The notes beneath the pieces were generated by a model. It saw only the letters and a list, made by a program, of their open reading frames with translations. It was not told where the DNA came from and searched no databases. Made by a program: the position numbers and the translations under genes. 64,000 nucleotides of DNA from Curtobacterium sp. L6-1 (GTDB lineage: Bacteria > Actinomycetota > Actinomycetes > Actinomycetales > Microbacteriaceae): the NCBI RefSeq assembly GCF_018885305.1, contig NZ_CP076544.1, forward strand, positions 2,914,001 to 2,978,000. The letters run 5' to 3'. Shown in pieces: positions 1 to 64,000 of this stretch (position 1 is its first letter; each line of letters opens with the position of its first letter).

Positions 1-2273
1 CCGGACTGATCGGCATCGCACAGCGTGGTCGTTCGCTCGGCGTGCACCTCGTCCTCGCTACGCAGCGACCCGGCGGCGTCGTCGGACCGGACATCCGGGC
101 GAACACGAACCTGCGCGTCGCACTCCGGATGACGGACGGCGGCGAGAGCACCGACGTCATCGACGTGGCCGATGCGGCACGCATCCCGAAGAGCGTGCCC
201 GGACGGGCATACGCCCGGTTGGGGCACTCGTCGGTCGTCCCGTTCCAGTCGGCACGGGTCGGCGGACGCTGGTCGGGCGAGCAGGACCCGGCCGCCGCGC
301 TGCCCTTCGTCCGGGCGCTCGGCTGGCGGGACTTCGCGATGACGCCCCCTGAACGGCCGGCGCGCTCCGGCTCCGGGTCGGCGGCGACGGACCTGTCCGT
401 GCTCGTCGGGGCGATGCGGGAGGCGCGGGACCTGGCCGACGTCGGGCCGCTGCACTCGCCGTGGTTGCCGCCCCTGCCGGAGGCGCTGCCGCTCACCGCG
501 GTGGCCTCGGCAGCCGTCGGAGCCCGGAACGGCGGAGAGGTAACCGGTCCTGACGGTTCACCGATATCCTTCGCATGGGCGCTCGAGGACCTGCCCGACA
601 CCCAGGAGCAGCGCGCCGCGACGATCGACCTCGACCGCTTCGGCCACATGTACGTCGTCGGGGCGCCGGGTTCCGGACGGTCCCAGGCGCTCCGGACCCT
701 CGCCGCGGCCGCTGCCGGCGCGATCCGGTCCTCGGACCTCCACCTCTACGCCGTCGACTGCGGCAACGGCGCCCTCGCCGCGTTGCAGACGCTCCCCCAC
801 TGCGGAGCCGTCGCCCAGCGCACCCAGGTGGAACGCGCCTCCCGGCTCATCGAACGGCTGACCCGCGAGACGGCGCGACGACACGACGTCATCGCGGCGG
901 CGGGAGCCGCGAACATCACGGAGCAGCGTGCGGGCGCCGTGCCGGCGGAGCGGCTGCCGCACGTCCTGGTGCTGATCGACCGGTGGGAGAACTTCACCAC
1001 CACGCTCGGCGAGGTCGACGGCGGCTCGCTCACCGACGCGGTCCAGTCGCTCCTGCGCGACGGTGCCGGAGCCGGCATCCACGTCGTCATCTCCGGCGAC
1101 CGGTCACTGCTCGCGTCGCGGATGACGACCCTGACCGACGAGAAGCTCGTCCTGCGCCTGACGGACCGCCTCGACTACTCGCTCGGCGGGATCAACCACC
1201 GGCAGCTGCCCGCGTCGATCCCGCCCGGCCGTGGGTTCCGGGCCGACAGCGGCACCGAGGTGCACATCGCCACCCTCGGCGACGACGTGTCCGGGCAGGG
1301 GCAGACGGCGGCCGTGCAGGCCCTCGCCCGACGTGTCCGGACCGACGAGGAGGCACTGGCACTCCCCCGCATCCGGCCGTTCCGTGTCGACTCCCTGCCG
1401 AAGGACCTGGACCTCGACGGAGCCCTCGCACTCGACGGGGCACCCGCTCCCGCGCCCATGGTGGCCGTGACCGGGATCGGCGGCGACGACATGGCGCTGC
1501 AGACCGTCGACCTGCGCGAGGGCGGCGGCACCTTCCTGGTGGCCGGGCCGTCGCGCGCTGGACGGTCGACGATGGTCGCCGCGATGGCCCGCTCGCTGCT
1601 GGCGGGTGGGACGCCGATCGTCGTGTTCGCCCCGCGGCCGGGCGCTGTGCGCGACCTGGCGGAGCTGCCCGGCGTGCTGGCGACCGTGACCGGCGACGAC
1701 GTCACCCCGGCGGACGTCGCGGTGCTGCTCGACCGGCCCGGTGTGGTGCTCGTCGTCGACGACGGGGAGCTCCTCATCGACTGCTCCGCCAAGGCAGAGC
1801 TGCGGACGTTCGTGCGCGGGCTCGTCGACAACGGGCAGGGGCTCGTGCTCGGGGGGAACACCACGGGGCTCGCTGCCGGGTTCGGCGGGTGGCAGGTGGA
1901 CGCGAAGAAGAACCGGCGCGGGGCGCTGCTGTCCCCGCAGGACACGCTCGCCGGGGACCTGGTGGGGGTCCGGATCTCGCGGTCGTCGATCTCGCCGCGC
2001 GTGCAGCCGGGGACGGCGCTCGTGCACCTGGGGACCGGGATCGCGTCGACGGTGCAGGTGCCGATGGTCACCGGGGCGACGCGCACCGGATCGGGTACGG
2101 GCAGTGGCGGTGGCTGGGCCGGGGTCGGAGCCGCGGGTGCGGGTGCCGGCGCTGGTGCGGCGGTGGGTGCCGTCGAGGTCGTCGCGGGCGACGCGCCGGG
2201 TGGGACGGATTCGGTCGGTCCAGACGGCGTGTCGGCGGGTGTCGCGACCGTCCTGGAGGCGCGGGTCGGTTGA
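1..2273 (+). CDS. Type VII secretion (EccC/FtsK-SpoIIIE-like) ATPase, 3' portion
   Basis: The reading frame is already open at base 3, so the gene starts upstream of the window; the Met at 42 is internal. About 756 residues are visible. The fragment opens with the end of an FtsK/SpoIIIE ATPase domain (VLATQRPGG sensor motif, then NLRVALRM). Two further ATPase-like modules follow, with P-loops GAPGSGRS and GPSRAGRST, each having Arg where a canonical Walker A has Lys. Tandem C-terminal modules with degenerate P-loops are typical of EccC, the membrane motor that recruits WXG100 substrates to the ESX channel. The last about 70 residues are Gly/Ala-rich and probably disordered. An FtsK translocase is less likely because there is no winged-helix gamma domain. 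Confidence 0.85.
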   Translation, partial: GLIGIAQRGRSLGVHLVLATQRPGGVVGPDIRANTNLRVALRMTDGGESTDVIDVADAARIPKSVPGRAYARLGHSSVVPFQSARVGGRWSGEQDPAAALPFVRALGWRDFAMTPPERPARSGSGSAATDLSVLVGAMREARDLADVGPLHSPWLPPLPEALPLTAVASAAVGARNGGEVTGPDGSPISFAWALEDLPDTQEQRAATIDLDRFGHMYVVGAPGSGRSQALRTLAAAAAGAIRSSDLHLYAVDCGNGALAALQTLPHCGAVAQRTQVERASRLIERLTRETARRHDVIAAAGAANITEQRAGAVPAERLPHVLVLIDRWENFTTTLGEVDGGSLTDAVQSLLRDGAGAGIHVVISGDRSLLASRMTTLTDEKLVLRLTDRLDYSLGGINHRQLPASIPPGRGFRADSGTEVHIATLGDDVSGQGQTAAVQALARRVRTDEEALALPRIRPFRVDSLPKDLDLDGALALDGAPAPAPMVAVTGIGGDDMALQTVDLREGGGTFLVAGPSRAGRSTMVAAMARSLLAGGTPIVVFAPRPGAVRDLAELPGVLATVTGDDVTPADVAVLLDRPGVVLVVDDGELLIDCSAKAELRTFVRGLVDNGQGLVLGGNTTGLAAGFGGWQVDAKKNRRGALLSPQDTLAGDLVGVRISRSSISPRVQPGTALVHLGTGIASTVQVPMVTGATRTGSGTGSGGGWAGVGAAGAGAGAGAAVGAVEVVAGDAPGGTDSVGPDGVSAGVATVLEARVG

Positions 2274-2317
2274 GCAGGTCCGGCCGCAGAAACACGGTTG
2301 GCTGGTTACGCGCTGCC

Positions 2318-2354
2318 CCGATCCGGCTGGCTGGGAGCCAGCCGAGTGGATCGG
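2318..2354 (+). terminator. Terminator-like hairpin after the EccC-like gene
   Basis: A 7-bp outer stem (CCGATCC/GGATCGG) encloses an 8-bp inner stem (GGCTGGCT/AGCCAGCC) with a 3-nt loop, 45 nt after the stop codon. There is no U-tract, which is usual for actinobacterial terminators. Confidence 0.55.
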
Positions 2355-2434
2355 GACGGAGCGGCCGTTTGTCAAGTCGGTTCTGCACAGTGACAGCCCC
2401 GATGGAGAACCTTCGACTCCCACTTGAAGCCGAG

Positions 2435-2596
2435 TTCTCCACACATGGTGTGGAACAGGAAATCCCCGGTCAAGCATCGAAAGTGTGTTCTTCTGGCGAG
2501 TTCTCCACAGCAGAGTGCACAACCATCCACACAGGACCCCGGCGTGTTCCGCAAGCTCTCCACAGAGTTGTCCACAGGGCCTGTTGCTGGGGATAA
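2435..2596. promoter_or_regulatory. Cluster of DnaA-box-like 9-mers upstream of dnaB
   Basis: One match to the actinobacterial DnaA box TTGTCCACA lies at 2568-2576. Near matches are TTCTCCACA at 2435-2443 and 2501-2509, CCATCCACA at 2523-2531, CTCTCCACA at 2556-2564, an inverted TGTGGAA at 2449-2455 and an inverted TGGGGATAA at 2588-2596. All lie in the 440-bp gap before dnaB, which is less GC-rich than its surroundings. Either DnaA regulates dnaB here, or this is a DnaA-binding or titration locus. Confidence 0.5.
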
Positions 2597-2715
2597 CTCC
2601 GTACCCGTAGCTTGGCCCAGCGACTCGGGGATGTCGGTCGCCCGGGGTAGAACTGCTCGGTGGGGAACGGTCCACCGCCGTCCACCAGCACCGTCATGAA
2701 CACTGAGGAGCACCT

Positions 2716-4080
2716 GTGTCGATCGCGCACCTGGAGCCGGCCCCGCGTGAGTACGCCGAGCGCAACTCCGACCGGACTCCCCCGCACGACATGCTTGCCG
2801 AGCAGTCCACCATCGGCGGCATGATGCTGTCGAAGGACGCCGTCGCCGACGTCATCGAGACCGCCCGCGGTGTGGACTTCTACATCCCCAAGCACGAAGT
2901 GATCTTCGACGCGATCCTGTCGCTCTACTCCCACGGTGAGCCGACCGACGTCATCGCCGTCACCGACGAGCTGACGAAGACGGGCCTCCTGTCCCGCGGT
3001 GGCGGAGCCGAGTACCTGCACAGCCTGACCAGCATGGTGCCGACCGCGGCGAACGCCGGGTACTACGCCGCGATCGTCGCCGAGAAGGCGGTGCTGCGCC
3101 GCCTGGTCGAGGCCGGTACCCGCATCGTGCAGATGGGCTACGCCAGCGAGGGCGAGGTCACCGACCTCGTCAACAGCGCCCAGGCCGAGGTCTACAACGT
3201 CGCCGGTGGCGTGCAGACCGAGGACTACGTCCCCCTGACCGAGGCCATCGGCACCGCCATCGACGAGATCGAGGCCGCGAAGGGGCGCGACGGGCAGATG
3301 ACCGGCGTCCCGACCGGGTTCGCCCAGATGGACGCCCTGACCAACGGCTTCCACCCCGGGCAGCTCATCATCGTCGCCGCACGACCCGCACTCGGCAAGT
3401 CGACCCTCGCGCTCGACCTGTGCCGAGCCGCCGCGCTCAAGCACAACCAGACCGCCGCGTTCTTCTCGCTCGAGATGGGGCGCGCCGAGATCGCGATGCG
3501 TCTGCTCTCCGCCGAGTCGAGCGTGCCGCTGCAGAACATGCGCAAGGGCACCGTCGACACCCGCGACTGGACGACCATCGCGCAGACCCGCGGCCGCATC
3601 AACGACGCCCCGTTCTTCATCGACGACTCCCCCAACATGACCCTGGTCGAGATCCGGGCCAAGTGCCGGCGCCTCAAGCAGCAGCACAACCTGAAGCTCG
3701 TCGTCATCGACTACCTGCAGCTCATGACCTCGGGCAAGAAGGTCGAGAGCCGCCAGCAGGAGGTCTCGGAGTTCTCGCGTGCGCTCAAGCTCATGGCGAA
3801 GGAGTTGCAGGTTCCGGTCATCGCGCTGTCGCAGCTGAACCGTGGACCCGAGCAGCGCGCCGACAAGAAGCCGATGATCTCCGACCTGCGTGAATCCGGG
3901 TCGATCGAGCAGGACGCCGACATGGTCATCCTGCTGCACCGTGAGTCGGCGTACGAGAAGGACAACCCGCGGCAGGGTGAGGCGGACCTCATCGTGGCGA
4001 AGCACCGCAACGGGCCGACGGACACCATCACCGTGGCGTTCCACGGGATGTTCTCGCGGTTCGTGGACATGCCGCAGTAG
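2716..4080 (+). CDS. dnaB: Replicative DNA helicase DnaB
   Basis: This 454-residue protein has the full DnaB layout. The N-terminal all-alpha primase/loader-interacting domain spans about residues 20-130. A linker leads to a RecA-like hexameric helicase domain with Walker A ARPALGKST (about 222-230), Walker B VVIDYLQLM (about 329-337), then SQLNRGPEQR and DLRESGSIEQDAD. It unwinds DNA ahead of the replisome. The start is GTG with GAGGAG five bases upstream. No intein is present, although actinobacterial DnaB often carries one. The upstream DnaA-box cluster suggests coupling to initiation. Confidence 0.97.
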   Translation: MSIAHLEPAPREYAERNSDRTPPHDMLAEQSTIGGMMLSKDAVADVIETARGVDFYIPKHEVIFDAILSLYSHGEPTDVIAVTDELTKTGLLSRGGGAEYLHSLTSMVPTAANAGYYAAIVAEKAVLRRLVEAGTRIVQMGYASEGEVTDLVNSAQAEVYNVAGGVQTEDYVPLTEAIGTAIDEIEAAKGRDGQMTGVPTGFAQMDALTNGFHPGQLIIVAARPALGKSTLALDLCRAAALKHNQTAAFFSLEMGRAEIAMRLLSAESSVPLQNMRKGTVDTRDWTTIAQTRGRINDAPFFIDDSPNMTLVEIRAKCRRLKQQHNLKLVVIDYLQLMTSGKKVESRQQEVSEFSRALKLMAKELQVPVIALSQLNRGPEQRADKKPMISDLRESGSIEQDADMVILLHRESAYEKDNPRQGEADLIVAKHRNGPTDTITVAFHGMFSRFVDMPQ

Positions 4081-4332
4081 GGGAGTTGTTTGTGACTGTT
4101 CAGAGAAAACCGTCGCCTGCTCACCGAAAACGGTCGCAAGACGTCTCAAGCGACCCTTTCGCTGAGCACCATCGGGTAGGACGGGTCGAGGCTGCCTGGG
4201 ATGCAGGAGGCAGGCCCGTAGGGTTCAGCTCTCGCGCCCAACAACAGATTGAGGTGCGAAGAAGGCGTCCCCGCGAAGGCGGCAGTCCGCCCCCGATTCC
4301 TCACGGAGCTCGAGGTTCGAGAGAGCGCGCAT

Positions 4333-4656
4333 TCAAGCGCCTGTGGCGAAGCCAGCGCCCTGTCGCACGCGCGCGACGGCCCGTTCAGCCGACAGTTCGG
4401 TGGGGAAAGCTCGGCCAGACCGCGCGAGATCAACGTGGGAACGGCATGCTCGCCACCGCCACTCTCCGACTGCGTTGACGTACACCACGAAACGGACGCC
4501 TGAGCTGGCGGCTTTGAAGACCGTCGCCGCGCGCTGGGCGTTAGCCAACGTTTCGAGCCCTGTCCCTGCCCGGGCCATCAGCTCGTTCTTCGATGAGTGC
4601 AGGCGCCAGATGAACTGCCCGTTTTGCAGGGGGACCGAAGTGAATCGAAGGGACAT
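4333..4656 (-). CDS. YegP/UPF0339 (DUF1508)-like protein with two repeats
   Basis: The 107-residue product contains two copies of a YegP-like unit. The first runs from about FIWRLHSSKNELMARAG to a helix rich in Ala. The second is GEWRWRACRSHVDLARSG followed by the helix TELSAERAVARVRQGA. The W-R-W-R strand, the small-residue turn and the S/T-x-x-x-A-x-x-x-V helix are the family hallmarks. I chose ATG at 4656 because GGAAG lies about 10 nt upstream; a longer frame to 4812 has a basic N-terminus with no homology I recognise. Cellular role is unknown. It is the first gene after dnaB, in sequence of lower GC and poorer codon bias, consistent with transfer. Confidence 0.6.
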   Translation of the reverse strand: MSLRFTSVPLQNGQFIWRLHSSKNELMARAGTGLETLANAQRAATVFKAASSGVRFVVYVNAVGEWRWRACRSHVDLARSGRAFPTELSAERAVARVRQGAGFATGA

Positions 4657-5167
4657 CGGGTCCCTACTTCCGTTGCGGCGAGGCTGGCTGCCTCGAGTTG
4701 CGATCCTGTCGCTGCGGACAGAGGAGAAGCGTCGCGCTGAGCGGCGGGCGAGCACGGCCGGCGCGAGCTGCTTGAGGCGATGCCACAGGTGGTTCCAGAG
4801 GCTTCTTACCACTGGTTCCCGTTCGCCGCTCTCGGGGAAGAGCTGCCCAAACCCTGCTGTCCGGTGAGCAGCCAGATTGGGGGCATTACAACGCCGCGCT
4901 CAGACGCGAGCATGACGAAGACCACACCGACGCTCAATCCGTCGTCCGATCTCGGGGTCCAGCAAGGTAGCGGAACTCGTCGCGGCCAGCCGGTAACGGC
5001 GCATAGATTTCGGTCCTGACTTACGCCACAAGACACGCCGTCAAAGCATCGCTCGCCGAGCTACGACGTTCACGTGTGCCACGAACGGTCGTTTGAGACA
5101 CCTGGCACTTGGTCGGTCGGACCACTACCAAACGCGAAGGGGCGGTGGCGACTGCGACTGGATGTCC
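4657..5167. other. Intergenic stretch between the YegP-like gene and IS3, no supported gene
   Basis: Both strands contain only short frames without family resemblance, good ribosome binding sites or biased third positions. The least bad is a minus-strand frame at 4806-5036 with one hydrophobic stretch, which I do not support. Composition is less GC-rich than the flanking chromosome. Confidence 0.5.
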
Positions 5168-5219
5168 TGTTCCGCCCCGGGTCTGATGGAGGCTCTCAAT
5201 CCACGGGAGGATGAGAGTC

Positions 5220-5540
5220 ATGGGAGCACCGAGGAAGTACCCGGAGGAGCTTCGGGAGCGAGCGGTCCGACTCGCGGTGGAAGCGCGCCGCGACCCGAAC
5301 ACCAGAGGCGGTGCGCTGCGTCGGATCGGTGAACAGCTCGGGATCAATCCGGAGACGCTGCGGAACTGGGTGCAGCAGGCCGAGATCGACGCGGGTGACC
5401 GGCCCGGCGTCACGACCGACGACGCGCAGCGGATTGCGGAACTCGAACGCGAGGTTCGGGAGTTGCGGCGGGTGAATCAGATTCTGAAGTCGGCGTCGGC
5501 TTTCTTCGCGGCGGAGCTCGACCGCCCCTCCAGCAGATGA
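5220..5540 (+). CDS. IS3-family transposase OrfA (HTH protein)
   Basis: The product is 106 residues. An N-terminal helix-turn-helix (YPEELRERAVRLAVEA, then GINPETLRNWV) is followed by a leucine-zipper-like coiled coil (IAELEREVRELRRVNQIL). This is the standard OrfA plan for binding terminal repeats and dimerising with OrfAB. ATG 5220 is preferred to ATG 5211 because GGGAGG at 5205-5210 is correctly spaced only for the former. The stop overlaps orfB's start (ATGA), where IS3 elements usually make OrfAB by frameshifting. Confidence 0.9.
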   Translation: MGAPRKYPEELRERAVRLAVEARRDPNTRGGALRRIGEQLGINPETLRNWVQQAEIDAGDRPGVTTDDAQRIAELEREVRELRRVNQILKSASAFFAAELDRPSSR

Positions 5541-6453
5541 CGCAGCTCATCGACGCGCATAAGCACGAGTTTGGGGTCGAGCCGATCTGTCGCACGTTGC
5601 AGGTCGCCCCGTCGAGCTACTACGCGGTGAAGGTCAGACCACCGTCGGCGCGGTCGATCAGTGACGCTGCCCGCACGGTCGAGGTCGAGCGGGTGCACCG
5701 GACCAACTACGGCGTTTACGGCGCCCGGAAGGTACACGCACAGCTACGGCGGAGGGGCACGTGATTGCCCGCTGCACCGTTGAGCGACTCATGCGGTCCA
5801 CCGGACTGCACGCCGTGTCCAAGCGGAAGGGGCCGAAGACGACGATTCCGGGCCCGGTCGGGGACCGGCCGGCGGATCTGGTGCAGCGGGCGTTTACCGC
5901 GACCGGCCCGAACCAGCTCTGGGTCGCCGACATCACCTACATCCGCACCTTCTCCGGGTGGGTCTACGCCGCGTTCGTCACGGACGTGTTCTCCCGCCGC
6001 ATCATCGGCTGGCAGTTGTCGCGGAACATGCGCACCGACCTCGTCCTCGACGCCCTCGAGATGGGCATCTGGACCCGGCAACGCGAGAACCGAGATCTGT
6101 CACAGCTGATCCATCACAGCGATCGCGGAGTCCAGTACCGAGCTATTCGCTACACGGACCGGCTCGCTGAGGCCGGTGCGGTCGCGTCCGTTGGGTCCAA
6201 GGGCGACAGCTATGACAATGCCCTCGCGGAGGCGAGGAACTCGATCTTCAAGGCCGAGCTGATCCGCAACAAGGGACCGTGGCGCGGCATCGAGCACCTT
6301 GAGATCGCGACGGTCAAGTACATCGACTGGTTCAACCACCGCCGTCTGCACGGTGAACTCGGCATGGCCCCGCCGGTCGAGTTCGAGCAAGGCCATTACC
6401 GTCACAACCCCGCTCCGACTACCGTCGAAGCGGCACTACCGAGCCTCTACTAA
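5537..6453 (+). pseudogene. IS3-family transposase OrfB, broken by a one-base deletion
   Basis: Two frames make up one DDE transposase. The first, 5537-5764, ends ...RKVHAQLRRRGT. The second, 5761-6453, continues with IARCTVERLMRSTGL. Restoring one G in the run CGGAGGGGCACGTG near 5752-5758 would rejoin them as RRGHVIARC. Catalytic residues survive in the second part: Asp in WVADITYI, Asp in HHSDRGVQY and Glu in DNALAEARN, with the C-terminal FNHRRLHGELG intact. Either this copy is inactive or the deletion is a sequencing error. The GTG at 5761 could restart translation but would lose the N-terminal domain. Confidence 0.85.
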
Positions 6454-6510
6454 ACCCGGGGCGGAACACATCGGTTGCCGGGATGACCGCCCGATGCTCC
6501 GCGAGCTGGG

Positions 6511-7512
6511 CTACATCCGCTTGTCCAGCGTGACAAAGATCGGGCGGTGGTCGCTGCCGCCTGCGTCCTGACCGCCGAGCACGGCGTACGAACGTGCCTT
6601 CCAGTTCTTCGTTGCCATCACGTGATCAATAGCAGCACCCACACCACCTGGGAGATTGGCAGGCCACGTGCCCGTCGAATCAATGCCCAGCGAGGAGGCC
6701 GCATCATCGCACGCCAGCTGCCCAGCAGACCGGATATTGGTGTCGGTGCCGTTGAAGTCCCCGACCGCGACCACCCCTGCACGTGTCGAGCAGGCGTCGC
6801 GGACCCATGCGATGTGCGAGGCCCAGGTCGAAGCGCCGACAATCGACGGCCGCTGCAGGTGCGCCACGAGCAACGGCGGTGCTGCCGCGTCAGACGATTG
6901 CGCAAGGAAGCCGGCCCAGGCGGGAGTGTTCGCAGCGTCGACGATGCGATAGTCGCCGAGCTGTTTGGACACGAGAAGCGTTGCCGAAGAATTCTCACTG
7001 CCAACAATTTGCATGTCATTCTCGCCAGCGACACTACTCAGCGTCCCCTTCGCGACCTGCGGGAAGTACTCCGGCAAAGCCACAACGTTGGGGTGCAGCT
7101 TCAAAATGAGGTGCTCAAGTTGCTCGACCGAGACATCCTGTTGATTAGTGTTCCAGGAGAGGATTCGAAGTTCGCCCGTTTTCTGTATGCCTGCAGGATT
7201 CGTCACTTGGGAACGGGTCGTCATTGAGACCATCAGTCCAGCGGTTGCTACGAGCGAGACAACCGCACTTAGCACCAAAAGGTCCCTCTTCCGCGAGAGG
7301 GCCGTAATCGCCAGCCCGATAAGCAAGACGATCACGGCAGCAGCAAGCAACATTTGCCAAAATGCTTGAGCTGCGAGGAAGATCCCGAGAAGCGGCACTC
7401 GCAGGAGGGTGCTACCGGCCGCCAGGGCAATGAGCAAAATACCGCCAACCAGAAAAACAACGGACGCCGTTCGTCGAAGGCGCAACCGTCGTGATCTATC
7501 TTCAGAGCTCAT
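6511..7512 (-). CDS. Membrane-anchored endonuclease/exonuclease/phosphatase (EEP) family protein
   Basis: The 333-residue protein has three N-terminal membrane helices (about 17-37, 42-70 and 76-97), then a DNase I-like EEP domain (about 113-330) that probably faces outward. EEP landmarks include the strand LRILSWNTNQ, Glu in ALPEYFP, VVAVGDFNGTD, IDHVMATKNW and the terminal SDHRPIFV. Together these supply the metal-binding Asn/Glu, the Asp-x-Asn and the catalytic Asp-His pair. Substrate could be nucleic acid, an inositol phosphate or a phospholipid headgroup and cannot be told from sequence. GAAGG precedes the ATG. The gene lies after the two secreted paralogues, separated by a strong hairpin. 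Confidence 0.85.
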   Translation of the reverse strand: MSSEDRSRRLRLRRTASVVFLVGGILLIALAAGSTLLRVPLLGIFLAAQAFWQMLLAAAVIVLLIGLAITALSRKRDLLVLSAVVSLVATAGLMVSMTTRSQVTNPAGIQKTGELRILSWNTNQQDVSVEQLEHLILKLHPNVVALPEYFPQVAKGTLSSVAGENDMQIVGSENSSATLLVSKQLGDYRIVDAANTPAWAGFLAQSSDAAAPPLLVAHLQRPSIVGASTWASHIAWVRDACSTRAGVVAVGDFNGTDTNIRSAGQLACDDAASSLGIDSTGTWPANLPGGVGAAIDHVMATKNWKARSYAVLGGQDAGGSDHRPIFVTLDKRM

Positions 7513-7543
7513 GCAGGACCTTCAACTGGGAGTTTGGCGGCAC

Positions 7544-7580
7544 CACACAATGCCCGGGTAGATGACCCGGGCATTGTGTG
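7544..7580 (-). terminator. 16-bp perfect hairpin downstream of the secreted paralogues
   Basis: The arms CACACAATGCCCGGGT and ACCCGGGCATTGTGTG pair perfectly around a 5-nt loop, four bases past the stop codon of the 7585-8028 gene. It should end transcription of the paralogue pair before the EEP gene. Confidence 0.7.
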
Positions 7581-7584
7581 CAAG

Positions 7585-8028
7585 CTAGAAGCTTACCTTG
7601 ACGTCTGCGTTGAGGAAGATCTTCCTCTTCGCGCCGGTCTTCCCGTTGATCGCACTGACTTTGAAGCTGTTGTAGTGCGAGTCGGCCGTGCGCCCGAAGT
7701 CGTAGGTCCCACACGCCTTGGTGATGGAGGCGCCTCCGCTCAGGGTGATTCGTACCGATGTGATCCGCTTACTCCCGACGCTCTTGCCGGCTGCGTTCCC
7801 CCTGCAGTTGCTGAGGGTGATGATGGTGTGAGCGGCGTCCAGGTTCTTATCAGCCCAAGTCCTGCTCTCGAAGGTGGGCTGGACCTGCGTCATGTCGCTG
7901 GTCCAGCTGCCTTCGGCGTGAGCGGCAGTCGCAGTGCCGAGGACTAGCGCCAGTGCCACGCTAACGGCCGCGAAGGCTCTACCGGAACGTCCTGCCACAA
8001 CTCCGCGCGGAGTCATCTTGTTCTTCAT
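7585..8028 (-). CDS. Secreted protein of unknown function, paralogue A
   Basis: The protein is 147 residues with a Sec signal peptide (charged N-region, then AVSVALALVLGTATAAHA, cleavage expected before EG at about 39). The mature part of about 110 residues carries the string MTQVQPTF, a Thr/Ile-rich strand ending LSNC, and KACGTYDFGR. It ends in KIFLNADVKVSF. Two Cys in the mature region could form one disulfide; the pattern suggests a small all-beta domain. It is the close paralogue of the gene 18 bp upstream and probably co-transcribed. I do not recognise the family. Plausible but unproven roles are a secreted toxin, inhibitor or adhesin. Confidence 0.8.
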   Translation of the reverse strand: MKNKMTPRGVVAGRSGRAFAAVSVALALVLGTATAAHAEGSWTSDMTQVQPTFESRTWADKNLDAAHTIITLSNCRGNAAGKSVGSKRITSVRITLSGGASITKACGTYDFGRTADSHYNSFKVSAINGKTGAKRKIFLNADVKVSF

Positions 8029-8046
8029 AATCCGATCCCCGCCGGC

Positions 8047-8502
8047 TCAGTAGACGACTTTGACGTCAGCATTGAGGAAGATCTTTGCGCCGCGGTCCGT
8101 GATGCCGTTGATCGCATGGATCTCGAACGAGTTCCCAGTGTCGCGCCCCGAGATTCGTCCAAAGTTGTAGGTCCCGCAAGACTTTTTGATCTTCTTGGGC
8201 TTGGTGTAGGCGTCGCCGTAGTGCAGCCAAATCTCGACCGATGACAGCTTAGTGCTGCCGACTCTTGCCCCACCCTTGTTCACCTTGCAATGCGACAGCG
8301 TGATTACCGTACTGGTCGCATCACGGTTATTATCCGTCCAATCACGGCTATAGAATGTCGGCTGAACTTGCGTCATGTAGGAAGTGAAGTTCCCTTCCGC
8401 GTGCGCAGCCGTCGCTCCCCCAAAGACGAGCGAAGCCGTTACCAGCGCCGCCGACCCCACCTTTGCCTTGGTACCGAAAACAAACTTTTTTCGTTGCTTC
8501 AC
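8047..8502 (-). CDS. Secreted protein of unknown function, paralogue B
   Basis: The protein is 151 residues and starts with GTG preceded by GGAGGGG. The signal peptide is MKQRKKFVFGTK followed by a hydrophobic core ending AAHA. The mature region mirrors paralogue A: MTQVQPTFYSRDW, TVITLSHCK, KKSCGTYNFGR, and the end KIFLNADVKVVY. Shared features are two Cys, the CGTY-FGR motif and the KIFLNADVKV C-terminus. Paralogue B has an extra Lys-rich loop (TKPKKIKK). It is the first gene of the pair. Its AT-richer stretches, unlike flanking genes, suggest acquisition. Confidence 0.8.
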   Translation of the reverse strand: MKQRKKFVFGTKAKVGSAALVTASLVFGGATAAHAEGNFTSYMTQVQPTFYSRDWTDNNRDATSTVITLSHCKVNKGGARVGSTKLSSVEIWLHYGDAYTKPKKIKKSCGTYNFGRISGRDTGNSFEIHAINGITDRGAKIFLNADVKVVY

Positions 8503-8707
8503 CGTTGTCCCCTCCGGAGGGGAACTTTCCCCCGCAGTTGCAAGCTATGAGGAACTGCCAATACTGCGCAAGCCATCAGATCGTCTTTAGCGTCCGCAAG
8601 CACTGAAGGTATGCACAGACTCCATCGCAACCGCTCGGCAGGCCAAGTGGTCAAAGCGAGCAGCGCACTCAGTCGCTCGCCATGCTGTGCGGTGCATAGA
8701 CCCAGGC

Positions 8708-8962
8708 ATGAGCAGTCATAGCGGCAGGTCCGCGCAAGCCCTCGCAGGAGCGCAGTGGTCCGGACGCACCCTCGTCATCGAGAATCCGGCCGCGCTGAAG
8801 CGGATCCGGCGGAAGGAGATCAGCCCGTCGGCAGTCAGCGGGATGATGAAGTGCCCGGCGTCGTTCGCCGCGGACAGCGTGCTCCCCCGATCGACTGATC
8901 CGTTTCAGCCGTTCCTCATCGGCACAGGCGCGCACGAAGCGATGGAGCACCTGTTCCAGCTA
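8708..8962 (+). pseudogene. RecB-like PD-(D/E)XK nuclease gene, truncated by an IS element
   Basis: From ATG 8708 the frame gives about 85 residues, including EISPSAVSGMMKCPASFAAD and FLIGTGAHEAMEHLFQL. This resembles the N-terminal part of RecB-family exonuclease domains, whose motif order is S-x-S-x-x-x-x-x-x-C-P-x-x-F, then G-x-x-x-H-x-x-x-E. The match stops at the left end of the IS5-family element. Nothing to the right of that element continues it, so the catalytic D-ExK half is missing. No Shine-Dalgarno is evident. Confidence 0.55.
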
Positions 8963-8990
8963 GGGCCGTGTCTCCTGTTGGTTTTCGGTC

Positions 8991-9891
8991 GTGGCTGCGA
9001 CGCTGGGACGCGTGTCGCGGTTCGAGTTGTTGTCGGATGATCAGTGGGCGATGATCGGCCCGTTTCTGCCGGGTCGGACGGGCCAAGCGGGCCGACCGTT
9101 CTTGGACGCCCGGACCATGGTCAAGGGGATCGTCTACCGGTACCGGACCGGCATCGCGTGGCGTGACCTGCCTGCGACGCTCGGGCCGTGGCGGACGGTG
9201 TGAAAGTGGCTCCGCCGGATAAGCGCGGACGGGTCCTGGGACTCGGTGCTTTTCGCGCTGACCGCACAGGCCGACCGAGTCGGCGCGGTGGACTGGTCGG
9301 TGTCGGTGGGCTCCACGATCGCCCGCGCGCATCAGCACGCGACGAACATCACCCGCACCACAGGGGCTTCGTCGAATTACACGGATTCCCGGCTCAAGCC
9401 GTCTGACCACGGGTTTGGCCGGTCCCGCGGCGGCCTGTCCACAAAGGTCCACCAACTCGTCGACGGTCGCGGACTTCCGTTGGTGACTCTTCACGCCCGG
9501 TCACGCGGGCGATTCCCCGATGCTGCTGCCGCTGCTCGGTGAGCTGCGTGTCGTCCGTCCAGTGGGCCGGCCACGCACGCGACCGGACCGGGTGCGCGGT
9601 GACAAAGCGTACTCGTCCCGGGCGTTCCGTCGGCACTTGCGCGGCCGCGGGATCGAGGCGATTATCCCGGAGCCCCGCGACCAGCAGGGACACCGGAAGC
9701 GGCGTGGTTCCCGCGGCGGCCGGCCCGTCTCCTACGATCCCGTCGACTACAAGCAACGGAACGCCATCGAGCGCGGCTTCTGCCGCCTCAAGCAGTGGCG
9801 GGGCCTGGCGACCCGGTACGACAAGCTCGCGATCGTCTACCGCGCCGCAGTCGTCCTCAACGCCGTAATCGCATGGACCATACGGCCGTAA
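8991..9891 (+). pseudogene. IS5-family DDE transposase with nonsense, frameshift and missense lesions
   Basis: The frame starts at ATG 8991 (LLSDDQWAMIGPFLPG) and hits a TGA at 9201-9203 where the family has Trp (GPWRTVxKWLRR). It resumes in the same frame to about 9500, then shifts: an extra C near 9495 separates LPLVTL from PGHAGDSPMLLPLLGEL. The first catalytic Asp, expected in a VSVDSTI-like motif, is Gly (VSVGSTI). The other motifs, GDKAYSS and NAIERGFCRLKQWRG, remain. The end is altered by a 23-bp tandem duplication creating an early stop. Confidence 0.85.
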
Positions 9892-9907
9892 TCGCATGGA
9901 CCATACG
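9862..9907 (+). repeat. 23-bp perfect tandem duplication at the IS5 transposase 3' end
   Basis: Two adjacent identical 23-bp copies (9862-9884 and 9885-9907) begin GCCGTAATCGCATGGACC. Because 23 is not a multiple of three, the second copy shifts the frame and places TAA at 9889-9891, truncating the transposase. Confidence 0.9.
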
Positions 9908-9923
9908 ATTAAGAGACACCCCC

Positions 9924-10388
9924 TTGTTCCTCCTTCCCTGCGCACACCGTCTGGTGAGTCATGTTCAGCCTGGCCGCGCGTGTGCGTGGGATCGCGTGGT
10001 CGGCGGCCGAGGCCGATGTGTGGTCGGGGCCGGGGCTTGAATGCTGAAGGGCCACGGCGCGCGCTCCTGCCGATACCCATCCGCGCTCGGACGATCTGGC
10101 TGGCGGAGAACGCAGACGGGTTGTTGGCGAGGACGACGACGATGCGTTCATCCCAGACCATCTAGCGCTGGCGTCGACTTGTTGTCCTCCGCCAGCTGAC
10201 TTGTCCGACTGCCACACAACGTGTCCTGAAATACGGAGTTGGACAGGTTGTGTGGCAGTCCGGTCGAGGAGCATGTCGATCTCAGTAGCCCTAGTCCCGC
10301 CGTCTCGCTGGCCGATCGGTGACCAGACAGCGGCTGGTGGTCACGACTTGTGCCATGGTCGCCGGCCGGAATGCGGTCGTGCCTCCGA
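9924..10388. other. Non-coding stretch right of the IS5 element
   Basis: No frame here has a recognisable family or a convincing start. It holds two neighbouring hairpins: one with 7-bp arms (GCTGGCG at 10167-10173, CGCCAGC at 10190-10196) and the long one described at 10222-10260. It is probably a deletion scar between the island and the conserved chromosome. Confidence 0.55.
10207..10260. repeat. Long inverted repeat with 14-bp perfect outer arms
   Basis: GACTGCCACACAAC at 10207-10220 pairs perfectly with GTTGTGTGGCAGTC at 10247-10260. After one mismatch the stem continues for five more pairs (TGTCC/GGACA), leaving a 14-nt loop. No T-tract follows and no gene ends nearby on the plus strand, so it is not an ordinary terminator. 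It could be a folded recombination site, a relic of a small mobile element or a protein-binding site. Confidence 0.75.
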
Positions 10389-11213
10389 CTAGGGCTTCGC
10401 CCCGTTCCCGAACGACCCGTGCAGCGTCGTCCCCGCGAACGCGGTTCCGTCAATCACCCCGTGTACCCGCGCGAGCGTGGCGTCGTCCGCCGGGGAGACC
10501 CCGATCGTCAGCGAGCCGTAGTCGATGCGCATCGTCTGCGGAATGCTCGCCTCGAGTCCGGTCACGCCTGGAGTGGCTGCGAGCGTGGCCAATCCGGACG
10601 CGACACCGAGGGCGGTTTCGTCAGGGATGTGCTGGTCGAACGTGCCCGAGTAGGTGACGGTGGAGAGGACGTGTCCCGGCCCGGCCGGCACCTGCAGCGT
10701 GAGGGTGACACCGGTCCAGGCGATCCGCTCCGCCATCGCGACCGGGACCGCGGACGCTTCCGACGGGGTTGCGTCCGGGTCCATCGTGACCACGAAGGCG
10801 CTCGAGAACGAGTGCGTCTCGGTCGCACCGGCTGGGGGTGTGGGACGAGCCGCGGGCGTGGGCGCCGGCGGGAGTTCGGGGTCGTCAGGGGAGACAGCGC
10901 CGATCGGGGGCGGTGCGGCCGGGCCGGCGTCGCGGTTGTTCCATGCGTCGAGGCCAGGTGGCGTGACGTCCGTTCCGTCGGCGGCGGTGTAGCGCTGGTG
11001 CAGCTCGATCCGGTTCGTCGCGCTCGCGACGCCGGGGCTCGCCTGCACGGTGCGGAGTGCGTCGTCGAGCGTGGATGCGACCTGCGGGTCCAGCTGCGGG
11101 ACCGCCGCTGACGTGGCGGAGGAGGCTGTGCCTCCCGGCCCGGCTGCGCACCCCGTGACCGAGACGAGCGTGATCACGAGGGCTGCGGTGACGGCGGCGG
11201 TTCGCTGGAGCAT
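10389..11213 (-). CDS. Putative lipoprotein of unknown function
   Basis: Starting at ATG 11213 the product is 274 residues with a lipoprotein signal: hydrophobic core AAVTAALVITLVSVTGC with lipobox SVTGC. A Pro/Ala-rich linker (about 105-150) separates two halves that look weakly similar. Each contains a helix-like run with ASPGVASATN or ATPGVTGLEA, suggesting two alpha/beta units. I do not recognise the family. The frame also opens upstream at 11255, but that start would bury the signal peptide. It is divergent from the carbamoyltransferase-like gene. Confidence 0.75.
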   Translation of the reverse strand: MLQRTAAVTAALVITLVSVTGCAAGPGGTASSATSAAVPQLDPQVASTLDDALRTVQASPGVASATNRIELHQRYTAADGTDVTPPGLDAWNNRDAGPAAPPPIGAVSPDDPELPPAPTPAARPTPPAGATETHSFSSAFVVTMDPDATPSEASAVPVAMAERIAWTGVTLTLQVPAGPGHVLSTVTYSGTFDQHIPDETALGVASGLATLAATPGVTGLEASIPQTMRIDYGSLTIGVSPADDATLARVHGVIDGTAFAGTTLHGSFGNGAKP

Positions 11214-11309
11214 CTTCCGACCGTACGGGCACAGACGACCCGACGCATCGACCATTCGGCGCAGGTTGCATGAGACGGTGCTGCTCCGGGCAGTCTCTAC
11301 GGTGGTGGG

Positions 11310-12131
11310 ATGCGTTCTCTCGCCAAGCTTGATGACTGGTCTTCATCTGACGTCGATGCGGTCTTCGACCTGGCTGACGCGTACCGAGAGGGCCGGGGAC
11401 CGGTGACGACAGGTTCAGCGGCCATGTTCTTCCCACCGACCAGCCTGCGTACGAGGGTCACGTTCGAGCGCGGCGCTTCGCTGATGGGGCTTGAACCGAT
11501 CGTGTTCCCGGATACGACGCTCGACAAGCCAGAGGCGCTGGCAGATGTCGCTCGGTACCTCGACAACTGGGCCGACCTCCTCGTGGTGCGCCACCATGAC
11601 CTCGCCGTGGTCGAAGCGTTGGCCGCGGCTCACGCGATGCCGGTCGTGAACGCCATGACCGACGAGAATCACCCATGCGAGGTGCTGTCCGACCTCTACT
11701 CCTTGGGACAGCGGGGGGACATCACGTCGCTTCGCTTCCTCTTCGTGGGCGCTGACGGCAACATCGCCAAGGCATGGCAGGAAGCTGCTCGCGTACTGCA
11801 ACTCGACCTGATCCAAAGCTGCCCGACCGAACTCGCAACCCTGGGAGCTGCGTGGACTGAGGACCTGGAGGCAGCTGTGCGGTCAGCGGACGTGATCCTC
11901 ACAGATGGTCCCGGTGCGCACGCTGAGGCCCTCGAGCCGTACCGGATCACGGCGGCGCTCCTCGACCTCGCGCCAGCAGGGGTTCGCTTCAACCCCTGCC
12001 CACCGTTCGTCCGCGGTCGTGAGCTGAGTGCCGACGCGGTTGAACACCCCGCATTCGTCGGGCACGGCTTCAAAGCGGGACTTCTTCCGGTGCAGCAAGC
12101 CGTGATGGCGTTCTGCCTCGACCTTGAATGA
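11310..12131 (+). CDS. Aspartate/ornithine carbamoyltransferase-family protein, non-canonical
   Basis: At 273 residues this is shorter than ornithine carbamoyltransferases (about 310). The carbamoyl-phosphate loop is present as SLRTR (45-49, canonical STRTR) in FFPPTSLRTRVTFE, and HPCEVLSDL (121-129) matches the second phosphate-binding motif. The ornithine-enzyme HCLP loop reads NPCP (228-231), so the amino acceptor is probably not ornithine. No arg or pyr genes are nearby. It has a leaderless-type start: TACGGT at 11298-11303, six bases, ATG. The C-terminal GHGFKAGLLPVQQAVM corresponds to the final helix of the family. Function may be carbamoylation of an unusual amine. Confidence 0.8.
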   Translation: MRSLAKLDDWSSSDVDAVFDLADAYREGRGPVTTGSAAMFFPPTSLRTRVTFERGASLMGLEPIVFPDTTLDKPEALADVARYLDNWADLLVVRHHDLAVVEALAAAHAMPVVNAMTDENHPCEVLSDLYSLGQRGDITSLRFLFVGADGNIAKAWQEAARVLQLDLIQSCPTELATLGAAWTEDLEAAVRSADVILTDGPGAHAEALEPYRITAALLDLAPAGVRFNPCPPFVRGRELSADAVEHPAFVGHGFKAGLLPVQQAVMAFCLDLE

Positions 12132-12205
12132 CGAGGCGTCCCGGTCAACCATCGGCTACCGAGACGTTCGGACCCACGTCTTGTCGGTCTCGCTACGCTG
12201 CGAAC

Positions 12206-12859
12206 ATGAGCCCGCGGGGGATCGTCTTCTTCGACATCGACGGCACGCTCGTCCCCACGATGTCGAGCAGTAGCTTCCTGGCTCGACGCTTCGGCCATCA
12301 GGCGGAACTCGACGCCGCCGAAGCACGCTACGCGCGGGGCGAGCTGACGAACCAGGAAGTCAGCACCATTGACGCTGCCGGCTGGCGAGGCACCTCGGTC
12401 CGAGTGGTCGCTGATTGGCTTGACGAGCTCCCGACCATCGATGGCACCGACACCGTCGTCGCGTGGTGCCACGATCACCGCATCGAGCCAGTTCTCGCTT
12501 CCCTCGCGTGGACGCCTGTGAGCCACGCCATCGCAAGACGGCATGGTTTCACCGCCAACGGAGGTCCAACACCACGTATCGAAGGGGGCGCCTTCGATGG
12601 CACCGTTGAGGTGCACTTCGACGAGTGGGACAAGCGTGACCGAGCGCTGCATCTCGCTGCAGATCGCGGCATCCGGACTGATCGTTGCTGCGCGATCGGA
12701 GACAGCCGATCCGACATTCCGCTGTTCGATGCCGTGCCGGCTTCGCTTGCCCTGAACGCCGGCACCGCAGCACGAGGAGCGGCGACACATTCCCTCGATA
12801 CGACCGATCTGCGAGATGCGCTGCCGTGGCTTGAGGCTTGGGAGCGCGCACTGCCCTGA
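12206..12859 (+). CDS. HAD-superfamily phosphatase (phosphoserine-phosphatase-like)
   Basis: The product is 217 residues. HAD motif I is FFDIDGTLVP (Asp nucleophile and acid/base pair). A helical cap follows, then motif IV GDSRSDIPLFDA near residue 170. The order and spacing match HAD-IB (SerB-like) phosphatases acting on small phosphomonoesters. An upstream in-frame ATG at 12128 would overlap the carbamoyltransferase-like gene, but residues before MSPRG have no family match. ATG 12206 sits six bases after TACGCT, a leaderless promoter arrangement. Substrate unknown. Confidence 0.85.
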   Translation: MSPRGIVFFDIDGTLVPTMSSSSFLARRFGHQAELDAAEARYARGELTNQEVSTIDAAGWRGTSVRVVADWLDELPTIDGTDTVVAWCHDHRIEPVLASLAWTPVSHAIARRHGFTANGGPTPRIEGGAFDGTVEVHFDEWDKRDRALHLAADRGIRTDRCCAIGDSRSDIPLFDAVPASLALNAGTAARGAATHSLDTTDLRDALPWLEAWERALP

Positions 12860-12876
12860 GGTTCCGTCTCAGCTGA

Positions 12877-13278
12877 CGATCGGACTGTGAGGTAGTTCGA
12901 TCACGAACCGAGCAGGCCAAGTCCTCCCGAGATGGCGACCCCGAGACCCACGACACGACGGCCGCCCTCGACGACGCCGCTGCACGGCCCCGCGACGCGG
13001 ACGGACGTCCGGGCGAGGTGCTGGCCGACACCCTGCCGTCCACGATCCAGCGCTTGGCGGAGTCCGAGGGACTCGACACCGTGCTGGTCCCGTACGCGCC
13101 GGTCGGCCCGGTGCACGAGCGGCTCGGTGCGCTGCGATCGGCCCTCGCCGCAGAGGGCGTCACGCTCGTCACCGTCCGCCGGCGGTGGGACGGTGCCGCG
13201 TGGCCGTACGCGTCGCGCGGCTTCTTCCCGTTCCGGGAGCGGATCCCGGCACTGGTCCGGGAGCTGACGGGCGGCTGA
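12877..13278 (+). pseudogene. Remnant of a photolyase/cryptochrome-like N-terminal domain
   Basis: The frame is open from 12877 to the stop at 13278 but has no start at its 5' end. The tail reads LDTVLVPYAPVGPVHERL, then WPYASRGFFPFRERIPALV. This resembles the end of the alpha/beta domain and the linker of deoxyribodipyrimidine photolyase-like FAD proteins. The N-terminal antenna strand and the whole helical FAD domain are missing. I read it as a decayed fragment, although translation from an internal GTG at 13018 is possible. Confidence 0.45.
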
Positions 13279-13327
13279 CGCGGGTCGTGCTCGACGTCCA
13301 CAGGTCGACGGCCAGTACGGTCGACCC

Positions 13328-13543
13328 GTGGACAGTGTGAGTGCGAAGGTGGTGGGCACGATCGGGCTCGTCTTCGGCACGGTGTTCCTCGCCACGTCGG
13401 TCGTGCGCCTGGTCCGACCGGAACCTGATCTGGTCCTCGTGGTCCTCAACGTGGCGCTCGGCATCCTCTGGCTCGGCACGGGGACGTGGTTCTGGCGCTT
13501 CGGGCTCCGCAGGACGAAGCAGCGGCCCGTCGACCGACCCTGA
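13328..13543 (+). CDS. Small two-helix membrane protein
   Basis: The 71-residue product has two hydrophobic segments (about 8-27 and 36-57) joined by a short charged turn (RPEPD), and a basic C-terminus. It starts with GTG six bases after TACGGT (13316-13321), predicting a leaderless transcript. No family is recognised. It is convergent with the esterase gene. Confidence 0.65.
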   Translation: MDSVSAKVVGTIGLVFGTVFLATSVVRLVRPEPDLVLVVLNVALGILWLGTGTWFWRFGLRRTKQRPVDRP

Positions 13544-13610
13544 CGGGGCGGGCAGCCGTCCGCTGCGACGAGTGGGGACCCCCGGAACCCGCCGTCCGTC
13601 GCCCAGCCGG

Positions 13611-14495
13611 TCACAGCCTCCCGGCCACGAACCGCAGCTGCTCCGGCGCCACCCGCCGCCAGTAGTCCCAGTCGTGCGCCCCGTGCGTGAAGCTCGACGG
13701 AGGAGTCGGGGAGATCCGCCGCACCAACTGCTCGTTCCCTGGGCAGAACGCGTCGGCCGTGCCGCAGACGATCCGCACCGCCAGGGCACCGAGCGCCGCC
13801 GTGCGGGTGGTCAGGTCGTTGCGGGCGAAGTCCTCGTCACCGTCGAACGCTCCGCTTGCCGAGCGGACCCGCGTGGGCCACAGCGCCACCGAGCTCGCCG
13901 CGACCGCGCGCACCCGGTCCGGTCCCAGCGTGCTGCCGACGAGCAGTGCGCCGTACGCGCCCATCGACCACCCGGACAGCCCGAGTCGGGTGGTGTCGAG
14001 CCCGCGCCGTCGGAGGAGGGGCAGGAACTCGTCGACGAGCATCCGCTGCGGGTCGCGTCCCGACGTCCGCGTGTGCCAGTAGTCGTTCCCGCCGTCGACC
14101 GAGGCGATCGCGACGGCTGGTCCGCCCTCGGCCCGGGCGTGCGCCTGGAACCGGTCGAGGTGCATGCCGTGGTCGAAGCTACTGCGGTGGTCGCCGCCGT
14201 ACCCGTGCAGGGAGACGACGACGGGCAGGTGGTCGCCCTCGGCCGAGCCGGGCGGGTAGCTGATCGTCCAGCCGGTCGGCGTCCCGCCGCGGGCCGCCGA
14301 CGTGAACGAGCCACTGGTCCTCGGACCCGTGCTGGCGGCGGGGACGACCCCGACGGGTCCGGTGATGCCGAGCTTCCGTTCGACGACGGCCCGGCCGGGC
14401 AGGACGCCCTCCTCGAGCAGGACGGCGCCGGCTGCGGCTGCGGCGACGAGCGACCCACCGCCGAGCAGGAGGGAGCGGCGGGACAGCGTCGGCAT
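13611..14495 (-). CDS. Tat-exported esterase (esterase D/antigen 85-like alpha/beta hydrolase)
   Basis: The 294-residue protein begins with a twin-arginine signal (SRRSLLLGGGSLVAAAAAG). The hydrolase domain has the oxyanion-hole region VVVSLHGYGGDH, an S-formylglutathione-hydrolase-like region VDGGNDYWH and the nucleophile elbow GWSMGAYG with Ser177. HGAHDWDYWRR near the C-terminus supplies the catalytic His. Likely substrates are carboxylic or acyl esters at the cell surface. GGAAGAGG lies just upstream of the ATG. It is divergent from the membrane protein at 14647. Confidence 0.88.
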   Translation of the reverse strand: MPTLSRRSLLLGGGSLVAAAAAGAVLLEEGVLPGRAVVERKLGITGPVGVVPAASTGPRTSGSFTSAARGGTPTGWTISYPPGSAEGDHLPVVVSLHGYGGDHRSSFDHGMHLDRFQAHARAEGGPAVAIASVDGGNDYWHTRTSGRDPQRMLVDEFLPLLRRRGLDTTRLGLSGWSMGAYGALLVGSTLGPDRVRAVAASSVALWPTRVRSASGAFDGDEDFARNDLTTRTAALGALAVRIVCGTADAFCPGNEQLVRRISPTPPSSFTHGAHDWDYWRRVAPEQLRFVAGRL

Positions 14496-14646
14496 CGGAT
14501 CCTCTTCCGGTGGGGTGGTCCGCCGACGGTCCCAGGACGTGCTGGGGGAACGCCACACCACCGCTGCGGGAGCGTTCAGCCGGCGCCGGACGGACAACGA
14601 GCGTGCTCCCTGGCTACGGTGGAGCCACTGACTGGTCGGGGGGATC

Positions 14647-15486
14647 ATGACGAACGTGCAGCGCGACGACCTGGTGCCTCGGACGGACGGGCGGTCGCTG
14701 CGGCCGTGGTCCGTCGCCCTGGCGGTCCTGGGCCCGGTGCTGGCGGTCGTCGCACTGGTCGTCCTGGTCGGCTTCGACCTCGACTCCTCGACCGGGGGCA
14801 ACGCGAACGCGTCCGAGTTCCTCCAGGTCTGGATCGTCGCCATCGTCCTCGGCGGGCTCGTCCCGATGGCGGCCGCCGTCGTCCTCGCCGTCCTCTGCGC
14901 CGTCCGGCGGTCCCCGTCCGTCGTGGGCGCGCTCGTCGGCGGCGCCTCGGGTCTGCTCGTGACGGCACTGCTGGCGCCGGCGCTCTTCGCGACCCGCATC
15001 CCGGACGCGCAGGAGTACCAGGCCGCGCTCGACCGCACGATGCCCGCGGAACGGCAGGACCCGGAAGCGATGCGAGACGAGTTGGAGCAGGTCTTCGCCG
15101 ACGCCCTCGCCACCCTGCCGGAACAGCCGGAGTCCGGGTACGCCGCCGAGCCCGGCAGCGAACCGTCCGACGAGGTGGACTGGGGCCGGCGGGACATCTG
15201 CGACCTGTCCGTCGGGTACGACGGCGTCGACTGGGTGAGTGTGAGCCTCGAGTCGCACGAGGTCGAGGACGTCCAGGCCGCCCTCGACGCCATCCGACGG
15301 GACGCCGAGGCACACGGCCGCTCCGTCGAGGTGGAGACGGACGACGACACCGGTGGCGTCTCGCAGCTGGTCGTCTCGACGCGCGCCGGTGACCTGTTCG
15401 TCGACGTGTCGTACCCCGTCGCACCGCCCGGACACGAGGCATCGACACTCAGGCTCGACGCCGTCACGCACTGCGTGGTGGGCTGA
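14647..15486 (+). CDS. Membrane protein of unknown function
   Basis: The 279-residue product has three predicted helices (about 22-42, 58-85 and 93-115). An acidic extracytoplasmic domain of about 160 residues follows, containing one Cys pair (DICDLSVGY and the C-terminal HCVVG). No family is recognised. TACGGT about 25 nt upstream and a G-rich leader suggest a conventional leadered promoter. The acidic Glu/Asp-rich tail is compatible with a wall-facing domain. Confidence 0.75.
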   Translation: MTNVQRDDLVPRTDGRSLRPWSVALAVLGPVLAVVALVVLVGFDLDSSTGGNANASEFLQVWIVAIVLGGLVPMAAAVVLAVLCAVRRSPSVVGALVGGASGLLVTALLAPALFATRIPDAQEYQAALDRTMPAERQDPEAMRDELEQVFADALATLPEQPESGYAAEPGSEPSDEVDWGRRDICDLSVGYDGVDWVSVSLESHEVEDVQAALDAIRRDAEAHGRSVEVETDDDTGGVSQLVVSTRAGDLFVDVSYPVAPPGHEASTLRLDAVTHCVVG

Positions 15487-15626
15487 CGGGGCGACCTCGT
15501 CCGACCGCCGCGGACGCCCTGTGTCGGCGCGCACCCCCGGCAGAGGATCGTGGAGACAGCGCCCCCGACCCTCCGGGTCCCGGGGACCCCGGTCCCCGGT
15601 GCGGAGCGCGATGAAGGAGTTCCACC

Positions 15627-15848
15627 ATGACCACCGCCAAGCACGTCACCCTCGACCCGACCGGCACACTGCGCACCCTGGTGCTGCAGGACTCCGGAGC
15701 CCAGGACGTGGACCTGACCGTCCGTGGCATGGCTCCGGAACGACTCCGCTACCTGGGGCAGATGTGGTCGGCCACGCACGCGCGGCTGCACCGGCCGCTC
15801 GCGGCCGACGGGTACGGCTACCGCATCGAGACCCGACTCGGCGTCTGA
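15627..15848 (+). CDS. Small conserved-looking protein, unknown function
   Basis: The 73-residue soluble product ends GYRIETRLGV and starts MTTAKHVTLD. AAGGAG lies seven bases before the ATG, which makes it a credible gene despite its size. A perfect 19-bp hairpin follows within six bases of the stop. No domain recognised. Confidence 0.6.
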   Translation: MTTAKHVTLDPTGTLRTLVLQDSGAQDVDLTVRGMAPERLRYLGQMWSATHARLHRPLAADGYGYRIETRLGV

Positions 15849-15853
15849 CCACC

Positions 15854-15895
15854 GGACGGGAGGCGCGGTGCCGGCTGGCACCGCGCCTCCCGTCC
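15854..15895 (+). terminator. GACGGGAGGC-family hairpin terminator
   Basis: Perfect 19-bp stem with a GGCT loop. Outer arms are GGACGGGAGGC and GCCTCCCGTCC. It ends the 15627-15848 gene. Confidence 0.85.
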
Positions 15896-15925
15896 GTCCG
15901 CCCGCGGGCTGCTGTCCGCGCACGC

Positions 15926-15970
15926 CACGAGGGCCGGCCCCACCCTGACGGGTGCGGACCGGCCCTCGTG
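15926..15970. terminator. Hairpin downstream of the TIG-repeat surface protein gene
   Basis: 12-bp arms CACGAGGGCCGG and CCGGCCCTCGTG flank a partly structured 21-nt centre, between the convergent genes ending at 15848 and 15997. Confidence 0.75.
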
Positions 15971-15996
15971 TCGGTCGACGCGGGGTGTGCCCCGGG

Positions 15997-17925
15997 TCAG
16001 ACCGATCGGCGTCGGCGGGACCCGAACACCGCCGTCGCCGCGCCCAGGAGGAGCAGCGCGATCGCGGCCACGATGCCCGGCCGCGGGTCGGAACCGGTGA
16101 AGGCGAGGCTGCCGGTGGAACCGGTGCCGTTCCCGACCGTGCCCGTGCCGCCGGTGCCGCCGTCCGTGACGTCACCGACCTCGCGGTAGCCGAAGGCCGC
16201 CTCGCCGCTCGTCCCGCCGGCGGTGCCGACCGTGACGGCGGCGTCGCCCTCCTCGCAGGCCGGCGTGACGAACGTCAGCACGGTGCCGTCCTCGGAGACG
16301 GTCACGTCGGCCGCCTCGATGGTGATCCCGCAGATCGTCACGGTGGTGGCTCCGGGGACGAAGCCGTCACCGGCCACCGTGACGGTCGTGCCGCCGGTGG
16401 TGGGTCCGGTGCCGGGGGTGGTGCCGGTGATCGCGGGGACGGGCAGGTAGGCGTAGGCGTCCTCGGCGACGGTCGTGCCGTCCGGGCCGGTGACGGCGAC
16501 GTCGGCCGTCCCGGTGGTGCCGGCCGGCGTGGTGACGGTGACGCTCGTGTCCGTCGGGGTGCCGACGATCGTGGCGGGGACGCCGTCGAAGGTGACCTCG
16601 GTGGTGCCGGCGAGACCGGTGCCGCTGACGACGACGGTCTGGCCGCCGGCGGTCGGGCCGGAGGCGGGGCTCACGCCCGTCACGGTCGTCGCCGCTGCGG
16701 GCGCGACGTACCGGAACTGCGTCGGTGCGGTGAGGGCCGTGTCACCGGGGAAGCCGACGGTGACGTCGACCAGGCCGGTACCGGCGGGGGCCGTCACGAC
16801 GATCGTCGTGCCGTCGTCGGACACGGACTGCACCTCGGCGAGGGTGTCGCCGAAGCGCACCTCGTCGGCGGCCTGCAGTCCGGTGCCGGTGATGGTGACG
16901 GGCGTGCCACCGGTGGTCGGGCCCTCGGCGGGGGAGAGCGCGGTGACCGTGGGGGCGACGTAGACGTAGGGGAGGCCGACGACGGTGCCGCCGCTCGACA
17001 CGACCGCGGTGGTCGTACCCGCGGTCCCGGCCGGGGTCACCGCGGTGAGGGAGGTGCCGTCGGCGGCGACGGTGACGTCGGTGGCCGGGACGCCGCCGAA
17101 GGTGACGGTCGTGTCGGTCCCGAAGCCGGTGCCGGTGATCGTGACGGTCTGGCCGCCGGTGGTGGGGCCGGTGCCGGGCGTGAGGTCGGTGACGGTGACC
17201 GGCGCTGCCGCAGCGGTCGGGGTCTCGCAGTTCGCCTGCGCCAGGACGACGGTGGCGACGGTGTCGTCGGTGAGGGGCACACCGGCCGCGTCACCGTCGA
17301 GGGTGACGGTGGCGACGACCGCGGTGGCGGTGGCGGTCGTGCCCGTGGTGGTCGTGGTGCGTGCCAGGTCGACGGTCAGGGTGACGTTGGCCAGGGCACC
17401 CGTGAGCGCCGCCGAGGTCGAGAAGGTGGGGGTGTCGGCGTCCAGGGTGACGCCCTGCCCGAGCACGGTCAGACCGGTGAGCAACGCGTCGCTCGTCGGG
17501 GTGCCGCCGACCGGGCAGACCGCGGTGGCGGTCGCCGCGTCGGCGGTGAGGACGTCGAGCCCGAAGAGCTCGACCGAGGCTCCGGCGATCTCCGCGGACG
17601 CCGTCGACCGGGCGGCGTCGCTGCTCGCGCTCGTCGTGACGACGTCCGCTCCGATGTCGGCGGCCGCTGCCTGGACGAGGGCCGAGGCGGCGCCGTCGAA
17701 CTCGTCGGTCCCCGATCCGGCGACCGAGACGGCACCGGCGGACACGTCGGCGGTGACCGCGGCGACGCCGGCGAGGGTCGGTACCGCGACGTCGGCGCTG
17801 ATCCCGACGGCGGCGGCGTCCCCAGGTGCGGCCGCGGCGGGGCTCGCGACCACGAGCGCGCCTCCCAGGGCGGTCCCGGCGGCGATGGACATCGCGGCGA
17901 CCCGCATTCCCACGCGTCGTTGCAT
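15997..17925 (-). CDS. Cell-surface protein with four IPT/TIG repeats and a sortase-like tail
   Basis: The 642-residue protein has a Sec signal ending in SPAAAA. A choice-of-anchor-like N-terminal domain (about 35-240) precedes four IPT/TIG Ig-like repeats, each opening with a motif such as LTPGTGPTTGGQTVTITG. They begin near residues 245, 330, 415 and 500. A Gly/Thr-rich linker leads to LAFTG, a hydrophobic helix and RRRR, a cell-wall sorting signal (LAxTG type). It should be sortase-anchored and act in surface architecture or adhesion. GGAAGGA precedes the ATG. Confidence 0.88.
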   Translation of the reverse strand: MQRRVGMRVAAMSIAAGTALGGALVVASPAAAAPGDAAAVGISADVAVPTLAGVAAVTADVSAGAVSVAGSGTDEFDGAASALVQAAAADIGADVVTTSASSDAARSTASAEIAGASVELFGLDVLTADAATATAVCPVGGTPTSDALLTGLTVLGQGVTLDADTPTFSTSAALTGALANVTLTVDLARTTTTTGTTATATAVVATVTLDGDAAGVPLTDDTVATVVLAQANCETPTAAAAPVTVTDLTPGTGPTTGGQTVTITGTGFGTDTTVTFGGVPATDVTVAADGTSLTAVTPAGTAGTTTAVVSSGGTVVGLPYVYVAPTVTALSPAEGPTTGGTPVTITGTGLQAADEVRFGDTLAEVQSVSDDGTTIVVTAPAGTGLVDVTVGFPGDTALTAPTQFRYVAPAAATTVTGVSPASGPTAGGQTVVVSGTGLAGTTEVTFDGVPATIVGTPTDTSVTVTTPAGTTGTADVAVTGPDGTTVAEDAYAYLPVPAITGTTPGTGPTTGGTTVTVAGDGFVPGATTVTICGITIEAADVTVSEDGTVLTFVTPACEEGDAAVTVGTAGGTSGEAAFGYREVGDVTDGGTGGTGTVGNGTGSTGSLAFTGSDPRPGIVAAIALLLLGAATAVFGSRRRRSV

Positions 17926-18167
17926 GGTGTTCCTTCCGTTGCGTGACTCTCACGACGGAAGGTAGGTCGGCGTCCGCCCGGCGGTGCCACCCATCTTCGG
18001 GGGGTGGACAGGGTCGGTAATACCTGCAGGACCGCTCAGTTTCGGGGTTGTCTCGCTCCCGTCGACTCCCCTCGGCACGGTCGGCGATGCACGATCCGCG
18101 TTCCGTGGCCTGCGCCTCGGGGACACTCGTCGGACGACGGGTGGCGCAGGGGGGCGGCCGCCCCTGG

Positions 18168-18827
18168 TCAGCCGAGCGGGTTCTTCCGGTACGCGCTGAG
18201 GTCGCACGTGTGCACGGCGTCCGCATCGTCGAGCAACCGCAGGTCGTACGCGGCGCAGTCCCCGAACGTCCCGATGCCCGGCGTGCCCTGAGTCCGCTCG
18301 AGCACGCCCTTCGACGGACCGTCCGACCCGATCCCGGCTCGGTGCACCGTCCACTCGAGGTCCATCGCCTCGTCTGCCAGGTACCGCATGACGGCTTCGT
18401 TGTCCCGGTGCTGGCCGTCGTACGAGCGTGCGACGGTGTTCCGGATCGCCCAGAGCACCGGCGACAGGCGCTGGTGCGGCGGCGCACTCAGGGCACCGGC
18501 CTGGTACAGGAACCGCCGCACGCCGGTCCGTCGCATCGCGGGGACGAGACGTCGGACGAATCCGGTGTTGACCTGCCTGGTCCGCTGCGCCTGCACGTCC
18601 CCGAGCAGGGACACCACGGCGTCGACGCCGTCGAGCAGCCCGTCCAGGTCCAGCTCGTCCGTGATGGAACCCCGGCGCACCTCCAACCCCGGGCGGGACG
18701 GACCGGCCTTCGCGGGTGTCCGAGCGAGGGCGCGGACGCGGTGACCTGCCTCCAGGGCGAGGGACGTGAGGTGGCGACCGGTCTGCCCGGTCGCGCCCAG
18801 GACCAGGACCGTGCGCTGCTGCGGCAT
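18168..18827 (-). CDS. NAD(P)-binding NmrA/SDR-like protein
   Basis: The 219-residue protein has the dinucleotide-binding motif GATGQTGRH at residues 10-18, then a DAVVSLLGD strand and a shortened C-terminal region. This is the atypical SDR (NmrA/isoflavone-reductase-like) plan, often reduction of small electrophiles or redox sensing. Its ATG overlaps the stop codon of the upstream quinone-reductase gene (ATGA), so the two are translationally coupled and presumably controlled by the divergent TetR. Confidence 0.82.
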   Translation of the reverse strand: MPQQRTVLVLGATGQTGRHLTSLALEAGHRVRALARTPAKAGPSRPGLEVRRGSITDELDLDGLLDGVDAVVSLLGDVQAQRTRQVNTGFVRRLVPAMRRTGVRRFLYQAGALSAPPHQRLSPVLWAIRNTVARSYDGQHRDNEAVMRYLADEAMDLEWTVHRAGIGSDGPSKGVLERTQGTPGIGTFGDCAAYDLRLLDDADAVHTCDLSAYRKNPLG

Positions 18828-19891
18828 CAGTCGTCCATCCCGACGACGACCTTGCGGGCGGAGACGCCGTCCCGCAGCGTCTGCAGGGCGCCGGGGAGGG
18901 CCTCCAGTCCGTGTCCGACGACCATCGCCTCCGGGGCCGCGCGGAAGCGTCCGTCGGCCAGCGCGCCGGGCAGGAAGTCGCGGAAGACGGCCGGACCGAC
19001 GGGGGAGACCACCGGGGTCCCGCCCCAGATGGCGGAGACGCGGATGCCGCGGAGGCGCGCGATCCGCGAGCGCACCGCGGTCACCGGGTCCGGGTAGGCG
19101 GACGCGATCCGCTTCGTCCCGGACGCGCGCCGGGTGATGCGCAGGGCGTGCCCGAGCGACCCGCTGCCGATGGCGATCGTGCCCGCGAGCAGACGTCCCC
19201 GCAGTGCCGCGGCCACCTCGCCGTCCACGTCGTCGTCCCGGTAGTCGAGGACCGCCTCGGCACCGAGGGAGCGGACGAGGTCGTGGTTCGACCGTCCGGC
19301 CGTCGCGACCACCGTGTAGCCGCTCGCGCGGGCGAGCTGGACGGCGTTGCTCCCGACGCTCGTCGACGCGCCCCAGACGAGGACGACCTGGTCGCTCCGG
19401 TCCGCCCCGTCGCCGGGCAGGGGGAGTGCCAGCTGGTCGGCTTCGTACAGGCCGGCCGCCGCCGTCGCCAGTGCGAGCGGCAGGACGGCGGCCTGCTCGA
19501 ACGACAGGTCGTCCGGGAGGCGCGTGGTGACGCGGTCGAGGACCGTCACGATCCGCTGGAAGCCGCCCTCGGCCGCGCTGTTCCGCGGCTTCTCCTGTCC
19601 GGCGGCGAACGCGGTCACCCGGTCGCCCACCGCGAGGTCCGTGACGTCCGTCCCGACGGCGAGGACCTCGCCGGCGACGTCGCTGCCGAGGACGGTGGGG
19701 AAGCGCACCCACGGGGTCACGAGGCGCCGGAGCGGGCCGGTGATCGCGTCGACGGGGTTCACCGCCACGGCACGGACGCGGACGACGACCTGTCCGGCGG
19801 CGGGGGTCGGCACCGGGGTGGGACGGACCTCGAACGGGCCGCGCGGGCCGAGCAGCCACAGTGCTTCGTTGGCGGGGGTAGGGGTTGCCAT
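18827..19891 (-). CDS. Zinc-independent quinone oxidoreductase (MDR family)
   Basis: The 354-residue medium-chain dehydrogenase/reductase has GSDVAGEVLAVG in the GroES-like half. In the Rossmann half the NADPH motif is AST..GSNAVQLARASG. It lacks the Cys-rich structural zinc loop, as quinone/enoyl reductases do. GAGGAG precedes the ATG. It is first in a two-gene unit with the NmrA-like gene and divergent from a TetR gene. It probably detoxifies quinones or unsaturated carbonyls. Confidence 0.87.
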   Translation of the reverse strand: MATPTPANEALWLLGPRGPFEVRPTPVPTPAAGQVVVRVRAVAVNPVDAITGPLRRLVTPWVRFPTVLGSDVAGEVLAVGTDVTDLAVGDRVTAFAAGQEKPRNSAAEGGFQRIVTVLDRVTTRLPDDLSFEQAAVLPLALATAAAGLYEADQLALPLPGDGADRSDQVVLVWGASTSVGSNAVQLARASGYTVVATAGRSNHDLVRSLGAEAVLDYRDDDVDGEVAAALRGRLLAGTIAIGSGSLGHALRITRRASGTKRIASAYPDPVTAVRSRIARLRGIRVSAIWGGTPVVSPVGPAVFRDFLPGALADGRFRAAPEAMVVGHGLEALPGALQTLRDGVSARKVVVGMDD

Positions 19892-19923
19892 GCGAGCTCC
19901 TCGCTCCGGTGGGCCGTGTGCTT

Positions 19924-19969
19924 GATGACACGTGATGTCATCGTACGCCCGATGGCACGCCGTGTCGTC
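19924..19969. promoter_or_regulatory. Two TetR operator-like dyads in the divergent promoter
   Basis: GATGACACGTGATGTCATC at 19924-19942 has perfect 6-bp outer arms and a CACGTG core. A degenerate copy, GATGGCACGCCGTGTCGTC, lies at 19951-19969. The region carries both promoters, with TACGAT at 19973-19978 serving tetR. Autoregulation and control of the quinone reductase unit are inferred. Confidence 0.65.
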
Positions 19970-19984
19970 AGGTACGATCGGCCG

Positions 19985-20599
19985 ATGCGATGGGCTCCGG
20001 ATGCACGAGGACGGCTCGAGCGTGCCGCGTTCGAGCTCTTCGCCGAGCAGGGGTTCGCCGCCACGACGGTTCCGCAGATCACCGCCCGGGCCGGGTTGAC
20101 CACCCGCACGTTCTTCCGGCACTTCGGGGACAAGCGCGAGGTCGTCTTCGCCGGGTCCGAGATCCCCGAGACCGCGGCGCGGCTGATCGTCGAGGCACCG
20201 GCGGACCTCGAGCCGATGCAGGTGGTCCGCCGCGTGCTGCACCAGGTCGCGGCGGCGCGCTTCGACGGGAACCACGAGCAGACCGCGGCGTGGCGCCGGA
20301 TCATCGAGGGGAACGACGAGCTCCGCGACCGGGACGCCCGCAAGCGGTCCGACCTGGTGCGTGCCGCGCAGGCCGCCTTCGTCGAGCGGGGGGAGACCCC
20401 GCTGCAGGCGACCGTCGTGGCGGAACTCGGCGTCCTCGTGTTCCAGGTCGCCCTCGAACAGTGGGCGGCGGGGGCCGGGGAGCGGTCGTTGGCCGAGACG
20501 ATCGACGAGGTGTCCACGCTCGTGCGGGAGCGTGCGACCCCGGCGCCGGGTGTGCACACCTCGGCCACGCGTCCGGTCAGCGACCACCCGGAGTGCTGA
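19985..20599 (+). CDS. TetR-family transcriptional regulator
   Basis: The 204-residue protein has an N-terminal TetR helix-turn-helix (about 9-52, including TVPQITARAGLTTRTFFRHFGDKREV) and a variable ligand-binding domain. It starts six bases after TACGAT, a leaderless arrangement. It is divergent from the quinone reductase/NmrA unit with palindromes between them, so it is the probable repressor. The 3' end overlaps the convergent 20577-21044 gene by 23 bp. Confidence 0.92.
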   Translation: MRWAPDARGRLERAAFELFAEQGFAATTVPQITARAGLTTRTFFRHFGDKREVVFAGSEIPETAARLIVEAPADLEPMQVVRRVLHQVAAARFDGNHEQTAAWRRIIEGNDELRDRDARKRSDLVRAAQAAFVERGETPLQATVVAELGVLVFQVALEQWAAGAGERSLAETIDEVSTLVRERATPAPGVHTSATRPVSDHPEC

Positions 20600-21044
20600 C
20601 CGTCGGGTCGCCCTCGCCGGCCGGCCCCGAGGAGCGGTACGGCAGCACCCCGGTGTCGGCGTACCCGCGAGCCAGCCGGATGGTGGCCATCCAGCCCCAC
20701 ACATGCGTCCGCTTGCCGATGTACGCCGGGCCGAACCAGGGCTCCTGTCCGGCGTCACTAGGAGGCACCGATCCGACGACCTCCAGGCCGCCCTCGGTGA
20801 ACACCTCGATCCGGGTCGCGGCGCGCTCGAGCGGCGCGACGCCGCTGACGGTCTCCGGTGTCGGCGGCCCGTCCGCCCGCCAGTCGAGGACCCCGACGAC
20901 GAGGTTCACACGGACGCGCGGCTGCAGTTCGAGGACCTGCAGACACGACCACCACCCGCTCTCGCCCTGCACGGGGACGAGGTCCCCGACCCGGAGCGCG
21001 GTGGCGCTGCGCGGGGAGAACGGGAAGGTCCTGGCGGTCACCAC
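20577..21044 (-). CDS. Hypothetical protein, possibly Imm26-like beta-barrel
   Basis: The 155-residue protein starts with GTG at 21044, seven bases after TAGTGT on the minus strand (leaderless type). FPFSPRSATALRVGDLVPVQ then WWSCLQVLEL suggests a small beta-barrel of the kind seen in Imm26-type immunity proteins. The second half has EPWFGPAYIGKRTHVWGW. The family assignment is weak. No toxin gene is adjacent, so an immunity role is not supported by context. Confidence 0.55.
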   Translation of the reverse strand: MVTARTFPFSPRSATALRVGDLVPVQGESGWWSCLQVLELQPRVRVNLVVGVLDWRADGPPTPETVSGVAPLERAATRIEVFTEGGLEVVGSVPPSDAGQEPWFGPAYIGKRTHVWGWMATIRLARGYADTGVLPYRSSGPAGEGDPTVSTPGGR

Positions 21045-21083
21045 GCCGTCGACACTACGGGCCGGGATGGGAGGATCGTGCCC

Positions 21084-22121
21084 ATGCGCGCCGTCACCTT
21101 CGACACCTTCTCCGCGACCCCTGCCGTCACCGAGGTCCCCGACCCGGAGTGCCCGCCGCACGCCGCCGTGGTCCGTGTGGTCGCGACGGGTGTCTGCCGC
21201 AGTGACTGGCACGCCTGGCACGGGCACGACGACACCGTCGCGCTGCCGCACGTGCCGGGCCACGAGTTCGTCGGCGTCGTCGAGCAGGTCGGCGGCGACG
21301 TCCGGCAGTGGCAGCCCGGCGCCCGTGTCACCGCTCCGTTCGTGAACGCGTGCGGCACCTGCCCGACGTGCGTCGCCGGACGCCAGAGCATCTGCCCGAA
21401 CCAGACCCAGCCCGGGTTCGACCGCCCCGGGTCCTTCGCCGAGCGGGTCGTCGTGCACCACGCCGACACGAACCTCGTCGCCGTGCCGGACGCCATCGAC
21501 GACGCCACCGCCGCGGGCCTCGGCTGCCGGTTCGCCACCGCCTACCGCGCGGTCGTCAACCGTGCCCGCACCGCCGCCGGCGAGCACGTCGTCGTGTTCG
21601 GCTGCGGGGGAGTCGGGCTCTCCGCGATCGTCGTCGCCGTGTCCCGCGGCGCGCAGGTGACCGCGGTCGACGTCTCGGCCGACGCGCTCGCCCTCGCCCG
21701 GACCCTCGGCGCGACCACCACGGTCGACGCCGGCACCGACGACGTGGACGGCCAGCTCCGCACGGCGACCGACGGTGGCGCGCACGTCGTCGTCGAGGCC
21801 CTGGGACGCGCCTCCCTGGTCCGACAGGGCATCGCCGCCCTCCGGCCCGGTGGTCGGCACGTGCAGGTCGGGCTCCTCGCCGGCGAGGACGCCACCCCAC
21901 AGGTCGACCTCGGCCGCGTCATCGGCCTCGAGCTCGAACTGCTCGGCAGCCACGGCATGTCCGCCCACGAGTACCCGGCGATGCTCGCCGAGATCGCCGC
22001 CGGCACCCTCGACCCCGCACCGCTCGTCGGCCGGACGATCGGGCTCGAGGAGGCCGGCGAGGCGCTCGCTGCGATGGACCGCCCGGCGACGTCCGCCGGC
22101 ACCACAGTCGTCGTCCTGTAG
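21084..22121 (+). CDS. Zinc-dependent alcohol dehydrogenase
   Basis: The 345-residue MDR protein has the catalytic-zinc motif GVCRSDWHAW and GHEFVGVVEQVG. Its structural-zinc lobe is CGTCPTCVAGRQSIC (four Cys), and the NAD motif is VFGCGGVGLSAI. It should oxidise alcohols or polyols, or reduce aldehydes, with NAD(P). GGGAGGA is just upstream of the ATG, and a GACGGGAGGC-family hairpin follows. Confidence 0.92.
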   Translation: MRAVTFDTFSATPAVTEVPDPECPPHAAVVRVVATGVCRSDWHAWHGHDDTVALPHVPGHEFVGVVEQVGGDVRQWQPGARVTAPFVNACGTCPTCVAGRQSICPNQTQPGFDRPGSFAERVVVHHADTNLVAVPDAIDDATAAGLGCRFATAYRAVVNRARTAAGEHVVVFGCGGVGLSAIVVAVSRGAQVTAVDVSADALALARTLGATTTVDAGTDDVDGQLRTATDGGAHVVVEALGRASLVRQGIAALRPGGRHVQVGLLAGEDATPQVDLGRVIGLELELLGSHGMSAHEYPAMLAEIAAGTLDPAPLVGRTIGLEEAGEALAAMDRPATSAGTTVVVL

Positions 22122-22130
22122 GCGTCACCA

Positions 22131-22187
22131 CCCACCGGACGGGAGGCGCGCTGCGGACGTGCGCCGCGCCTCCCGTCCGTCGGTGGG
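22131..22187 (+). terminator. GACGGGAGGC-family hairpin terminator
   Basis: Outer CCCACCG/CGGTGGG and GACGGGAGGCGCG/CGCGCCTCCCGTC arms form a long stem with a small asymmetric bulge, ten bases after the alcohol dehydrogenase stop. Confidence 0.8.
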
Positions 22188-22296
22188 AAACCGGGGGACG
22201 GCCCCCACCACCGCGGGGGCTGGCCCCGGTGTGCCGGAGCCCCGGCGTCGCGAGGCTGGTGTCACAGCACCAGCCCGCACCGACAGAAGAGGTCAC

Positions 22297-23643
22297 ATGT
22301 CCCGCGCAGTCCCCGCCCCCGCCGTCACGCACGTCGCCGCCCCGCGGTTCCGTCCCGTGCGCGCCCTCGTCGACGGGGCCACCTGGCGGCAATTCGCCTT
22401 CCACCTGGCGCACCTGCCGATCGCCGTCGGGGCGGTGACCTGGTTCACGCTGACCCTGTCGGCCGGCATCCCGCTCGGCGTCACGTGGATCGGTCTGGTG
22501 GTCAGCGCCTTCCTGCTCGGTGGGTCACGGTGGTTCGCCGCGGTCACGCGCCGCATGTCCGCCGCGCTCCTCGGTCAGCCCGTGTCCGCACCGCCCCGCC
22601 GCCCGCACCGCCCGGGCGTCGTCGGCTGGGTGACGGCGCACTTGCGTGACGCGGGGCTCTGGCGGGCCTTCGCGTACCTGCTCGTCGGCTTCGTGGTGAC
22701 GACCGTCGCCGCCGCCGTGTCGCTGGCGGTCCTGCTCACCGCGCTCGGGGCGCTCACCCACAGTGTGTGGGGGCGGTACCTGCCCGAGCAGGTCGGGAAC
22801 GACGGGCTGCCGCACCGTGGTGCCCAGGTGCTCGGCGTCTTCGTCGACACCACGCCGCTGCAGTTGGCGTTCGCCGCCCTCGGACTCGTCCTGCTCGTCG
22901 CGGTCTGGCCGGCGGTCAACCACGGCCTCGGCGCCCTGCAGCGCGTGGTGGTCCGCTCGATGCTCGGCGCCACCGCCCGCGACCGTCGCCTCGCCGAGGT
23001 CACCGCCTCCCGCGACGCCGCCGTCGTCGACGCGGACGCCACCCTGCGCCGCATCGAGCGGGAGCTGCACGACGGTACGCAGGCCCGGCTGGTCGGCCTC
23101 GCGATGACCCTCGGCGACGCCCGCGACCGGCTGCAGACCGGACAGGACGCAGCCGACGTCGAGGCGCTCGTCGCCCGGGCGCACACCTCGACGAAGGAAG
23201 CGCTCGTCGAGCTCCGCGCCCTCGCCCGCGGGATCCACCCGCCCGTCCTCGACGCGGGCCTGGAGGCGGCGCTCACCTCCGCCTGCGCCCGCACCCCGTT
23301 CCCGGTGCGGCTCACGGTCGACCTGCCGGAGCGGCCGTCCACGGTCGTCGAGGGCGTCGCCTACTTCGGGGTGCTCGAACTGCTGACGAACGTGTCGAAG
23401 CACGCCGAGGCCGCCACGGCCACGGTCGACGTGCGGCAGGTCGGGACGGAGCTCGTCGTCACGGTGACGGACGACGGCCGCGGCGGTGCCCACGTCGCGC
23501 TCGGGACCGACGGCGGTCACGGCACCGGACTCGCCGGACTGCTCGAGCGGCTCCGCGCGGTCGACGGACGGCTCGACGTCGACAGCCCCACCGGTGGACC
23601 GACCACCGTGCGGATGACCATGCCGCTCGGGGCCGCACGGTGA
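22297..23643 (+). CDS. Sensor histidine kinase (HisKA_3, NarL/DesK type)
   Basis: The 448-residue kinase has an N-terminal sensor of about four membrane helices (about 35-55, 60-77, 122-152 and 188-205). The phosphoacceptor motif is ERELHDGTQARL (His258). The HATPase domain has an N-box ELLTNVSKHAEA and G-boxes DDGRGG and GTGLAGL. It overlaps its response regulator by four bases (GTGA). AGAAGAGG lies upstream. The signal is unknown; a sensor of this topology suggests a membrane or cell-envelope cue. Confidence 0.92.
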   Translation: MSRAVPAPAVTHVAAPRFRPVRALVDGATWRQFAFHLAHLPIAVGAVTWFTLTLSAGIPLGVTWIGLVVSAFLLGGSRWFAAVTRRMSAALLGQPVSAPPRRPHRPGVVGWVTAHLRDAGLWRAFAYLLVGFVVTTVAAAVSLAVLLTALGALTHSVWGRYLPEQVGNDGLPHRGAQVLGVFVDTTPLQLAFAALGLVLLVAVWPAVNHGLGALQRVVVRSMLGATARDRRLAEVTASRDAAVVDADATLRRIERELHDGTQARLVGLAMTLGDARDRLQTGQDAADVEALVARAHTSTKEALVELRALARGIHPPVLDAGLEAALTSACARTPFPVRLTVDLPERPSTVVEGVAYFGVLELLTNVSKHAEAATATVDVRQVGTELVVTVTDDGRGGAHVALGTDGGHGTGLAGLLERLRAVDGRLDVDSPTGGPTTVRMTMPLGAAR

Positions 23644-24296
23644 AGGTGCTCATCGCGGACGACAACACGATCGTGCGCGAGGGGCTGGCCGCCCTGCTGC
23701 AGGGCCGTGGGCACGAGGTCGTGGCCGCGGTCGGCGACGGGGACGCCGCGCTCGCCGCCCTGGCCGCGCTCGGGACGGCGACCGTCGACGTCGTGGTGAT
23801 GGACATCCGGATGCCGCCGACGCACACCGACGAGGGGGTGCGGGCCGCCGTCCGCCTCAAGGCCGCACGGCCCGACGTCGGCGTGCTGTTGTTCTCCCAG
23901 TACGCCGAGGTGCGGTGGGCCCGGACGCTGCTCGACGTCGCCACCGTCGGCGTCGGGTACCTGCTCAAGGACCGCGTCGCCGAGGTCGCCACGTTCATCG
24001 AGTCGCTGCAGCAGGTCGCCGCGGGCAACGTCGTGCTCGACCCCGAGGTCGCGGCGGCGCTCGTGCAGGCACCGCGGCCCCTGCACGACCGGCTCGAACG
24101 ACTGACGGCGCGCGAGACCGACGTGCTGCGGCTGATGGCGGAGGGGCGCTCGAACACCGCGATCGCCGAGACGCTGTTCCTGTCCGGCGGCACGGTCGAG
24201 AAGCACGTCACGGCGGTGTTCGGGAAGCTCGGCCTCGAGGCGGCGCCGAGCGACCACCGGCGGGTGCTGGCGGTGCTGCGGTTCCTCGCGGCCTGA
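23640..24296 (+). CDS. LuxR/NarL-family response regulator
   Basis: The 218-residue protein has a receiver domain (acidic pair in LIADDNT, phosphoacceptor Asp55 in VVMDIRMPP, Lys in YLLKDRV) and a C-terminal LuxR HTH (LTARETDVLRLMAEGRSN). It begins with GTG overlapping the kinase stop, the usual arrangement for a co-expressed pair. Targets are unknown. Confidence 0.93.
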   Translation: MKVLIADDNTIVREGLAALLQGRGHEVVAAVGDGDAALAALAALGTATVDVVVMDIRMPPTHTDEGVRAAVRLKAARPDVGVLLFSQYAEVRWARTLLDVATVGVGYLLKDRVAEVATFIESLQQVAAGNVVLDPEVAAALVQAPRPLHDRLERLTARETDVLRLMAEGRSNTAIAETLFLSGGTVEKHVTAVFGKLGLEAAPSDHRRVLAVLRFLAA

Positions 24297-24508
24297 CGAG
24301 GCGTCGCTCGGTGCACGCCGCCCGTCGGCCGGGGCCCGCCGCTGGCCAGCCCTCGCCCGTCGCCCGCTCCCGGTCGTCCGACGGCGACCACAGTGCGGAC
24401 GGGAGGCGCACTGCGGCACCGCCACGGGCCTCCTGGCCGTGACCGGCCCGGTCGGGCAGACTGCAGGCGGGGGCCGCGCCGACCGTGCGCGGTGACGAGG
24501 GGGAGACC

Positions 24509-24910
24509 ATGTCGGAACCGCGACCGCACGTCCGTCGCCGCTGGCGGCTGTTCGCCCTGCTCGTCCTGGTCCTGGACGTGCTGATGGTCCTGCCGCTGCC
24601 CTTCGTGGTCGTGAGCCACCCGCTCGGACTGGCTTCGTACAACGGGATCGCGTACGGGCTGCTCACGTGGGGTGCGCCGGCAGCGGCCGTGCTCACGGTC
24701 ATCGCGCTGGTGGTGGTGCCCGCCCCCCGCGGACTGCTCGATGCCGGGGCGGGCGTCCTGGCCGTGCTGACGGGGGTGGGCGGGATCGTCTGGCTCGGTG
24801 TCGCCGCGAGCTTCGGCGGGGCAGCGGGGCCGTTCGGTCTCCTGTTGCTGGGGGCGGCGGTGCTCCTGGTGGTGCTCATCGTCAGGGGCGGTCCGCGTCC
24901 CGAGCGCTGA
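24509..24910 (+). CDS. Four-helix integral membrane protein, unknown function
   Basis: The 133-residue product is nearly all membrane: hydrophobic segments at about 14-36, 52-71, 78-100 and 106-126, with a basic N-terminus (RPHVRRRWR). GGGGGAGA precedes the ATG. No family recognised. Confidence 0.7.
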   Translation: MSEPRPHVRRRWRLFALLVLVLDVLMVLPLPFVVVSHPLGLASYNGIAYGLLTWGAPAAAVLTVIALVVVPAPRGLLDAGAGVLAVLTGVGGIVWLGVAASFGGAAGPFGLLLLGAAVLLVVLIVRGGPRPER

Positions 24911-24957
24911 ACGGATCCGGCCTGACGTCCGCGCCGGACGCAGATAGCATGCCCGGC

Positions 24958-25689
24958 ATGGGGGTCGGAACCAACGATGCCGTCGCTGGGGCGTCGACCA
25001 GGAGCGCGCGTTCGGCTGCTGTCGCGGCTGTCGCTGCTGTCGCGGTCGCGCTGCTCGCCGGGTGCACCGCCGGAGCGAGTCGGCACGGTGTGAGCCACGT
25101 CGGCCCCGAGCCGACGGCGATGACGGTCGAGGACGGGGTCGAGACCTGGGACCTGACGGTGCCGCCCTCGGTCGAGGCGTTCGGGATCGACACCGACGTC
25201 CCGGGGGGAGCGCGGACCCGGGTCGGGGCGTACGCCTCGGAGTCCGGCGGGGGACGCCCGGTGCGGTTCCTGCTCCCCGGCGGCGAGGAGGTCCGGGTGC
25301 AGGCGACCCAGGTGATCTTCGACGCGCTCGACAACGCGCAGGAGGTGACGGACCGGTCGGGCGAGGTGGTCCTGCCGGAGGGGCGGCTGTTCCACCTGCG
25401 CGTGAACACCGTGCCGGTGGAGGGCGCGGAGGCCGGCGTCGACGGGTACCGCGACGTCCTCGAGCAGCTCGACCTGCCGGACACGTCCGTCGGGGAGCTC
25501 CAGGAGAAGATCGCAGCGGCCGACTCGGTCGACCCCGTGGACGCGTCCCAGCGGGTCAGCGTCGGGGCCGACGTGGCGAAGACGGACGGGCTCGACTTCG
25601 GGCCCAGCACGTCGTTCCGGCCGAACGACGAGCCGCTGCGCTTCACCCTCCGGTTGAACGGCGCGTGGGACCCCATCCCGATCCCGTGA
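24958..25689 (+). CDS. Putative lipoprotein of unknown function
   Basis: The 243-residue product has an Ala/Val-rich signal ending in lipobox LLAGC near residue 35. The rest is an acidic soluble domain that ends DPIPIP. ATG 24958 lies seven bases after TAGCAT (24945-24950), predicting a leaderless mRNA; ATG 24949 overlaps that box and is less likely. A second lipoprotein gene follows. Confidence 0.75.
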   Translation: MGVGTNDAVAGASTRSARSAAVAAVAAVAVALLAGCTAGASRHGVSHVGPEPTAMTVEDGVETWDLTVPPSVEAFGIDTDVPGGARTRVGAYASESGGGRPVRFLLPGGEEVRVQATQVIFDALDNAQEVTDRSGEVVLPEGRLFHLRVNTVPVEGAEAGVDGYRDVLEQLDLPDTSVGELQEKIAAADSVDPVDASQRVSVGADVAKTDGLDFGPSTSFRPNDEPLRFTLRLNGAWDPIPIP

Positions 25690-25782
25690 GCGGTCGCCGG
25701 GCCGCTCGGGTCCGCCGGACCGGGTCTTCCCCGGGGCAGTCAGTGCCTGCTACCGTGCGACCACGGACCCGGGGGGGACACG

Positions 25783-26292
25783 ATGCGGACACTGACCACA
25801 CTCTGCGCAGCCGTCGTACTGGCGACCGTGACGATCGGCACGACGGGGTGCACCGACGCACCCGACGGCGGGACGACACCGTCAGCCATCGCGGCGAGGC
25901 CGACGGCGTCCGCGTCGCCGGGGCTGCCGGAGCACCTGGCGATCCTGCACCGGCCCTTCGCCGCGACCGACGCGTTCCCGGAGTCCGAGGTCGCTGCGTC
26001 GACGCTCGAGGAGGTCGTGCCGAACAGCCAGCGTCGCGCCGGCGAGCGGGACGGCACGACCTACTGGGTGGCGGCGGCCTCGAACGGTGGGGCATGTCTG
26101 ATCGCCCTGGACGTGGACCAGGACAGCCCGGACGACTACGGCATGTGCGGCGGGACCCACGTGCCGGCCGCGGAGGTGCTCGTGACCATGGACGGCGACG
26201 ACGGACACCGGGTCTCCCTGGTGTCCGACGGCTACACCGACCGGGGGCCGACGGCGCTGCACGAGGTCGTCCCCAACGTCTGGGGGAACTGA
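25783..26292 (+). CDS. Putative lipoprotein of unknown function
   Basis: The 169-residue product has a signal with lipobox IGTTGC at residue about 23, a Thr/Pro/Ala linker and a domain with two further Cys (GGACLIALD and GMCGGTH) that may pair. GGGGGG sits eight bases upstream; TACCGT near 25752 fits a -10 element with a 25-nt leader. Function unknown. Confidence 0.72.
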   Translation: MRTLTTLCAAVVLATVTIGTTGCTDAPDGGTTPSAIAARPTASASPGLPEHLAILHRPFAATDAFPESEVAASTLEEVVPNSQRRAGERDGTTYWVAAASNGGACLIALDVDQDSPDDYGMCGGTHVPAAEVLVTMDGDDGHRVSLVSDGYTDRGPTALHEVVPNVWGN

Positions 26293-26353
26293 CCTCGACC
26301 GTCCGGACTGCTCACGCGGGCATGCCCGCCGGCGGAGCGTCGGTCCACGACAG

Positions 26354-26602
26354 GTGCTGGACGAGCCGCGTGATCCGCCAGCCCCGGTCCGACCGAGAGA
26401 GCGCGCCGTCCCCGGGATGAGTGACCGGGTCCTCACCGAGCGGCTCGGCGAGTTCGTCGACCTCGGGTTGGTCTCGCGCACGGTGTCGGACGACGGGCCG
26501 GTCAGGTACGAACTGACGGAGCGCGGCGCTGCCATGCGGCCGGCGATCACGGAACTCACGCGGTGGGCGGCGCAGAACCTGAGCCCGACCGACGGGGTGT
26601 GA
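26354..26602 (+). pseudogene. C-terminal remnant of an HxlR-type regulator
   Basis: From about residue 18 the frame matches the second half of the HxlR winged helix (VPGMSDRVLTERL, then LVSRTV and YELTERGAAMRPAI, ending W-A). The preceding part, where HxlR proteins have the first helices and a Cys, is absent. It sits between the lipoprotein and the GntR operon and is probably a non-functional fragment. Confidence 0.6.
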
Positions 26603-26672
26603 CCGGGCGCTGCAGCCCTGTCCGGGCACGTCGACCTCGACGGGAGCCGGACACCACGGACGCTGCGCTCCC

Positions 26673-26689
26673 TGTACAAGTCTTGTACA
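26673..26689. promoter_or_regulatory. Perfect 17-bp palindrome, operator of the GntR regulator
   Basis: TGTACAAGTCTTGTACA has two perfect 8-bp arms. It sits three bases upstream of the TAGTCT box (26692-26697) that is seven bases from the gntR ATG. A bound dimer would block the promoter, indicating autorepression and control of the downstream operon. Confidence 0.75.
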
Positions 26690-26704
26690 TGTAGTCTCCT
26701 CGGC

Positions 26705-27415
26705 ATGCCCGTTTCACCGAAGCGACGCCTCGTCGCCGACGCCCTGCGCGACGCGATCGCGACCGGTCGGTACGCGACGGGCCAGCGCCTCCCCGGCGAG
26801 CACGACCTGGCCGAGCGGTTCGCCGTCAGCCGGGGCACCGTCCGCGCCGCGCTCGCCGACCTGGCCGACGAGGAGTACATCGCCATCCACGGCGGCATCG
26901 GCTCGGTCGTCACCTTCGACGGTGCCGCGCTCGATCCGCGCAGCGGATGGGCCCGCTCGCTCGAGGCGACCGGGACGGAGGTCGCCGTCCGCGTCCTCCG
27001 CATCGCCGCCGTGAGCGCCCCGGCCCTCGCCGCGGAGCTCGGGCTCGACGACGCCGACTTCGTCGCCGTCGACCGCGTCCGCCACGTGGTCGGTGGTCCG
27101 GACATCTCCCTGGAACGCAGCCTGGTGCCGCCGGTCGGGAGGCTCGCCCGCGCCGTCGACGAGGGTCTGGTCGACGGGTCGCTCACCGCCACGATCGCGG
27201 AGACGGGCCTCGTGCCGGCGCTCGCCGAGCAGTGGGTCGACGTGCTCCCGCTGACGGAGGAGGACGCGGTGCTCCTCCACAGGACGGCGGGGGAGCCGTT
27301 CCTCCACAGCCGACGCGTCTCGCGCACGGCCGACGGCACCTTCGTCGAGGCTGTCGACAGCCTGCTCGACCCGAGCCGGTTCCGCATCCACATGACGTTC
27401 GGGAGCGCACGATGA
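26705..27415 (+). CDS. GntR/HutC-family transcriptional regulator
   Basis: The 236-residue protein has an N-terminal GntR winged helix (LPGEHDLAERFAVSRGTVRAALADL) and a UTRA ligand-binding domain, the HutC subfamily that senses sugars or nucleoside-like metabolites. Leaderless start after TAGTCT. Its stop overlaps the next ATG (ATGA). By position it corresponds to E. coli YegW, also a HutC-type regulator beside an ADP-ribosylglycohydrolase and a kinase. Confidence 0.9.
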   Translation: MPVSPKRRLVADALRDAIATGRYATGQRLPGEHDLAERFAVSRGTVRAALADLADEEYIAIHGGIGSVVTFDGAALDPRSGWARSLEATGTEVAVRVLRIAAVSAPALAAELGLDDADFVAVDRVRHVVGGPDISLERSLVPPVGRLARAVDEGLVDGSLTATIAETGLVPALAEQWVDVLPLTEEDAVLLHRTAGEPFLHSRRVSRTADGTFVEAVDSLLDPSRFRIHMTFGSAR

Positions 27416-28437
27416 CGACGACCAGCACCGCCGCCGAGCACGCCCTCGCCGCCTTCCGGGGCCTTGCGATCGGCGACGCGCTCGGCATGCCGACGCAGTC
27501 GATGTCGCTCGAGCAGATCCGCGCCGACCACGGGACGATCAGCGGGTTCGTCGATGCCGGGCCGAACCAGCGCATCGCCCACGGCATGCCGGCGGGCAGC
27601 ATCACCGACGACACCGAGCAGGCCGTCCTCGTCGCCGAGCTGCTCGTGCAGGGGCAGGGTCGGCTGGACCCCGTCGACTTCGCCCGTGCGCTCATCGACT
27701 GGGAGCGTGCCATGGCGGCCAAGGGCTCCCTCGACCTGCTGGGGCCGAGCACCAAGACCGCCGTGCAGCGCATCCTCGACGGTGTCCCCGCGGCTGACGC
27801 GGGCTCGACGGGGACGACGAACGGCGCCGCGATGCGGATCACCCCGGTCGGGATCGCGACACCGCTCGGCGTCGGCGCAGCCGGGCTGACCGCGCTGGTG
27901 GACGCCGTGCAGGACGCCTGCCGGGTCACGCACGACACCGGGCTCGGCATCGCGGGGGCCAGCGCCGTCGCGGCAGCGGTCTCGGCCGGCATCGACGGAG
28001 CCACGCGTGCCGAGGCCCTCGACGTCGCGGTCGCCGCCGCCCGGATCGGTGCGACCCGCGGGCACTGGGTCGCCGGTGGTTCGATCGCCGAGCGCGTCGA
28101 CTGGGCCCGCGGCCACCTGCCGACCGTCCCGGCGGCCCAGCGGACCGACGCGGTGTCCGGTCTGATCGGCACCAGCGTCGCCTCGCAGGAGTCCGTCGTC
28201 GCCGCCCTGGCGCTCGTCGCGCTCGACCTCGACCCGTGGCAGACCGTGTGCACGGCGGCCGGCATCGGCGGCGACACCGACACGATCGCGGCCATGGCCG
28301 GTGCCGTCCTCGGTGCCGTCCACGGCGCCGAGGCCTGGTCCGCCGACGCCGTCCGCCAGGTCGAGACAGTCAACGACCTGCAGCTCGAGGCGCTCACCAC
28401 GCAGCTCCTCGACCTCCGCTCCAGCTCCGGCCGGTAG
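27412..28437 (+). CDS. ADP-ribosylglycohydrolase-family protein (YegU-like)
   Basis: The 341-residue protein is an all-helical ARH-fold hydrolase. It has the N-terminal metal motif SITDDTEQ (about residues 63-70), AFRGLAIGDALGMPTQ, NGAAMRITPVG and the C-terminal motif GGDTDTIA. In this fold paired Asp residues bind two Mg ions and cleave N-glycosidic bonds. Context (permease and PfkB kinase in one operon) points to a free nucleoside or N-glycoside as substrate rather than ADP-ribosylated protein. Function is inferred. Confidence 0.88.
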   Translation: MTTTSTAAEHALAAFRGLAIGDALGMPTQSMSLEQIRADHGTISGFVDAGPNQRIAHGMPAGSITDDTEQAVLVAELLVQGQGRLDPVDFARALIDWERAMAAKGSLDLLGPSTKTAVQRILDGVPAADAGSTGTTNGAAMRITPVGIATPLGVGAAGLTALVDAVQDACRVTHDTGLGIAGASAVAAAVSAGIDGATRAEALDVAVAAARIGATRGHWVAGGSIAERVDWARGHLPTVPAAQRTDAVSGLIGTSVASQESVVAALALVALDLDPWQTVCTAAGIGGDTDTIAAMAGAVLGAVHGAEAWSADAVRQVETVNDLQLEALTTQLLDLRSSSGR

Positions 28438-28448
28438 CGCCCCGTACC

Positions 28449-28483
28449 GCCGGGCGGCGGTTCCCCCCTTGCCGCCGCCCGGC
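28449..28483 (+). terminator. Intra-operon hairpin before the permease gene
   Basis: 12-bp perfect arms GCCGGGCGGCGG and CCGCCGCCCGGC with an 11-nt C-rich loop lie in the 84-bp gap inside the operon. They could attenuate or stabilise the mRNA. A two-codon frame (ATGACGTAA, 28503-28511) lies just before the permease RBS. Confidence 0.55.
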
Positions 28484-28521
28484 TTCCCCCTCGCACCCTT
28501 CCGATGACGTAAGAGGACCTG

Positions 28522-30030
28522 ATGACGATCACCCCGACCGACGCCGGCACCCGCTCCGGCACCCTGACCACCGTCGAACAGCGCGGCATCGAGCCCGTCC
28601 CGGTCGCCGAACGCACGGGGACGCCCGGGGCGCTGTTCTGGGTCTGGTTCGCGGCGAACATCTCGATCCTCGGGCTGCCCCTCGGCGCCACCCTCGTCGC
28701 GTTCCAGGGCCTGACCGTCTGGCAGGCGCTGCTCGTCGCCGTCATCGGCGCCGCGGGGTCGTTCGCCGTCGTCGGCGTCATCTCCATCGCCGGTCGTCGC
28801 GGCGGAGCACCCGGCCTGACCCTGAGCCGCGCGGTGTTCGGCGTCCGCGGGAACGTCGGCCCGACCGCCGTCTCGCTCCTCAGCCGCCTGGGCTGGGAGA
28901 CCGTGAACACGACGACGGCCGCGTTCGTGCTGCTGTCGCTGTTCGCGATCCTGTTCGGCACCGACGGTGGGTCGAAGGCACACCCGGTGGTCACGATCGT
29001 GGCGATCCTGGTGTTCGTCGCCGCGACCGTGCTCATCTCGGGGCTCGGGCACGCGTTCATCGTCGCCGTGCAGAAGTGGGCGACGTGGGTCTTCGGCGCC
29101 CTCAACGTCTTCGTGGCCGTGTTCCTCGTCGCCCGGATCGACTGGGACGTCGTCGGTGCGCAGCCCGCGGGTCCCGTCGCCGCGATGGTGATCGGGATCG
29201 GCACCATCGCCGCGGGGACCGGCATCGGGTGGGCCACCGCCGGCGCCGACATCGCCCGGTACACGCGCACGAGCGTCCGCGCCGGCAAGCTCGTCGCCGC
29301 GAGTGCGGCCGGTGCGGGCATCCCGCTCGTCGTCCTGGTCGGGCTCGGCTCGCTGGTGTCCGCCGGCGACCCGACCCTGGCGCAGGCCGGTGACCCGGTC
29401 GCCGCGATCCGCGACATGCTGCCCAGCTGGATGGCGGTGCCGTACCTGATCGCCGCGTTCGGTGGGCTGCTGCTCTCGAACCACCTGTCGGTGTACTCGG
29501 CGAGCCTCACCACGCTGACCCTCGGCGTGAAGGTGCCCCGCGTGTGGGCGGTCGCGGTCGACGTCGTCATCACCACGCTCGGCGCCATGTACTTCATGCT
29601 CGTCGCCGACGGCTTCTACGCCCCGTTCATCACCTTCATCTCGGTGCTCGCCGTGCCGATCACGGCCTGGCTCGGCGTCTTCATCGCCGACATGCTCCGC
29701 CGCACCTGGTACGACCCGGCAGCGTTGCTCGACCTGGGCCGTGGTGGCCGCTACTGGTACGGGGGTGGGGTCGCCTGGCGCGCGGTCGTCGCCTGGGTCG
29801 GTGCGATCGTCGTCGGCTTCCTGTTCACGAACGTCCAGGTGGGCGACGCAGACCCGGTGTTCGTCGGCGCGTTCTCGGACACGTGGATCGGCGCGAACGG
29901 CCTCGGCTGGGTCGTCACGTTCATCGTCGCGGCCGCCGTCTACCTGCTCACCGGCGGCCCCCGCGGGACGCTGCACGAGCAGCCCGACGAGTCCGCCCCG
30001 CTCCCGCACACCGAGCACACCGTCCGATGA
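28522..30030 (+). CDS. NCS1-family purine/pyrimidine (cytosine) permease
   Basis: The 502-residue protein has about 12 membrane helices and NCS1 hallmarks: FWVWFAANISILGLPLGATL at the start of TM1, GRRGGAPGLTLSRAVFG, the LGWETVNTTTAA helix and ADIARYTR. NCS1 carriers import nucleobases or related compounds by cation symport. AGAGGA precedes the ATG, and its stop overlaps the kinase start. In E. coli the equivalent slot is held by the unrelated nucleoside transporter YegT. Confidence 0.9.
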   Translation: MTITPTDAGTRSGTLTTVEQRGIEPVPVAERTGTPGALFWVWFAANISILGLPLGATLVAFQGLTVWQALLVAVIGAAGSFAVVGVISIAGRRGGAPGLTLSRAVFGVRGNVGPTAVSLLSRLGWETVNTTTAAFVLLSLFAILFGTDGGSKAHPVVTIVAILVFVAATVLISGLGHAFIVAVQKWATWVFGALNVFVAVFLVARIDWDVVGAQPAGPVAAMVIGIGTIAAGTGIGWATAGADIARYTRTSVRAGKLVAASAAGAGIPLVVLVGLGSLVSAGDPTLAQAGDPVAAIRDMLPSWMAVPYLIAAFGGLLLSNHLSVYSASLTTLTLGVKVPRVWAVAVDVVITTLGAMYFMLVADGFYAPFITFISVLAVPITAWLGVFIADMLRRTWYDPAALLDLGRGGRYWYGGGVAWRAVVAWVGAIVVGFLFTNVQVGDADPVFVGAFSDTWIGANGLGWVVTFIVAAAVYLLTGGPRGTLHEQPDESAPLPHTEHTVR

Positions 30031-30947
30031 GCCGCCTCGTCTCGGTCGGCAACGTCGTCGTCGACATCGTCATGCGCATCGACGCACTGCCCGAGCCCGG
30101 TGGCGACGTCATCGCCGACGGCTCGGAGATCACCGCCGGCGGTGGCCTGAACACGATGGTCGCCGCCCGGCGCGACGGCACGGACGTCGTCTTCGCCGGC
30201 CAGTACGGCACCGGCCCGTTCGGCGACGTCGTCCGCCGCGCACTGACCGAATCGGGCGTCACCGTCGTGCAGCCCGGGCTCCCGGACGTCGACAGCGGGT
30301 ACTGCGTGGCGTTCGTGGACGCCACGACCGAGCGCACCTTCGTCACGAGCGTCGGCGCAGAGGGGCAGCTCACCCGGACCGACCTCGACCGCGTCGACCT
30401 CCGCGCCGACGACGTCGTCTTCGTCTCCGGCTACGGGTTGGCACACCCGGCGAACGGTGCCGCGATCGCGTCCTGGCTGGAGACGGTACCGCCGTCGGTG
30501 CGGGTCGTCCTCGACCCCTCACCCCTCGTCGACGCCCTGCCGGCGCAGGTCCTGGCGACGGTCTCGGCCCGCTCCGACGTGGTCAGTGCCAACAGCCGGG
30601 AGGCGCGGCTCATGTCCCCGATGTCGGCCACCCTCGCCGAGGCCGCAACCGCCATCGCCGCGGCCGCGCGGGGGACCGCGCTGGTCCGGGACGGCGCCGA
30701 CGGGTGCTGGGTGGTCGACGCCGGCAGCGCGCCCGTCCTGGTCCCGGGGTTCCCGGTCGACGCGGTCGACACGAACGGGGCGGGAGACGCACACGCCGGT
30801 GTACTGGTGGCGGCGCTGGGACGTGGGGCGGGCCTCCTGGACGCGGTCCGACGTGCCAACGCGGCGGCGGCGCTCGCGGTGACCCGCCGCGGACCGGCGA
30901 CCGCGCCGACGGCCGCCGAGACGGACGCGCTGCTCGCCGCGGGGTGA
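30027..30947 (+). CDS. PfkB-family carbohydrate/nucleoside kinase (YegV-like)
   Basis: The 306-residue kinase has the N-terminal PfkB signature GGGLNTMVAARRDG with the strand SVGNVVVDIVM. The C-terminal signature is VDTNGAGDAHAGVLVAAL, where the Asp of GAGD is the catalytic base. It should phosphorylate the sugar released by, or the nucleoside imported with, its operon partners. ATGA overlap with the permease. Confidence 0.92.
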   Translation: MSRLVSVGNVVVDIVMRIDALPEPGGDVIADGSEITAGGGLNTMVAARRDGTDVVFAGQYGTGPFGDVVRRALTESGVTVVQPGLPDVDSGYCVAFVDATTERTFVTSVGAEGQLTRTDLDRVDLRADDVVFVSGYGLAHPANGAAIASWLETVPPSVRVVLDPSPLVDALPAQVLATVSARSDVVSANSREARLMSPMSATLAEAATAIAAAARGTALVRDGADGCWVVDAGSAPVLVPGFPVDAVDTNGAGDAHAGVLVAALGRGAGLLDAVRRANAAAALAVTRRGPATAPTAAETDALLAAG

Positions 30948-31129
30948 GCCCGCGCCGGTCCGCCGGTCGCAGCGCCCGACGGCGTCCGTCGGTCTGCGTT
31001 CTGCGGACCAGCCCGAGTGGCAGTGTTTCCCGGCCGTCAAGTGTTGGTTACGAGCCGGTTTCCCACGCCCGCACGGCACCGATGCTCCTCGAAGCTTCCT
31101 CATGAGAACCCCTTCACACGAGGAGCCCC

Positions 31130-34100
31130 TTGTCCAGAACCCTGTCCCGGAGCCGGCTCGCCGCCCTGGCGATCACCGCCATGCTGACTCCCGCCCTGGC
31201 CCTGACCGCAGTCCCTGCGTTCGCGGCACCCGCCCCTGATCCCGTCGTCGCCTCCGGTGACGGCTGGGACGTGACCACCACACCCGGCGGGTACCTCGTG
31301 TCCCTCGACCTGGACGAACCACTGCCGATGGTCGACGACGCCCCCACGCTCGTCGTGGACGGCGAACCCGTCGGTCTCGCGACCGAGTCGGCGGACGGGA
31401 AGACGCTCGAGGTCCTCACCACCGATCGGTCCGTCGCCGGTGCGTCCGACGTGACCAAGGCGTGGTCCAGCGGGGACGCCGAGAAGGCGACCGAGACGAC
31501 GACGGCTCCGGTCACGCCGCCCGTCCCCGAGAACCGGACGCTGCGGCGCCAGATGAAGTCGCTCGCGACCCCGGCCGCAGTGGACGACCCGTCGACCCCC
31601 GGCGCCTACACGGTGACCGAAGCCGAGTACGACTTCGGCGACCAGGCGGTCCCGCTCGCGGCGATCGGCGGCATCCGCGGCGAGCTCACCGGGAAGATGT
31701 ACCTGACGAGCGCCGCGGGCAAGCGGCCGACGGTCGTGCTGCTGCACGGTCGGCACACCTCGTGCTCCGGCACCGGCGCGAACCCGCTCCGCTGGCCGTG
31801 CGGTCCGACGCAGATGAACGTCCGGTCGTACCTCGGGTACGAGGGCACCGCGCGGGCGCTCGCCACCCGCGGGTACAACGTCGTCTCGATCGCCGCCAAC
31901 GCGGTGAACTCGAACGACAACCAGCTCGCGCTCGACTACGGCGCGCAGGCGCGTGGGCAGCTGGTCCTCGACACGCTGAGCATGCTCCGCACGGCCGACG
32001 CAGGCGGGGCCGTCGCGTACGACGACGTCACGACCGCGACGGACGCGGCCCCGAGCACGACGACGACCCGCACGCTCGACGACGCCCTCGCCCGCGCGAC
32101 CACCCGCACCGACCAGCCGGCCGCCGCCTCGGGCGTGACGGCAGCCTCGCTCCGCGGTCGCTTCGACCTGACGCACGTCGGCATCATGGGCCACTCCCGC
32201 GGCGGTGAGGGCGTCGTCTCGGCGGCCACCCTCAACGAGGCGCTCCCGAAGCCCTTCGGGATCGAGGCGGTCCTGCCGCTCGCCCCCGTCGACTTCGGCC
32301 GCATGACGCTGCCGGACGTGCCCACGGCCGTCTTCCTGCCGTACTGCGACGGCGACGTGTCGAACCAGCAGGGGCAGCACTTCATCGACGACTCCCGGCA
32401 CGCGTTCGGTGACGAGGTCCTCCGCTCCGCAGTGTGGGTGATGGGGGCGAACCACAACTTCTTCAACACCGTGTGGACCCCGGGCCTGTACCCGGCGGCC
32501 ACGGGCGACGACTGGCGGACGAGCGACACCACCTCCACCTGCTCGACGACCGACCCCACCCGCCTCACCGCGGCGCAGCAGTACCAGGTCGGCGTCAGCT
32601 ACATGACCGGCTTCTTCCGCCTGACCATGGGCGGCGAGACCCAGTTCCAGTCGATGTTCGACGGTTCGGTCAAGCCCGCGACCACCGCGACGCCGTTCGC
32701 CGACGTCCGGACCACGGCCACGCAGCCGACCTCGAAGACGAAGCTCGTCACCGACTTCACGAAGTCGAGCTCACTCGTCCGCACCGTCGGGGGTGCCACG
32801 GCCGCGGTCTGCTCGAACCTGACCGGTCGCACGCTGCCGCAGTCGAACCCGTTCTGTGCCACCACCAAGGCCTCGGCCCAGGTCCCGCACTGGACGCCCG
32901 GCTCGTTCGCGCCGAACGTCCCCGCGTTCCCGACCACCCGGTTCCTGTGGACCGGTGCCTCCGCCACCGACCCGGCAGTGCCGAGCACCGGTGAACTCCG
33001 CGTCTCGGTCCCCGCTGCGGCACGCAACGTCTCCGACAGCACGCAGCTCACGCTGAAGACCGCGCCCGACGAGGCCGTGCCCACCGGCACCGACTTCCGG
33101 ATCACCGTCCTCGACGGCTCCGGTGGCAGCTGGTCGACCGCCGCCTCGGCGATCAACCCGCTCGCCGTCAACCGGATGCCCGGCGGCACGAACACGACGC
33201 TCAACAAGATCGTCCTGCAGCAGCTCACGATCCCCACGTCGTCGATGACCGATCTGGACCTCACCGACGTCCGCGAGGTCCGCCTCACCGCGGGCGTCGG
33301 CGCCGACGGCACCGGCACGGGCGGGGTCTACCTGTCCGACCTGGCGTTCGACACCCCCAGCGTCGGCACCGCGGTCGCCCGGACGCGCACCACGGTGGAC
33401 GTCACCCCGACCGCGGTGGAGGAGGGCGCCGGCCCGGGCACCGCCGACGTCGCCGTCTCCCTGTCGCGTGCCGAGACCCGTCCCGTCACCGCGTACGTCA
33501 GCGTCCTCGGCTCGGCGACCGGCACCGTGGGCGTCGGCATGGAACGCGTGACCTTCGCGCCCGGCGAGACCTGCCGCGCGGTCACCGTGCCGACGGCCGG
33601 CAACACCACCGCCTCGGCGACGCCCAGCTCCGCCCTGAAGGTGAGCGTCACGAACACCAGCAACGCCGTCATGGGCGCGTCCGCGTTCACGAACCTCACG
33701 GTCCGCGAGGACGACGGCGTCACGGCGCCGGCGAAGGCGATCGCACCGGTCGGGAAGCAGGGCGACGTGTGCGCCGAGCGCGCCGCTGCCTCCGCACCGG
33801 TGGCGCTCGGTACCTCCGCGGCCAAGGTCGTGCGGGGCGGGTCGGTGCTGCTCACGGGCACCGGCTTCCGCCAGGGCGAGGGAGTGACCTTCCGTTCCGG
33901 AGAGACGGTCGTCGACACGGCCGTCGCCGGGTCGAGCGGCGCGGTCGCCGGCACGCTGCCGATCCCGGCCGACGCCGACCTCGGTGCACTCGCCGTGTCC
34001 GCCGTCGGCGCGGGTTCCGGCCGGGAGGCCCGGGCCACCGTCACCGTCGTCACGACGCCGGCCACACCGAAGCTCGCGCTGAAGCCCGGCAGCCGGGCGA

Positions 34101-34345
34101 CCGTCGTCGGGTCGTGGAAGGTCGGCGGCACCGTCACCGCGAAGACCGGCTCCTGGAACACGAGCGGGATCACGTTCAGCTACAAGTGGTCCCGAGACGG
34201 GAAGTCGATCCCCGGGGCGACGAAGGCCACCTACAAGACGACGTCGAAGGACGTCGGCGAACGGCTGACGGTCACGGTCACCGCGAAGAAGTCCGGCTCC
34301 ACGAGCGGGACGACGACCGCGATGTCGGGACGCATCCGCAAGTAG
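31130..34345 (+). CDS. Large secreted alpha/beta hydrolase with C-terminal Ig-like modules
   Basis: The 1071-residue protein starts with TTG after AGGAG and has a Sec signal ending AFAAPAP. The hydrolase core has VVLLHGRHTSCSG (oxyanion region), GYNVVSIAANAVNSND, the nucleophile elbow GHSRGGEGV near residue 355, the acid region FLPYCDGDVSNQQG and GANHNFFN with a candidate catalytic His. A lectin-like and Calx-beta-type region (about 620-870) is followed by surface modules ending in GSWNTSGITFSYKWSRDGK and KATYKTTSKDVG. It is probably an extracellular esterase or depolymerase; substrate unknown. Confidence 0.82.
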   Translation: MSRTLSRSRLAALAITAMLTPALALTAVPAFAAPAPDPVVASGDGWDVTTTPGGYLVSLDLDEPLPMVDDAPTLVVDGEPVGLATESADGKTLEVLTTDRSVAGASDVTKAWSSGDAEKATETTTAPVTPPVPENRTLRRQMKSLATPAAVDDPSTPGAYTVTEAEYDFGDQAVPLAAIGGIRGELTGKMYLTSAAGKRPTVVLLHGRHTSCSGTGANPLRWPCGPTQMNVRSYLGYEGTARALATRGYNVVSIAANAVNSNDNQLALDYGAQARGQLVLDTLSMLRTADAGGAVAYDDVTTATDAAPSTTTTRTLDDALARATTRTDQPAAASGVTAASLRGRFDLTHVGIMGHSRGGEGVVSAATLNEALPKPFGIEAVLPLAPVDFGRMTLPDVPTAVFLPYCDGDVSNQQGQHFIDDSRHAFGDEVLRSAVWVMGANHNFFNTVWTPGLYPAATGDDWRTSDTTSTCSTTDPTRLTAAQQYQVGVSYMTGFFRLTMGGETQFQSMFDGSVKPATTATPFADVRTTATQPTSKTKLVTDFTKSSSLVRTVGGATAAVCSNLTGRTLPQSNPFCATTKASAQVPHWTPGSFAPNVPAFPTTRFLWTGASATDPAVPSTGELRVSVPAAARNVSDSTQLTLKTAPDEAVPTGTDFRITVLDGSGGSWSTAASAINPLAVNRMPGGTNTTLNKIVLQQLTIPTSSMTDLDLTDVREVRLTAGVGADGTGTGGVYLSDLAFDTPSVGTAVARTRTTVDVTPTAVEEGAGPGTADVAVSLSRAETRPVTAYVSVLGSATGTVGVGMERVTFAPGETCRAVTVPTAGNTTASATPSSALKVSVTNTSNAVMGASAFTNLTVREDDGVTAPAKAIAPVGKQGDVCAERAAASAPVALGTSAAKVVRGGSVLLTGTGFRQGEGVTFRSGETVVDTAVAGSSGAVAGTLPIPADADLGALAVSAVGAGSGREARATVTVVTTPATPKLALKPGSRATVVGSWKVGGTVTAKTGSWNTSGITFSYKWSRDGKSIPGATKATYKTTSKDVGERLTVTVTAKKSGSTSGTTTAMSGRIRK

Positions 34346-34357
34346 TACCGACCTGAT

Positions 34358-34398
34358 CGACGAGGGCGGGTGGTCCTGGGACCCCCCGCCCTCCGTCG
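34358..34398 (+). terminator. Hairpin terminator after the secreted hydrolase
   Basis: CGACG and GGGCGGG-type arms pair with CCCGCCC and CGTCG around a GGTCCTGGGACC centre, 13 bp after the stop. Confidence 0.75.
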
Positions 34399-34535
34399 TG
34401 GGGCGCCCCGTCGTCCGGCTGCGCACGGGACCGCTGCACCCCCGGGCCGGCGACGGGTGTCGGGTGGGTGGACGGACGTCGTCGGCGGGCGGTAGCGTCG
34501 GACCGGGCACGGGGTGCGCCCGAGGGGGGACAGGC

Positions 34536-36488
34536 ATGGGATCGATCGACTTCGACGACGGAGCGGCGGACGGACTCATCCGGAGCGCGCGCGATGCCGG
34601 CACCGAACTCCGCAGCCAGGGAGCTGGTCGCCGGAGTGCCGCCGAGGAGGCCTCCGTCGACTTCGCGGGCGCGTACGCCGACCGGTTCCTCGAGTCGGTG
34701 GGGATCGAGGCGGCGGACCGGCCGAAGCTCGCCGCGGTGCTCGACGACCTCGTCGAGCAGGTCGGACAGGCCAAGCGTGACGCAGCGGCTGAACGGGAAC
34801 GCCTGCGGGACGTCGCCGCCTGGACGGAACGGGACGAGCAGCGTCGACGGTCGGCGGCGGACTCGCTGATCGCGCCGTCGGCACTCCCCGAGGTGTTCGA
34901 CCCGAAGCCCTCCGAACAGGCGACGGTCCCGGCCACCATCGAAGCCGCCTTCGCGGCGCGCGGTCGGACACGGACGGGTGGCGGCACCGGTCACGGGCGG
35001 AGCGCTGCCGATCCGGTGCGCCTCCGGGCGTTCGCCGCCTCGAGCACGATCGCGGACGACACCGCTCGGTCCCGGGCGGAAGCCGTCGCGAGTGCGCTGT
35101 CGCGGTTCCGCACGTCGTGCACCTGGACCCCCGTCGGCGACGTGTCGTTCGTGCAGGGGTTCGAACGCCTGCTCGAGGAGAACCGTGCCGACGCCGCGTG
35201 GGTCACGCGCATCGCCGAGGCCTTCGAGCGTGCGGGCGGCAGCGGTGCGCTCGCGAACGCCTCCGTCGACGCCACGATCGCCCAGGACGTCTCGACCGAG
35301 CTCCAGGCCCTGCTGACCGACGACCTCACCCCCGCGCAGGTCGCGGATCGGTGGTCCGGGCTCGGGTACACGCGCGACGACGCCGCAGGGCTCGCGGCAC
35401 TCCCGACGTCCCTGCTCCGCGTGCTCGGCAACCTCGAGGGTGTCCCGTACTGGGCGCGGAGCTCGGCGAACGTGTCCGTGCTGGACCGCCGCATCGCATC
35501 GGCGAAGGAGTTCCTCGACGACCTGGACCAGCCGGGACGGGTCTACAGCCCCGAGGCGCGGCGGGACGCGGAGAACCTGACGGCACTCGAGAGCATCAAG
35601 GACTCACTCCTCGCCGGCACCGGTTCGGCTCCCCGGTCGCTCGTCCTCCTGTCCGACGACGAACCCCCGCTCGCGGGCGTGTCGATCGGCGACCTGGACA
35701 CCGCGAGCAACGTCACGGTCTCGGTACCCGGGATGACCTCGTCCTCCGAGGAGATGTTCGACTGGGTGGACGCGTCGCAACACGTGTACGACGAGCAGTT
35801 GCGCGTCGGCGGCCCGCCCGACCGGGCAGTCGTGGCGTGGATGGGCTACGAGGCGCCGGCCCTGCCCATCGGGAACCTCGACGTGCTGCACAGTGACCAC
35901 GCGAAGGCCGGAGGGCCCAAGCTCGCGGCGACGATCCGGGGGCTCGACGCCACCCGCGCGGACGACATGCCGACGGTCAACGTGCTGGCGCACTCGTACG
36001 GGTCGACCACGGCGGCGTACGGGTTGGCAGAGGAGGGTGTCCACGTGGACACCTTCACGACCATCGCCTCGGCCGGCATCCCCGACTCCCTGCCCACCGC
36101 GGACGCCGTGCACGCCGACCACTTCTACGCCGGGCAGGCGCGCAACGTCTGGGCTCCGAGCCAGGGCACGATCCCGCTCATCGGTCACGGTCAGGGCGAC
36201 CAGTACGCCGTCATCGGGCGGAACCTGAGCGAGGACCACCACATCGACCCGACCTCGCCCGGCTTCGGCGCCACGCCGTTCGGCGCGGACGGCAGCGACG
36301 GCCTCGCCGGGGTCACCGACCACGGCGTGCACGTCGCGGGGGACACCGGGTACCTCGACCGCGGCACGGAGTCGCTGCAGAACGTGGCCTTCGCGACGAC
36401 CGGCCAGCCCGAGCAGCTCTCGGCCTACCACCGGCACGACCTGGACCTCGGAGACGCCCTGTTCGGTCGTCTCGCGAACGGAGACTGA
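34536..36488 (+). CDS. DUF1023-type alpha/beta hydrolase with helical N-terminal domain (possible ESX-linked)
   Basis: The 650-residue protein has no signal peptide. Its first about 100 residues are helical and Ala/Arg/Glu-rich like WXG100-related modules. The C-terminal half is a DUF1023-like alpha/beta hydrolase: TVSVPGMTSSSEEM, the elbow NVLAHSYGSTTAAYG (Ser nucleophile) and, at the end, TDHGVHVAGDTGYLD with a candidate His. Such fusions are often type VII secretion substrates, and an EccC-like gene opens this window, though 32 kb away. The next gene overlaps its stop (TGATG). Confidence 0.75.
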   Translation: MGSIDFDDGAADGLIRSARDAGTELRSQGAGRRSAAEEASVDFAGAYADRFLESVGIEAADRPKLAAVLDDLVEQVGQAKRDAAAERERLRDVAAWTERDEQRRRSAADSLIAPSALPEVFDPKPSEQATVPATIEAAFAARGRTRTGGGTGHGRSAADPVRLRAFAASSTIADDTARSRAEAVASALSRFRTSCTWTPVGDVSFVQGFERLLEENRADAAWVTRIAEAFERAGGSGALANASVDATIAQDVSTELQALLTDDLTPAQVADRWSGLGYTRDDAAGLAALPTSLLRVLGNLEGVPYWARSSANVSVLDRRIASAKEFLDDLDQPGRVYSPEARRDAENLTALESIKDSLLAGTGSAPRSLVLLSDDEPPLAGVSIGDLDTASNVTVSVPGMTSSSEEMFDWVDASQHVYDEQLRVGGPPDRAVVAWMGYEAPALPIGNLDVLHSDHAKAGGPKLAATIRGLDATRADDMPTVNVLAHSYGSTTAAYGLAEEGVHVDTFTTIASAGIPDSLPTADAVHADHFYAGQARNVWAPSQGTIPLIGHGQGDQYAVIGRNLSEDHHIDPTSPGFGATPFGADGSDGLAGVTDHGVHVAGDTGYLDRGTESLQNVAFATTGQPEQLSAYHRHDLDLGDALFGRLANGD

Positions 36489-37003
36489 TGACCCTCGGAC
36501 ACCGATCGACGACCTGCCTCCGCGGTCTCTCCGTCGCCTCGGCGGCCGCGATGGTGCTCCTCCTGACCGCCTGCAACGGAAGTGCGAACGTGGAACCTGC
36601 ACAAGCGAAGAAGTCCATCCTCAGCATCGTCGACGAGACGACGACGGCCGTGGGCGGGGAGTGGTCCGTCTACAGCGAGCCGACCGCGGAGTCGTGCGGG
36701 GACGGCGCCGGGGACGGCTTCACCTACACGACCATCGTTATGCAGGAGGCACCGACCGCCGATCCGGCCCGGGCGGTCGCAGCGGTCGAGCAGCTGTGGA
36801 AGGACAAGGGCATCACGACCGAGCGGTACCGCACGGGGGCCGCCGACCCGATCGTCGGTGTCCGAGGCCGAGGCGGTCCGTCGACCTCGATGGACTTCCT
36901 CGCCGACCAGCGTCGGTTCAGCGTCGTCGGCGTCTCCGAGTGCGCGGCGGGCAGCGCCGTCGAGGAGCGGAAGAAGGAGAGCGGCACCCCCGCTGCACCC
37001 TGA
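36488..37003 (+). CDS. Putative lipoprotein coupled to the DUF1023-type hydrolase
   Basis: The 171-residue product has a signal with lipobox LLLTAC (residue about 29). The exported domain has two further Cys (ESCGDGAG and SECAAGS) that may pair. Its ATG shares one base with the upstream TGA, so translation is coupled. It may bind, chaperone or neutralise the hydrolase at the cell surface; no family recognised. Confidence 0.72.
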   Translation: MTLGHRSTTCLRGLSVASAAAMVLLLTACNGSANVEPAQAKKSILSIVDETTTAVGGEWSVYSEPTAESCGDGAGDGFTYTTIVMQEAPTADPARAVAAVEQLWKDKGITTERYRTGAADPIVGVRGRGGPSTSMDFLADQRRFSVVGVSECAAGSAVEERKKESGTPAAP

Positions 37004-37031
37004 TCGACGCGAGCCAGCAGCGCAGGCTGCT

Positions 37032-37057
37032 CCACCGGCCACCGGCCACCGGCCACC
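37032..37057 (+). repeat. 7-bp tandem repeat (CCACCGG)
   Basis: Three full copies of CCACCGG plus a partial fourth directly precede the hairpin at 37059. Replication slippage is likely. Confidence 0.8.
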
Positions 37058-37058
37058 C

Positions 37059-37106
37059 GCCGGACGGGAGGCACGCCACCCGCTCGGCCCGTGCCTCCCG
37101 TCCGGC
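37059..37106 (+). terminator. GACGGGAGGC-family hairpin terminator
   Basis: Arms GCCGGACGGGAGGCACG and CGTGCCTCCCGTCCGGC pair perfectly over 17 bp with a 14-nt loop, after the lipoprotein gene. Confidence 0.85.
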
Positions 37107-37202
37107 GCACCGCGCCACCGCGACCCGAAGACGGGGTGGTGTGCGACGCAGTCAGGCGCTTGACTCGTCGGAGACCGTCCACCCTCGACCAGGAAGGCCG
37201 CC

Positions 37203-38255
37203 ATGCGCTCGCTCGTCTACACCAGCACGCAGACCCGACCGATCTCGGACTCCGAGCTCGCCCAGATCCTGGCGGTCGGCCGCGAGAAGAACACGCGCCT
37301 CGGTGTCACCGGCATGCTCGCGCACCGCGACAGCAACTGCATCGGCATCATCGAGGGCGAGGACGACGTCGTCCACGAGCGCTTCGAGCAGATCCGCCTG
37401 GACCCGCGCCACACCAACGTCCGGGTGCTGTGCGACGACCCGGTGCAGCAGCGCTCGTTCCCGGACTGGTCGATGGCGTTCCAGCCGCTCGACCCGCTCA
37501 TGCGCGAGGTGCCGGGGTTCAGCGACCTGTTCGACGCTCCCCGCCCGTCCGACGCCGAGTTCGGCGCCTCGCGGGCCCGCGCCCTGCTCGAGTGGTTCCG
37601 CAAGCACCCGCTCGCCCCGCTGACGAACCAGCACGCCGCCGACGACGAGGTCCCGCGCACCCGTTCCCTGAACGGCGCGATCGCGGTCCTGCACGACGGC
37701 GGCACGACGAGCTTCTCGATCGAGGCGGTCGCCGAGCGCAGCGGACTGTCCGTGGCGGAGATCGAGGGGCTGTTCCCGAACCGGCACGCCCTCCTCGCCG
37801 CGACGGTCGAGCGCTGGACCCAGGCGGTGTCGGCGCCGCTGCTGCCGATGATCACGACGCAGGGCACGGTGGCGTTCCTGCACACCCTGCTCGCGGCGCA
37901 CGTCGAGGAGCCGGGTCTCATGCGGCTGCTCGCGTCGACGCTCGCCGCCGCGACGGACCCGAAGGTGGACGGCGCCGACTACTACCGCTCGGCCTACGGC
38001 CAGTTCCGGCAGACGATCCGCACGGCGCTCGCCGCGGACGTCCGGGACGGCCGCGAGCCCGCCACGATGGACCCGGAGCGGGGTGCGCAGCAGCTGCTCG
38101 CCCTGTACGACGGGCTGCGCCTGCAGGCCCTGCTGACGACGGACACCGATCCGGTGGACGCGTTCGACCGCGCCGCCGCCCGCATGCGCCGTGGATGGTC
38201 GGAGCACTACGAGCAGCCGACCTACTGGGACATCCCGGTCGCTCCCGCGCCCTGA
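37203..38255 (+). CDS. BLUF-domain / TetR-like fusion regulator, flavin Gln missing
   Basis: The 350-residue protein joins a BLUF flavin photosensor domain (residues 1-95) to a TetR-type HTH (about 155-200, FSIEAVAERSGLSVAEIEGLF) and an effector-domain-like helical region. BLUF landmarks are Tyr6 (LVYTS), Asn30 (REKNTRLGVTG), IIEGEDDVV, DPRHTNVRVL and Trp89-Met91 (FPDWSMAF). The Gln that drives the light switch (FxQxLEG) is replaced: CIGIIEG has Gly48. The protein may still bind flavin but should not photoswitch canonically, so it may act as a redox or ligand sensor. AGGAAGG precedes the ATG. Confidence 0.85.
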   Translation: MRSLVYTSTQTRPISDSELAQILAVGREKNTRLGVTGMLAHRDSNCIGIIEGEDDVVHERFEQIRLDPRHTNVRVLCDDPVQQRSFPDWSMAFQPLDPLMREVPGFSDLFDAPRPSDAEFGASRARALLEWFRKHPLAPLTNQHAADDEVPRTRSLNGAIAVLHDGGTTSFSIEAVAERSGLSVAEIEGLFPNRHALLAATVERWTQAVSAPLLPMITTQGTVAFLHTLLAAHVEEPGLMRLLASTLAAATDPKVDGADYYRSAYGQFRQTIRTALAADVRDGREPATMDPERGAQQLLALYDGLRLQALLTTDTDPVDAFDRAAARMRRGWSEHYEQPTYWDIPVAPAP

Positions 38256-38597
38256 CCCCGGCCGGGAGGCGCGGGTCACCACCATCACGCTCGTGACCCG
38301 GCCCCGGCTCCGTCCCCGCTGAGAACAACCGTTCTCCCCCGTGGAGTGGGGGCGGTGGAGCGCTCCTGGCTCCGACATGATGGTCGTACGGGCGTGGACC
38401 GGGTATCCGCGCTCCGCTCGCTCACCCAGGGTGGTGAGCTGGTCGCCTGGTCGCCTTCGGGTGGTGATCAGGCGGCCGAACGCCCTCCGTCGTCGCAGGC
38501 GCTTGTCCGCCGTTCGTCCGACTGCGGAGCGTGCTCGATCGGGTCTACCGTCGCGTCCGTGCGGCAACGACGCCGCACCGGTCATGAATCGAGCATC
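38256..38597. other. Intergenic region with two dyads upstream of the beta-helix gene
   Basis: No gene is supported. It contains a hairpin (CGGGTCAC/GTGACCCG, 38272-38300) suited to terminating the BLUF-TetR gene, and the dyad GAGAACAACCGTTCTC at 38321-38336. The dyad is a candidate operator for the regulator just upstream or for the secreted-protein promoter. Confidence 0.5.
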
Positions 38598-40376
38598 ATG
38601 CAACGACGGATGAGAAGTCTCGTCGCCCTCGCCGTGAGTGCGGGCGTCGTGGGGGCCCTGGTCCCGGCGATCTCGGCCCAGGCGGTCACGACGAGTGACA
38701 CCCCGGACCTCGGGAGCAACGTCAAGGTCTACAGCCCATCGACCCCGACCTCGACCATCCAGGCCGATGTCGACGCCGCGTTCAACGCGCAGCTCCGCAG
38801 CACCACGGCGCAGTTCGGGTCGCAGCGGCACGTCTTCCTGTTCAAGCCGGGCAGCTACAACCGCGTCTGGGCGAACCTCGGCTTCTACACGACGGTCGCC
38901 GGCCTCGGGAAGAACCCCGACGACGTCACCATCACCGGCGCGGTCAACGTCGACTCCGGGTGGAACGCCGGCGACGAGAAGAACGCCACGCAGAACTTCT
39001 GGCGGTCGGTCGAGAACGTCGCGGTCGTCCCCGAGGGCGGCACCGACCGGTGGGCCGTGTCCCAGGCCGCCCCGATGCGGCGCGTGCACATCAAGGGCAA
39101 CCTGACGATGGGCCCGTCGAACCAGGACGGCGGCCAGGGCTACTCGTCCGGCGGCTACATCGCGGACAGCAAGGTCGACGGTACCGTCACCTCGGGGTCG
39201 CAGCAGCAGTGGTACACCCGCAACTCCACGCTCGGCTCGTGGCAGGGCGGCAACTGGAACATGACGTTCTCCGGTGTGCAGGGCGCTCCGGCGAACGACT
39301 TCTCGAAGAGCTACACGACGCTCGCCACCACGCCGACGACGCGCGAGAAGCCGTACCTGTACGTGGACTCGTCGAACAAGTACCACGTGTTCGTCCCCTC
39401 GCTCAAGCAGAACTCGAGCGGCGCCACGTGGCCGAACACCGCTGGCACCGACATCCCGATGCGGAACTTCTACGTGGCGCACCCGGGCGACTCCGCGGCC
39501 ACGATCAACAGCGCGCTGTCGCAGGGCCTCGACCTGTTCTTCACGCCGGGCACCTACCAGCTCGACTCGGCGATCACCGTGACCCGTCCCGACACCGTCG
39601 TGACGGGCATCGGCTTCCCGACGCTCGTCCCGACCCGTGGCAACGCGGTGCTCACCTCGTCCGACGTGGCCGGCGTGAACGTGTCGAACCTCGTCGTGGA
39701 CGCCGGTCCGCAGAACAGCGCGCAGCTGGTCCGTCTCGGCACGACCGGCTCGCACGTCGACCACGCGGCCGACCCGCAGAGCATCCAGGACGTCTTCTTC
39801 CGCGTCGGTTCGAGCATCCAGGGCAAGGCGACGACGACGCTGCAGGTCAACGCCGACGACACCCTCGTCGACCACATCTGGGCGTGGCGTGCCGACCACG
39901 GCGGAGCGGCCACGGGCTGGACGGTCAACACCGGCGCGACCGGCGTCGAGGTGAACGGCAACGACGTCCTGGCCACCGGACTCTTCGTCGAGCACTACCA
40001 GAAGTACGAAGTGCAGTGGAACGGCAACAACGGCAGGACGATCTTCTTCCAGAACGAGATGCCGTACGACGTGCCGGACAACGCCTCGTGGCAGAGTCCG
40101 ACCGGCGCCGGGTACGCGGCGTACAAGGTCGCGTCGAACGTCACGAAGCACGAGATCTGGGGCGGCGGTGTCTACTGCTTCTTCAACACGAACCCGTCGG
40201 TGCACGCCGACCGCGCGTTCGAGGTGCCGCAGACGGCCGGCGTGAAGGCGCACGGGTTGGTCACGGTGTCCCTCGGTGACGTCGGCACCATCTCGAGCGT
40301 CATCAACGGCGTCGGCGGCGCCGTCCCGACCCCGGCCGGCAACACCTCGCCGAACCGGGTGGCCAGCTACAACTGA
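38598..40376 (+). CDS. Secreted right-handed beta-helix protein
   Basis: The 592-residue exported protein has a Sec signal ending ISAQA. The rest looks like a right-handed beta-helix (pectate-lyase-like or GH55-like fold): repeating short strands with turns such as GFYTTVAGLGKNPDDVTITG, VVTGIGFPTLVPT and GVNVSNLVVDAGP, and Asn/Asp-rich DHIWAWRADHG. It resembles proteins often annotated as adenylyl-cyclase-like or coagulation-factor 5/8-like in actinobacteria. Carbohydrate binding or cleavage is likely, but catalytic residues cannot be assigned. The chosen ATG at 38598 lacks a strong RBS. Confidence 0.78.
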   Translation: MQRRMRSLVALAVSAGVVGALVPAISAQAVTTSDTPDLGSNVKVYSPSTPTSTIQADVDAAFNAQLRSTTAQFGSQRHVFLFKPGSYNRVWANLGFYTTVAGLGKNPDDVTITGAVNVDSGWNAGDEKNATQNFWRSVENVAVVPEGGTDRWAVSQAAPMRRVHIKGNLTMGPSNQDGGQGYSSGGYIADSKVDGTVTSGSQQQWYTRNSTLGSWQGGNWNMTFSGVQGAPANDFSKSYTTLATTPTTREKPYLYVDSSNKYHVFVPSLKQNSSGATWPNTAGTDIPMRNFYVAHPGDSAATINSALSQGLDLFFTPGTYQLDSAITVTRPDTVVTGIGFPTLVPTRGNAVLTSSDVAGVNVSNLVVDAGPQNSAQLVRLGTTGSHVDHAADPQSIQDVFFRVGSSIQGKATTTLQVNADDTLVDHIWAWRADHGGAATGWTVNTGATGVEVNGNDVLATGLFVEHYQKYEVQWNGNNGRTIFFQNEMPYDVPDNASWQSPTGAGYAAYKVASNVTKHEIWGGGVYCFFNTNPSVHADRAFEVPQTAGVKAHGLVTVSLGDVGTISSVINGVGGAVPTPAGNTSPNRVASYN

Positions 40377-40399
40377 CCGGCGGTCGCGACGCGACCACC

Positions 40400-40449
40400 T
40401 GACGGACGGGAGGCTCCTCACCAGCTGGTGGGGAGCCTCCCGTCCGTCA
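40400..40449. terminator. GACGGGAGGC-family bidirectional terminator
   Basis: 18-bp arms (TGACGGACGGGAGGCTCC and GGAGCCTCCCGTCCGTCA) enclose a smaller CACCAGCTGGTG palindrome between convergent genes. Confidence 0.88.
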
Positions 40450-40454
40450 CGGCA

Positions 40455-42458
40455 TCAGCCGGCGGCCCGCACCCGTCCGACGGCGCCGATCGCGGCGGCG
40501 ACCCGATCGACCGTCATCCCACGGGCCACGAGGGCGTCCGCTGCGGGGGCGGAGACCCCGAACTCGTCGATGCCGACCACGACGCCGGCCGGGCCGGCCA
40601 CGCCCTCCCAGCCGAAGGTGGTGGCGGCCTCGACGACCACGCGAGCGGTGACGGCAGACGGGAGCACGGCCTCCCGGTAGGCCGCATCCTGCTCGCTGAA
40701 CCACTCCCGGCACGGCATGGACACCACGCGGACCGCCCGGTCCGACGCGTCGGCGGCGGCCAGCGCGAGCGCGACCTCGCTGCCGGTGGCGACCACGACG
40801 ACCTCCGGGTCGGCGACGTCGCGGACGACGTAGGCGCCGCGGCGGACGCCGTCGCGGACCACGTCGAGCGGGACGTCCGCGACGGGCAGCGGCTGTCGGG
40901 CCAGGACGATGCCGGCAGGAGCTCCACGCTCGAGCACGGTGAGCCAGGCGGCTGCGGTCTCGTTGCCGTCCGCTGGCCGGACCACCGCGAACCCGGGCAG
41001 CGCGCGGAGTGCCGCGAGGTGTTCGATCGGCTGATGGGTCGGCCCGTCGGCACCGAGCGCGACCGAGTCGTGCGACCACAGGTACGTCACCGGCAGCTGC
41101 ATGAGGGCGGCCAGCCGGACGGCGGGCTTCTGGTAGTCGGAGAAGACGAGGAAGGTCCCGGCGAAGAACCGCGATCCGCCGACGAGCGTGATCCCGTTCA
41201 TCGCCGCGGCCATCGCGTGCTCCCGCACACCCCAGTGCACGTTGCGCCCGCCCCGGTCCGACGGGAGGCTCGACCCACCTCCGACGATCGCCGTGCGGTT
41301 CGGCTCGGCCAGGTCCGCCGATCCGCCCCACAGTTCCGGGAGCGCGGCGGCCAGCGCCTGGATGGTCTGCCCGGAGGCGTCGCGGGTGGCGAGCACGGTG
41401 CCCGGCTCGTACACCGGGACGCGATCGGCGAGGTCGGCGGGCAGTTCGCGGGCGCGGGCGCGGGCGACCTGCGCGGCGCGCTCCGGGTGCTGTCCGGACC
41501 AGGCCCGGTGCCGCTCGTCCCATTCGGAGTGCAGACGGGCGCCGCGAGCGCGAGCGGCGCGGGTCGTGGCGAGCACGGCCTCCGGCACGTCGAACGGGCC
41601 ACCGGGGACGCCGAGGCGGACCCGGGTGGCCTCGACCTCGTCGGCTCCGAGCGGGGCGCCGTGAGCAGCCGCGGTGTGGGTGGCGTTCGGGGCCGGCCAC
41701 GCGATGCGGGACCGGAGCGCGACCAGGTGCGGCTTGCCCGGGGTGGTGCCGCGGGTGAGCACGGTGTCGAGCAGGTCCAGGTCGACGTCACCGTCGGCAG
41801 CGAGCGGGACCCGGTCGACGTGCCAGCCCTGCGCGGTGAAGCGCATCGCCGTGTCCTCGGACGAGGTCAGCGTCGTGCTGCCCTCGATCTGGATGTCGTT
41901 GTCGTCGTACACGACGACGAGGTTGTCGAGCTCGTGCCGGCCGGCGAGGGCGCCGGCCTCGGCGGAGACGCCCTCCTGCAGGTCACCGTCCGACGCCAGC
42001 ACGAACACGCGCTGGTCGTGCACCCGCCCGCGGTCCGGCTCCGCCAGGTCACGGCTGCGGCGGAGGGCCATCGCCATGCCGACGGCGGTCGCGAAGCCCT
42101 GGCCGAGGGGGCCGGTCGTCATCTCGACGCCCGGGGTGTGCCCGAGTTCCGGGTGTCCCGGAGTGCGGGAGCCCAGGGTACGGAAGGCCTTCAGGTCGTC
42201 GAGCGTGACGTCGTACCCGGTGAGGAACAGCTGCGTGTAGAGCAGGATGCTCGCGTGACCGCAGGACAGCACGAACCGGTCGCGGCCCTGCCAGTCCGGG
42301 TCCGCGGGGTCGTGGCGCAGGTGCTGCTGGAAGAGGAGGTGCGCGACCGGGGCGAGCGCAGCGGCCGTACCGGGGTGACCGGAACCGGCGCGTTGGACGG
42401 CGTCGAGGGCGAGCATGCGGGCGGTGTCGATCGCGGAACGGTCGGCATCGGTGACCAT
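40455..42458 (-). CDS. tkt: Transketolase
   Basis: The 667-residue enzyme has the full transketolase layout. The thiamine-diphosphate motif is GDGDLQEGVSAEAGAL with the DDNDIQIEG cofactor loop. Substrate-binding His residues are in GSGHPG and GHTPGVE, and the pyrimidine-domain Glu is in GVREHAMAAAMNG. The C-terminal domain follows DSVALGADGPTHQPIEHLAALR. It transfers two-carbon units in the pentose phosphate pathway. It is divergent from the GntR/Ula-type PTS operon and shares its palindromic promoter region, so it is probably a dedicated paralogue for that substrate. GAAGGAG upstream. Confidence 0.96.
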   Translation of the reverse strand: MVTDADRSAIDTARMLALDAVQRAGSGHPGTAAALAPVAHLLFQQHLRHDPADPDWQGRDRFVLSCGHASILLYTQLFLTGYDVTLDDLKAFRTLGSRTPGHPELGHTPGVEMTTGPLGQGFATAVGMAMALRRSRDLAEPDRGRVHDQRVFVLASDGDLQEGVSAEAGALAGRHELDNLVVVYDDNDIQIEGSTTLTSSEDTAMRFTAQGWHVDRVPLAADGDVDLDLLDTVLTRGTTPGKPHLVALRSRIAWPAPNATHTAAAHGAPLGADEVEATRVRLGVPGGPFDVPEAVLATTRAARARGARLHSEWDERHRAWSGQHPERAAQVARARARELPADLADRVPVYEPGTVLATRDASGQTIQALAAALPELWGGSADLAEPNRTAIVGGGSSLPSDRGGRNVHWGVREHAMAAAMNGITLVGGSRFFAGTFLVFSDYQKPAVRLAALMQLPVTYLWSHDSVALGADGPTHQPIEHLAALRALPGFAVVRPADGNETAAAWLTVLERGAPAGIVLARQPLPVADVPLDVVRDGVRRGAYVVRDVADPEVVVVATGSEVALALAAADASDRAVRVVSMPCREWFSEQDAAYREAVLPSAVTARVVVEAATTFGWEGVAGPAGVVVGIDEFGVSAPAADALVARGMTVDRVAAAIGAVGRVRAAG

Positions 42459-42529
42459 CGAGGTGCTCCTTCGGTGGCGCGGGACCCGTGCGGCACCCGT
42501 GCCCGCTCCACGCTACGGCGTCAAGTCAT

Positions 42530-42637
42530 GTCGTCATGATGAATGGAGATGAATCGCGTCGCCGTGCGGCTCGGCTCTGACTTGCGCGACGACTGATGGC
42601 CGGGATACGGTGCCCGAGCACAAGTCGTCATGACGAC
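42530..42637. promoter_or_regulatory. Two operator-like sites between tkt and the GntR/PTS operon
   Basis: A perfect palindrome GTCGTCATGACGAC lies at 42624-42637, and an 11/14 match GTCGTCATGATGAA lies at 42530-42543, close to the tkt promoter. The pair suits a GntR dimer controlling both directions. Confidence 0.7.
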
Positions 42638-42695
42638 CTGTCGAACACACCCCGCCGGGCACGACGTCCGGTCCACACGACGACGTGGAGGATCC

Positions 42696-43427
42696 ATGCG
42701 CACCGTCTCCGGCACCAGCAAGTACGTCGCCGTCCGCGAGCACCTGCTGTCGCGCATCCTGCAGATGGAGGCCGGCACACGCCTCCCGCCCGAACCGGTG
42801 CTCTGCGACGAGTACGGCGTCAGCCGGATCACGCTCCGGCACGCGGTCGACGGGCTCATCGCCGACGGGCACCTGGTGCGCGAGCAGGGCCGCGGCACGT
42901 TCGTCACCGAACCGCAGTTCCGGACGCACTACCGGGAGCGGTTCGCCGACTCCGTGAAGGGCTTCCACGCGCAGCAGACCGAGGAGGGCTTCCGGGTCAC
43001 CAGTCAGGTCCTCCGCCAGCAGGTCATCACAGCGGGAGAGCGAGTCGCGACCGAACTCGACGTCAACCCCGCCGATCGCGTCGTCGAGCTGGTGCGCCTC
43101 AGGTACGTCAACGGCGCACTGCACCAGCTGGCCTTCACCTGGCTGCCGTTCGACCGGTTCCCGGCGACGGCGACGGCCGACTTCTCCACGGCCTCGCTCT
43201 ACGGCTTCCTCCGGGACGAGTACGACCTGACCCTCGAACGGAACGACCTGCTCGTGTCGATCGCCGCCGCCGACTCGTTCACCGCGGACGCGCTCCTCGT
43301 GGAACGCGGCGACCGGCTGCTCCGCGTGGCCTCGACCGTCTACGACCAGGACGACCGCGCCGTCGCGACCGGCACCTCCGACTTCACCCCGCAGAACTCC
43401 GAGCTGTTCTTCGGACTGCACGGCTGA
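42696..43427 (+). CDS. GntR/HutC-family regulator of the PTS operon
   Basis: The 243-residue protein has a GntR winged helix (RLPPEPVLCDEYGVSRITLRHAVDGL, REQGRGTFVTEP) and a UTRA domain. GGAGG lies six bases before the ATG. It precedes EIIA with a 22-bp gap and is divergent from transketolase. It likely binds the GTCGTCATGACGAC site and responds to the phosphorylated PTS substrate. Confidence 0.9.
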   Translation: MRTVSGTSKYVAVREHLLSRILQMEAGTRLPPEPVLCDEYGVSRITLRHAVDGLIADGHLVREQGRGTFVTEPQFRTHYRERFADSVKGFHAQQTEEGFRVTSQVLRQQVITAGERVATELDVNPADRVVELVRLRYVNGALHQLAFTWLPFDRFPATATADFSTASLYGFLRDEYDLTLERNDLLVSIAAADSFTADALLVERGDRLLRVASTVYDQDDRAVATGTSDFTPQNSELFFGLHG

Positions 43428-43449
43428 TCGACAGAACGGACTACCGCTG

Positions 43450-43908
43450 ATGCTCACCGACCACCTCACCCCCGACCGCATCCGGTTCGCGGACGACGTC
43501 CTCACCTGGCAGCGCGCCGTCGAGCTCGTCACCGAGCCCCTCGTGGCGGACGGTTCGATCACCACCGACTACGTCGACGCCGTCACCGCATCGATCGCGG
43601 GCCCTGGCGGCACCTACGTCGACCTCGGGTTCGGCATCGCCCTCGCCCACGCCCGCCCCGAACAGGGTGTCGTCCGCCCGGCACTGTCCTCCCTCCGGGT
43701 CCGACCGAGCGTCCTGCTCGCCGACGACCCCGCACACCCCATCGACCTGTTCCTCTGCCTCGCCGCGACCGACTCGAGCGAGCACGTGCAGACCATGCAG
43801 GAACTCGCGACCCTCCTCACCGACGACGACGCCCGCGGGCGACTCCTCGCCGCCACCACCCCCGCCGACGTCACCGCGGCCCTCTCGAAGACAGGACAGA
43901 ACGCATGA
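43450..43908 (+). CDS. PTS EIIA component (mannitol/fructose/ascorbate type)
   Basis: The 152-residue protein has the EIIA fold with the phosphoacceptor His67 in GIALAHARPEQGV. It accepts phosphate from HPr and passes it to EIIB. Its 3' end overlaps the EIIB start by four bases, so A, B and C subunits are made from one coupled mRNA. Confidence 0.9.
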   Translation: MLTDHLTPDRIRFADDVLTWQRAVELVTEPLVADGSITTDYVDAVTASIAGPGGTYVDLGFGIALAHARPEQGVVRPALSSLRVRPSVLLADDPAHPIDLFLCLAATDSSEHVQTMQELATLLTDDDARGRLLAATTPADVTAALSKTGQNA

Positions 43909-44195
43909 AATTCTTCGCCGTCTGCAGCACCGGCCTCGGCTCCAGCTTCATGACCCACATGAACATCGAGAAGGCCCTCAAGGAGCTCGGCGTGACCGGC
44001 GTCGAGGTCGACCACGCCGACCTCGGCTCCACCGGGCCGGCCGACGCCGACGCCGTCTTCGTCGGGCGGGACATCGCCGAGGCCGCGCAGCACCTCGGGG
44101 ACGTCGTCGTCCTCGACAGCCTCATCGACATGAACGAGATCCGTACCAAGGTCGCCGACGCCGCCACGCGCCACGGCATCGAGGTCCCGTCGTGA
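43905..44195 (+). CDS. PTS EIIB component (ascorbate/lactose-like)
   Basis: The 96-residue protein has the P-loop phosphoacceptor CSTGLGSS with Cys7 near the N-terminus, typical of Ula/Sga EIIB. It transfers phosphate from EIIA to the sugar held in EIIC. GTGA overlap with the EIIC gene. Confidence 0.92.
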   Translation: MKFFAVCSTGLGSSFMTHMNIEKALKELGVTGVEVDHADLGSTGPADADAVFVGRDIAEAAQHLGDVVVLDSLIDMNEIRTKVADAATRHGIEVPS

Positions 44196-45607
44196 ACGGC
44201 GTCCTCTCCGTACTGCTCGACGTCTTCCGGCAGCCGTCGATCATCGTCGCGCTCATCGCCCTGATCGGCCTCGCGATCCAGCGGAAGAGCGGCAGCGATG
44301 TCTTCAAGGGCACGGTCCGCACGCTCGTCGGGTTCCTGGTCCTCGCCGCGGGCGCCGGTGTCGTCAGCGGTGCACTCTCGCCGTTCGGCCAGATATTCGA
44401 GCACGCGTTCAACGTGCAGGGCGTCGTACCGAACAACGAGGCGATCGTCGGTCAGGTGCTCGTCGAGTACGGCTCCGCCGCAGCGCTGATCTTCTTCTTC
44501 GGCATGATCGTCAACGTGGCGCTCGCCGCGACCACGCAGTTCAAGTACATCTACCTCTCCGGTCACGTGGCCTTCTACATGGCGGCGATGATCGCGGTCA
44601 TCTTCGGCGTCGCGGGCTTCAGCACCTGGCAGGTCATCCTCTGGGGCTCCATCGCGCAGGGCATCGTGATGACCATGTCGCCGGCGATCGTGCAGCCCTT
44701 CATGCGGAAGGTCACCGGCACCGACGACGTCGCCCTCGGGCACACCGGCGGCGCCGGCATCGCGCTGAGCGGCCTCGTCGCCACCGTCACCCGGAGCAAG
44801 CGCAAGCCGTCGAAGTCCACCGAGGACATCGCGTTCCCCTCCGGCCTCGGGTTCCTCCGTGACACCACCGTGATCGTCGCCCTGTCGATGGCGGTCATCT
44901 ACGTGATCGTCGCGCTCTTCGCCGGCCCGGACTACATCCAGTCTGAGCTGTCGAACGGTCAGAGCTACCTGCTCTTCGCGATCATGCAGGCCGCGACCTT
45001 CTCGGCCGGTGTGTTCATCATCCTGGCCGGCGTCCGTGTGGTCCTCGCCGAGATCGTCCCCGCGTTCAAGGGCATCAGCGAGCGGCTCGTGAAGGACGCG
45101 AAGCCGGCGCTCGACGTGCCGATCGTGTTCACCTTCGCGCCGAACGCGGTGCTCATCGGCTTCCTGTCGAGCTTCGCGGGCGGCATCGTCGGCATGGTCG
45201 TGATGGCCCTCAGCGGTACCGCCATCATCATCCCGGGCATCGTCGCCCACTTCATGACGGGCGCGGCGTCGGGCGTCATCGGCAACGGAGCGGGCGGTCG
45301 CCGCGGCGCAGTGCTCGGTGCGTTCGCGAACGGCCTGGCGATCACGTTCCTGCCGCTGTTGCTCCTGCCGGTCCTGGGCAACGTCGGCCTGTCGAACTCG
45401 ACGTTCTCGGACGCCGACTTCGGCATCGTCGGGCTGGTCCTCGGCCACCTCAGCAGCGCAGGCGGACAGCTCGCCGTCGTCGTCGCGCTGGTCGTGTCGC
45501 TGGTGCTCGTCTACGGCGCGTCGGTCCTCATGCGCAAGCGGGCGAAGCGGCGCACGGCGGCTGCCGAGACGGTGCCGACCGAGCAGGAGACCGCCTCGGT
45601 CCGCTGA
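44192..45607 (+). CDS. ulaA: PTS EIIC component (UlaA/SgaT ascorbate family)
   Basis: The 471-residue integral membrane protein has about ten helices and the UlaA family pattern: IGLAIQRKSGSDVFKGTVRTLVG at the N-terminus, a QFKYIYLSGHVAFYM helix and the GHTGGAGIALSG region. It translocates and phosphorylates its substrate with EIIA and EIIB. L-ascorbate is the founding substrate, but other sugar acids or pentitols are possible, and the canonical ula catabolic genes are absent; only transketolase is linked. GTG start. Confidence 0.9.
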   Translation: MNGVLSVLLDVFRQPSIIVALIALIGLAIQRKSGSDVFKGTVRTLVGFLVLAAGAGVVSGALSPFGQIFEHAFNVQGVVPNNEAIVGQVLVEYGSAAALIFFFGMIVNVALAATTQFKYIYLSGHVAFYMAAMIAVIFGVAGFSTWQVILWGSIAQGIVMTMSPAIVQPFMRKVTGTDDVALGHTGGAGIALSGLVATVTRSKRKPSKSTEDIAFPSGLGFLRDTTVIVALSMAVIYVIVALFAGPDYIQSELSNGQSYLLFAIMQAATFSAGVFIILAGVRVVLAEIVPAFKGISERLVKDAKPALDVPIVFTFAPNAVLIGFLSSFAGGIVGMVVMALSGTAIIIPGIVAHFMTGAASGVIGNGAGGRRGAVLGAFANGLAITFLPLLLLPVLGNVGLSNSTFSDADFGIVGLVLGHLSSAGGQLAVVVALVVSLVLVYGASVLMRKRAKRRTAAAETVPTEQETASVR

Positions 45608-45620
45608 GGTGCGACCACCG

Positions 45621-45668
45621 GACGGACGGGAGGCCCGGGACCGACTGGTCCCGGGCCTCTCGTCCGTC
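45621..45668. terminator. GACGGGAGGC-family bidirectional terminator
   Basis: 22-bp arms beginning GACGGACGGGAGGCCCGG pair, with one mismatch, around a GACT loop. It lies between convergent EIIC and epimerase genes. Confidence 0.88.
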
Positions 45669-45683
45669 GTGCAGCCGACGCCG

Positions 45684-46565
45684 TCAGGGACGCAACTCCT
45701 CGAGGTCCTCGAGCAAGGACGGGTGCGTCGGTTCCCAGCCGAGCGCCTCGCGCGTGATCGCGCTCGAGGCCGGCTGGTCCATCGCGAAGATCGGTCCGAA
45801 CGGTCCGAAGGTGTCGTCCGGTACCGACTGCACGGGCAGCCCGAGGCGTCGACCGACCACGGTGGCGATGTCGACGACGCGGTCGCCCTCTTCGGCGACG
45901 GCGTGCCAGGCGGTCCCGGCCGGCGCGGACTCCAGCGCGAGGCGGAACAGTGCGGCGGCGTCCCGCGCGTGCACGGCCGGCCACCGCTGCTCACCGTCGC
46001 CCGGGTGTCCGGCGATGCCGGAGCGTCGAGCGGCCTCGGTGAGCAGGCCCGCGAACCCGCCCTCGCCGTGCTCGTGGACGGTGCGCGGCATCCGGACCGC
46101 CGAGGCCCGGACGCCCTGAGCCGAGAGCGCGAGCAGGTCCGTGACCGCGACCGCACGGCTGGCGACCGGACCCTCGAGTGGCAGCGGGTCCTCCTCGGTC
46201 GCCGCACGCCCGGGGACCCAGGGCGTCCCGGACACGGTGACGATCGGCTTGCCGGTCCCGAGCAGTGCGGTGCCGAGGGCGGCCATCGCGTCGCGTTCCT
46301 CGGCGAGGCCACGCTCGAGTGCGTCGGCGCTGCCGTAGTCGCGGCTGAACGCCAGGCTGACGACGCCGTCGGCCCGGGTCGCGCCGGCGCGGAGGACGTC
46401 CAGGTCGGTCAGGGATCCGCGCAGCACCTCGGCACCGGCGGCCGCGAGGGTCGAGGCGGACGCGTCCGACCGGGCGAGCCCGAGGACGGTGTGGTCGTGG
46501 GCGAGCAGTTCGGCGACGACGGCGGTGCCGATCGTGCCGGTGCCGCCGGTGACGAAGACGAGCAT
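45684..46565 (-). CDS. NAD-dependent epimerase/atypical SDR
   Basis: The 293-residue extended SDR starts with the nucleotide-binding GGTGTIGTAV at residues 7-16. It carries GSLTDLDVL, and HARDAAALFRLAL near the C-terminus fits nucleoside-sugar-epimerase-like folds. The active-site YxxxK is not obvious, so catalysis may differ. GGAGG precedes the ATG. It is divergent from a TetR gene with three palindromes between them. Confidence 0.85.
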   Translation of the reverse strand: MLVFVTGGTGTIGTAVVAELLAHDHTVLGLARSDASASTLAAAGAEVLRGSLTDLDVLRAGATRADGVVSLAFSRDYGSADALERGLAEERDAMAALGTALLGTGKPIVTVSGTPWVPGRAATEEDPLPLEGPVASRAVAVTDLLALSAQGVRASAVRMPRTVHEHGEGGFAGLLTEAARRSGIAGHPGDGEQRWPAVHARDAAALFRLALESAPAGTAWHAVAEEGDRVVDIATVVGRRLGLPVQSVPDDTFGPFGPIFAMDQPASSAITREALGWEPTHPSLLEDLEELRP

Positions 46566-46577
46566 GGTTCCTCCAAA

Positions 46578-46664
46578 GGTGATGGGACGTGTGTCCCGTC
46601 ACCGTAGCTCCGTGACGGGACTCCTGTCCCGTCACCTGCGCTGACGGGACAGGAGTCCCGTCAG
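46578..46664. promoter_or_regulatory. Three TetR operator palindromes (GTGACGGGA-n6-TCCCGTCAC)
   Basis: The sites are 46578-46603 (one arm mismatch), 46612-46635 (perfect 9-bp arms) and 46641-46664 (perfect 9-bp arms, CTGACGGGA/TCCCGTCAG). Together they cover the divergent promoters; the last abuts TAGGAT, which is seven bases from the tetR ATG. Confidence 0.8.
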
Positions 46665-46677
46665 TAGGATTGCGGGC

Positions 46678-47256
46678 ATGGCGCGATGGGAACCGGGAGC
46701 ACGCGAGCGACTCGTCGTCGCCGCGGTCGACCTGTTCACCGAGCAGGGCTACGACGAGACGACCGTGACCCAGATCGCCGAGCGTGCCGGGGTCACCAAG
46801 AGCACGTTCTTCCGGCACTTCCCGGACAAGCGAGAGCTCCTGGTCGCCGGCCAGGAGACGCTGAGCCGACTGCTCGCCGAGGGGATCGCGGACGCGCCGG
46901 ACGGTGCCGGTCCGCTCGAGGCGGTCGCGCTCGGACTCGAACGCGCCTCCGGAGCGATGGGACCGCAGAACCGTGACCTCGGACCGCGGCTGAAGGCAGC
47001 GGTGGCCGCGAGCGCCGAGCTGCAGGAGCGCGACGCACTGAAGAGCGTCGGGATGGCCGCCGCGATGACCGACGCCCTGGTGCAGCGGGGTGTCCCGACG
47101 ACGACCGCGCACCTGGCGAGCGAGATGGGCGTCCTGGCGTTCAAGCAGGGGTACGCCCGCTGGTCCGAGAGCGCCCGCGGCGACGCCGACGGGCTCGCAC
47201 CACACGCGCTCGCCGTCCTCCAGGAGCTCCGGGCCGCCTCCGCGACCCTCGGCTGA
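46678..47256 (+). CDS. TetR-family transcriptional regulator
   Basis: The 192-residue protein has an N-terminal TetR HTH (GYDETTVTQIAERAGVTKSTFFRHFPDKRELL) and a helical ligand domain. Leaderless start after TAGGAT. Two perfect and one imperfect palindrome upstream imply cooperative repression of itself and the divergent SDR gene. Confidence 0.92.
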   Translation: MARWEPGARERLVVAAVDLFTEQGYDETTVTQIAERAGVTKSTFFRHFPDKRELLVAGQETLSRLLAEGIADAPDGAGPLEAVALGLERASGAMGPQNRDLGPRLKAAVAASAELQERDALKSVGMAAAMTDALVQRGVPTTTAHLASEMGVLAFKQGYARWSESARGDADGLAPHALAVLQELRAASATLG

Positions 47257-47258
47257 CG

Positions 47259-47786
47259 TCAGTCGCGGGCGACGACGCCCTGGCGCAGCATGTCCCGGGC
47301 GATGCGGGACCGCGGGATGACCCAGAGCGCGCTCCACAGCCCGAGGCCCGCCCACAGCCCGAGGAGCAGCAGGGTGATGACCGTGCCGTGCTGGTCGCGC
47401 ATCGACCACGTCATCGCGGTCCAGAACACGCAGAGCACGATCTTTCCCCACCCGCCGACCTGCAGCTCGGCCTGCGCCTGCAGCCGGGGGACCCAGACCT
47501 CGGCCGGCACCTCGGCGGGCACGTGCCGGTCGGTCACCCAGCGCTCGACCATGACGACCTGCTCGTAGCCGCCCGCGGCACGCCACGACCGGAGGAGCAG
47601 CCACCCGGCGACCGCGGCACCGAGCAGGGCGGCCGGCAGCCCCACCGACACGAGCAGCTGCGGGGTCGCGGTCCGGAACGACGACGTGACGAGCATGGTG
47701 AGGACGAGGGCGAACGCCGCCCCGGCCAGGGCGGTGCCGAGCAGCCGCAGCCGCCCGGCTTCGTCGACCACACCGATCCCGTGCAC
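47259..47786 (-). CDS. Membrane protein of unknown function
   Basis: The 175-residue product has four hydrophobic segments (about 16-34, 46-64, 113-128 and 136-155) and a loop with HVPAEVPAEVWVPRLQAQAELQ. GTG at 47786 lies six bases after TACGGT on the minus strand (leaderless type); a longer frame to 47840 lacks a start signal. It is convergent with tetR, two bases apart. Confidence 0.72.
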   Translation of the reverse strand: MHGIGVVDEAGRLRLLGTALAGAAFALVLTMLVTSSFRTATPQLLVSVGLPAALLGAAVAGWLLLRSWRAAGGYEQVVMVERWVTDRHVPAEVPAEVWVPRLQAQAELQVGGWGKIVLCVFWTAMTWSMRDQHGTVITLLLLGLWAGLGLWSALWVIPRSRIARDMLRQGVVARD

Positions 47787-47835
47787 GCTCCGACCGTACC
47801 CGCGGCCAGGGACAGGACGGTGGTCACGGGGGCAA

Positions 47836-47888
47836 CGCACAGGAGGCCCGGTGCCGGTCCCGCGGACCGGCCCCGGGCCTCCTGTGCG
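47836..47888. terminator. Variant GACGGGAGGC-family hairpin
   Basis: Arms CGCACAGGAGGCCCGG and CCGGGCCTCCTGTGCG pair over 16 bp with a structured GC centre, keeping the GAGGC core but not the GACGG arm. It lies 11 bases past the stop of the 41-residue ORF, which is read on the minus strand. Confidence 0.75.
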
Positions 47889-47898
47889 TGCGACCGGA

Positions 47899-48024
47899 TC
47901 AGTCTCCGGCGTTGATGAGTCCGAGCCAGCGGCCGAAGCCCGTCGGTTCGTCGTCCTGCAGGCGGAACTGCGGGTGCTGGGCCACGTCGGTGCGCTGGCC
48001 AGGGGTGCGGTCGTCGTCGATCAC
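47899..48024 (-). CDS. 41-residue small protein
   Basis: A GTG start at 48022-48024 with AAAGGAG seven to eight bases upstream gives MIDDDRTPGQRTDVAQHPQF and then RLQDDEPTGF, GRWLGLINAGD. It is acidic at the N-terminus with a Trp/Leu-rich tail. A terminator-like hairpin follows directly. The RBS, in-frame stop and terminator make a convincing small gene, but no homology is recognised. It is divergent from the MarR gene. Confidence 0.6.
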   Translation of the reverse strand: MIDDDRTPGQRTDVAQHPQFRLQDDEPTGFGRWLGLINAGD

Positions 48025-48217
48025 GGCGGACTCCTTTCGTCGAGGTGATCATCTGTACACGCGGCACGCTGCGCGCATTCCCGTTGGGCGCATCCCGTCG
48101 CGCGCATCCCGTGGGGTCGGGGGACAAGTCCGCGGAGGTGCTGGACCGGCGACCACGACGGGCTGGTACTCCTGGGACATCGGTCGCGCCACGCGGCCGA
48201 GGACGAGGTGGGACGCC

Positions 48218-48775
48218 ATGGTCGACGTGAGGACCTACGACGAGTCCGGGTACTGGTACCCCGACCGCTCGACGACGACCGGCGTGCAGTTCCTCAACGC
48301 GATGCGTCGGTACCGGTCCGCCGAGGTCGCCATGCGGCAGCGCACCCGCGACACCATGCAGCTCGGCGCGACGGACATGGCTGCCGTCCGCTACCTGCTG
48401 CAGGCCCGCCAGCTCGGCACCGCGGTGAAGCCGACCGGTCTGGCCGCACACCTCGGCATCACGACGGCGTCGACCACGGCCCTGGTGAAGCGACTGATCG
48501 CCGCCGGACACGTGGAGCGCCGCGCCGACCCGAGCGACGGACGCGGGTTCCTGCTCGTCGCCACCGACACCGGTGACGACACCGTCCGCTCGCACCTGAC
48601 CGCCGTGCACGCCCGGATGATCGCGGCCGCGGACCGGCTCGCACCGACGACCCTCACCGAGATGAGCGCCTTCTTCGAGGACATGATCGCCGCGATGGAC
48701 GAGGCGGCCACCGGCGACCTCGTCCCCGACGACGCCCGGAGCGCCGGAGCCGAGGCGCTGCCCGCACACCACTGA
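48218..48775 (+). CDS. MarR-family transcriptional regulator
   Basis: The 185-residue protein has a MarR winged helix (about 65-125: LAAHLGITTASTTALVKRLI, then GHVERRADPSDGRG, the wing and R-x-D-x-x-D-x-R signature). GAGGTGGG precedes the ATG. Ligand and targets are unknown. Confidence 0.88.
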   Translation: MVDVRTYDESGYWYPDRSTTTGVQFLNAMRRYRSAEVAMRQRTRDTMQLGATDMAAVRYLLQARQLGTAVKPTGLAAHLGITTASTTALVKRLIAAGHVERRADPSDGRGFLLVATDTGDDTVRSHLTAVHARMIAAADRLAPTTLTEMSAFFEDMIAAMDEAATGDLVPDDARSAGAEALPAHH

Positions 48776-48888
48776 CCCCGGCGCGGTCGGGCACGACACC
48801 GGCACCGGGTCGACGGGCGCGGCCGAGGGCTGAGCCGCAGCCAGCCACGCTGAGTACCGTCGGCAGGGAAACGAAGGAGACCACCGTC

Positions 48889-49383
48889 ATGTCGAAGAAG
48901 AGCCGGACCACCAGCACCCTCACTCGCGCCCTGCTGCTCGGGATCCTCAGCGGCGGCCGTTCCGCCACGCCGCTCGCCGTCCTCGGCCTGCACCAGGACG
49001 ACAAGCACCTGGCGGGTGACTGGCAGAAGTGGAAGACCTTCGACTCGTCCCTCGGTCGCGCCGGCCTCGTCGCCGGTGCCGCGGGCGAGATCATCGGCGA
49101 CAAGATGCCGAAGACCCCGAACCGCATCGCATTCCCGGCCCTGCTCGGCCGCATCGGTGCCGGGGCCTTCGTCGGCCTCGCGCTCGGTACCACCACCAAG
49201 TCCGGCAAGTCGGACCTCCGCATCGAGGGCGCCATCGTCGGCGCGATCGGTGCCCTCGTCGGCTCCTACGTCGCGTGGGCGGCCCGCAAGGCCGTCGGCA
49301 CGGTCCTGCCGGACCCGGTCGTCGCCGTCGCCGAGGACGTCGCCGTCATCGCCGGGTCGCGCGCGGTGGTCCGCGCCGGCTGA
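48889..49383 (+). CDS. DUF4126-family membrane protein
   Basis: The 164-residue protein matches the DUF4126 plan: SGGRSATPLAVLGL near residue 22, GEIIGDKMPKTPNRI, then three Gly/Ala-rich helices (GRIGAGAFVGLALG, EGAIVGAIGALVGSYVAW and a final one). Function unknown. GAAGGAGA precedes the ATG, and a GACGGGAGGC-family hairpin follows. Confidence 0.82.
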   Translation: MSKKSRTTSTLTRALLLGILSGGRSATPLAVLGLHQDDKHLAGDWQKWKTFDSSLGRAGLVAGAAGEIIGDKMPKTPNRIAFPALLGRIGAGAFVGLALGTTTKSGKSDLRIEGAIVGAIGALVGSYVAWAARKAVGTVLPDPVVAVAEDVAVIAGSRAVVRAG

Positions 49384-49393
49384 CGCCACCACC

Positions 49394-49444
49394 CGACGGA
49401 CGGGAGGCCCGGTGCGCGACGTGCGCCGGGCCTCCCGTCCGTCG
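49394..49444 (+). terminator. GACGGGAGGC-family hairpin terminator
   Basis: Arms CGACGGACGGGAGGCCCGG and CCGGGCCTCCCGTCCGTCG pair perfectly, with GCGC...GCGC pairing inside, 11 bases after the DUF4126 stop. Confidence 0.88.
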
Positions 49445-49508
49445 TCTGGTCAGCACCCGCGTGCCGCCGAGCCGGGATGTGCAACACCTGTCGCGTAGGC
49501 TTCGTGCC

Positions 49509-50471
49509 ATGTCCCGGATCACGACCCCGTTCGACGCGACCACCACCGCCGCGGAGGTCCTGCGCGGCACCGACCTCGCGGGTGTGCGGGTGATCGTCAC
49601 CGGCGGTGCGGCCGGCATCGGCGCCGCGACGTCGGCGGCCCTCGTCGGTGCCGGAGCGTCGGTCGTCCTCGCCGTCCGACGGCCGGAGCAGGGGGAACGC
49701 ACGGCCGAGCGGCTGCGTGCGGACGTCCCCGGCGCCTCGGTCGAGGTCCGGCTGCTCGACCTCGCCGACCGCCGCTCGGTCCGGGCCTTCACCGCGGAGT
49801 GGGCGGGGCCGGTGGACGTCGTCATCGGCAACGCGGGTGTGATGGCGACCCCGGAACGCCGCACGGCGGAGGGCTGGGAGCTGCAGTTCGCCACGAACCA
49901 CCTCGGTCACCACGGCCTGGTCACCGGCCTCCGGGGCGCCCTGCTCGCCGGGGCGGACCGGACCGGACGTGCCGCGCGCGTCGTGGTGCTGAGCTCCGCG
50001 GGCCACCACACCGCCGGGGTCGACCTGGACGACCTGATGTTCGAGCGCCGCCCGTACGACCCGTGGGTTTCCTACGGGCAGTCGAAGACCGCGAACGCAC
50101 TCTTCACGGTCGAGGCCACCCGGCGCTGGGCGGCGGACGGGATCCTGGCGAACGCGGTGCACCCCGGTGGCATCCTCACCGACCTCTCCCGTCATCTGTC
50201 GCACGAGCAGGCACTCGCCATCGGCATCGTCCACGAGGACGGATCCCCGGCCGAGGGCTTCAAGACCCCGGAGCAGGGCGCCGCGACCTCGGTCCTCGTG
50301 GCTGCGTCACCGCTCGTCGAGGGCGTCGGCGGGCGGTACTTCGAGGACTGCGCCGAGGCGGTGCCGGCGACCGACGACCGTCCGCTCGTCGGCGTGCAGC
50401 CGTGGGCCCTCGACCCGGAGGTCGCTGCACGGTTGTGGGTGGCGAGCGACGCGCTGCTCGCCACGCCGTGA
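49509..50471 (+). CDS. Short-chain dehydrogenase/reductase (retinol-dehydrogenase-like)
   Basis: The 320-residue SDR has TGGAAGIGAAT (cofactor), NAG in VIGNAGVM and the catalytic set Ser in VVLSSAGHH with YGQSKTAN. The long C-terminal region and FATNHLGHHGL resemble oxidoreductases of the retinol-dehydrogenase/WWOX-like branch. Start seven bases after TAGGCT (leaderless type). Substrate unknown. Confidence 0.9.
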   Translation: MSRITTPFDATTTAAEVLRGTDLAGVRVIVTGGAAGIGAATSAALVGAGASVVLAVRRPEQGERTAERLRADVPGASVEVRLLDLADRRSVRAFTAEWAGPVDVVIGNAGVMATPERRTAEGWELQFATNHLGHHGLVTGLRGALLAGADRTGRAARVVVLSSAGHHTAGVDLDDLMFERRPYDPWVSYGQSKTANALFTVEATRRWAADGILANAVHPGGILTDLSRHLSHEQALAIGIVHEDGSPAEGFKTPEQGAATSVLVAASPLVEGVGGRYFEDCAEAVPATDDRPLVGVQPWALDPEVAARLWVASDALLATP

Positions 50472-50512
50472 GCAGGACGCGCCGACGCTGACCCGACACG
50501 CGGTCGGACCCG

Positions 50513-51511
50513 TCAGGAGCCGGTGCCCGTCGCGTGCCCGGCGGCGACGATGGCCCGGCTGAACGCCCGCGCGATCGCGGTGTTCGCCGCCGTCGTCGGG
50601 TGGATCCCGTCGAGCGTCGTGCCCGGCGTCCAGGCGCCGTCCGCCGTCCGGTCGGCGGCGAACGGGTCGACGACCGTCCAGCCGTGGCGGCCGGCGTCGA
50701 CGGCGAGGTCGCGGTTCAGCGCGGCGTTCCCGGATCGCCGGTCGACGCCCCACAGGCTCGTGGTGTGGTCGGACGGCGGTGTGTCGACGACGAGGACGTG
50801 CGGGGCGCCGACCCGGGCGACCAGGGCGTCGATCGCCGCCACCGTGCGGGCTGCCGGCACGGCCTGGTTGACGTCGTTCGTGCCGAGCTCGACGACCAGC
50901 ACGTCCGCGCCCGGCACGGTCGGCATCAGTGCGGCGACCTGGTCGGCACGGTAGCCGCTGTGGGCGTACCCGTCGAGAGCGTGCACGGCGGGGTCGGTGG
51001 CGAGGTCGCGGAGCCACGAGCCCGGCCGTGCCGTGACGGAGTCGCCGGCGTACGCGAAGGTCACCGCGCCCGCCGTCGCCGGGCCGACCGGGCCGGTGAG
51101 CACCTGGTGCGGGGTGTGGTCGAGTTCCCACGTGCGTGCGGCGTCGACGCGGACGGTGCCCGCTGGGACCTCGCTCCCCGGGAGGCCGCTCGCCGGGACG
51201 CCGGTCGGTCGTCGCCCGTCGATCGGACGCACGCGGCCGTCGGTGACGCGCACGTGCCCGCCGGTCGCGCTCCCGAGCCGGGCGGCGGGGACGACGTCGG
51301 GCCCGCGGCCGAGGCCGTCCACCACGGCCGATCCGACCCGCACCGCGGCGACGGCCACCCCGTGCCCGGCCGTCGTGGCGACACCCGGGACCAGCGCGAC
51401 CGCACCGAGGACGGCGGCGGTTGCGGCCAGACCCACGGCGCACAGCACGTGTCGACGAGGACCCCGACGGGAGCGGGGGACGTCGGTCGGACGCGGGACA
51501 CCTGGTTGCAC
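50513..51511 (-). CDS. SGNH/GDSL-type esterase, membrane-anchored
   Basis: The 332-residue protein has one N-terminal hydrophobic helix (about 22-50). The SGNH blocks are AYAGDSVTA (nucleophile Ser), VELGTNDV (block III) and DGIHPTTA (block V Asp-His). It is likely an extracytoplasmic esterase or acetyl-hydrolase acting on surface polysaccharide. GTG start at 51511, six bases after TACGGT on the minus strand (leaderless type). Confidence 0.87.
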   Translation of the reverse strand: MQPGVPRPTDVPRSRRGPRRHVLCAVGLAATAAVLGAVALVPGVATTAGHGVAVAAVRVGSAVVDGLGRGPDVVPAARLGSATGGHVRVTDGRVRPIDGRRPTGVPASGLPGSEVPAGTVRVDAARTWELDHTPHQVLTGPVGPATAGAVTFAYAGDSVTARPGSWLRDLATDPAVHALDGYAHSGYRADQVAALMPTVPGADVLVVELGTNDVNQAVPAARTVAAIDALVARVGAPHVLVVDTPPSDHTTSLWGVDRRSGNAALNRDLAVDAGRHGWTVVDPFAADRTADGAWTPGTTLDGIHPTTAANTAIARAFSRAIVAAGHATGTGS

Positions 51512-51613
51512 GGCATCACCGTAGGACCGACCGGCCTGCTCAGGCCGGGGACGGGATGGGAAGTGGTCGCGCTTCCTGAGGCCCTTCCGAGCGGGCCCCA
51601 GGATCGCGACCGT

Positions 51614-52594
51614 TCACCAGCGCTCGTGCACGGTCGCGCGGAACCAGCGGTCGTAGAGGTCCCGCACGGTGTCCTCGAGCCCGTCGGGCAGCGCGAGGGA
51701 CCCGGCGGCCGCGTTCGACCGGGCCTGCTCGGCGTTGCGGGCTCCGGGGATCGCCGTGGTGACGCCCTCCTGTGCGACGACCCACGCGAGCGCGGCCTGC
51801 GGGACGCTGACGCCCTCGGGCAGGGCCGCGGCGAACTCCTGCGCGGCACGGACCCCGTCGTCGAACGGGACGCCGCTGAAGGTCTCGCCCTGGTCGAACG
51901 CCTCGCCGTTCCGGTTGTAGGTGCGGTGGTCCTCCGGCGCGAAGGTCGTGTCCGTCGTGTACTTGCCGGAGAGCAGCCCCGAGGCGAGCGGGACGCGCGC
52001 GAGGATCGCGACCCCCGCCTCCCGGGCGGCGGGCAGGACCGCGTCGAGCGGCTTGAGGCGGAACGCGTTGAGGATGATCTGGACGCTCGCGACACCGGGG
52101 CGGGCGATCGCGGTGAGCGCCTGGTCGGCGGTCTCGACCGAGACGCCGTAGGCGGCGATCGAACCGTCGGCGACCAGCGCGTCGAGGGCGTCGTACACGG
52201 CGTCGTCGTCGAACACCGCGGTCGGCGGGCAGTGCAGCTGGACGAGGTCCAGGGTGTCCTGCGCCAGGTTCTCGCGCGAACGGTCCACCCACTCGCGGAA
52301 GTTCGCGGCGACGTAGTTCGACGGCACCTGGTCGACCCGCCGGCCCATCTTCGTCGCGACGGTGACGCCCGCCTCCGGGTGCGCCGCGGCCCAGCGCCCG
52401 ATGAGCTGCTCGCTGCGGCCGTCGCCGTAGACGTCGGCGGTGTCGAAGATGGTGATGTCGGCCTCGGCCGCGGCGTCCATCACGGCGAAGGCGTCCTCGG
52501 CCGCGACGGGACCCCAGTCGCCGCCGAACTGCCAGGTGCCGAGACCGATGGAGGAGACTTCGCGGCCGGTACGGCCCAGGGTGCGTCGCTGCAT
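51614..52594 (-). CDS. Aldo/keto reductase
   Basis: The 326-residue enzyme has the AKR barrel signatures: FDTADVYGDGRSEQLIGRW (Asp and Tyr), TKMGRR (Lys) and VQLHCPPT (His), followed by NADPH-site elements such as AILARVPLASGLLSGKY. It reduces aldehydes or ketones. Start seven bases after TACCGT on the minus strand (leaderless type). Divergent from an SDR gene. Confidence 0.92.
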   Translation of the reverse strand: MQRRTLGRTGREVSSIGLGTWQFGGDWGPVAAEDAFAVMDAAAEADITIFDTADVYGDGRSEQLIGRWAAAHPEAGVTVATKMGRRVDQVPSNYVAANFREWVDRSRENLAQDTLDLVQLHCPPTAVFDDDAVYDALDALVADGSIAAYGVSVETADQALTAIARPGVASVQIILNAFRLKPLDAVLPAAREAGVAILARVPLASGLLSGKYTTDTTFAPEDHRTYNRNGEAFDQGETFSGVPFDDGVRAAQEFAAALPEGVSVPQAALAWVVAQEGVTTAIPGARNAEQARSNAAAGSLALPDGLEDTVRDLYDRWFRATVHERW

Positions 52595-52733
52595 GGGATC
52601 GACGGTAGCCCCTGGTCGCCGAGGGGCGGGTCCGCTCGTCCGTTCCGCGAGGCGGCGGACGGAGTGCCCGGGCCCCGAGACGCCGGGCGTCCGGGCCGCC
52701 AGCCGTCCGGGCCGCCGCGCGTACCGTGTCGGC

Positions 52734-53720
52734 ATGACCAGCAAGCGCATCGTCGTCGTCGGCGCGACCGGACACATCGGCACCTTCCTCGTCCCGCGCC
52801 TGGTGCGCGCCGGCCACCAGGTCGTGACCATCAGCCGCGGCACCCGCTCCGCCTACGTGGGCGCCCCCGAGTGGCAGCACGTCGAGCAGGTCACGGCGGA
52901 CCGCGAGCAGGAGGACCGCGACGGCGTCTTCGGCGACCGCGTCGTGGCGCTGCGGCCGGGCGTCGTCGTCGACCTCGTCTGCTTCACCCTCGCGTCCGCC
53001 GAGGCCCTGGTCGCCGCGCTCCGCGGCACCGACGCGCACCTCGTGCACTGCGGGTCGGTCTGGCGCGCCGGTCCGAGTGCCGTGCTGCCGGTGACCGAGG
53101 AGAACGCGACCCCGCCGGTCGGCGAGTACGGCACCCAGAAGGACGCCATCGCCCGGTTCCTCAAAGAGGGTACCGCCCGAGGCGGTGTCGTCACGACCTC
53201 GCTGCACCCCGGTCACGTCAGCGGTCCCGGGTGGGCGCCCATCGGCCCGGTCGGCAACCTCGACCCGTCCGTCTGGCACACGCTGTCGGCGGGCGAGCCC
53301 CTGCTCGTCCCCGGGCTCGGCGCCGAGTCCATGCACCACGTGCACGCCGACGACGTCGCGCAGGCCTTCGAGCTCGCCGTCGCACACCGCGACGCGGCCG
53401 CCGGCGAGGACTTCTCCGTCGTCGCGCCGACCGCCCTGACCGCGCGCGGGTACGCGGCGCTCGCCGCGTCGTGGTTCGGCCAGGAGGCGCGGCTCGAGTC
53501 CGTCTCGTGGGACCGGTTCCGGCAGGTGGTCCCGACGGAGCACGCCGAGGCGAGCTGGGAGCACCTGTCGCGGAGCCACGTGTTCAGCATCGAGAAGGCA
53601 CGCCGCCTGCTCGGCTACGCGCCGCGGTACACCGCGGAGGAGACGGTGCTCGACGCGGTGCGCTGGCTCGTGGACAACGACGAGGTCGAGGTGGCGCGGC
53701 CGCTCCTGCCCGCGACGTGA
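52734..53720 (+). CDS. NAD-dependent epimerase/dehydratase-like SDR
   Basis: The 328-residue extended SDR starts GATGHIGTFLVPRLV. It has HCGSVWRAG and YGTQKDAI as the Tyr-Lys pair, SLHPGHVSGPGW, then HVHADDVAQAFELA. Start six bases after TACCGT (leaderless type). Sugar-nucleotide or small-molecule epimerase/reductase; substrate unknown. Confidence 0.87.
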   Translation: MTSKRIVVVGATGHIGTFLVPRLVRAGHQVVTISRGTRSAYVGAPEWQHVEQVTADREQEDRDGVFGDRVVALRPGVVVDLVCFTLASAEALVAALRGTDAHLVHCGSVWRAGPSAVLPVTEENATPPVGEYGTQKDAIARFLKEGTARGGVVTTSLHPGHVSGPGWAPIGPVGNLDPSVWHTLSAGEPLLVPGLGAESMHHVHADDVAQAFELAVAHRDAAAGEDFSVVAPTALTARGYAALAASWFGQEARLESVSWDRFRQVVPTEHAEASWEHLSRSHVFSIEKARRLLGYAPRYTAEETVLDAVRWLVDNDEVEVARPLLPAT

Positions 53721-53813
53721 TGCCGCCGGCATACGACATCTCCGATCCTTGGTGACCGGCCGACCGGGGTGACACCGTGGCTCCGCCTCACCCGAGGCAC
53801 GAACAGGAGACAC

Positions 53814-54209
53814 ATGAAGCAGCAGCAGGTCGCACTCGTCATCGGTGCCGCGCTCGTCGCCGGACTCGTCGGCGGACCGGCGTCGGTGGCGCACGCATCC
53901 GCGTCCGAGGTCCTCGGCGCCGGTCCGGACGCCGGGGGCGTCGTCATCGCCGACCACGGCGCCGGGTCGTCCGGAACATCGACCGGACCGGTGACGCGGC
54001 GGGACGACGGCGGTGGTGGGAGCTTCTGGCAGTGGGGCGTCGGGAAGGACGACGCCTGGTCGAACTACTTCCGTGAGCGGCGCTGCCACGGTGCGACCGC
54101 CGTCGGTCTGAAGTCGAAGCGCGTCACGGGCGTGCGCGGCGGGAAGTACGCGTTGGCGACGACGCCGAAGGCCCGGAGCGGCAACAAGGCGTTCTACCAC
54201 AACTGCTGA
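53814..54209 (+). CDS. Lactococcin-972-family bacteriocin precursor
   Basis: The 131-residue precursor has a Sec signal (MKQQQVALVIGAALVAG to AHASA). A spacer and a Gly/Asp-rich joint lead to the mature-type domain GGGSFWQWGVGKDDAWSNYF with ATAVGLKSKRV and KARSGNKAFYHN. The W-x-x-G-x-G-x-x-x-x-x-S-N-Y and terminal F-Y-x-N patterns are the lactococcin 972 signature; that peptide blocks septum formation through lipid II. Unusually there are two Cys (RRCHGATAV and the C-terminal NC), which lactococcin 972 lacks, so one disulfide is possible. AGGAGA precedes the ATG. The membrane and ABC proteins of the cluster follow. Confidence 0.87.
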   Translation: MKQQQVALVIGAALVAGLVGGPASVAHASASEVLGAGPDAGGVVIADHGAGSSGTSTGPVTRRDDGGGGSFWQWGVGKDDAWSNYFRERRCHGATAVGLKSKRVTGVRGGKYALATTPKARSGNKAFYHNC

Positions 54210-54216
54210 TCGTCGA

Positions 54217-54242
54217 GCGGGCGCGCTCGACAGCGCGCCCGC
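54217..54242 (+). terminator. Attenuator-like hairpin after the bacteriocin gene
   Basis: GCGGGCGCGCT and AGCGCGCCCGC form a perfect 11-bp stem with a CGAC loop, 8 bases after the bacteriocin stop and before the strong RBS of the membrane gene. It would make the peptide mRNA more abundant than its partner genes. Confidence 0.75.
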
Positions 54243-54266
54243 CGTCGTCGTCGGAAGGAGGTCGTC

Positions 54267-56288
54267 GTGGCGATCCGGAGCGTGCGACTGGCGTACGTGG
54301 TGCCGCCCGTGCTGGCCGTCGTGCTCGCCTTCCTGGGGTGCCTCCAGCTGAGCCAGGGCGGGCTGGTGGGGGTGTCGTCCGTCGTGACGGTGTCCAGCGG
54401 CACGGGTGCCGTGTCGAACCGGGCGGTCGCGCGTGCGCTCGAGCAGGTCGCCCACGAGCACCACGCGACGATCGCCAAGACCGTGGCGGACCGGTCGGAG
54501 CCGACGAGCCGCCGGACCGCCCTCGTGACCGACGTTCCGGGGACCCCGGGAGCGACCTGGCTCCGTGACGGCTACGCGGACTTCGACCCCGGCACCACGA
54601 CGACCGTCCGGCCGATGTCGACCCTCGACCGGTACGACCCGAGCGGTGCCTTCGAGGTCATCGGTGACGAGCAGGCCCGGCGGGCGACGGTCCGGGCACT
54701 GGTCGCCGCCGGGTTCGAGACCACGTCCGAGCGCATCCCGTTCCCGACGCGGATCGGGCTCACCGGGGGAGTGGCCGGCGCGACCCCGCTCGTCGGGGTG
54801 CTCGCGCTCGGCTGCGTGACGCTGTGCCTGGTCGGGACGGTGGGCGCACCCCGGCGGACGGCGGTCGGGCGGCTGCACGGTCAGACCACCCTGCAGCTCG
54901 TCGGCGCGGAGCTCGGTGAGGCACGCACCACGGTCGTCGTCGTCGCGGTCGGCAGCCCGGTGGTCGCCGCGGTCCTCTGGTGCCACGACCGGCTCGCCGC
55001 CTGGCCGACCTTCGCCACGGCGGCGGTGGTCGCCTGCGCCGCACTGCTCGTCCCGGTCCTCGCAGCCCACGCACTCGGTACCGTCGTCGCCTGCCGTCGT
55101 CCGGTCGCCGCCGCGCTCCGCGGCGCTCGTCCCCCGGGGACGCTGGTGCTCGTGGCACAGGCCGCCCGGGTGCCCGCGGTGCTGCTGCTCGTCGCCGCCG
55201 TGTCCGACCTCGGTGCCGCTGCCGCGGTCGCGGGGTCGGGTTCCACCGAGCGGGACCGGCGGGCGGCGGGCGACACCGTGCAGGTGTGGGTGACACCGGA
55301 CCCTCGCCCTGGAGCGACCACGCAGCGCTACTGGGACCGCATCGGCGCGTTCACGGGGGCCGCGCTCGACCGGCACCAGGCGCTGCTGTCCGCCGCGGTC
55401 GAGGTCCCCACGGGGGTCGGTGCCGGGACGGTGCCGGCGGTGTTCGTCGACGCCGGGTACCTGCGACGGCAGGACCTCCGCACCGCGGGCGGGGACCGGA
55501 TCACGACGGTGGGCGACGCCGTCACGGTCTGGACGCCCGCCGGCCTCGACCGTCGAGCGCTCGTCGAGGCCCTCACGGCGTGGGAGCTGCGGGGAGCGCC
55601 CGACCTCCGCCCGGACGACGTCGGTGGTGGTGTCCTCGGCCGGCAGCAGGTCTACACGTACCCGGGTGACGGGACCTCGGCACCGTGGCTGTCCGGGGCG
55701 GTGGTGGTCGTCGTCCCGGAGCCGTCGCGGGTCTTCTCGGCGGACCAGCTCGGCGCCTGGTTGTCCACCGGGGACGTGGTCTTCTCGTCCCGGGCCGCGG
55801 CCGACGCGGCGATCGCTTACTCCGGCCTGTCCGTCGAGTTCAGCGCCGTGGTGGCCGTCGGACAGGCCGCTGCCGAGCAGCAGCGCGGTGCGGTGACCAC
55901 CCTCGGCGTCGGTGTCGTCACGACCCTCGCCGCGGTCGTCGTCGCGGTCGTGCTGGCCGCGCTCGCGGTCGTCGCACACCACCGGCGCCACGGGCGGCGG
56001 CTGTTCGTGGACGTCGCCGTCGGGCGGTCGTTCGTCCGGGCGAACGCCCTGCTCCTGGCGGTCGAGGCGGCCCTCGTCGTGGTCGCCACGGTCGTCGCAC
56101 TGGACGACTGGTGGGACCGCCGCGCCGACGGGACGGGTGCGGTCTCGGCGCTCGACCCGGCAGCCCAGGTCGCGGGGCCGGCGGCGGTCGGTGCCGTGCT
56201 GGCCGTCCTGGTGGTGACCGGCGCAGCCCTGGTCGTGACGGTGCGCTCGTCCCGGGCCGTCGTGCGGACCCGCGGAGGGACGTCGTGA
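54267..56288 (+). CDS. Bacteriocin-associated integral membrane protein (lactococcin 972 cluster)
   Basis: The 673-residue protein starts with GTG after AAGGAGG. An N-terminal helix (about 8-28) is followed by an outward domain (30-160), then several helices (about 165-190, 220-240, 250-275 and 295-320), another outward domain (to about 535), and C-terminal helices near 545-570, 590-615 and 640-665. Size, topology and position match the permease-like protein that accompanies lactococcin 972 peptides. With the ATPase it should export the peptide or confer self-immunity. The ATPase gene overlaps its stop (GTGA). Confidence 0.8.
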   Translation: MAIRSVRLAYVVPPVLAVVLAFLGCLQLSQGGLVGVSSVVTVSSGTGAVSNRAVARALEQVAHEHHATIAKTVADRSEPTSRRTALVTDVPGTPGATWLRDGYADFDPGTTTTVRPMSTLDRYDPSGAFEVIGDEQARRATVRALVAAGFETTSERIPFPTRIGLTGGVAGATPLVGVLALGCVTLCLVGTVGAPRRTAVGRLHGQTTLQLVGAELGEARTTVVVVAVGSPVVAAVLWCHDRLAAWPTFATAAVVACAALLVPVLAAHALGTVVACRRPVAAALRGARPPGTLVLVAQAARVPAVLLLVAAVSDLGAAAAVAGSGSTERDRRAAGDTVQVWVTPDPRPGATTQRYWDRIGAFTGAALDRHQALLSAAVEVPTGVGAGTVPAVFVDAGYLRRQDLRTAGGDRITTVGDAVTVWTPAGLDRRALVEALTAWELRGAPDLRPDDVGGGVLGRQQVYTYPGDGTSAPWLSGAVVVVVPEPSRVFSADQLGAWLSTGDVVFSSRAAADAAIAYSGLSVEFSAVVAVGQAAAEQQRGAVTTLGVGVVTTLAAVVVAVVLAALAVVAHHRRHGRRLFVDVAVGRSFVRANALLLAVEAALVVVATVVALDDWWDRRADGTGAVSALDPAAQVAGPAAVGAVLAVLVVTGAALVVTVRSSRAVVRTRGGTS

Positions 56289-57070
56289 CGGTCGTCGTCC
56301 GCGGAGCCGGCAAGCAGCGCGGGGGCCGGACGCTCTGGGACGGGGTGTCGTTCGACGTCGAACGGGGCCAGGTGCTCGCGCTGACCGGACCGAGCGGTGC
56401 CGGCAAGTCGACCCTCCTCGACTGCGTCGGTCACATCGAGCCGTTGGACGTCGGCACCGTGACCATCGCGGGCACCAGCGCCGGGCGGAGTCGTCGTCGT
56501 GCGCGACTCCTGCGCCGGGACCACCTCGGGTACCTGTTCCAGGACTTCGGCCTGGTCCCCGACCTGACCGTGCAGGCGAACGTCGACATCGCCCGGCCAC
56601 GCGGCGGCGGGCGCAGCACACGCGGCCCGCGCACGGCGGCGGCGTTGGAACGGGTGGGTCTCGCCGGACGGGGCAGCGACCGCACGCACGACCTGAGCGG
56701 CGGCGAGCAGCAACGGGTCGCACTCGCCCGGCTCCTGGTGAAGCAGCCGGACGTGGTCCTGGCCGACGAGCCGACCAGCGCCCTCGACGAGGCGAACGCC
56801 GCGGTCGTGCTCGAGCTCCTCGACGAGTTCGCCGCCGGCGGTGCCGCGGTGGTCGTCGCGACCCACGCGCCCGCGGTGGTGGCGTGGGCGGACACGACGC
56901 TGCACCTCGACCGGAGCGGCGCGGGCCGACCCGTGGGAGGTGCGCCGCGCCTCCCGGCCGCGACCCGCCGACCACCGGACCCGGCACCGGCACCGGCACC
57001 GGCACCGGAATACGTCAGGCCGACAGGTGTTGTCGCTGGATCACCGTCACCACCGGAAGGACCCGCATGA
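56285..57070 (+). CDS. ABC transporter ATPase of the bacteriocin cluster
   Basis: The 261-residue ATPase has Walker A TGPSGAGKST, Q-loop LFQDFGLVPDL, signature LSGGEQQRVALARLL, Walker B VVLADEPTSALD and an H-loop (THAP). It resembles the MacB/LolD/FtsE class working with FtsX-like permeases. It ends with a Pro/Ala run encoded by a six-base tandem repeat and overlaps the next gene by four bases (ATGA). It couples ATP hydrolysis to bacteriocin export or immunity. Confidence 0.9.
   Translation: MTVVVRGAGKQRGGRTLWDGVSFDVERGQVLALTGPSGAGKSTLLDCVGHIEPLDVGTVTIAGTSAGRSRRRARLLRRDHLGYLFQDFGLVPDLTVQANVDIARPRGGGRSTRGPRTAAALERVGLAGRGSDRTHDLSGGEQQRVALARLLVKQPDVVLADEPTSALDEANAAVVLELLDEFAAGGAAVVVATHAPAVVAWADTTLHLDRSGAGRPVGGAPRLPAATRRPPDPAPAPAPAPEYVRPTGVVAGSPSPPEGPA
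56981..57008 (+). repeat. 6-bp tandem repeat (CCGGCA) in the ABC ATPase tail
   Basis: Four CCGGCA copies plus a partial fifth encode an alternating Pro-Ala run, likely length-variable between strains without shifting the frame. Confidence 0.85.
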
Positions 57071-58134
57071 CCGCGACCCCGCACGCCCTCGTCGTCGGCG
57101 CCACCGGCATCGCCGGCTCGGCGATCGTCGACCACCTCGTCGCCGACAGCTGGGCCGTCACCGCCCTGTCACGACGGCCGGGAGCGACCCGTGCCGGGGT
57201 CACCTGGCGCTCCGCAGACCTGCGGTCCGCCGAGTCGCTCGCCACGGCGCTCGCCGACGTGCCCGCGACCCACGTCTTCTTCACGGCGTGGTCCCGCCAG
57301 GAGACCGAGGCCGAGAACATCGCGGTGAACGGCGGGATGGTGCGCGACCTCCTCGCCGCCGTCGCGACCGCACCCGTGCAGCACGTCGCCCTCATGACCG
57401 GGCTGAAGCACTACCTCGGTCCGTTCGAGGCGTACGGCCAGGGCACGATGCCGGACACCCCCTTCCACGAGGACGAGCCCCGCCTGGACGTCGCGAACTT
57501 CTACTACGCGCAGGAGGACGAGCTCTTCGCTGCTGCTGCGCGTCAGGGCTTCACCTGGTCGGTGCACCGCTCGCACACCGTCCTCGGGCACGCCGTCGGC
57601 AACGCGATGAACATGGGCCTGACGATCGCCGTCGCCGCCGCGATCAGCCGGCACACCGGGCGCCCGATGGTGTTCCCCGGCAGCGAGACGCAGTGGAACG
57701 GCCTGACGGACGTCACCGACGCCGACCTCCTCGCCGCGCAGATGGTGTGGGCGTCGACCGACCCGGCGGGAGCAGACGAGGCGTTCAACACCGCGAACGG
57801 CGACGTGTTCCGCTGGCGCTGGATGTGGCCGCGGATCGCCGCGCACCTCGGCGTCGAGGCCGAGGGGTTCGACACCGCACCACGGCCGTTCGAGCAGCAG
57901 ATGGCCGATGCCGCCGCGGTCTGGGCGGAGATCGTCGCCGAGCACGGTCTCGTCGAGCCGGACCTCGAGCGGCTCGCGTCCTGGTGGCACACCGACGCCG
58001 ACCTCGGACGCGACATCGAGGTCATGACCGACATGTCGAAGAGCCGCCTCGCCGGGTTCACCGAGCACCACCGCACGCTCGACTCGTTCACCCGTCTGTT
58101 CGACCGGTACCGGGCAGAGCGGCTCGTCCCCTGA
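57067..58134 (+). CDS. PRISE-like SDR (progesterone-5-beta-reductase/iridoid-synthase family)
   Basis: The 355-residue extended SDR has GATGIAGSA at the N-terminus, THVFFTAW, MTGLKHYLGPFEAYG and the family-specific NFYYAQED, where the Tyr of NFYYxxED replaces the usual YxxxK catalytic Tyr. The C-terminus includes FNTANGDVFRWRWMWPRIA. The family reduces enones with NADPH. Translational coupling to the bacteriocin ATPase is unexpected and may reflect operon read-through rather than shared function. Confidence 0.87.
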   Translation: MTATPHALVVGATGIAGSAIVDHLVADSWAVTALSRRPGATRAGVTWRSADLRSAESLATALADVPATHVFFTAWSRQETEAENIAVNGGMVRDLLAAVATAPVQHVALMTGLKHYLGPFEAYGQGTMPDTPFHEDEPRLDVANFYYAQEDELFAAAARQGFTWSVHRSHTVLGHAVGNAMNMGLTIAVAAAISRHTGRPMVFPGSETQWNGLTDVTDADLLAAQMVWASTDPAGADEAFNTANGDVFRWRWMWPRIAAHLGVEAEGFDTAPRPFEQQMADAAAVWAEIVAEHGLVEPDLERLASWWHTDADLGRDIEVMTDMSKSRLAGFTEHHRTLDSFTRLFDRYRAERLVP

Positions 58135-58158
58135 CGCGACGACGCGACGACGCGTCGG

Positions 58159-59274
58159 TCAGCCCGTGGTCAGCGGCACCTGCACGATGCGGTCGTCGCC
58201 CGCGCGCGGGTCCCCGCGGCCGTCGGTGTTGTTCGTGACGAACCAGAGCGTGTCGTCCGGGCCGGCGAGCACGGTGCGGATGCGGCCGTACTCCCCGGCG
58301 AAGTACTCGTGCGCCGTCCCCGGATCGTCGACCGGGACGCCACGGAGCACCCGGCCCTGCAGGTTCGCGATGAAGACCGTGTCACCGACGACGGCCAGGC
58401 CACTCGGGCTGGCGTCGTCGGTCGCCCACTGCTGCACGGGATCGACGAACCCGCGGTCCTCGCCGCCGGTCCCCTCGACCTCGGGCCAGCCGTAGTTGCC
58501 GCCGGGCTCGACGACGTTGAGCTCGTCGCGGGCGTCCTGGCCGAACTCGGACGCGAACATCGTGCCGTCGGCGCTCCACCCGAGTCCCTGCACGTTCCGG
58601 TGGCCGAGGCTCCACACCGGCGAGTCCGGGAACGGGTTGTCGTCGGGCACGTCGCCCTCCGGGGTCAGGCGGAGGATCTTGCCGGCGAGGGAGTCCTCGT
58701 CCTGCGCGTCCTCGCTGGCCCCCGCGTCGCCGACACTGGCGTAGAGCATGCCGTCCGGACCGAAGGCGATCCGGCCGCCGTCGTGGAAGGTGTTCGCCGG
58801 CAGCCCGTCGATGACCGTCGTGGCGTCGCCGAGGGCGTACGAGCCGGCCGACCCCTCGAGGTCGTAGCGCTCGATGCGGTTGCCGTCCGCGCCCGTCGAG
58901 TAGACGAACAGGTCGTCGTCGTGCAGCGCGAGCCCGAGCAGACCGCCCTCACCACCGTGCCGGACCCCGGCGACGGTGCCGACCGTGCGGGTCTCGCCGT
59001 CGGCCGACAGCTCCAGCACCTCCGCCGAGTCCCGCAGGCTGACGAGGGCGTCGGGGCCGTCACCGGTGCGCACGACGGACCAGGGAGCCTCCAGCCCGGT
59101 GGCCACGTCGGTGGCCGCGCCGTCCGGCGCGACCTGCCCCGCGGCCAGGTCGGCCGGGGCGGAGGCCCGTGGCGAGCCCGCCGGGCGGCCACCGTCCTCG
59201 CTCGTGCAGGCGGTGAGGGCCAGGGCGACGAGCGCGACGCCCGCGGCCGACCAGGTGCGACGGGTTCTCCCCAT
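58159..59274 (-). CDS. PQQ-dependent glucose/sorbosone dehydrogenase-like lipoprotein
   Basis: The 371-residue lipoprotein (lipobox LALTAC) folds as a six-bladed beta-propeller: GLEAPWSVVRTGDGPDALVS, GGEGGLLGLALHDD, FHDGGRIAFGPDGMLYASVGD, LGHRNVQGLGWSADGTMFASEFG and GGNYGWPEVEG. These are the GSDH family signatures. It oxidises aldoses or related sugars outside the membrane if PQQ is available. GGAGG precedes the ATG. Confidence 0.9.
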   Translation of the reverse strand: MGRTRRTWSAAGVALVALALTACTSEDGGRPAGSPRASAPADLAAGQVAPDGAATDVATGLEAPWSVVRTGDGPDALVSLRDSAEVLELSADGETRTVGTVAGVRHGGEGGLLGLALHDDDLFVYSTGADGNRIERYDLEGSAGSYALGDATTVIDGLPANTFHDGGRIAFGPDGMLYASVGDAGASEDAQDEDSLAGKILRLTPEGDVPDDNPFPDSPVWSLGHRNVQGLGWSADGTMFASEFGQDARDELNVVEPGGNYGWPEVEGTGGEDRGFVDPVQQWATDDASPSGLAVVGDTVFIANLQGRVLRGVPVDDPGTAHEYFAGEYGRIRTVLAGPDDTLWFVTNNTDGRGDPRAGDDRIVQVPLTTG

Positions 59275-59408
59275 GGTGTGCCTCCGGGTGCGGTGTCCGT
59301 CGATCGGACCACGCGCAGGTGCGCAACCGCTGGACGGGCGGTGGGGACGCCATCCGCGACTGCGACCTCCTCCGCGTCCGCCCGCGGACACGACCACCCT
59401 GGTACCCG

Positions 59409-60179
59409 CTACCGGGTGAAGACCCGCAAGGCGAGCGCGGTGACGACGCGGGTCGGCAGCAACCGCAGCACGGCGGCGGCGACCGCGTTGCCCCGACCGT
59501 CGACGACGGACGGACCGGAGCCGTCGAGCGCGGTGAGGACGGTCGCGGCGACCTGCTCCGGACGTCGCCCCCAGCGTCCGACGGTCGCGTTCATCGGCGT
59601 GCGGGTCGGACCCGGGCTGACGGCGACGACCCGGACGCCGCTGTGCCGGGTCTCTGCCCACAGCGCCTGCGTGAAGGACAGGACGTACGCCTTCGAGGCC
59701 GCGTACGCCGCCAGGACCGGTGTCGGGGCGGACCCGCCCGTGCTCGCGATCACGACGACGGAGCCGTGCCCGCGCTCGACCATCCCGGTGGTCACCGCCG
59801 CCGTGAGCTCCGTGAGCGCTCCGACGTTGAGGTCGACCATGCGGCGGAGCACGGCGGGGTCGCCCTCGACGACGAGTCCCCGCGGGGCCAGAGCGGCGTT
59901 GCCGACCAGCAGCTCGACCTCGACGCCGTCGCCCTCGAGGCGTTCGAGCAGCCGGCCCACGGCTCCCTGCGCCGCCAGGTCGAGGGCGATGGTCGTGACG
60001 GTGACGCCGTACCGGCTGCGGATGCCCTCCGCCGTCTGCTCGAGGCGCGCCCCGTTCCGGGCGACGAGGACGAGGTGTGCTCCGGCCCGTGCGAGGGCGT
60101 CGGCGACGGCTGCGCCGATCCCGCTCGAGCCGCCGGTGACGAGGGCCGTCCGGTCACGCATCTGTGCTGCAGTGGTCAT
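59409..60179 (-). CDS. Short-chain dehydrogenase
   Basis: The 256-residue classical SDR has TGGSSGIGAAV, NAA in LLVGNAALA, and Ser with YAASKAYVL for catalysis. Start six bases after TACCGT on the minus strand; that promoter has a 20-bp spacer carrying a dyad, as MerR-type promoters do. It is divergent from a MerR regulator that presumably activates it. Confidence 0.92.
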   Translation of the reverse strand: MTTAAQMRDRTALVTGGSSGIGAAVADALARAGAHLVLVARNGARLEQTAEGIRSRYGVTVTTIALDLAAQGAVGRLLERLEGDGVEVELLVGNAALAPRGLVVEGDPAVLRRMVDLNVGALTELTAAVTTGMVERGHGSVVVIASTGGSAPTPVLAAYAASKAYVLSFTQALWAETRHSGVRVVAVSPGPTRTPMNATVGRWGRRPEQVAATVLTALDGSGPSVVDGRGNAVAAAVLRLLPTRVVTALALRVFTR

Positions 60180-60185
60180 GCTCGT

Positions 60186-60217
60186 ACGGTAGACATTGAC
60201 GTCAGTGTCAAGGTCAA
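60186..60217 (-). promoter_or_regulatory. MerR-type promoter with long spacer and dyad
   Basis: On the minus strand, -35 TTGACC (60212-60217) and -10 TACCGT (60186-60191) are separated by 20 bp. The dyad, seen on the plus strand as TTGACGTCAGTGTCAA (60196-60211), lies within the spacer. Over-long spacers bound by MerR proteins are the standard activation mechanism of this family. Confidence 0.75.
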
Positions 60218-60234
60218 GCGGAGGGCTGGGCGGC

Positions 60235-60678
60235 GTGCGGATCGGCGAACTGAGCACGGCGACGGGTGTGAGCACGCGCGCGCTGCGGTACTACGAGCAC
60301 GAGGGGCTGATCCGGAGCAGTCGACGGCCCAACGGGTACCGGGACTACGACCCGGACGCCGTGGAGACGGTCGCGCTCATCCAGGACCTCTTCGCGGCCG
60401 GGCTCTCGTCGGGGCTCCTCCGTGACGTCGTACCCTGCGTGGCGGGTGACGGGACCGGGCTGCCGCCGGCGGACCTCCTCGCCCGGGTCGAGCAGGTCCG
60501 GGACGACCTGCTCGAGAAGGAACGGCGCTTCCGCGCGAGGCGGGAGACGCTCGACGACTACCTGTCCGGCCGTCGACGGCCGGCTCGGATCGCGGCACTC
60601 GTCGACGGTGACGCCTGCTTGCCGGGCTCGGACGCGTCCCCCGGCGCCGCCCGCGAGGACGTGCCGGTCCGGTCGTGA
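60235..60678 (+). CDS. MerR-family transcriptional regulator
   Basis: The 147-residue protein starts with GTG 60235 (GGAGGG nine bases upstream). It has the MerR HTH and wing (MRIGELSTATGVSTRALRYYEHEGLI, then RRPNGYRDYDPDAV) and a coiled dimerisation helix. One Cys (RDVVPCVAG) lies at the end of the DNA-binding half. It should bind the divergent spacer dyad. Confidence 0.93.
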   Translation: MRIGELSTATGVSTRALRYYEHEGLIRSSRRPNGYRDYDPDAVETVALIQDLFAAGLSSGLLRDVVPCVAGDGTGLPPADLLARVEQVRDDLLEKERRFRARRETLDDYLSGRRRPARIAALVDGDACLPGSDASPGAAREDVPVRS

Positions 60679-60713
60679 TCTGCACGCCCCGTCGGACGTG
60701 GGATGCTGCGGGC

Positions 60714-61232
60714 ATGCAGACCACCGCCCGGCGAGGCCGCGCCGCCGTGATCGTCGGCGTTGTGGCCGGCGTGCTCGCCCTCACGTCCTGCACCGGCACC
60801 GAGGCGGCACGTCAGCGCTCCGCGCAGGCCTGGCTCCACGCGACCGCGGACCGCGTCGCCGATCCCGACGGCTGGGACAGCGGTGGCGGCCAACTCCTCA
60901 AGGACGGCGACGTCGCTGTGGGTGGGCTGCTCTCCGCGTCGACACCTGCGGGCGACTACGAGGTCCTCGCCGTCTGCCGCGATGCCGGTGAGGTCCGGGT
61001 CACGGTCCGTGTCGTCCCGCGGGGGACCGACCGTGGTGACGGCGTCGTCGCCGGGGCGGCGGACCTGACGTGTGGCAGGACCGTCCGCATCCCGGTCACC
61101 GTGCCCGCGCGGTCCGGCGTCTGGGTGCAGGCGCGGACGAGCGCCGACGACGAGTACGCCCTTTGGTTCAGCACGATCGCGACACCGGGGTGGACGCCGA
61201 GCGGACCGACGGACACGTCGGCTCGGCGCTGA
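60714..61232 (+). CDS. Putative lipoprotein of unknown function
   Basis: The 172-residue product has a signal (RRGRAAVIVGVVAGVLALTSC) with lipobox LALTSC. The exported domain resembles a small beta-sandwich (EVLAVCRDAGEVRVTVRVV and ADLTCGRTVRIPV) with a probable Cys pair. Function unknown. Confidence 0.75.
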   Translation: MQTTARRGRAAVIVGVVAGVLALTSCTGTEAARQRSAQAWLHATADRVADPDGWDSGGGQLLKDGDVAVGGLLSASTPAGDYEVLAVCRDAGEVRVTVRVVPRGTDRGDGVVAGAADLTCGRTVRIPVTVPARSGVWVQARTSADDEYALWFSTIATPGWTPSGPTDTSARR

Positions 61233-61283
61233 CCCGACGTCGCCCGGGACTCCTCGCGGGCGAGCACTGGTTCAGTGGGCTCC

Positions 61284-61949
61284 ATGACCACCATCGCCAT
61301 CGTCGGCGCCGGCAAGGGCCTCGGCCTCGCCGTCGCCGAGCGCTTCGCCCGCGAGGGCTTCGCCGTCGCCCTCGTCTCCCGCAACCAGGACCGCCTCGAC
61401 GAGCTGGCCGCCTCGCTCCGTGAGCAGGGCCACCGGGCCGCCGGGTTCGCCGCGAACGTCCGCGACGGGAATTCGCTCCGCCGGGCGCTCGAGCAGGCGA
61501 CCGAGCAGCTCGGCCCGATCGAGGTGCTGCAGTACAGCCCGCTGCCCGCGAAGGAGTACATGCGCCCGGTGCTCGAGACGACCGCCGAGGACCTCGTCGG
61601 CCCGATCGAGTTCTCGGTCTACGGCTCGGTGAACGCCGTCCGCCAGGTCCTGCCGGGCATGCGGGCGATCGGCCACGGCACGATCCTGTTCGTCAACGGT
61701 GGCAGCGCCGTCCGCCCGGGCGCCCGCGTCACCGGCACCTCGGTCGCCTTCGCCGGGGAGAGCGCCTACGCCCAGCTGCTGCACGACGCCGTCCGTGACG
61801 AGGACGTGCACGTCGGCCAGCTCATCATCCCGTTCGGCATCGACGACGGGCAGGACGACCACTCCGGCGCCTCGATCGCCGAGCGCCTCTGGTCGATCCA
61901 CACCGAGCGCGGCGACTTCCGCACCTACGCCGAGCCGCTCCCCGAGTGA
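61284..61949 (+). CDS. SDR-family oxidoreductase lacking the catalytic lysine
   Basis: The 221-residue protein has GAGKGLGLAVAERF as a shifted cofactor motif, then NVRD, and PLPAKEY where NAG would be. The Tyr of AYAQLLHDA is not followed by Lys at +4 (Leu instead). Binding without classical catalysis, or a changed proton relay, is possible. Two hairpin-terminated genes follow. Confidence 0.82.
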   Translation: MTTIAIVGAGKGLGLAVAERFAREGFAVALVSRNQDRLDELAASLREQGHRAAGFAANVRDGNSLRRALEQATEQLGPIEVLQYSPLPAKEYMRPVLETTAEDLVGPIEFSVYGSVNAVRQVLPGMRAIGHGTILFVNGGSAVRPGARVTGTSVAFAGESAYAQLLHDAVRDEDVHVGQLIIPFGIDDGQDDHSGASIAERLWSIHTERGDFRTYAEPLPE

Positions 61950-61955
61950 CCCGTC

Positions 61956-61997
61956 GGACGGGAGGCGCGGTGCCGGACCGCCCCACGTCTCCCGTCC
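61956..61997 (+). terminator. Degenerate GACGGGAGGC-family hairpin
   Basis: Outer arms GGACGGGAG and CTCCCGTCC are intact, but the inner stem is only partly paired. It follows the 61284-61949 SDR gene. Confidence 0.65.
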
Positions 61998-62041
61998 GCG
62001 ACCGGTGGCCCTCCGGGCACCCGCGGGCTACCGTGGTGCCC

Positions 62042-62326
62042 ATGCGACGCAGGGACCGCACGACGGGCGACACCGCGCTGACGGTCGACGAGGCCACCGC
62101 CATCGCCGAGCACGCCGAGCACGGTCGCCTGGACACGGAGGACCCCGAGGTCCGCCGCCTGGTCGGCGAGGCGAACCGCGTGCTCGTGCGCGCCGGCGTG
62201 TGGGGCGTCGCGGAGAGCCCGCGGCAGCGGCGTCGGCGCCGGGTCCTCGCGATCGGTGCGTCGGTCCTCGTGGTCTCGTGGCTGGCGGGGTTGTTCCTGC
62301 CCCTGCTCATCAAGCTCACGGAGTGA
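62042..62326 (+). CDS. Small membrane-anchored protein
   Basis: The 94-residue product has an acidic helical N-terminal domain (VDEATAIAEHAEHGRLDTEDPEVRRL type), a basic patch RQRRRRR and one C-terminal membrane helix (about 70-90). Start seven bases after TACCGT (leaderless type). No family recognised; a tail-anchored regulator or scaffold is possible. Confidence 0.7.
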   Translation: MRRRDRTTGDTALTVDEATAIAEHAEHGRLDTEDPEVRRLVGEANRVLVRAGVWGVAESPRQRRRRRVLAIGASVLVVSWLAGLFLPLLIKLTE

Positions 62327-62359
62327 CGGCTCACCGAGTGACGGCTCGCCGACCGGCGC

Positions 62360-62413
62360 CGTGACGGACGGGAGGCCCGTGGCGGTGCTGCCACGGGCCT
62401 CCCGTCCGTCACG
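62360..62413. terminator. GACGGGAGGC-family hairpin, perfect 24-bp stem
   Basis: The longest member: 24 perfectly paired bases starting CGTGACGGACGGGAGGC with a 6-nt loop. It serves the convergent genes and includes the stop codon of the minus-strand permease gene. Confidence 0.9.
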
Positions 62414-64000
62414 CGGTCCGCCGGACCGCCACCCGGCGTCGACGTCCGGCCACGAGCCAGACCCCGGCGGTCACCAGGACCGGCAGGCCGAGCGCGAGCA
62501 CCGCGAGGGACACCGGGTCCGGCGCGAACGGCATGTGGACGACGCCCGTCGGGGTGGGCGTGAACCGCAGGGTGAGGGCGCGGAGCGGCAGGATTCCGAG
62601 CGCGACTCCGACCAGCGAGCCGACGAGCGTGAGCACCGCCGCCTGCCAGGTGGAGACCCGGCGACGGACGCCGGGCGAGGCGCCGATCGCGTCGAGCACC
62701 TCGTCGTCCCGCCGGCCGTCGGCGCGGGCGAGCCCGATGGCGACGATCGTGGCACCGAGGGTGACGATGCCGGCCAGGATCGTGACGACGATCGCGATCG
62801 GACGGAACGGGTCGTCCGGGCCGGTCTCGACGGCGAACGAGGGGAACCAGAGGTCCGCGTCGCGTCCGACACTGGTCTGCCAGGTCGCGGCGAGTGCGTC
62901 GGACTGCTCGTCGGAGATGCCGTCGGGGAACGACCCGACCAGGAAGTCCGGGTCGGTCTCGAGCCCGTGTCGCGCGGCCGCCTGCGGGGTGAGGAACAGC
63001 CCGATGTGCAGGGGCTGGTCGGTGTGCTCCACCACGGCCGGCACGGTGGTCGTCCGGAGTGGCTTGCCGGTCGGCGGCTCGCCGTACATCGCGTACTGGG
63101 AGGCCGGACGGGTGTCGAGCCGGACCACCCCGTCGCGCACGTACTCGGGTCGGACGGAGACGGCGTCGCCGCGTGCCAGTGCTGCCCGCGCGGCCCGGGA
63201 CGGCTCGTGGCCGAGGAGCGTCGCGAGGTCGTCGACGCTGCCGGTGAGCACGTGCGGGCTCGAGCTGTCCGGCGACACGAGCCAGGCGGCGCACGCACCG
63301 GTGCTGCTGCTGGCGCAGTCCGGCCGGTGCACGTCGACCGGGAGGGTGACCGGCTCGTCGTCGGACTGGGTCTCCACGCTGGCCCCGAGCACCCGGACGT
63401 CGGCGTCGGGCAGGACCTGGCGCACGATCCGCACCGCGCGCTCGGTGAGGTCGGCGTCCGTCCGACCGTCCGCGCCGGTGATGCTCGCCGTGCCCACGCC
63501 CATCGCGGTGCGGAACTCGTACCGCGCCTCGGTCTGCGCCTGCGAGGCGGCCGCGAAGGTCAGGACGACCGTCGCGACGAACACGACGCTCATCACGCTC
63601 GCGAGGACAGGGACCGTGCGGACCGGGTTCCGGACGGCGTCGCGCACGGCGATCCGGGCGGGGAGTCCGAGCCGCTCCCCGACCTGGGCGACGCCGCCGA
63701 GCAGCCGACGGGCGGCGAGGACGACGCCGAGCTGCGCCAGGCACGGGCCGAGCGCGACCCCGGCCCCGACGACCAGCGCGAGGTGGTCCTCCTGCACCGG
63801 CCGGTCGTTGAGCACCAGCACGCCGATGCCGCACGCGAGCGTCATCACGACGCCGACGACGGTCAGGACCGGCCCGGCCGCCGCTGCCCACCGTCGACGG
63901 GAGACGGGCGCCGGACGGGTCGCACCACGCAGGGCACTGTCCACGTCGACCCGGCTCGCGCTCCGGGCGGCGACGAGCGACGCCGCCCACCCGGCCAGGA
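62409..64000 (-). CDS. FtsX-like ABC transporter permease, 5' end outside window
   Basis: The frame stays open to the window edge: residues before the internal GTG at 63944 read LAGWAASLVAARSASRVDVD, a conserved-looking segment, so the gene begins beyond 64000. More than 525 residues are visible. Hydrophobic blocks near the N-terminus (VLTVVGVVMTLACGIGVLVL), around SVMSVVFVATVVLTFAAA and in the C-terminal GALTLGATIVAIGLAR-type and GSLVGVALGILPLRAL regions flank a large outward domain with a Cys pair (DCASSSTGACAAW). This fits an FtsX/MacB-type permease. Confidence 0.85.
   Translation of the reverse strand, partial: LAGWAASLVAARSASRVDVDSALRGATRPAPVSRRRWAAAAGPVLTVVGVVMTLACGIGVLVLNDRPVQEDHLALVVGAGVALGPCLAQLGVVLAARRLLGGVAQVGERLGLPARIAVRDAVRNPVRTVPVLASVMSVVFVATVVLTFAAASQAQTEARYEFRTAMGVGTASITGADGRTDADLTERAVRIVRQVLPDADVRVLGASVETQSDDEPVTLPVDVHRPDCASSSTGACAAWLVSPDSSSPHVLTGSVDDLATLLGHEPSRAARAALARGDAVSVRPEYVRDGVVRLDTRPASQYAMYGEPPTGKPLRTTTVPAVVEHTDQPLHIGLFLTPQAAARHGLETDPDFLVGSFPDGISDEQSDALAATWQTSVGRDADLWFPSFAVETGPDDPFRPIAIVVTILAGIVTLGATIVAIGLARADGRRDDEVLDAIGASPGVRRRVSTWQAAVLTLVGSLVGVALGILPLRALTLRFTPTPTGVVHMPFAPDPVSLAVLALGLPVLVTAGVWLVAGRRRRVAVRRTA

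What the first reader, a model, noticed from the sequence alone, without database searches (positions are those of the whole stretch)
37203..38255. BLUF-TetR fusion that has lost the light-switching glutamine
BLUF domains are usually stand-alone or fused to EAL, GGDEF or cyclase domains; a TetR-type output is unusual. Here Tyr6, Asn30 and Trp89 are retained, but the Gln of FxQxLEG is Gly48 (CIGIIEG). In known BLUF photochemistry that Gln is required. The protein may be a repurposed flavin/redox sensor, or a new photochemistry. A GAGAACAACCGTTCTC dyad lies 66 bases downstream.
Basis: partly seen in the sequence, partly recalled or inferred. Interest (0 to 1): 0.75.

Follow-up and report, generated by a model that had tools for sequence, protein, structure and literature searches.

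The report
Light-sensor fusion without its light switch
A Curtobacterium bacterium carries a fusion of a blue-light-sensor domain and a gene-regulator fold in which the residue that lets the sensor switch with light is replaced by glycine, here and in the relatives where that site could be read, which suggests that an old light sensor was rebuilt for another signal.

Summary

Two findings change the reading. (1) The pocket was rebuilt: Tyr6, His41, Cys46 (Phe in ordinary BLUFs) and His70 are invariant in 99 of 99 main-clade rows; all four are changed in the other 12. (2) The TetR DNA-reading helix is nearly unconstrained (pN/pS 0.79) against 0.008 and 0.015 in two ordinary TetRs of the genus, while the BLUF and C-terminal domains are conserved. 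Related copies lie next to a SpoIIE-type phosphatase gene in 10 of 40 loci (not at the window), five overlapping by 4 nt, three also with an ECF sigma gene.

Most likely: a flavin- or thiol-state sensor without canonical BLUF photochemistry, acting through protein contacts rather than a fixed operator. The 38321-38336 dyad is exact in 2 of 8 aligned loci. BLUF+AcrR in Curtobacterium is already tabulated in print.

The parts
37203..38255 (+). BLUF-TetR fusion gene, 350 aa
37206..37478 (+). BLUF domain, residues 2-92
   Evidence: Pfam PF04940 E 2.7e-26; phmmer to 2byc E 7e-13
37218..37220 (+). Tyr6, redox-active Tyr of BLUF; invariant in 99 of 99 main-clade rows, Phe in 12 of 12 gamma rows
37323..37325 (+). 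His41, invariant in 99 of 99 main-clade rows, changed in 12 of 12 gamma rows
37338..37340 (+). Cys46, replaces the Phe of ordinary BLUFs (Phe in 146 of 151)
37344..37346 (+). Gly48 in place of the switching Gln
   Evidence: Gly 111 of 111 fusions; Gln 151 of 151 short BLUFs
37410..37412 (+). His70 of the Asp-X-Arg-His motif
   Evidence: 99 of 99 main clade, changed in 12 of 12 gamma
37479..37646 (+). linker, residues 93-148; its WFR-containing part resembles (by eye) the C-terminal part of the sister short BLUF
37650..37841 (+). TetR-type helices 1-4, residues 150-213
   Evidence: TetR_N 19.7 bits, below cut-off; model helices
37713..37775 (+). helix 2-turn-helix 3, residues 171-191; the eight least conserved 21-residue windows of the protein start at 167-175
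37749..37772 (+). recognition helix SVAEIEGL, residues 183-190
   Evidence: pN/pS 0.79 for residues 183-191; net charge 0 or below in 112 of 114 rows, though 66 of 114 have a Lys or Arg
37842..38210 (+). TetR C-terminal (BetI-type) domain, residues 214-336, strongly conserved
   Evidence: PF13977 36.7 bits; pN/pS 0.27
37124..37135 (.). CCCGAAGACGGG box upstream; varies between loci; function unknown
37160..37167 (+). TTGACTCG, -35-like element
37191..37197 (+). AGGAAGG, probable ribosome-binding site
38321..38336 (.).

Best explanation
The gene descends from one fusion of a short, Gln-bearing BLUF photoreceptor with a TetR-fold protein of a Microbacteriaceae subfamily whose DNA-reading helix is not held constant. 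The flavin pocket changed: Gln48 became Gly and the Phe two residues before it became Cys, while Tyr6, His70, Asn30 and Trp89 stayed. I infer that the Gln-based hydrogen-bond switch is gone and that the domain reads another state of the flavin pocket, most likely a redox or thiol state around Tyr6-His70-Cys46. That state would be passed to the TetR-fold C-terminal domain (a dimer in known TetRs, recalled), which would act by contact with partner proteins rather than by repressing a conserved operator. In relatives the probable partner is a SpoIIE-type phosphatase and an ECF sigma factor; the window's own partner is not identified. Shown: the residues, their conservation, one clade, the selection pattern, the neighbours. 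Inferred: flavin binding, signal, output.
For: Gly48 111 of 111 fusions against Gln 151 of 151 short BLUFs and all four own-genome paralogues. Y6, H41, C46, H70 each 99 of 99 main clade, each changed in 12 of 12 gamma. The residue matching Cys46 (Phe49 of AnBLUF65, a homology model; my mapping by BlsA numbering) faces the chromophore in a Tyr7-His73-Phe49 cluster (PMC9020721 passages). One clade in both trees: 100/98 BLUF half, 100/100 TetR half; sister BLUFs P0080 and P0081 have Gln. Recognition helix pN/pS 0.79 in the fusion against 0.008 and 0.015 in two ordinary genus TetRs; fusion C-terminal domain 0.27. SpoIIE neighbour in 10 of 40 fused genes, 5 with a 4-nt overlap, with five such genes over cut-off in G000; ECF sigma and DUF4383 genes beside it in 3 of 7 beta loci.
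Against: No experiment shows flavin binding or any signal. The window's own locus has no SpoIIE or sigma neighbour. Nine of the 10 phosphatase neighbours come from two clades, so they are few independent events. The HTH fold is still predicted and alpha3 keeps its hydrophobic pattern. HTH net charge does not separate fusions from ordinary TetRs. Close pairs give a milder HTH excess (0.32 against 0.12 and 0.13). Cys46 next to the flavin rests on homology to one modelled protein, and P0081 has the same Cys beside an intact Gln.
Confidence: 0.42

Rival explanations
1. A working DNA-binding TetR repressor with a flavin/redox input. The recognition helix varies because each strain's regulator has followed a different operator, for example after the gene moved between places and plasmids.
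For: TetR fold intact; a box CCCGAAnnCGGG plus TTGACTCG lies upstream of several alpha genes and the two-part pattern has a single exact match in G000, as a self-regulation site would; neighbours differ between strains.
Against: L098 and L108 share an identical box-to-TTGACTCG stretch but differ at 11 of 25 positions of helix 2-3. Two ordinary TetRs in the same genus keep helix 3 nearly fixed, while a stand-alone paralogue set of the fusion's own subfamily is even freer (pN/pS 1.34).
Confidence: 0.25
2. A true photoreceptor with Gln-independent photochemistry: water in the space left by Gln, or Cys46 reacting with the flavin, relays the light signal.
For: Tyr6, His70 and Trp89 are kept in the main clade; LOV receptors lacking their Gln still signal, with water proposed as stand-in, and about 350 natural ones were found (PMC9098866 passages); BLUF domains, fusions included, are in 58 of 60 genus genomes sampled.
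Against: In known BLUFs Gln loss removes or locks the switch: AppA Q63L is photoinactive (PMC4780082 passage); Slr1694 Q50A and AppA Q63E are locked pseudo-lit (as cited in PMC6695109). Cys46 also occurs beside Gln in P0081.
Confidence: 0.15
3. The BLUF domain is decaying or purely structural and binds no flavin; only the fold is kept for dimerisation or docking.
For: In the gamma clade Tyr6, His41, Cys46 and His70 are all changed while the fused frame and Gly48 persist.
Against: In the alpha set the BLUF domain is as constrained as the TetR C-terminal domain (pN/pS 0.27 each) and the three most constrained windows of the protein start at residues 6-8; the pocket residues are invariant in 99 of 99 main-clade rows.
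Confidence: 0.15

Closest known systems
Short BLUF photoreceptors (BlrB, PixD, BlsA type)
   Same: BLUF fold, Tyr6, Asn30, Trp89, Met91, EG and DxRH motifs; the linker resembles the C-terminal part of the sister short BLUF (by eye)
   Different: Gln48 is Gly and Phe46 is Cys; fused to a TetR fold
BLUF+AcrR protein of Curtobacterium luteum (PMC8508746 Table 4, from Kaushik et al. 2019, not held)
   Same: Same architecture and genus; its 335 aa equals the length of gamma-clade members found here (length match only, accession not compared)
   Different: The passages seen say nothing on the missing Gln, the Cys, the free recognition helix or the neighbours; the gamma clade also lacks Tyr6, which the window protein keeps
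BetI/FadR-like TetR regulators
   Different: TetR_N below cut-off; recognition helix not conserved
[quoted passage not shown]
   Same: Natural loss of a conserved Gln in a flavin photoreceptor family
   Different: Different fold and Cys chemistry; no signalling shown here
E. coli BluF (YcgF), BLUF with a degenerate EAL domain
   Same: BLUF joined to an output domain without its textbook activity (PMC4844311 section 10, PMC8508746 passages); action through contact with the repressor BluR/YcgE (partly recalled)
   Different: BluF senses light; that it keeps Gln is recalled; its output is an EAL domain

Membership tests
BLUF domain (Pfam PF04940) | Profile match over cut-off across the whole domain | tested here: met
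   92 bits against 25, positions 2-92 of 92
BLUF photoreceptor | Tyr-Gln pair that carries out the hydrogen-bond switch | tested here: not met
   Tyr6 present, Gln replaced by Gly48; Gly in 111 of 111 fusions that cover the site
BLUF photoreceptor | Binds FAD and shows a reversible light-induced red shift | not testable with these tools
   needs purified protein
TetR family | TetR fold with N-terminal HTH and helical C-terminal domain | tested here: met
TetR family | TetR_N profile over cut-off | tested here: not met
   19.7 bits against 24; precomputed domains list PF00440 for a few relatives such as P0016, P0019, P0066
TetR repressor | Conserved DNA-reading helix among orthologues | tested here: not met
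   helix 3 mean identity 0.456, pN/pS 0.79 against 0.015 and 0.008 in controls
TetR repressor | Binds an operator DNA | not testable with these tools
   no assay; the dyad 38321-38336 is exact in only 2 of 8 aligned loci
BetI (choline regulator) equivalog | NCBIfam TIGR03384 over cut-off | tested here: not met
   21.9 bits against 201.3
LOV-type thiol-flavin photoreceptor | Light-formed Cys-flavin adduct | not testable with these tools
   Cys46 on the chromophore side is inferred from Phe49 of AnBLUF65
SpoIIE/partner-switch sigma control | Phosphatase gene next to the fusion | tested here: inconclusive
   10 of 40 fused genes (gamma1 5 of 5, gamma2 0 of 3, beta 4 of 7, alpha 1 of 25), not at the window locus

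The most novel reading that the evidence does not exclude
The fusion is a new class of flavin sensor: in a BLUF fold the Phe-Gln pair was exchanged for Cys-Gly, which puts an invariant thiol beside flavin, Tyr6 and His70 and turns a light switch into a thiol-flavin redox switch or a Cys-dependent photoswitch; its output is a TetR dimer that no longer reads DNA and instead controls a SpoIIE phosphatase and sigma-factor circuit.
Probability: 0.17. Interest if true: 0.85.

Novelty: new variant of a known kind. Interest (0 to 1): 0.6.

Why it matters
It is a natural, family-wide replacement of the residue on which BLUF photochemistry is thought to depend, kept by selection together with a new pocket Cys. 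That makes the question 'what can a BLUF fold do without its Gln' directly testable with natural forms: Gln-bearing sister P0080, the Cys-Gln form P0081, the Cys-Gly main clade, and the gamma clade without Tyr, Cys or His. The free DNA-reading helix, shared with a stand-alone paralogue set, also points to a TetR-fold subfamily that may not be made of ordinary repressors.

Tried and rejected
The dyad as operator: exact in 2 of 8 aligned downstream regions; one other exact site in G000, upstream of an OsmC-like gene. Six sites with up to 1 mismatch against 0 for the backward control suggest a real motif of something else; the GAACN4GTTC core recalls actinobacterial SOS boxes (recalled, not tested).

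The upstream box with TTGACTCG as a regulon marker: with up to 2 mismatches the own genome gives 31 forward and 36 reverse hits against 21 and 22 in the control, so no regulon could be named.

Defence system: no PADLOC match. Phage origin: only BLUF-part hits in two Acinetobacter phage records. BetI: far below cut-off.

Two independent losses of the Tyr6/Cys46 set: the best tree (27 rows) has two changes, but one clade is not rejected (p-AU 0.305), so I claim one or two events.

HTH charge as a sign of lost DNA binding: not decisive.

Family survey: one search scored at most 7 candidates per genome, so absence outside the genus is weak; a Frigoribacterium plasmid does carry one.

The model fold search listed only TetR chains, so the BLUF half was not tested by fold. 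A second model, of the BLUF half alone, was not accepted.

Literature: ten searches, seen as listings, with passages or one section of eight papers. None of the listings or passages seen mentions a BLUF that naturally lacks the Gln, but Kaushik et al. 2019, the source of the BLUF+AcrR entry, is not held and was not read.

Full report

The missing Gln is real and general. Of 79 homologues, 75 were aligned; 71 cover position 48 and all have Gly. Pooling context loci, named genome loci and database proteins gave 115 distinct rows, of which 111 cover the site: Gly 111 of 111. Rows are related, so this is not 111 independent events. In 151 related short BLUFs Gln48 is 151 of 151 (these are the hits listed by two searches, 60 and the best 120 of 1804). 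The other four BLUFs of the same genome have Gln. The fused rows form one side of a branch in the BLUF-half tree (100/98) and in the TetR-half tree (100/100); the nearest short BLUFs, P0080 and P0081, both keep Gln. The Gly codon varies synonymously (GGG 17, GGC 13 of 30).

The pocket is rebuilt. Position 46, two before the Gln, is Cys in the 99 main-clade rows (the rows were sorted by it); it is Phe in 146 and Cys in 1 of 151 short BLUFs, that one (P0081) still with Gln. So Phe-to-Cys may have come before Gln-to-Gly. In those 99 rows Tyr6, His41 and His70 are 99 of 99 each. In the other 12 (gamma) rows Tyr6 is Phe, Cys46 is Val or Ala, His41 and His70 are changed, and Gly48 stays. This is one or two events (best tree two; one clade not rejected, p-AU 0.305). 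[quoted passage not shown] I map Phe49 to position 46 by BlsA numbering (Gln51). Hence the four residues look like one functional unit that is kept or lost as a whole. That Cys46 lies next to the flavin here is inference.

What Gln loss does elsewhere. AppA Q63L is photoinactive (PMC4780082, passage). In BlsA, Q51A lowers dark motility to the level seen in light, and the authors cite Slr1694 Q50A and AppA Q63E as locked pseudo-lit (PMC6695109, passages). In LOV proteins, by contrast, signalling survives Gln loss and water is proposed as stand-in (PMC9098866, passages). So lost, locked and altered photochemistry all remain open; canonical switching is unlikely.

The TetR half does not look like an ordinary repressor. 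Using the best-scoring loci of each genus search (30 fusions, 28 and 30 sequences of two ordinary TetRs, 30 of a stand-alone paralogue of the fusion's own subfamily), pN/pS of recognition helix 3 is 0.79 in the fusion, 0.015 and 0.008 in the ordinary TetRs, and 1.34 in the paralogue. For the C-terminal domain the values are 0.27 in the fusion, 0.33 and 0.27 in the ordinary TetRs, and 0.25 in the paralogue. In the fusion the eight least conserved 21-residue windows start at residues 167-175, that is helix 2-turn-helix 3; the three most constrained start at residues 6-8, in the BLUF (its numbering plus one). In close pairs (85-98.5% identity, 57 pairs) the excess is smaller: 0.32 against 0.12 for BLUF and 0.13 for the C-terminal part. 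Two loci, L098 and L108, share an identical promoter stretch yet differ at 11 of 25 positions of helix 2-3. Against this: the HTH fold and its buried positions are kept, and HTH charge does not set it apart.

Surroundings. The window gene stands between a 171-aa gene with a lipoprotein-like start (by eye) and a 588-aa protein with a signal-like start; neither has a Pfam match. The 588-aa neighbour is shared by 6 loci, two more have shortened copies, and the other alpha genes lie elsewhere. Among 40 fused genes in fetched loci, a SpoIIE-type phosphatase gene is the direct neighbour in 10: gamma1 5 of 5 with a 4-nt overlap, gamma2 0 of 3, beta 4 of 7 divergent at 374-566 nt as my gene caller placed the starts, alpha 1 of 25 (67 nt upstream, same strand). 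Pfam confirms SpoIIE (E 6.2e-23). G000 has five such genes over cut-off, so a chance neighbour would be rare, but the clades are related. In three beta loci the order is DUF4383, ECF sigma, SpoIIE, then the divergent fusion; in two further loci (L115, L109) the sigma and DUF4383 genes lie 4-5 kb away. None of this is at the window locus.

Distribution. Matches with E below 1e-100 occur in 41 of 60 Curtobacterium genomes (my count; G043 has only a partial one). In one search no full-length match is listed for the 292 genomes of other genera of the family, but few candidates per genome were scored. The named-genome scan gave 52 loci, 42 of them fusions, all from Curtobacterium or unclassified Microbacteriaceae. 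Plasmids: 8 records have a match over at least 80% of the protein, 7 from Curtobacterium and 1 from Frigoribacterium; the last is annotated as a shortened TetR protein, but the BLUF frame upstream is open with Tyr6, Cys46, Gly48 and His70.

The dyad. GAGAACAACCGTTCTC at 38321-38336 lies between the fusion and the next gene and is exact in 2 of the 8 aligned loci (window, L103), degenerate in the rest. I do not count it as part of the system.

What is known. PMC4844311 gives BLUF proteins as 64% short and 34% with EAL, with no TetR in its main text (section 10 and passages). PMC8508746 Table 4, taken from Kaushik et al. 2019 (not held), lists BLUF+AcrR in Curtobacterium luteum, 335 aa (passages). 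So the architecture is known; the Gln loss, the Cys, the selection pattern and the phosphatase link I did not find in the searches made.

Judgement. Strange and well supported at sequence level, with a natural series of pocket variants that makes it testable; mechanism open.

Noticed in passing
G000:C1:3265939-3266571 and relatives (L256-L285): A stand-alone TetR-like paralogue set (matches in 59 of 60 genus genomes) has recognition-helix pN/pS of 1.34 in 30 sequences with a highly conserved C-terminal domain: relaxed or diversifying selection on the DNA-reading helix.
   Followed up: partly
38321-38336; G000:C1:2618471-2618486: GAGAACN4GTTCTC has exactly two sites in the genome; the other sits upstream of an OsmC-like gene (named by eye). 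With up to 1 mismatch there are six sites against none for the backward control.
   Followed up: partly
38610-40376: 588-aa protein with a signal-like start and no Pfam match, next to the fusion in six loci and shortened in L098 and L099.
   Followed up: no
37060-37105: GC-rich inverted repeat (CCGGACGGGAGGC ... GCCTCCCGTCCGG) upstream of the gene, with like repeats upstream in L097, L101, L098, L099, L103 and L108; looks like a terminator.
   Followed up: no
L333 (Frigoribacterium sp. NBH87 plasmid): The record's annotation covers only the C-terminal part of the fusion; the BLUF-coding frame upstream is open.
   Followed up: yes
L332, L335: The fusion is on plasmids of 112-147 kb in six Curtobacterium flaccumfaciens records; the two looked at are of pv. 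flaccumfaciens and have a recombinase gene about 1 kb downstream.
   Followed up: partly
P0081: Short BLUF without organism name, with Cys46 and Gln48: a possible intermediate, or a cousin, of the Cys-Gly pocket.
   Followed up: partly
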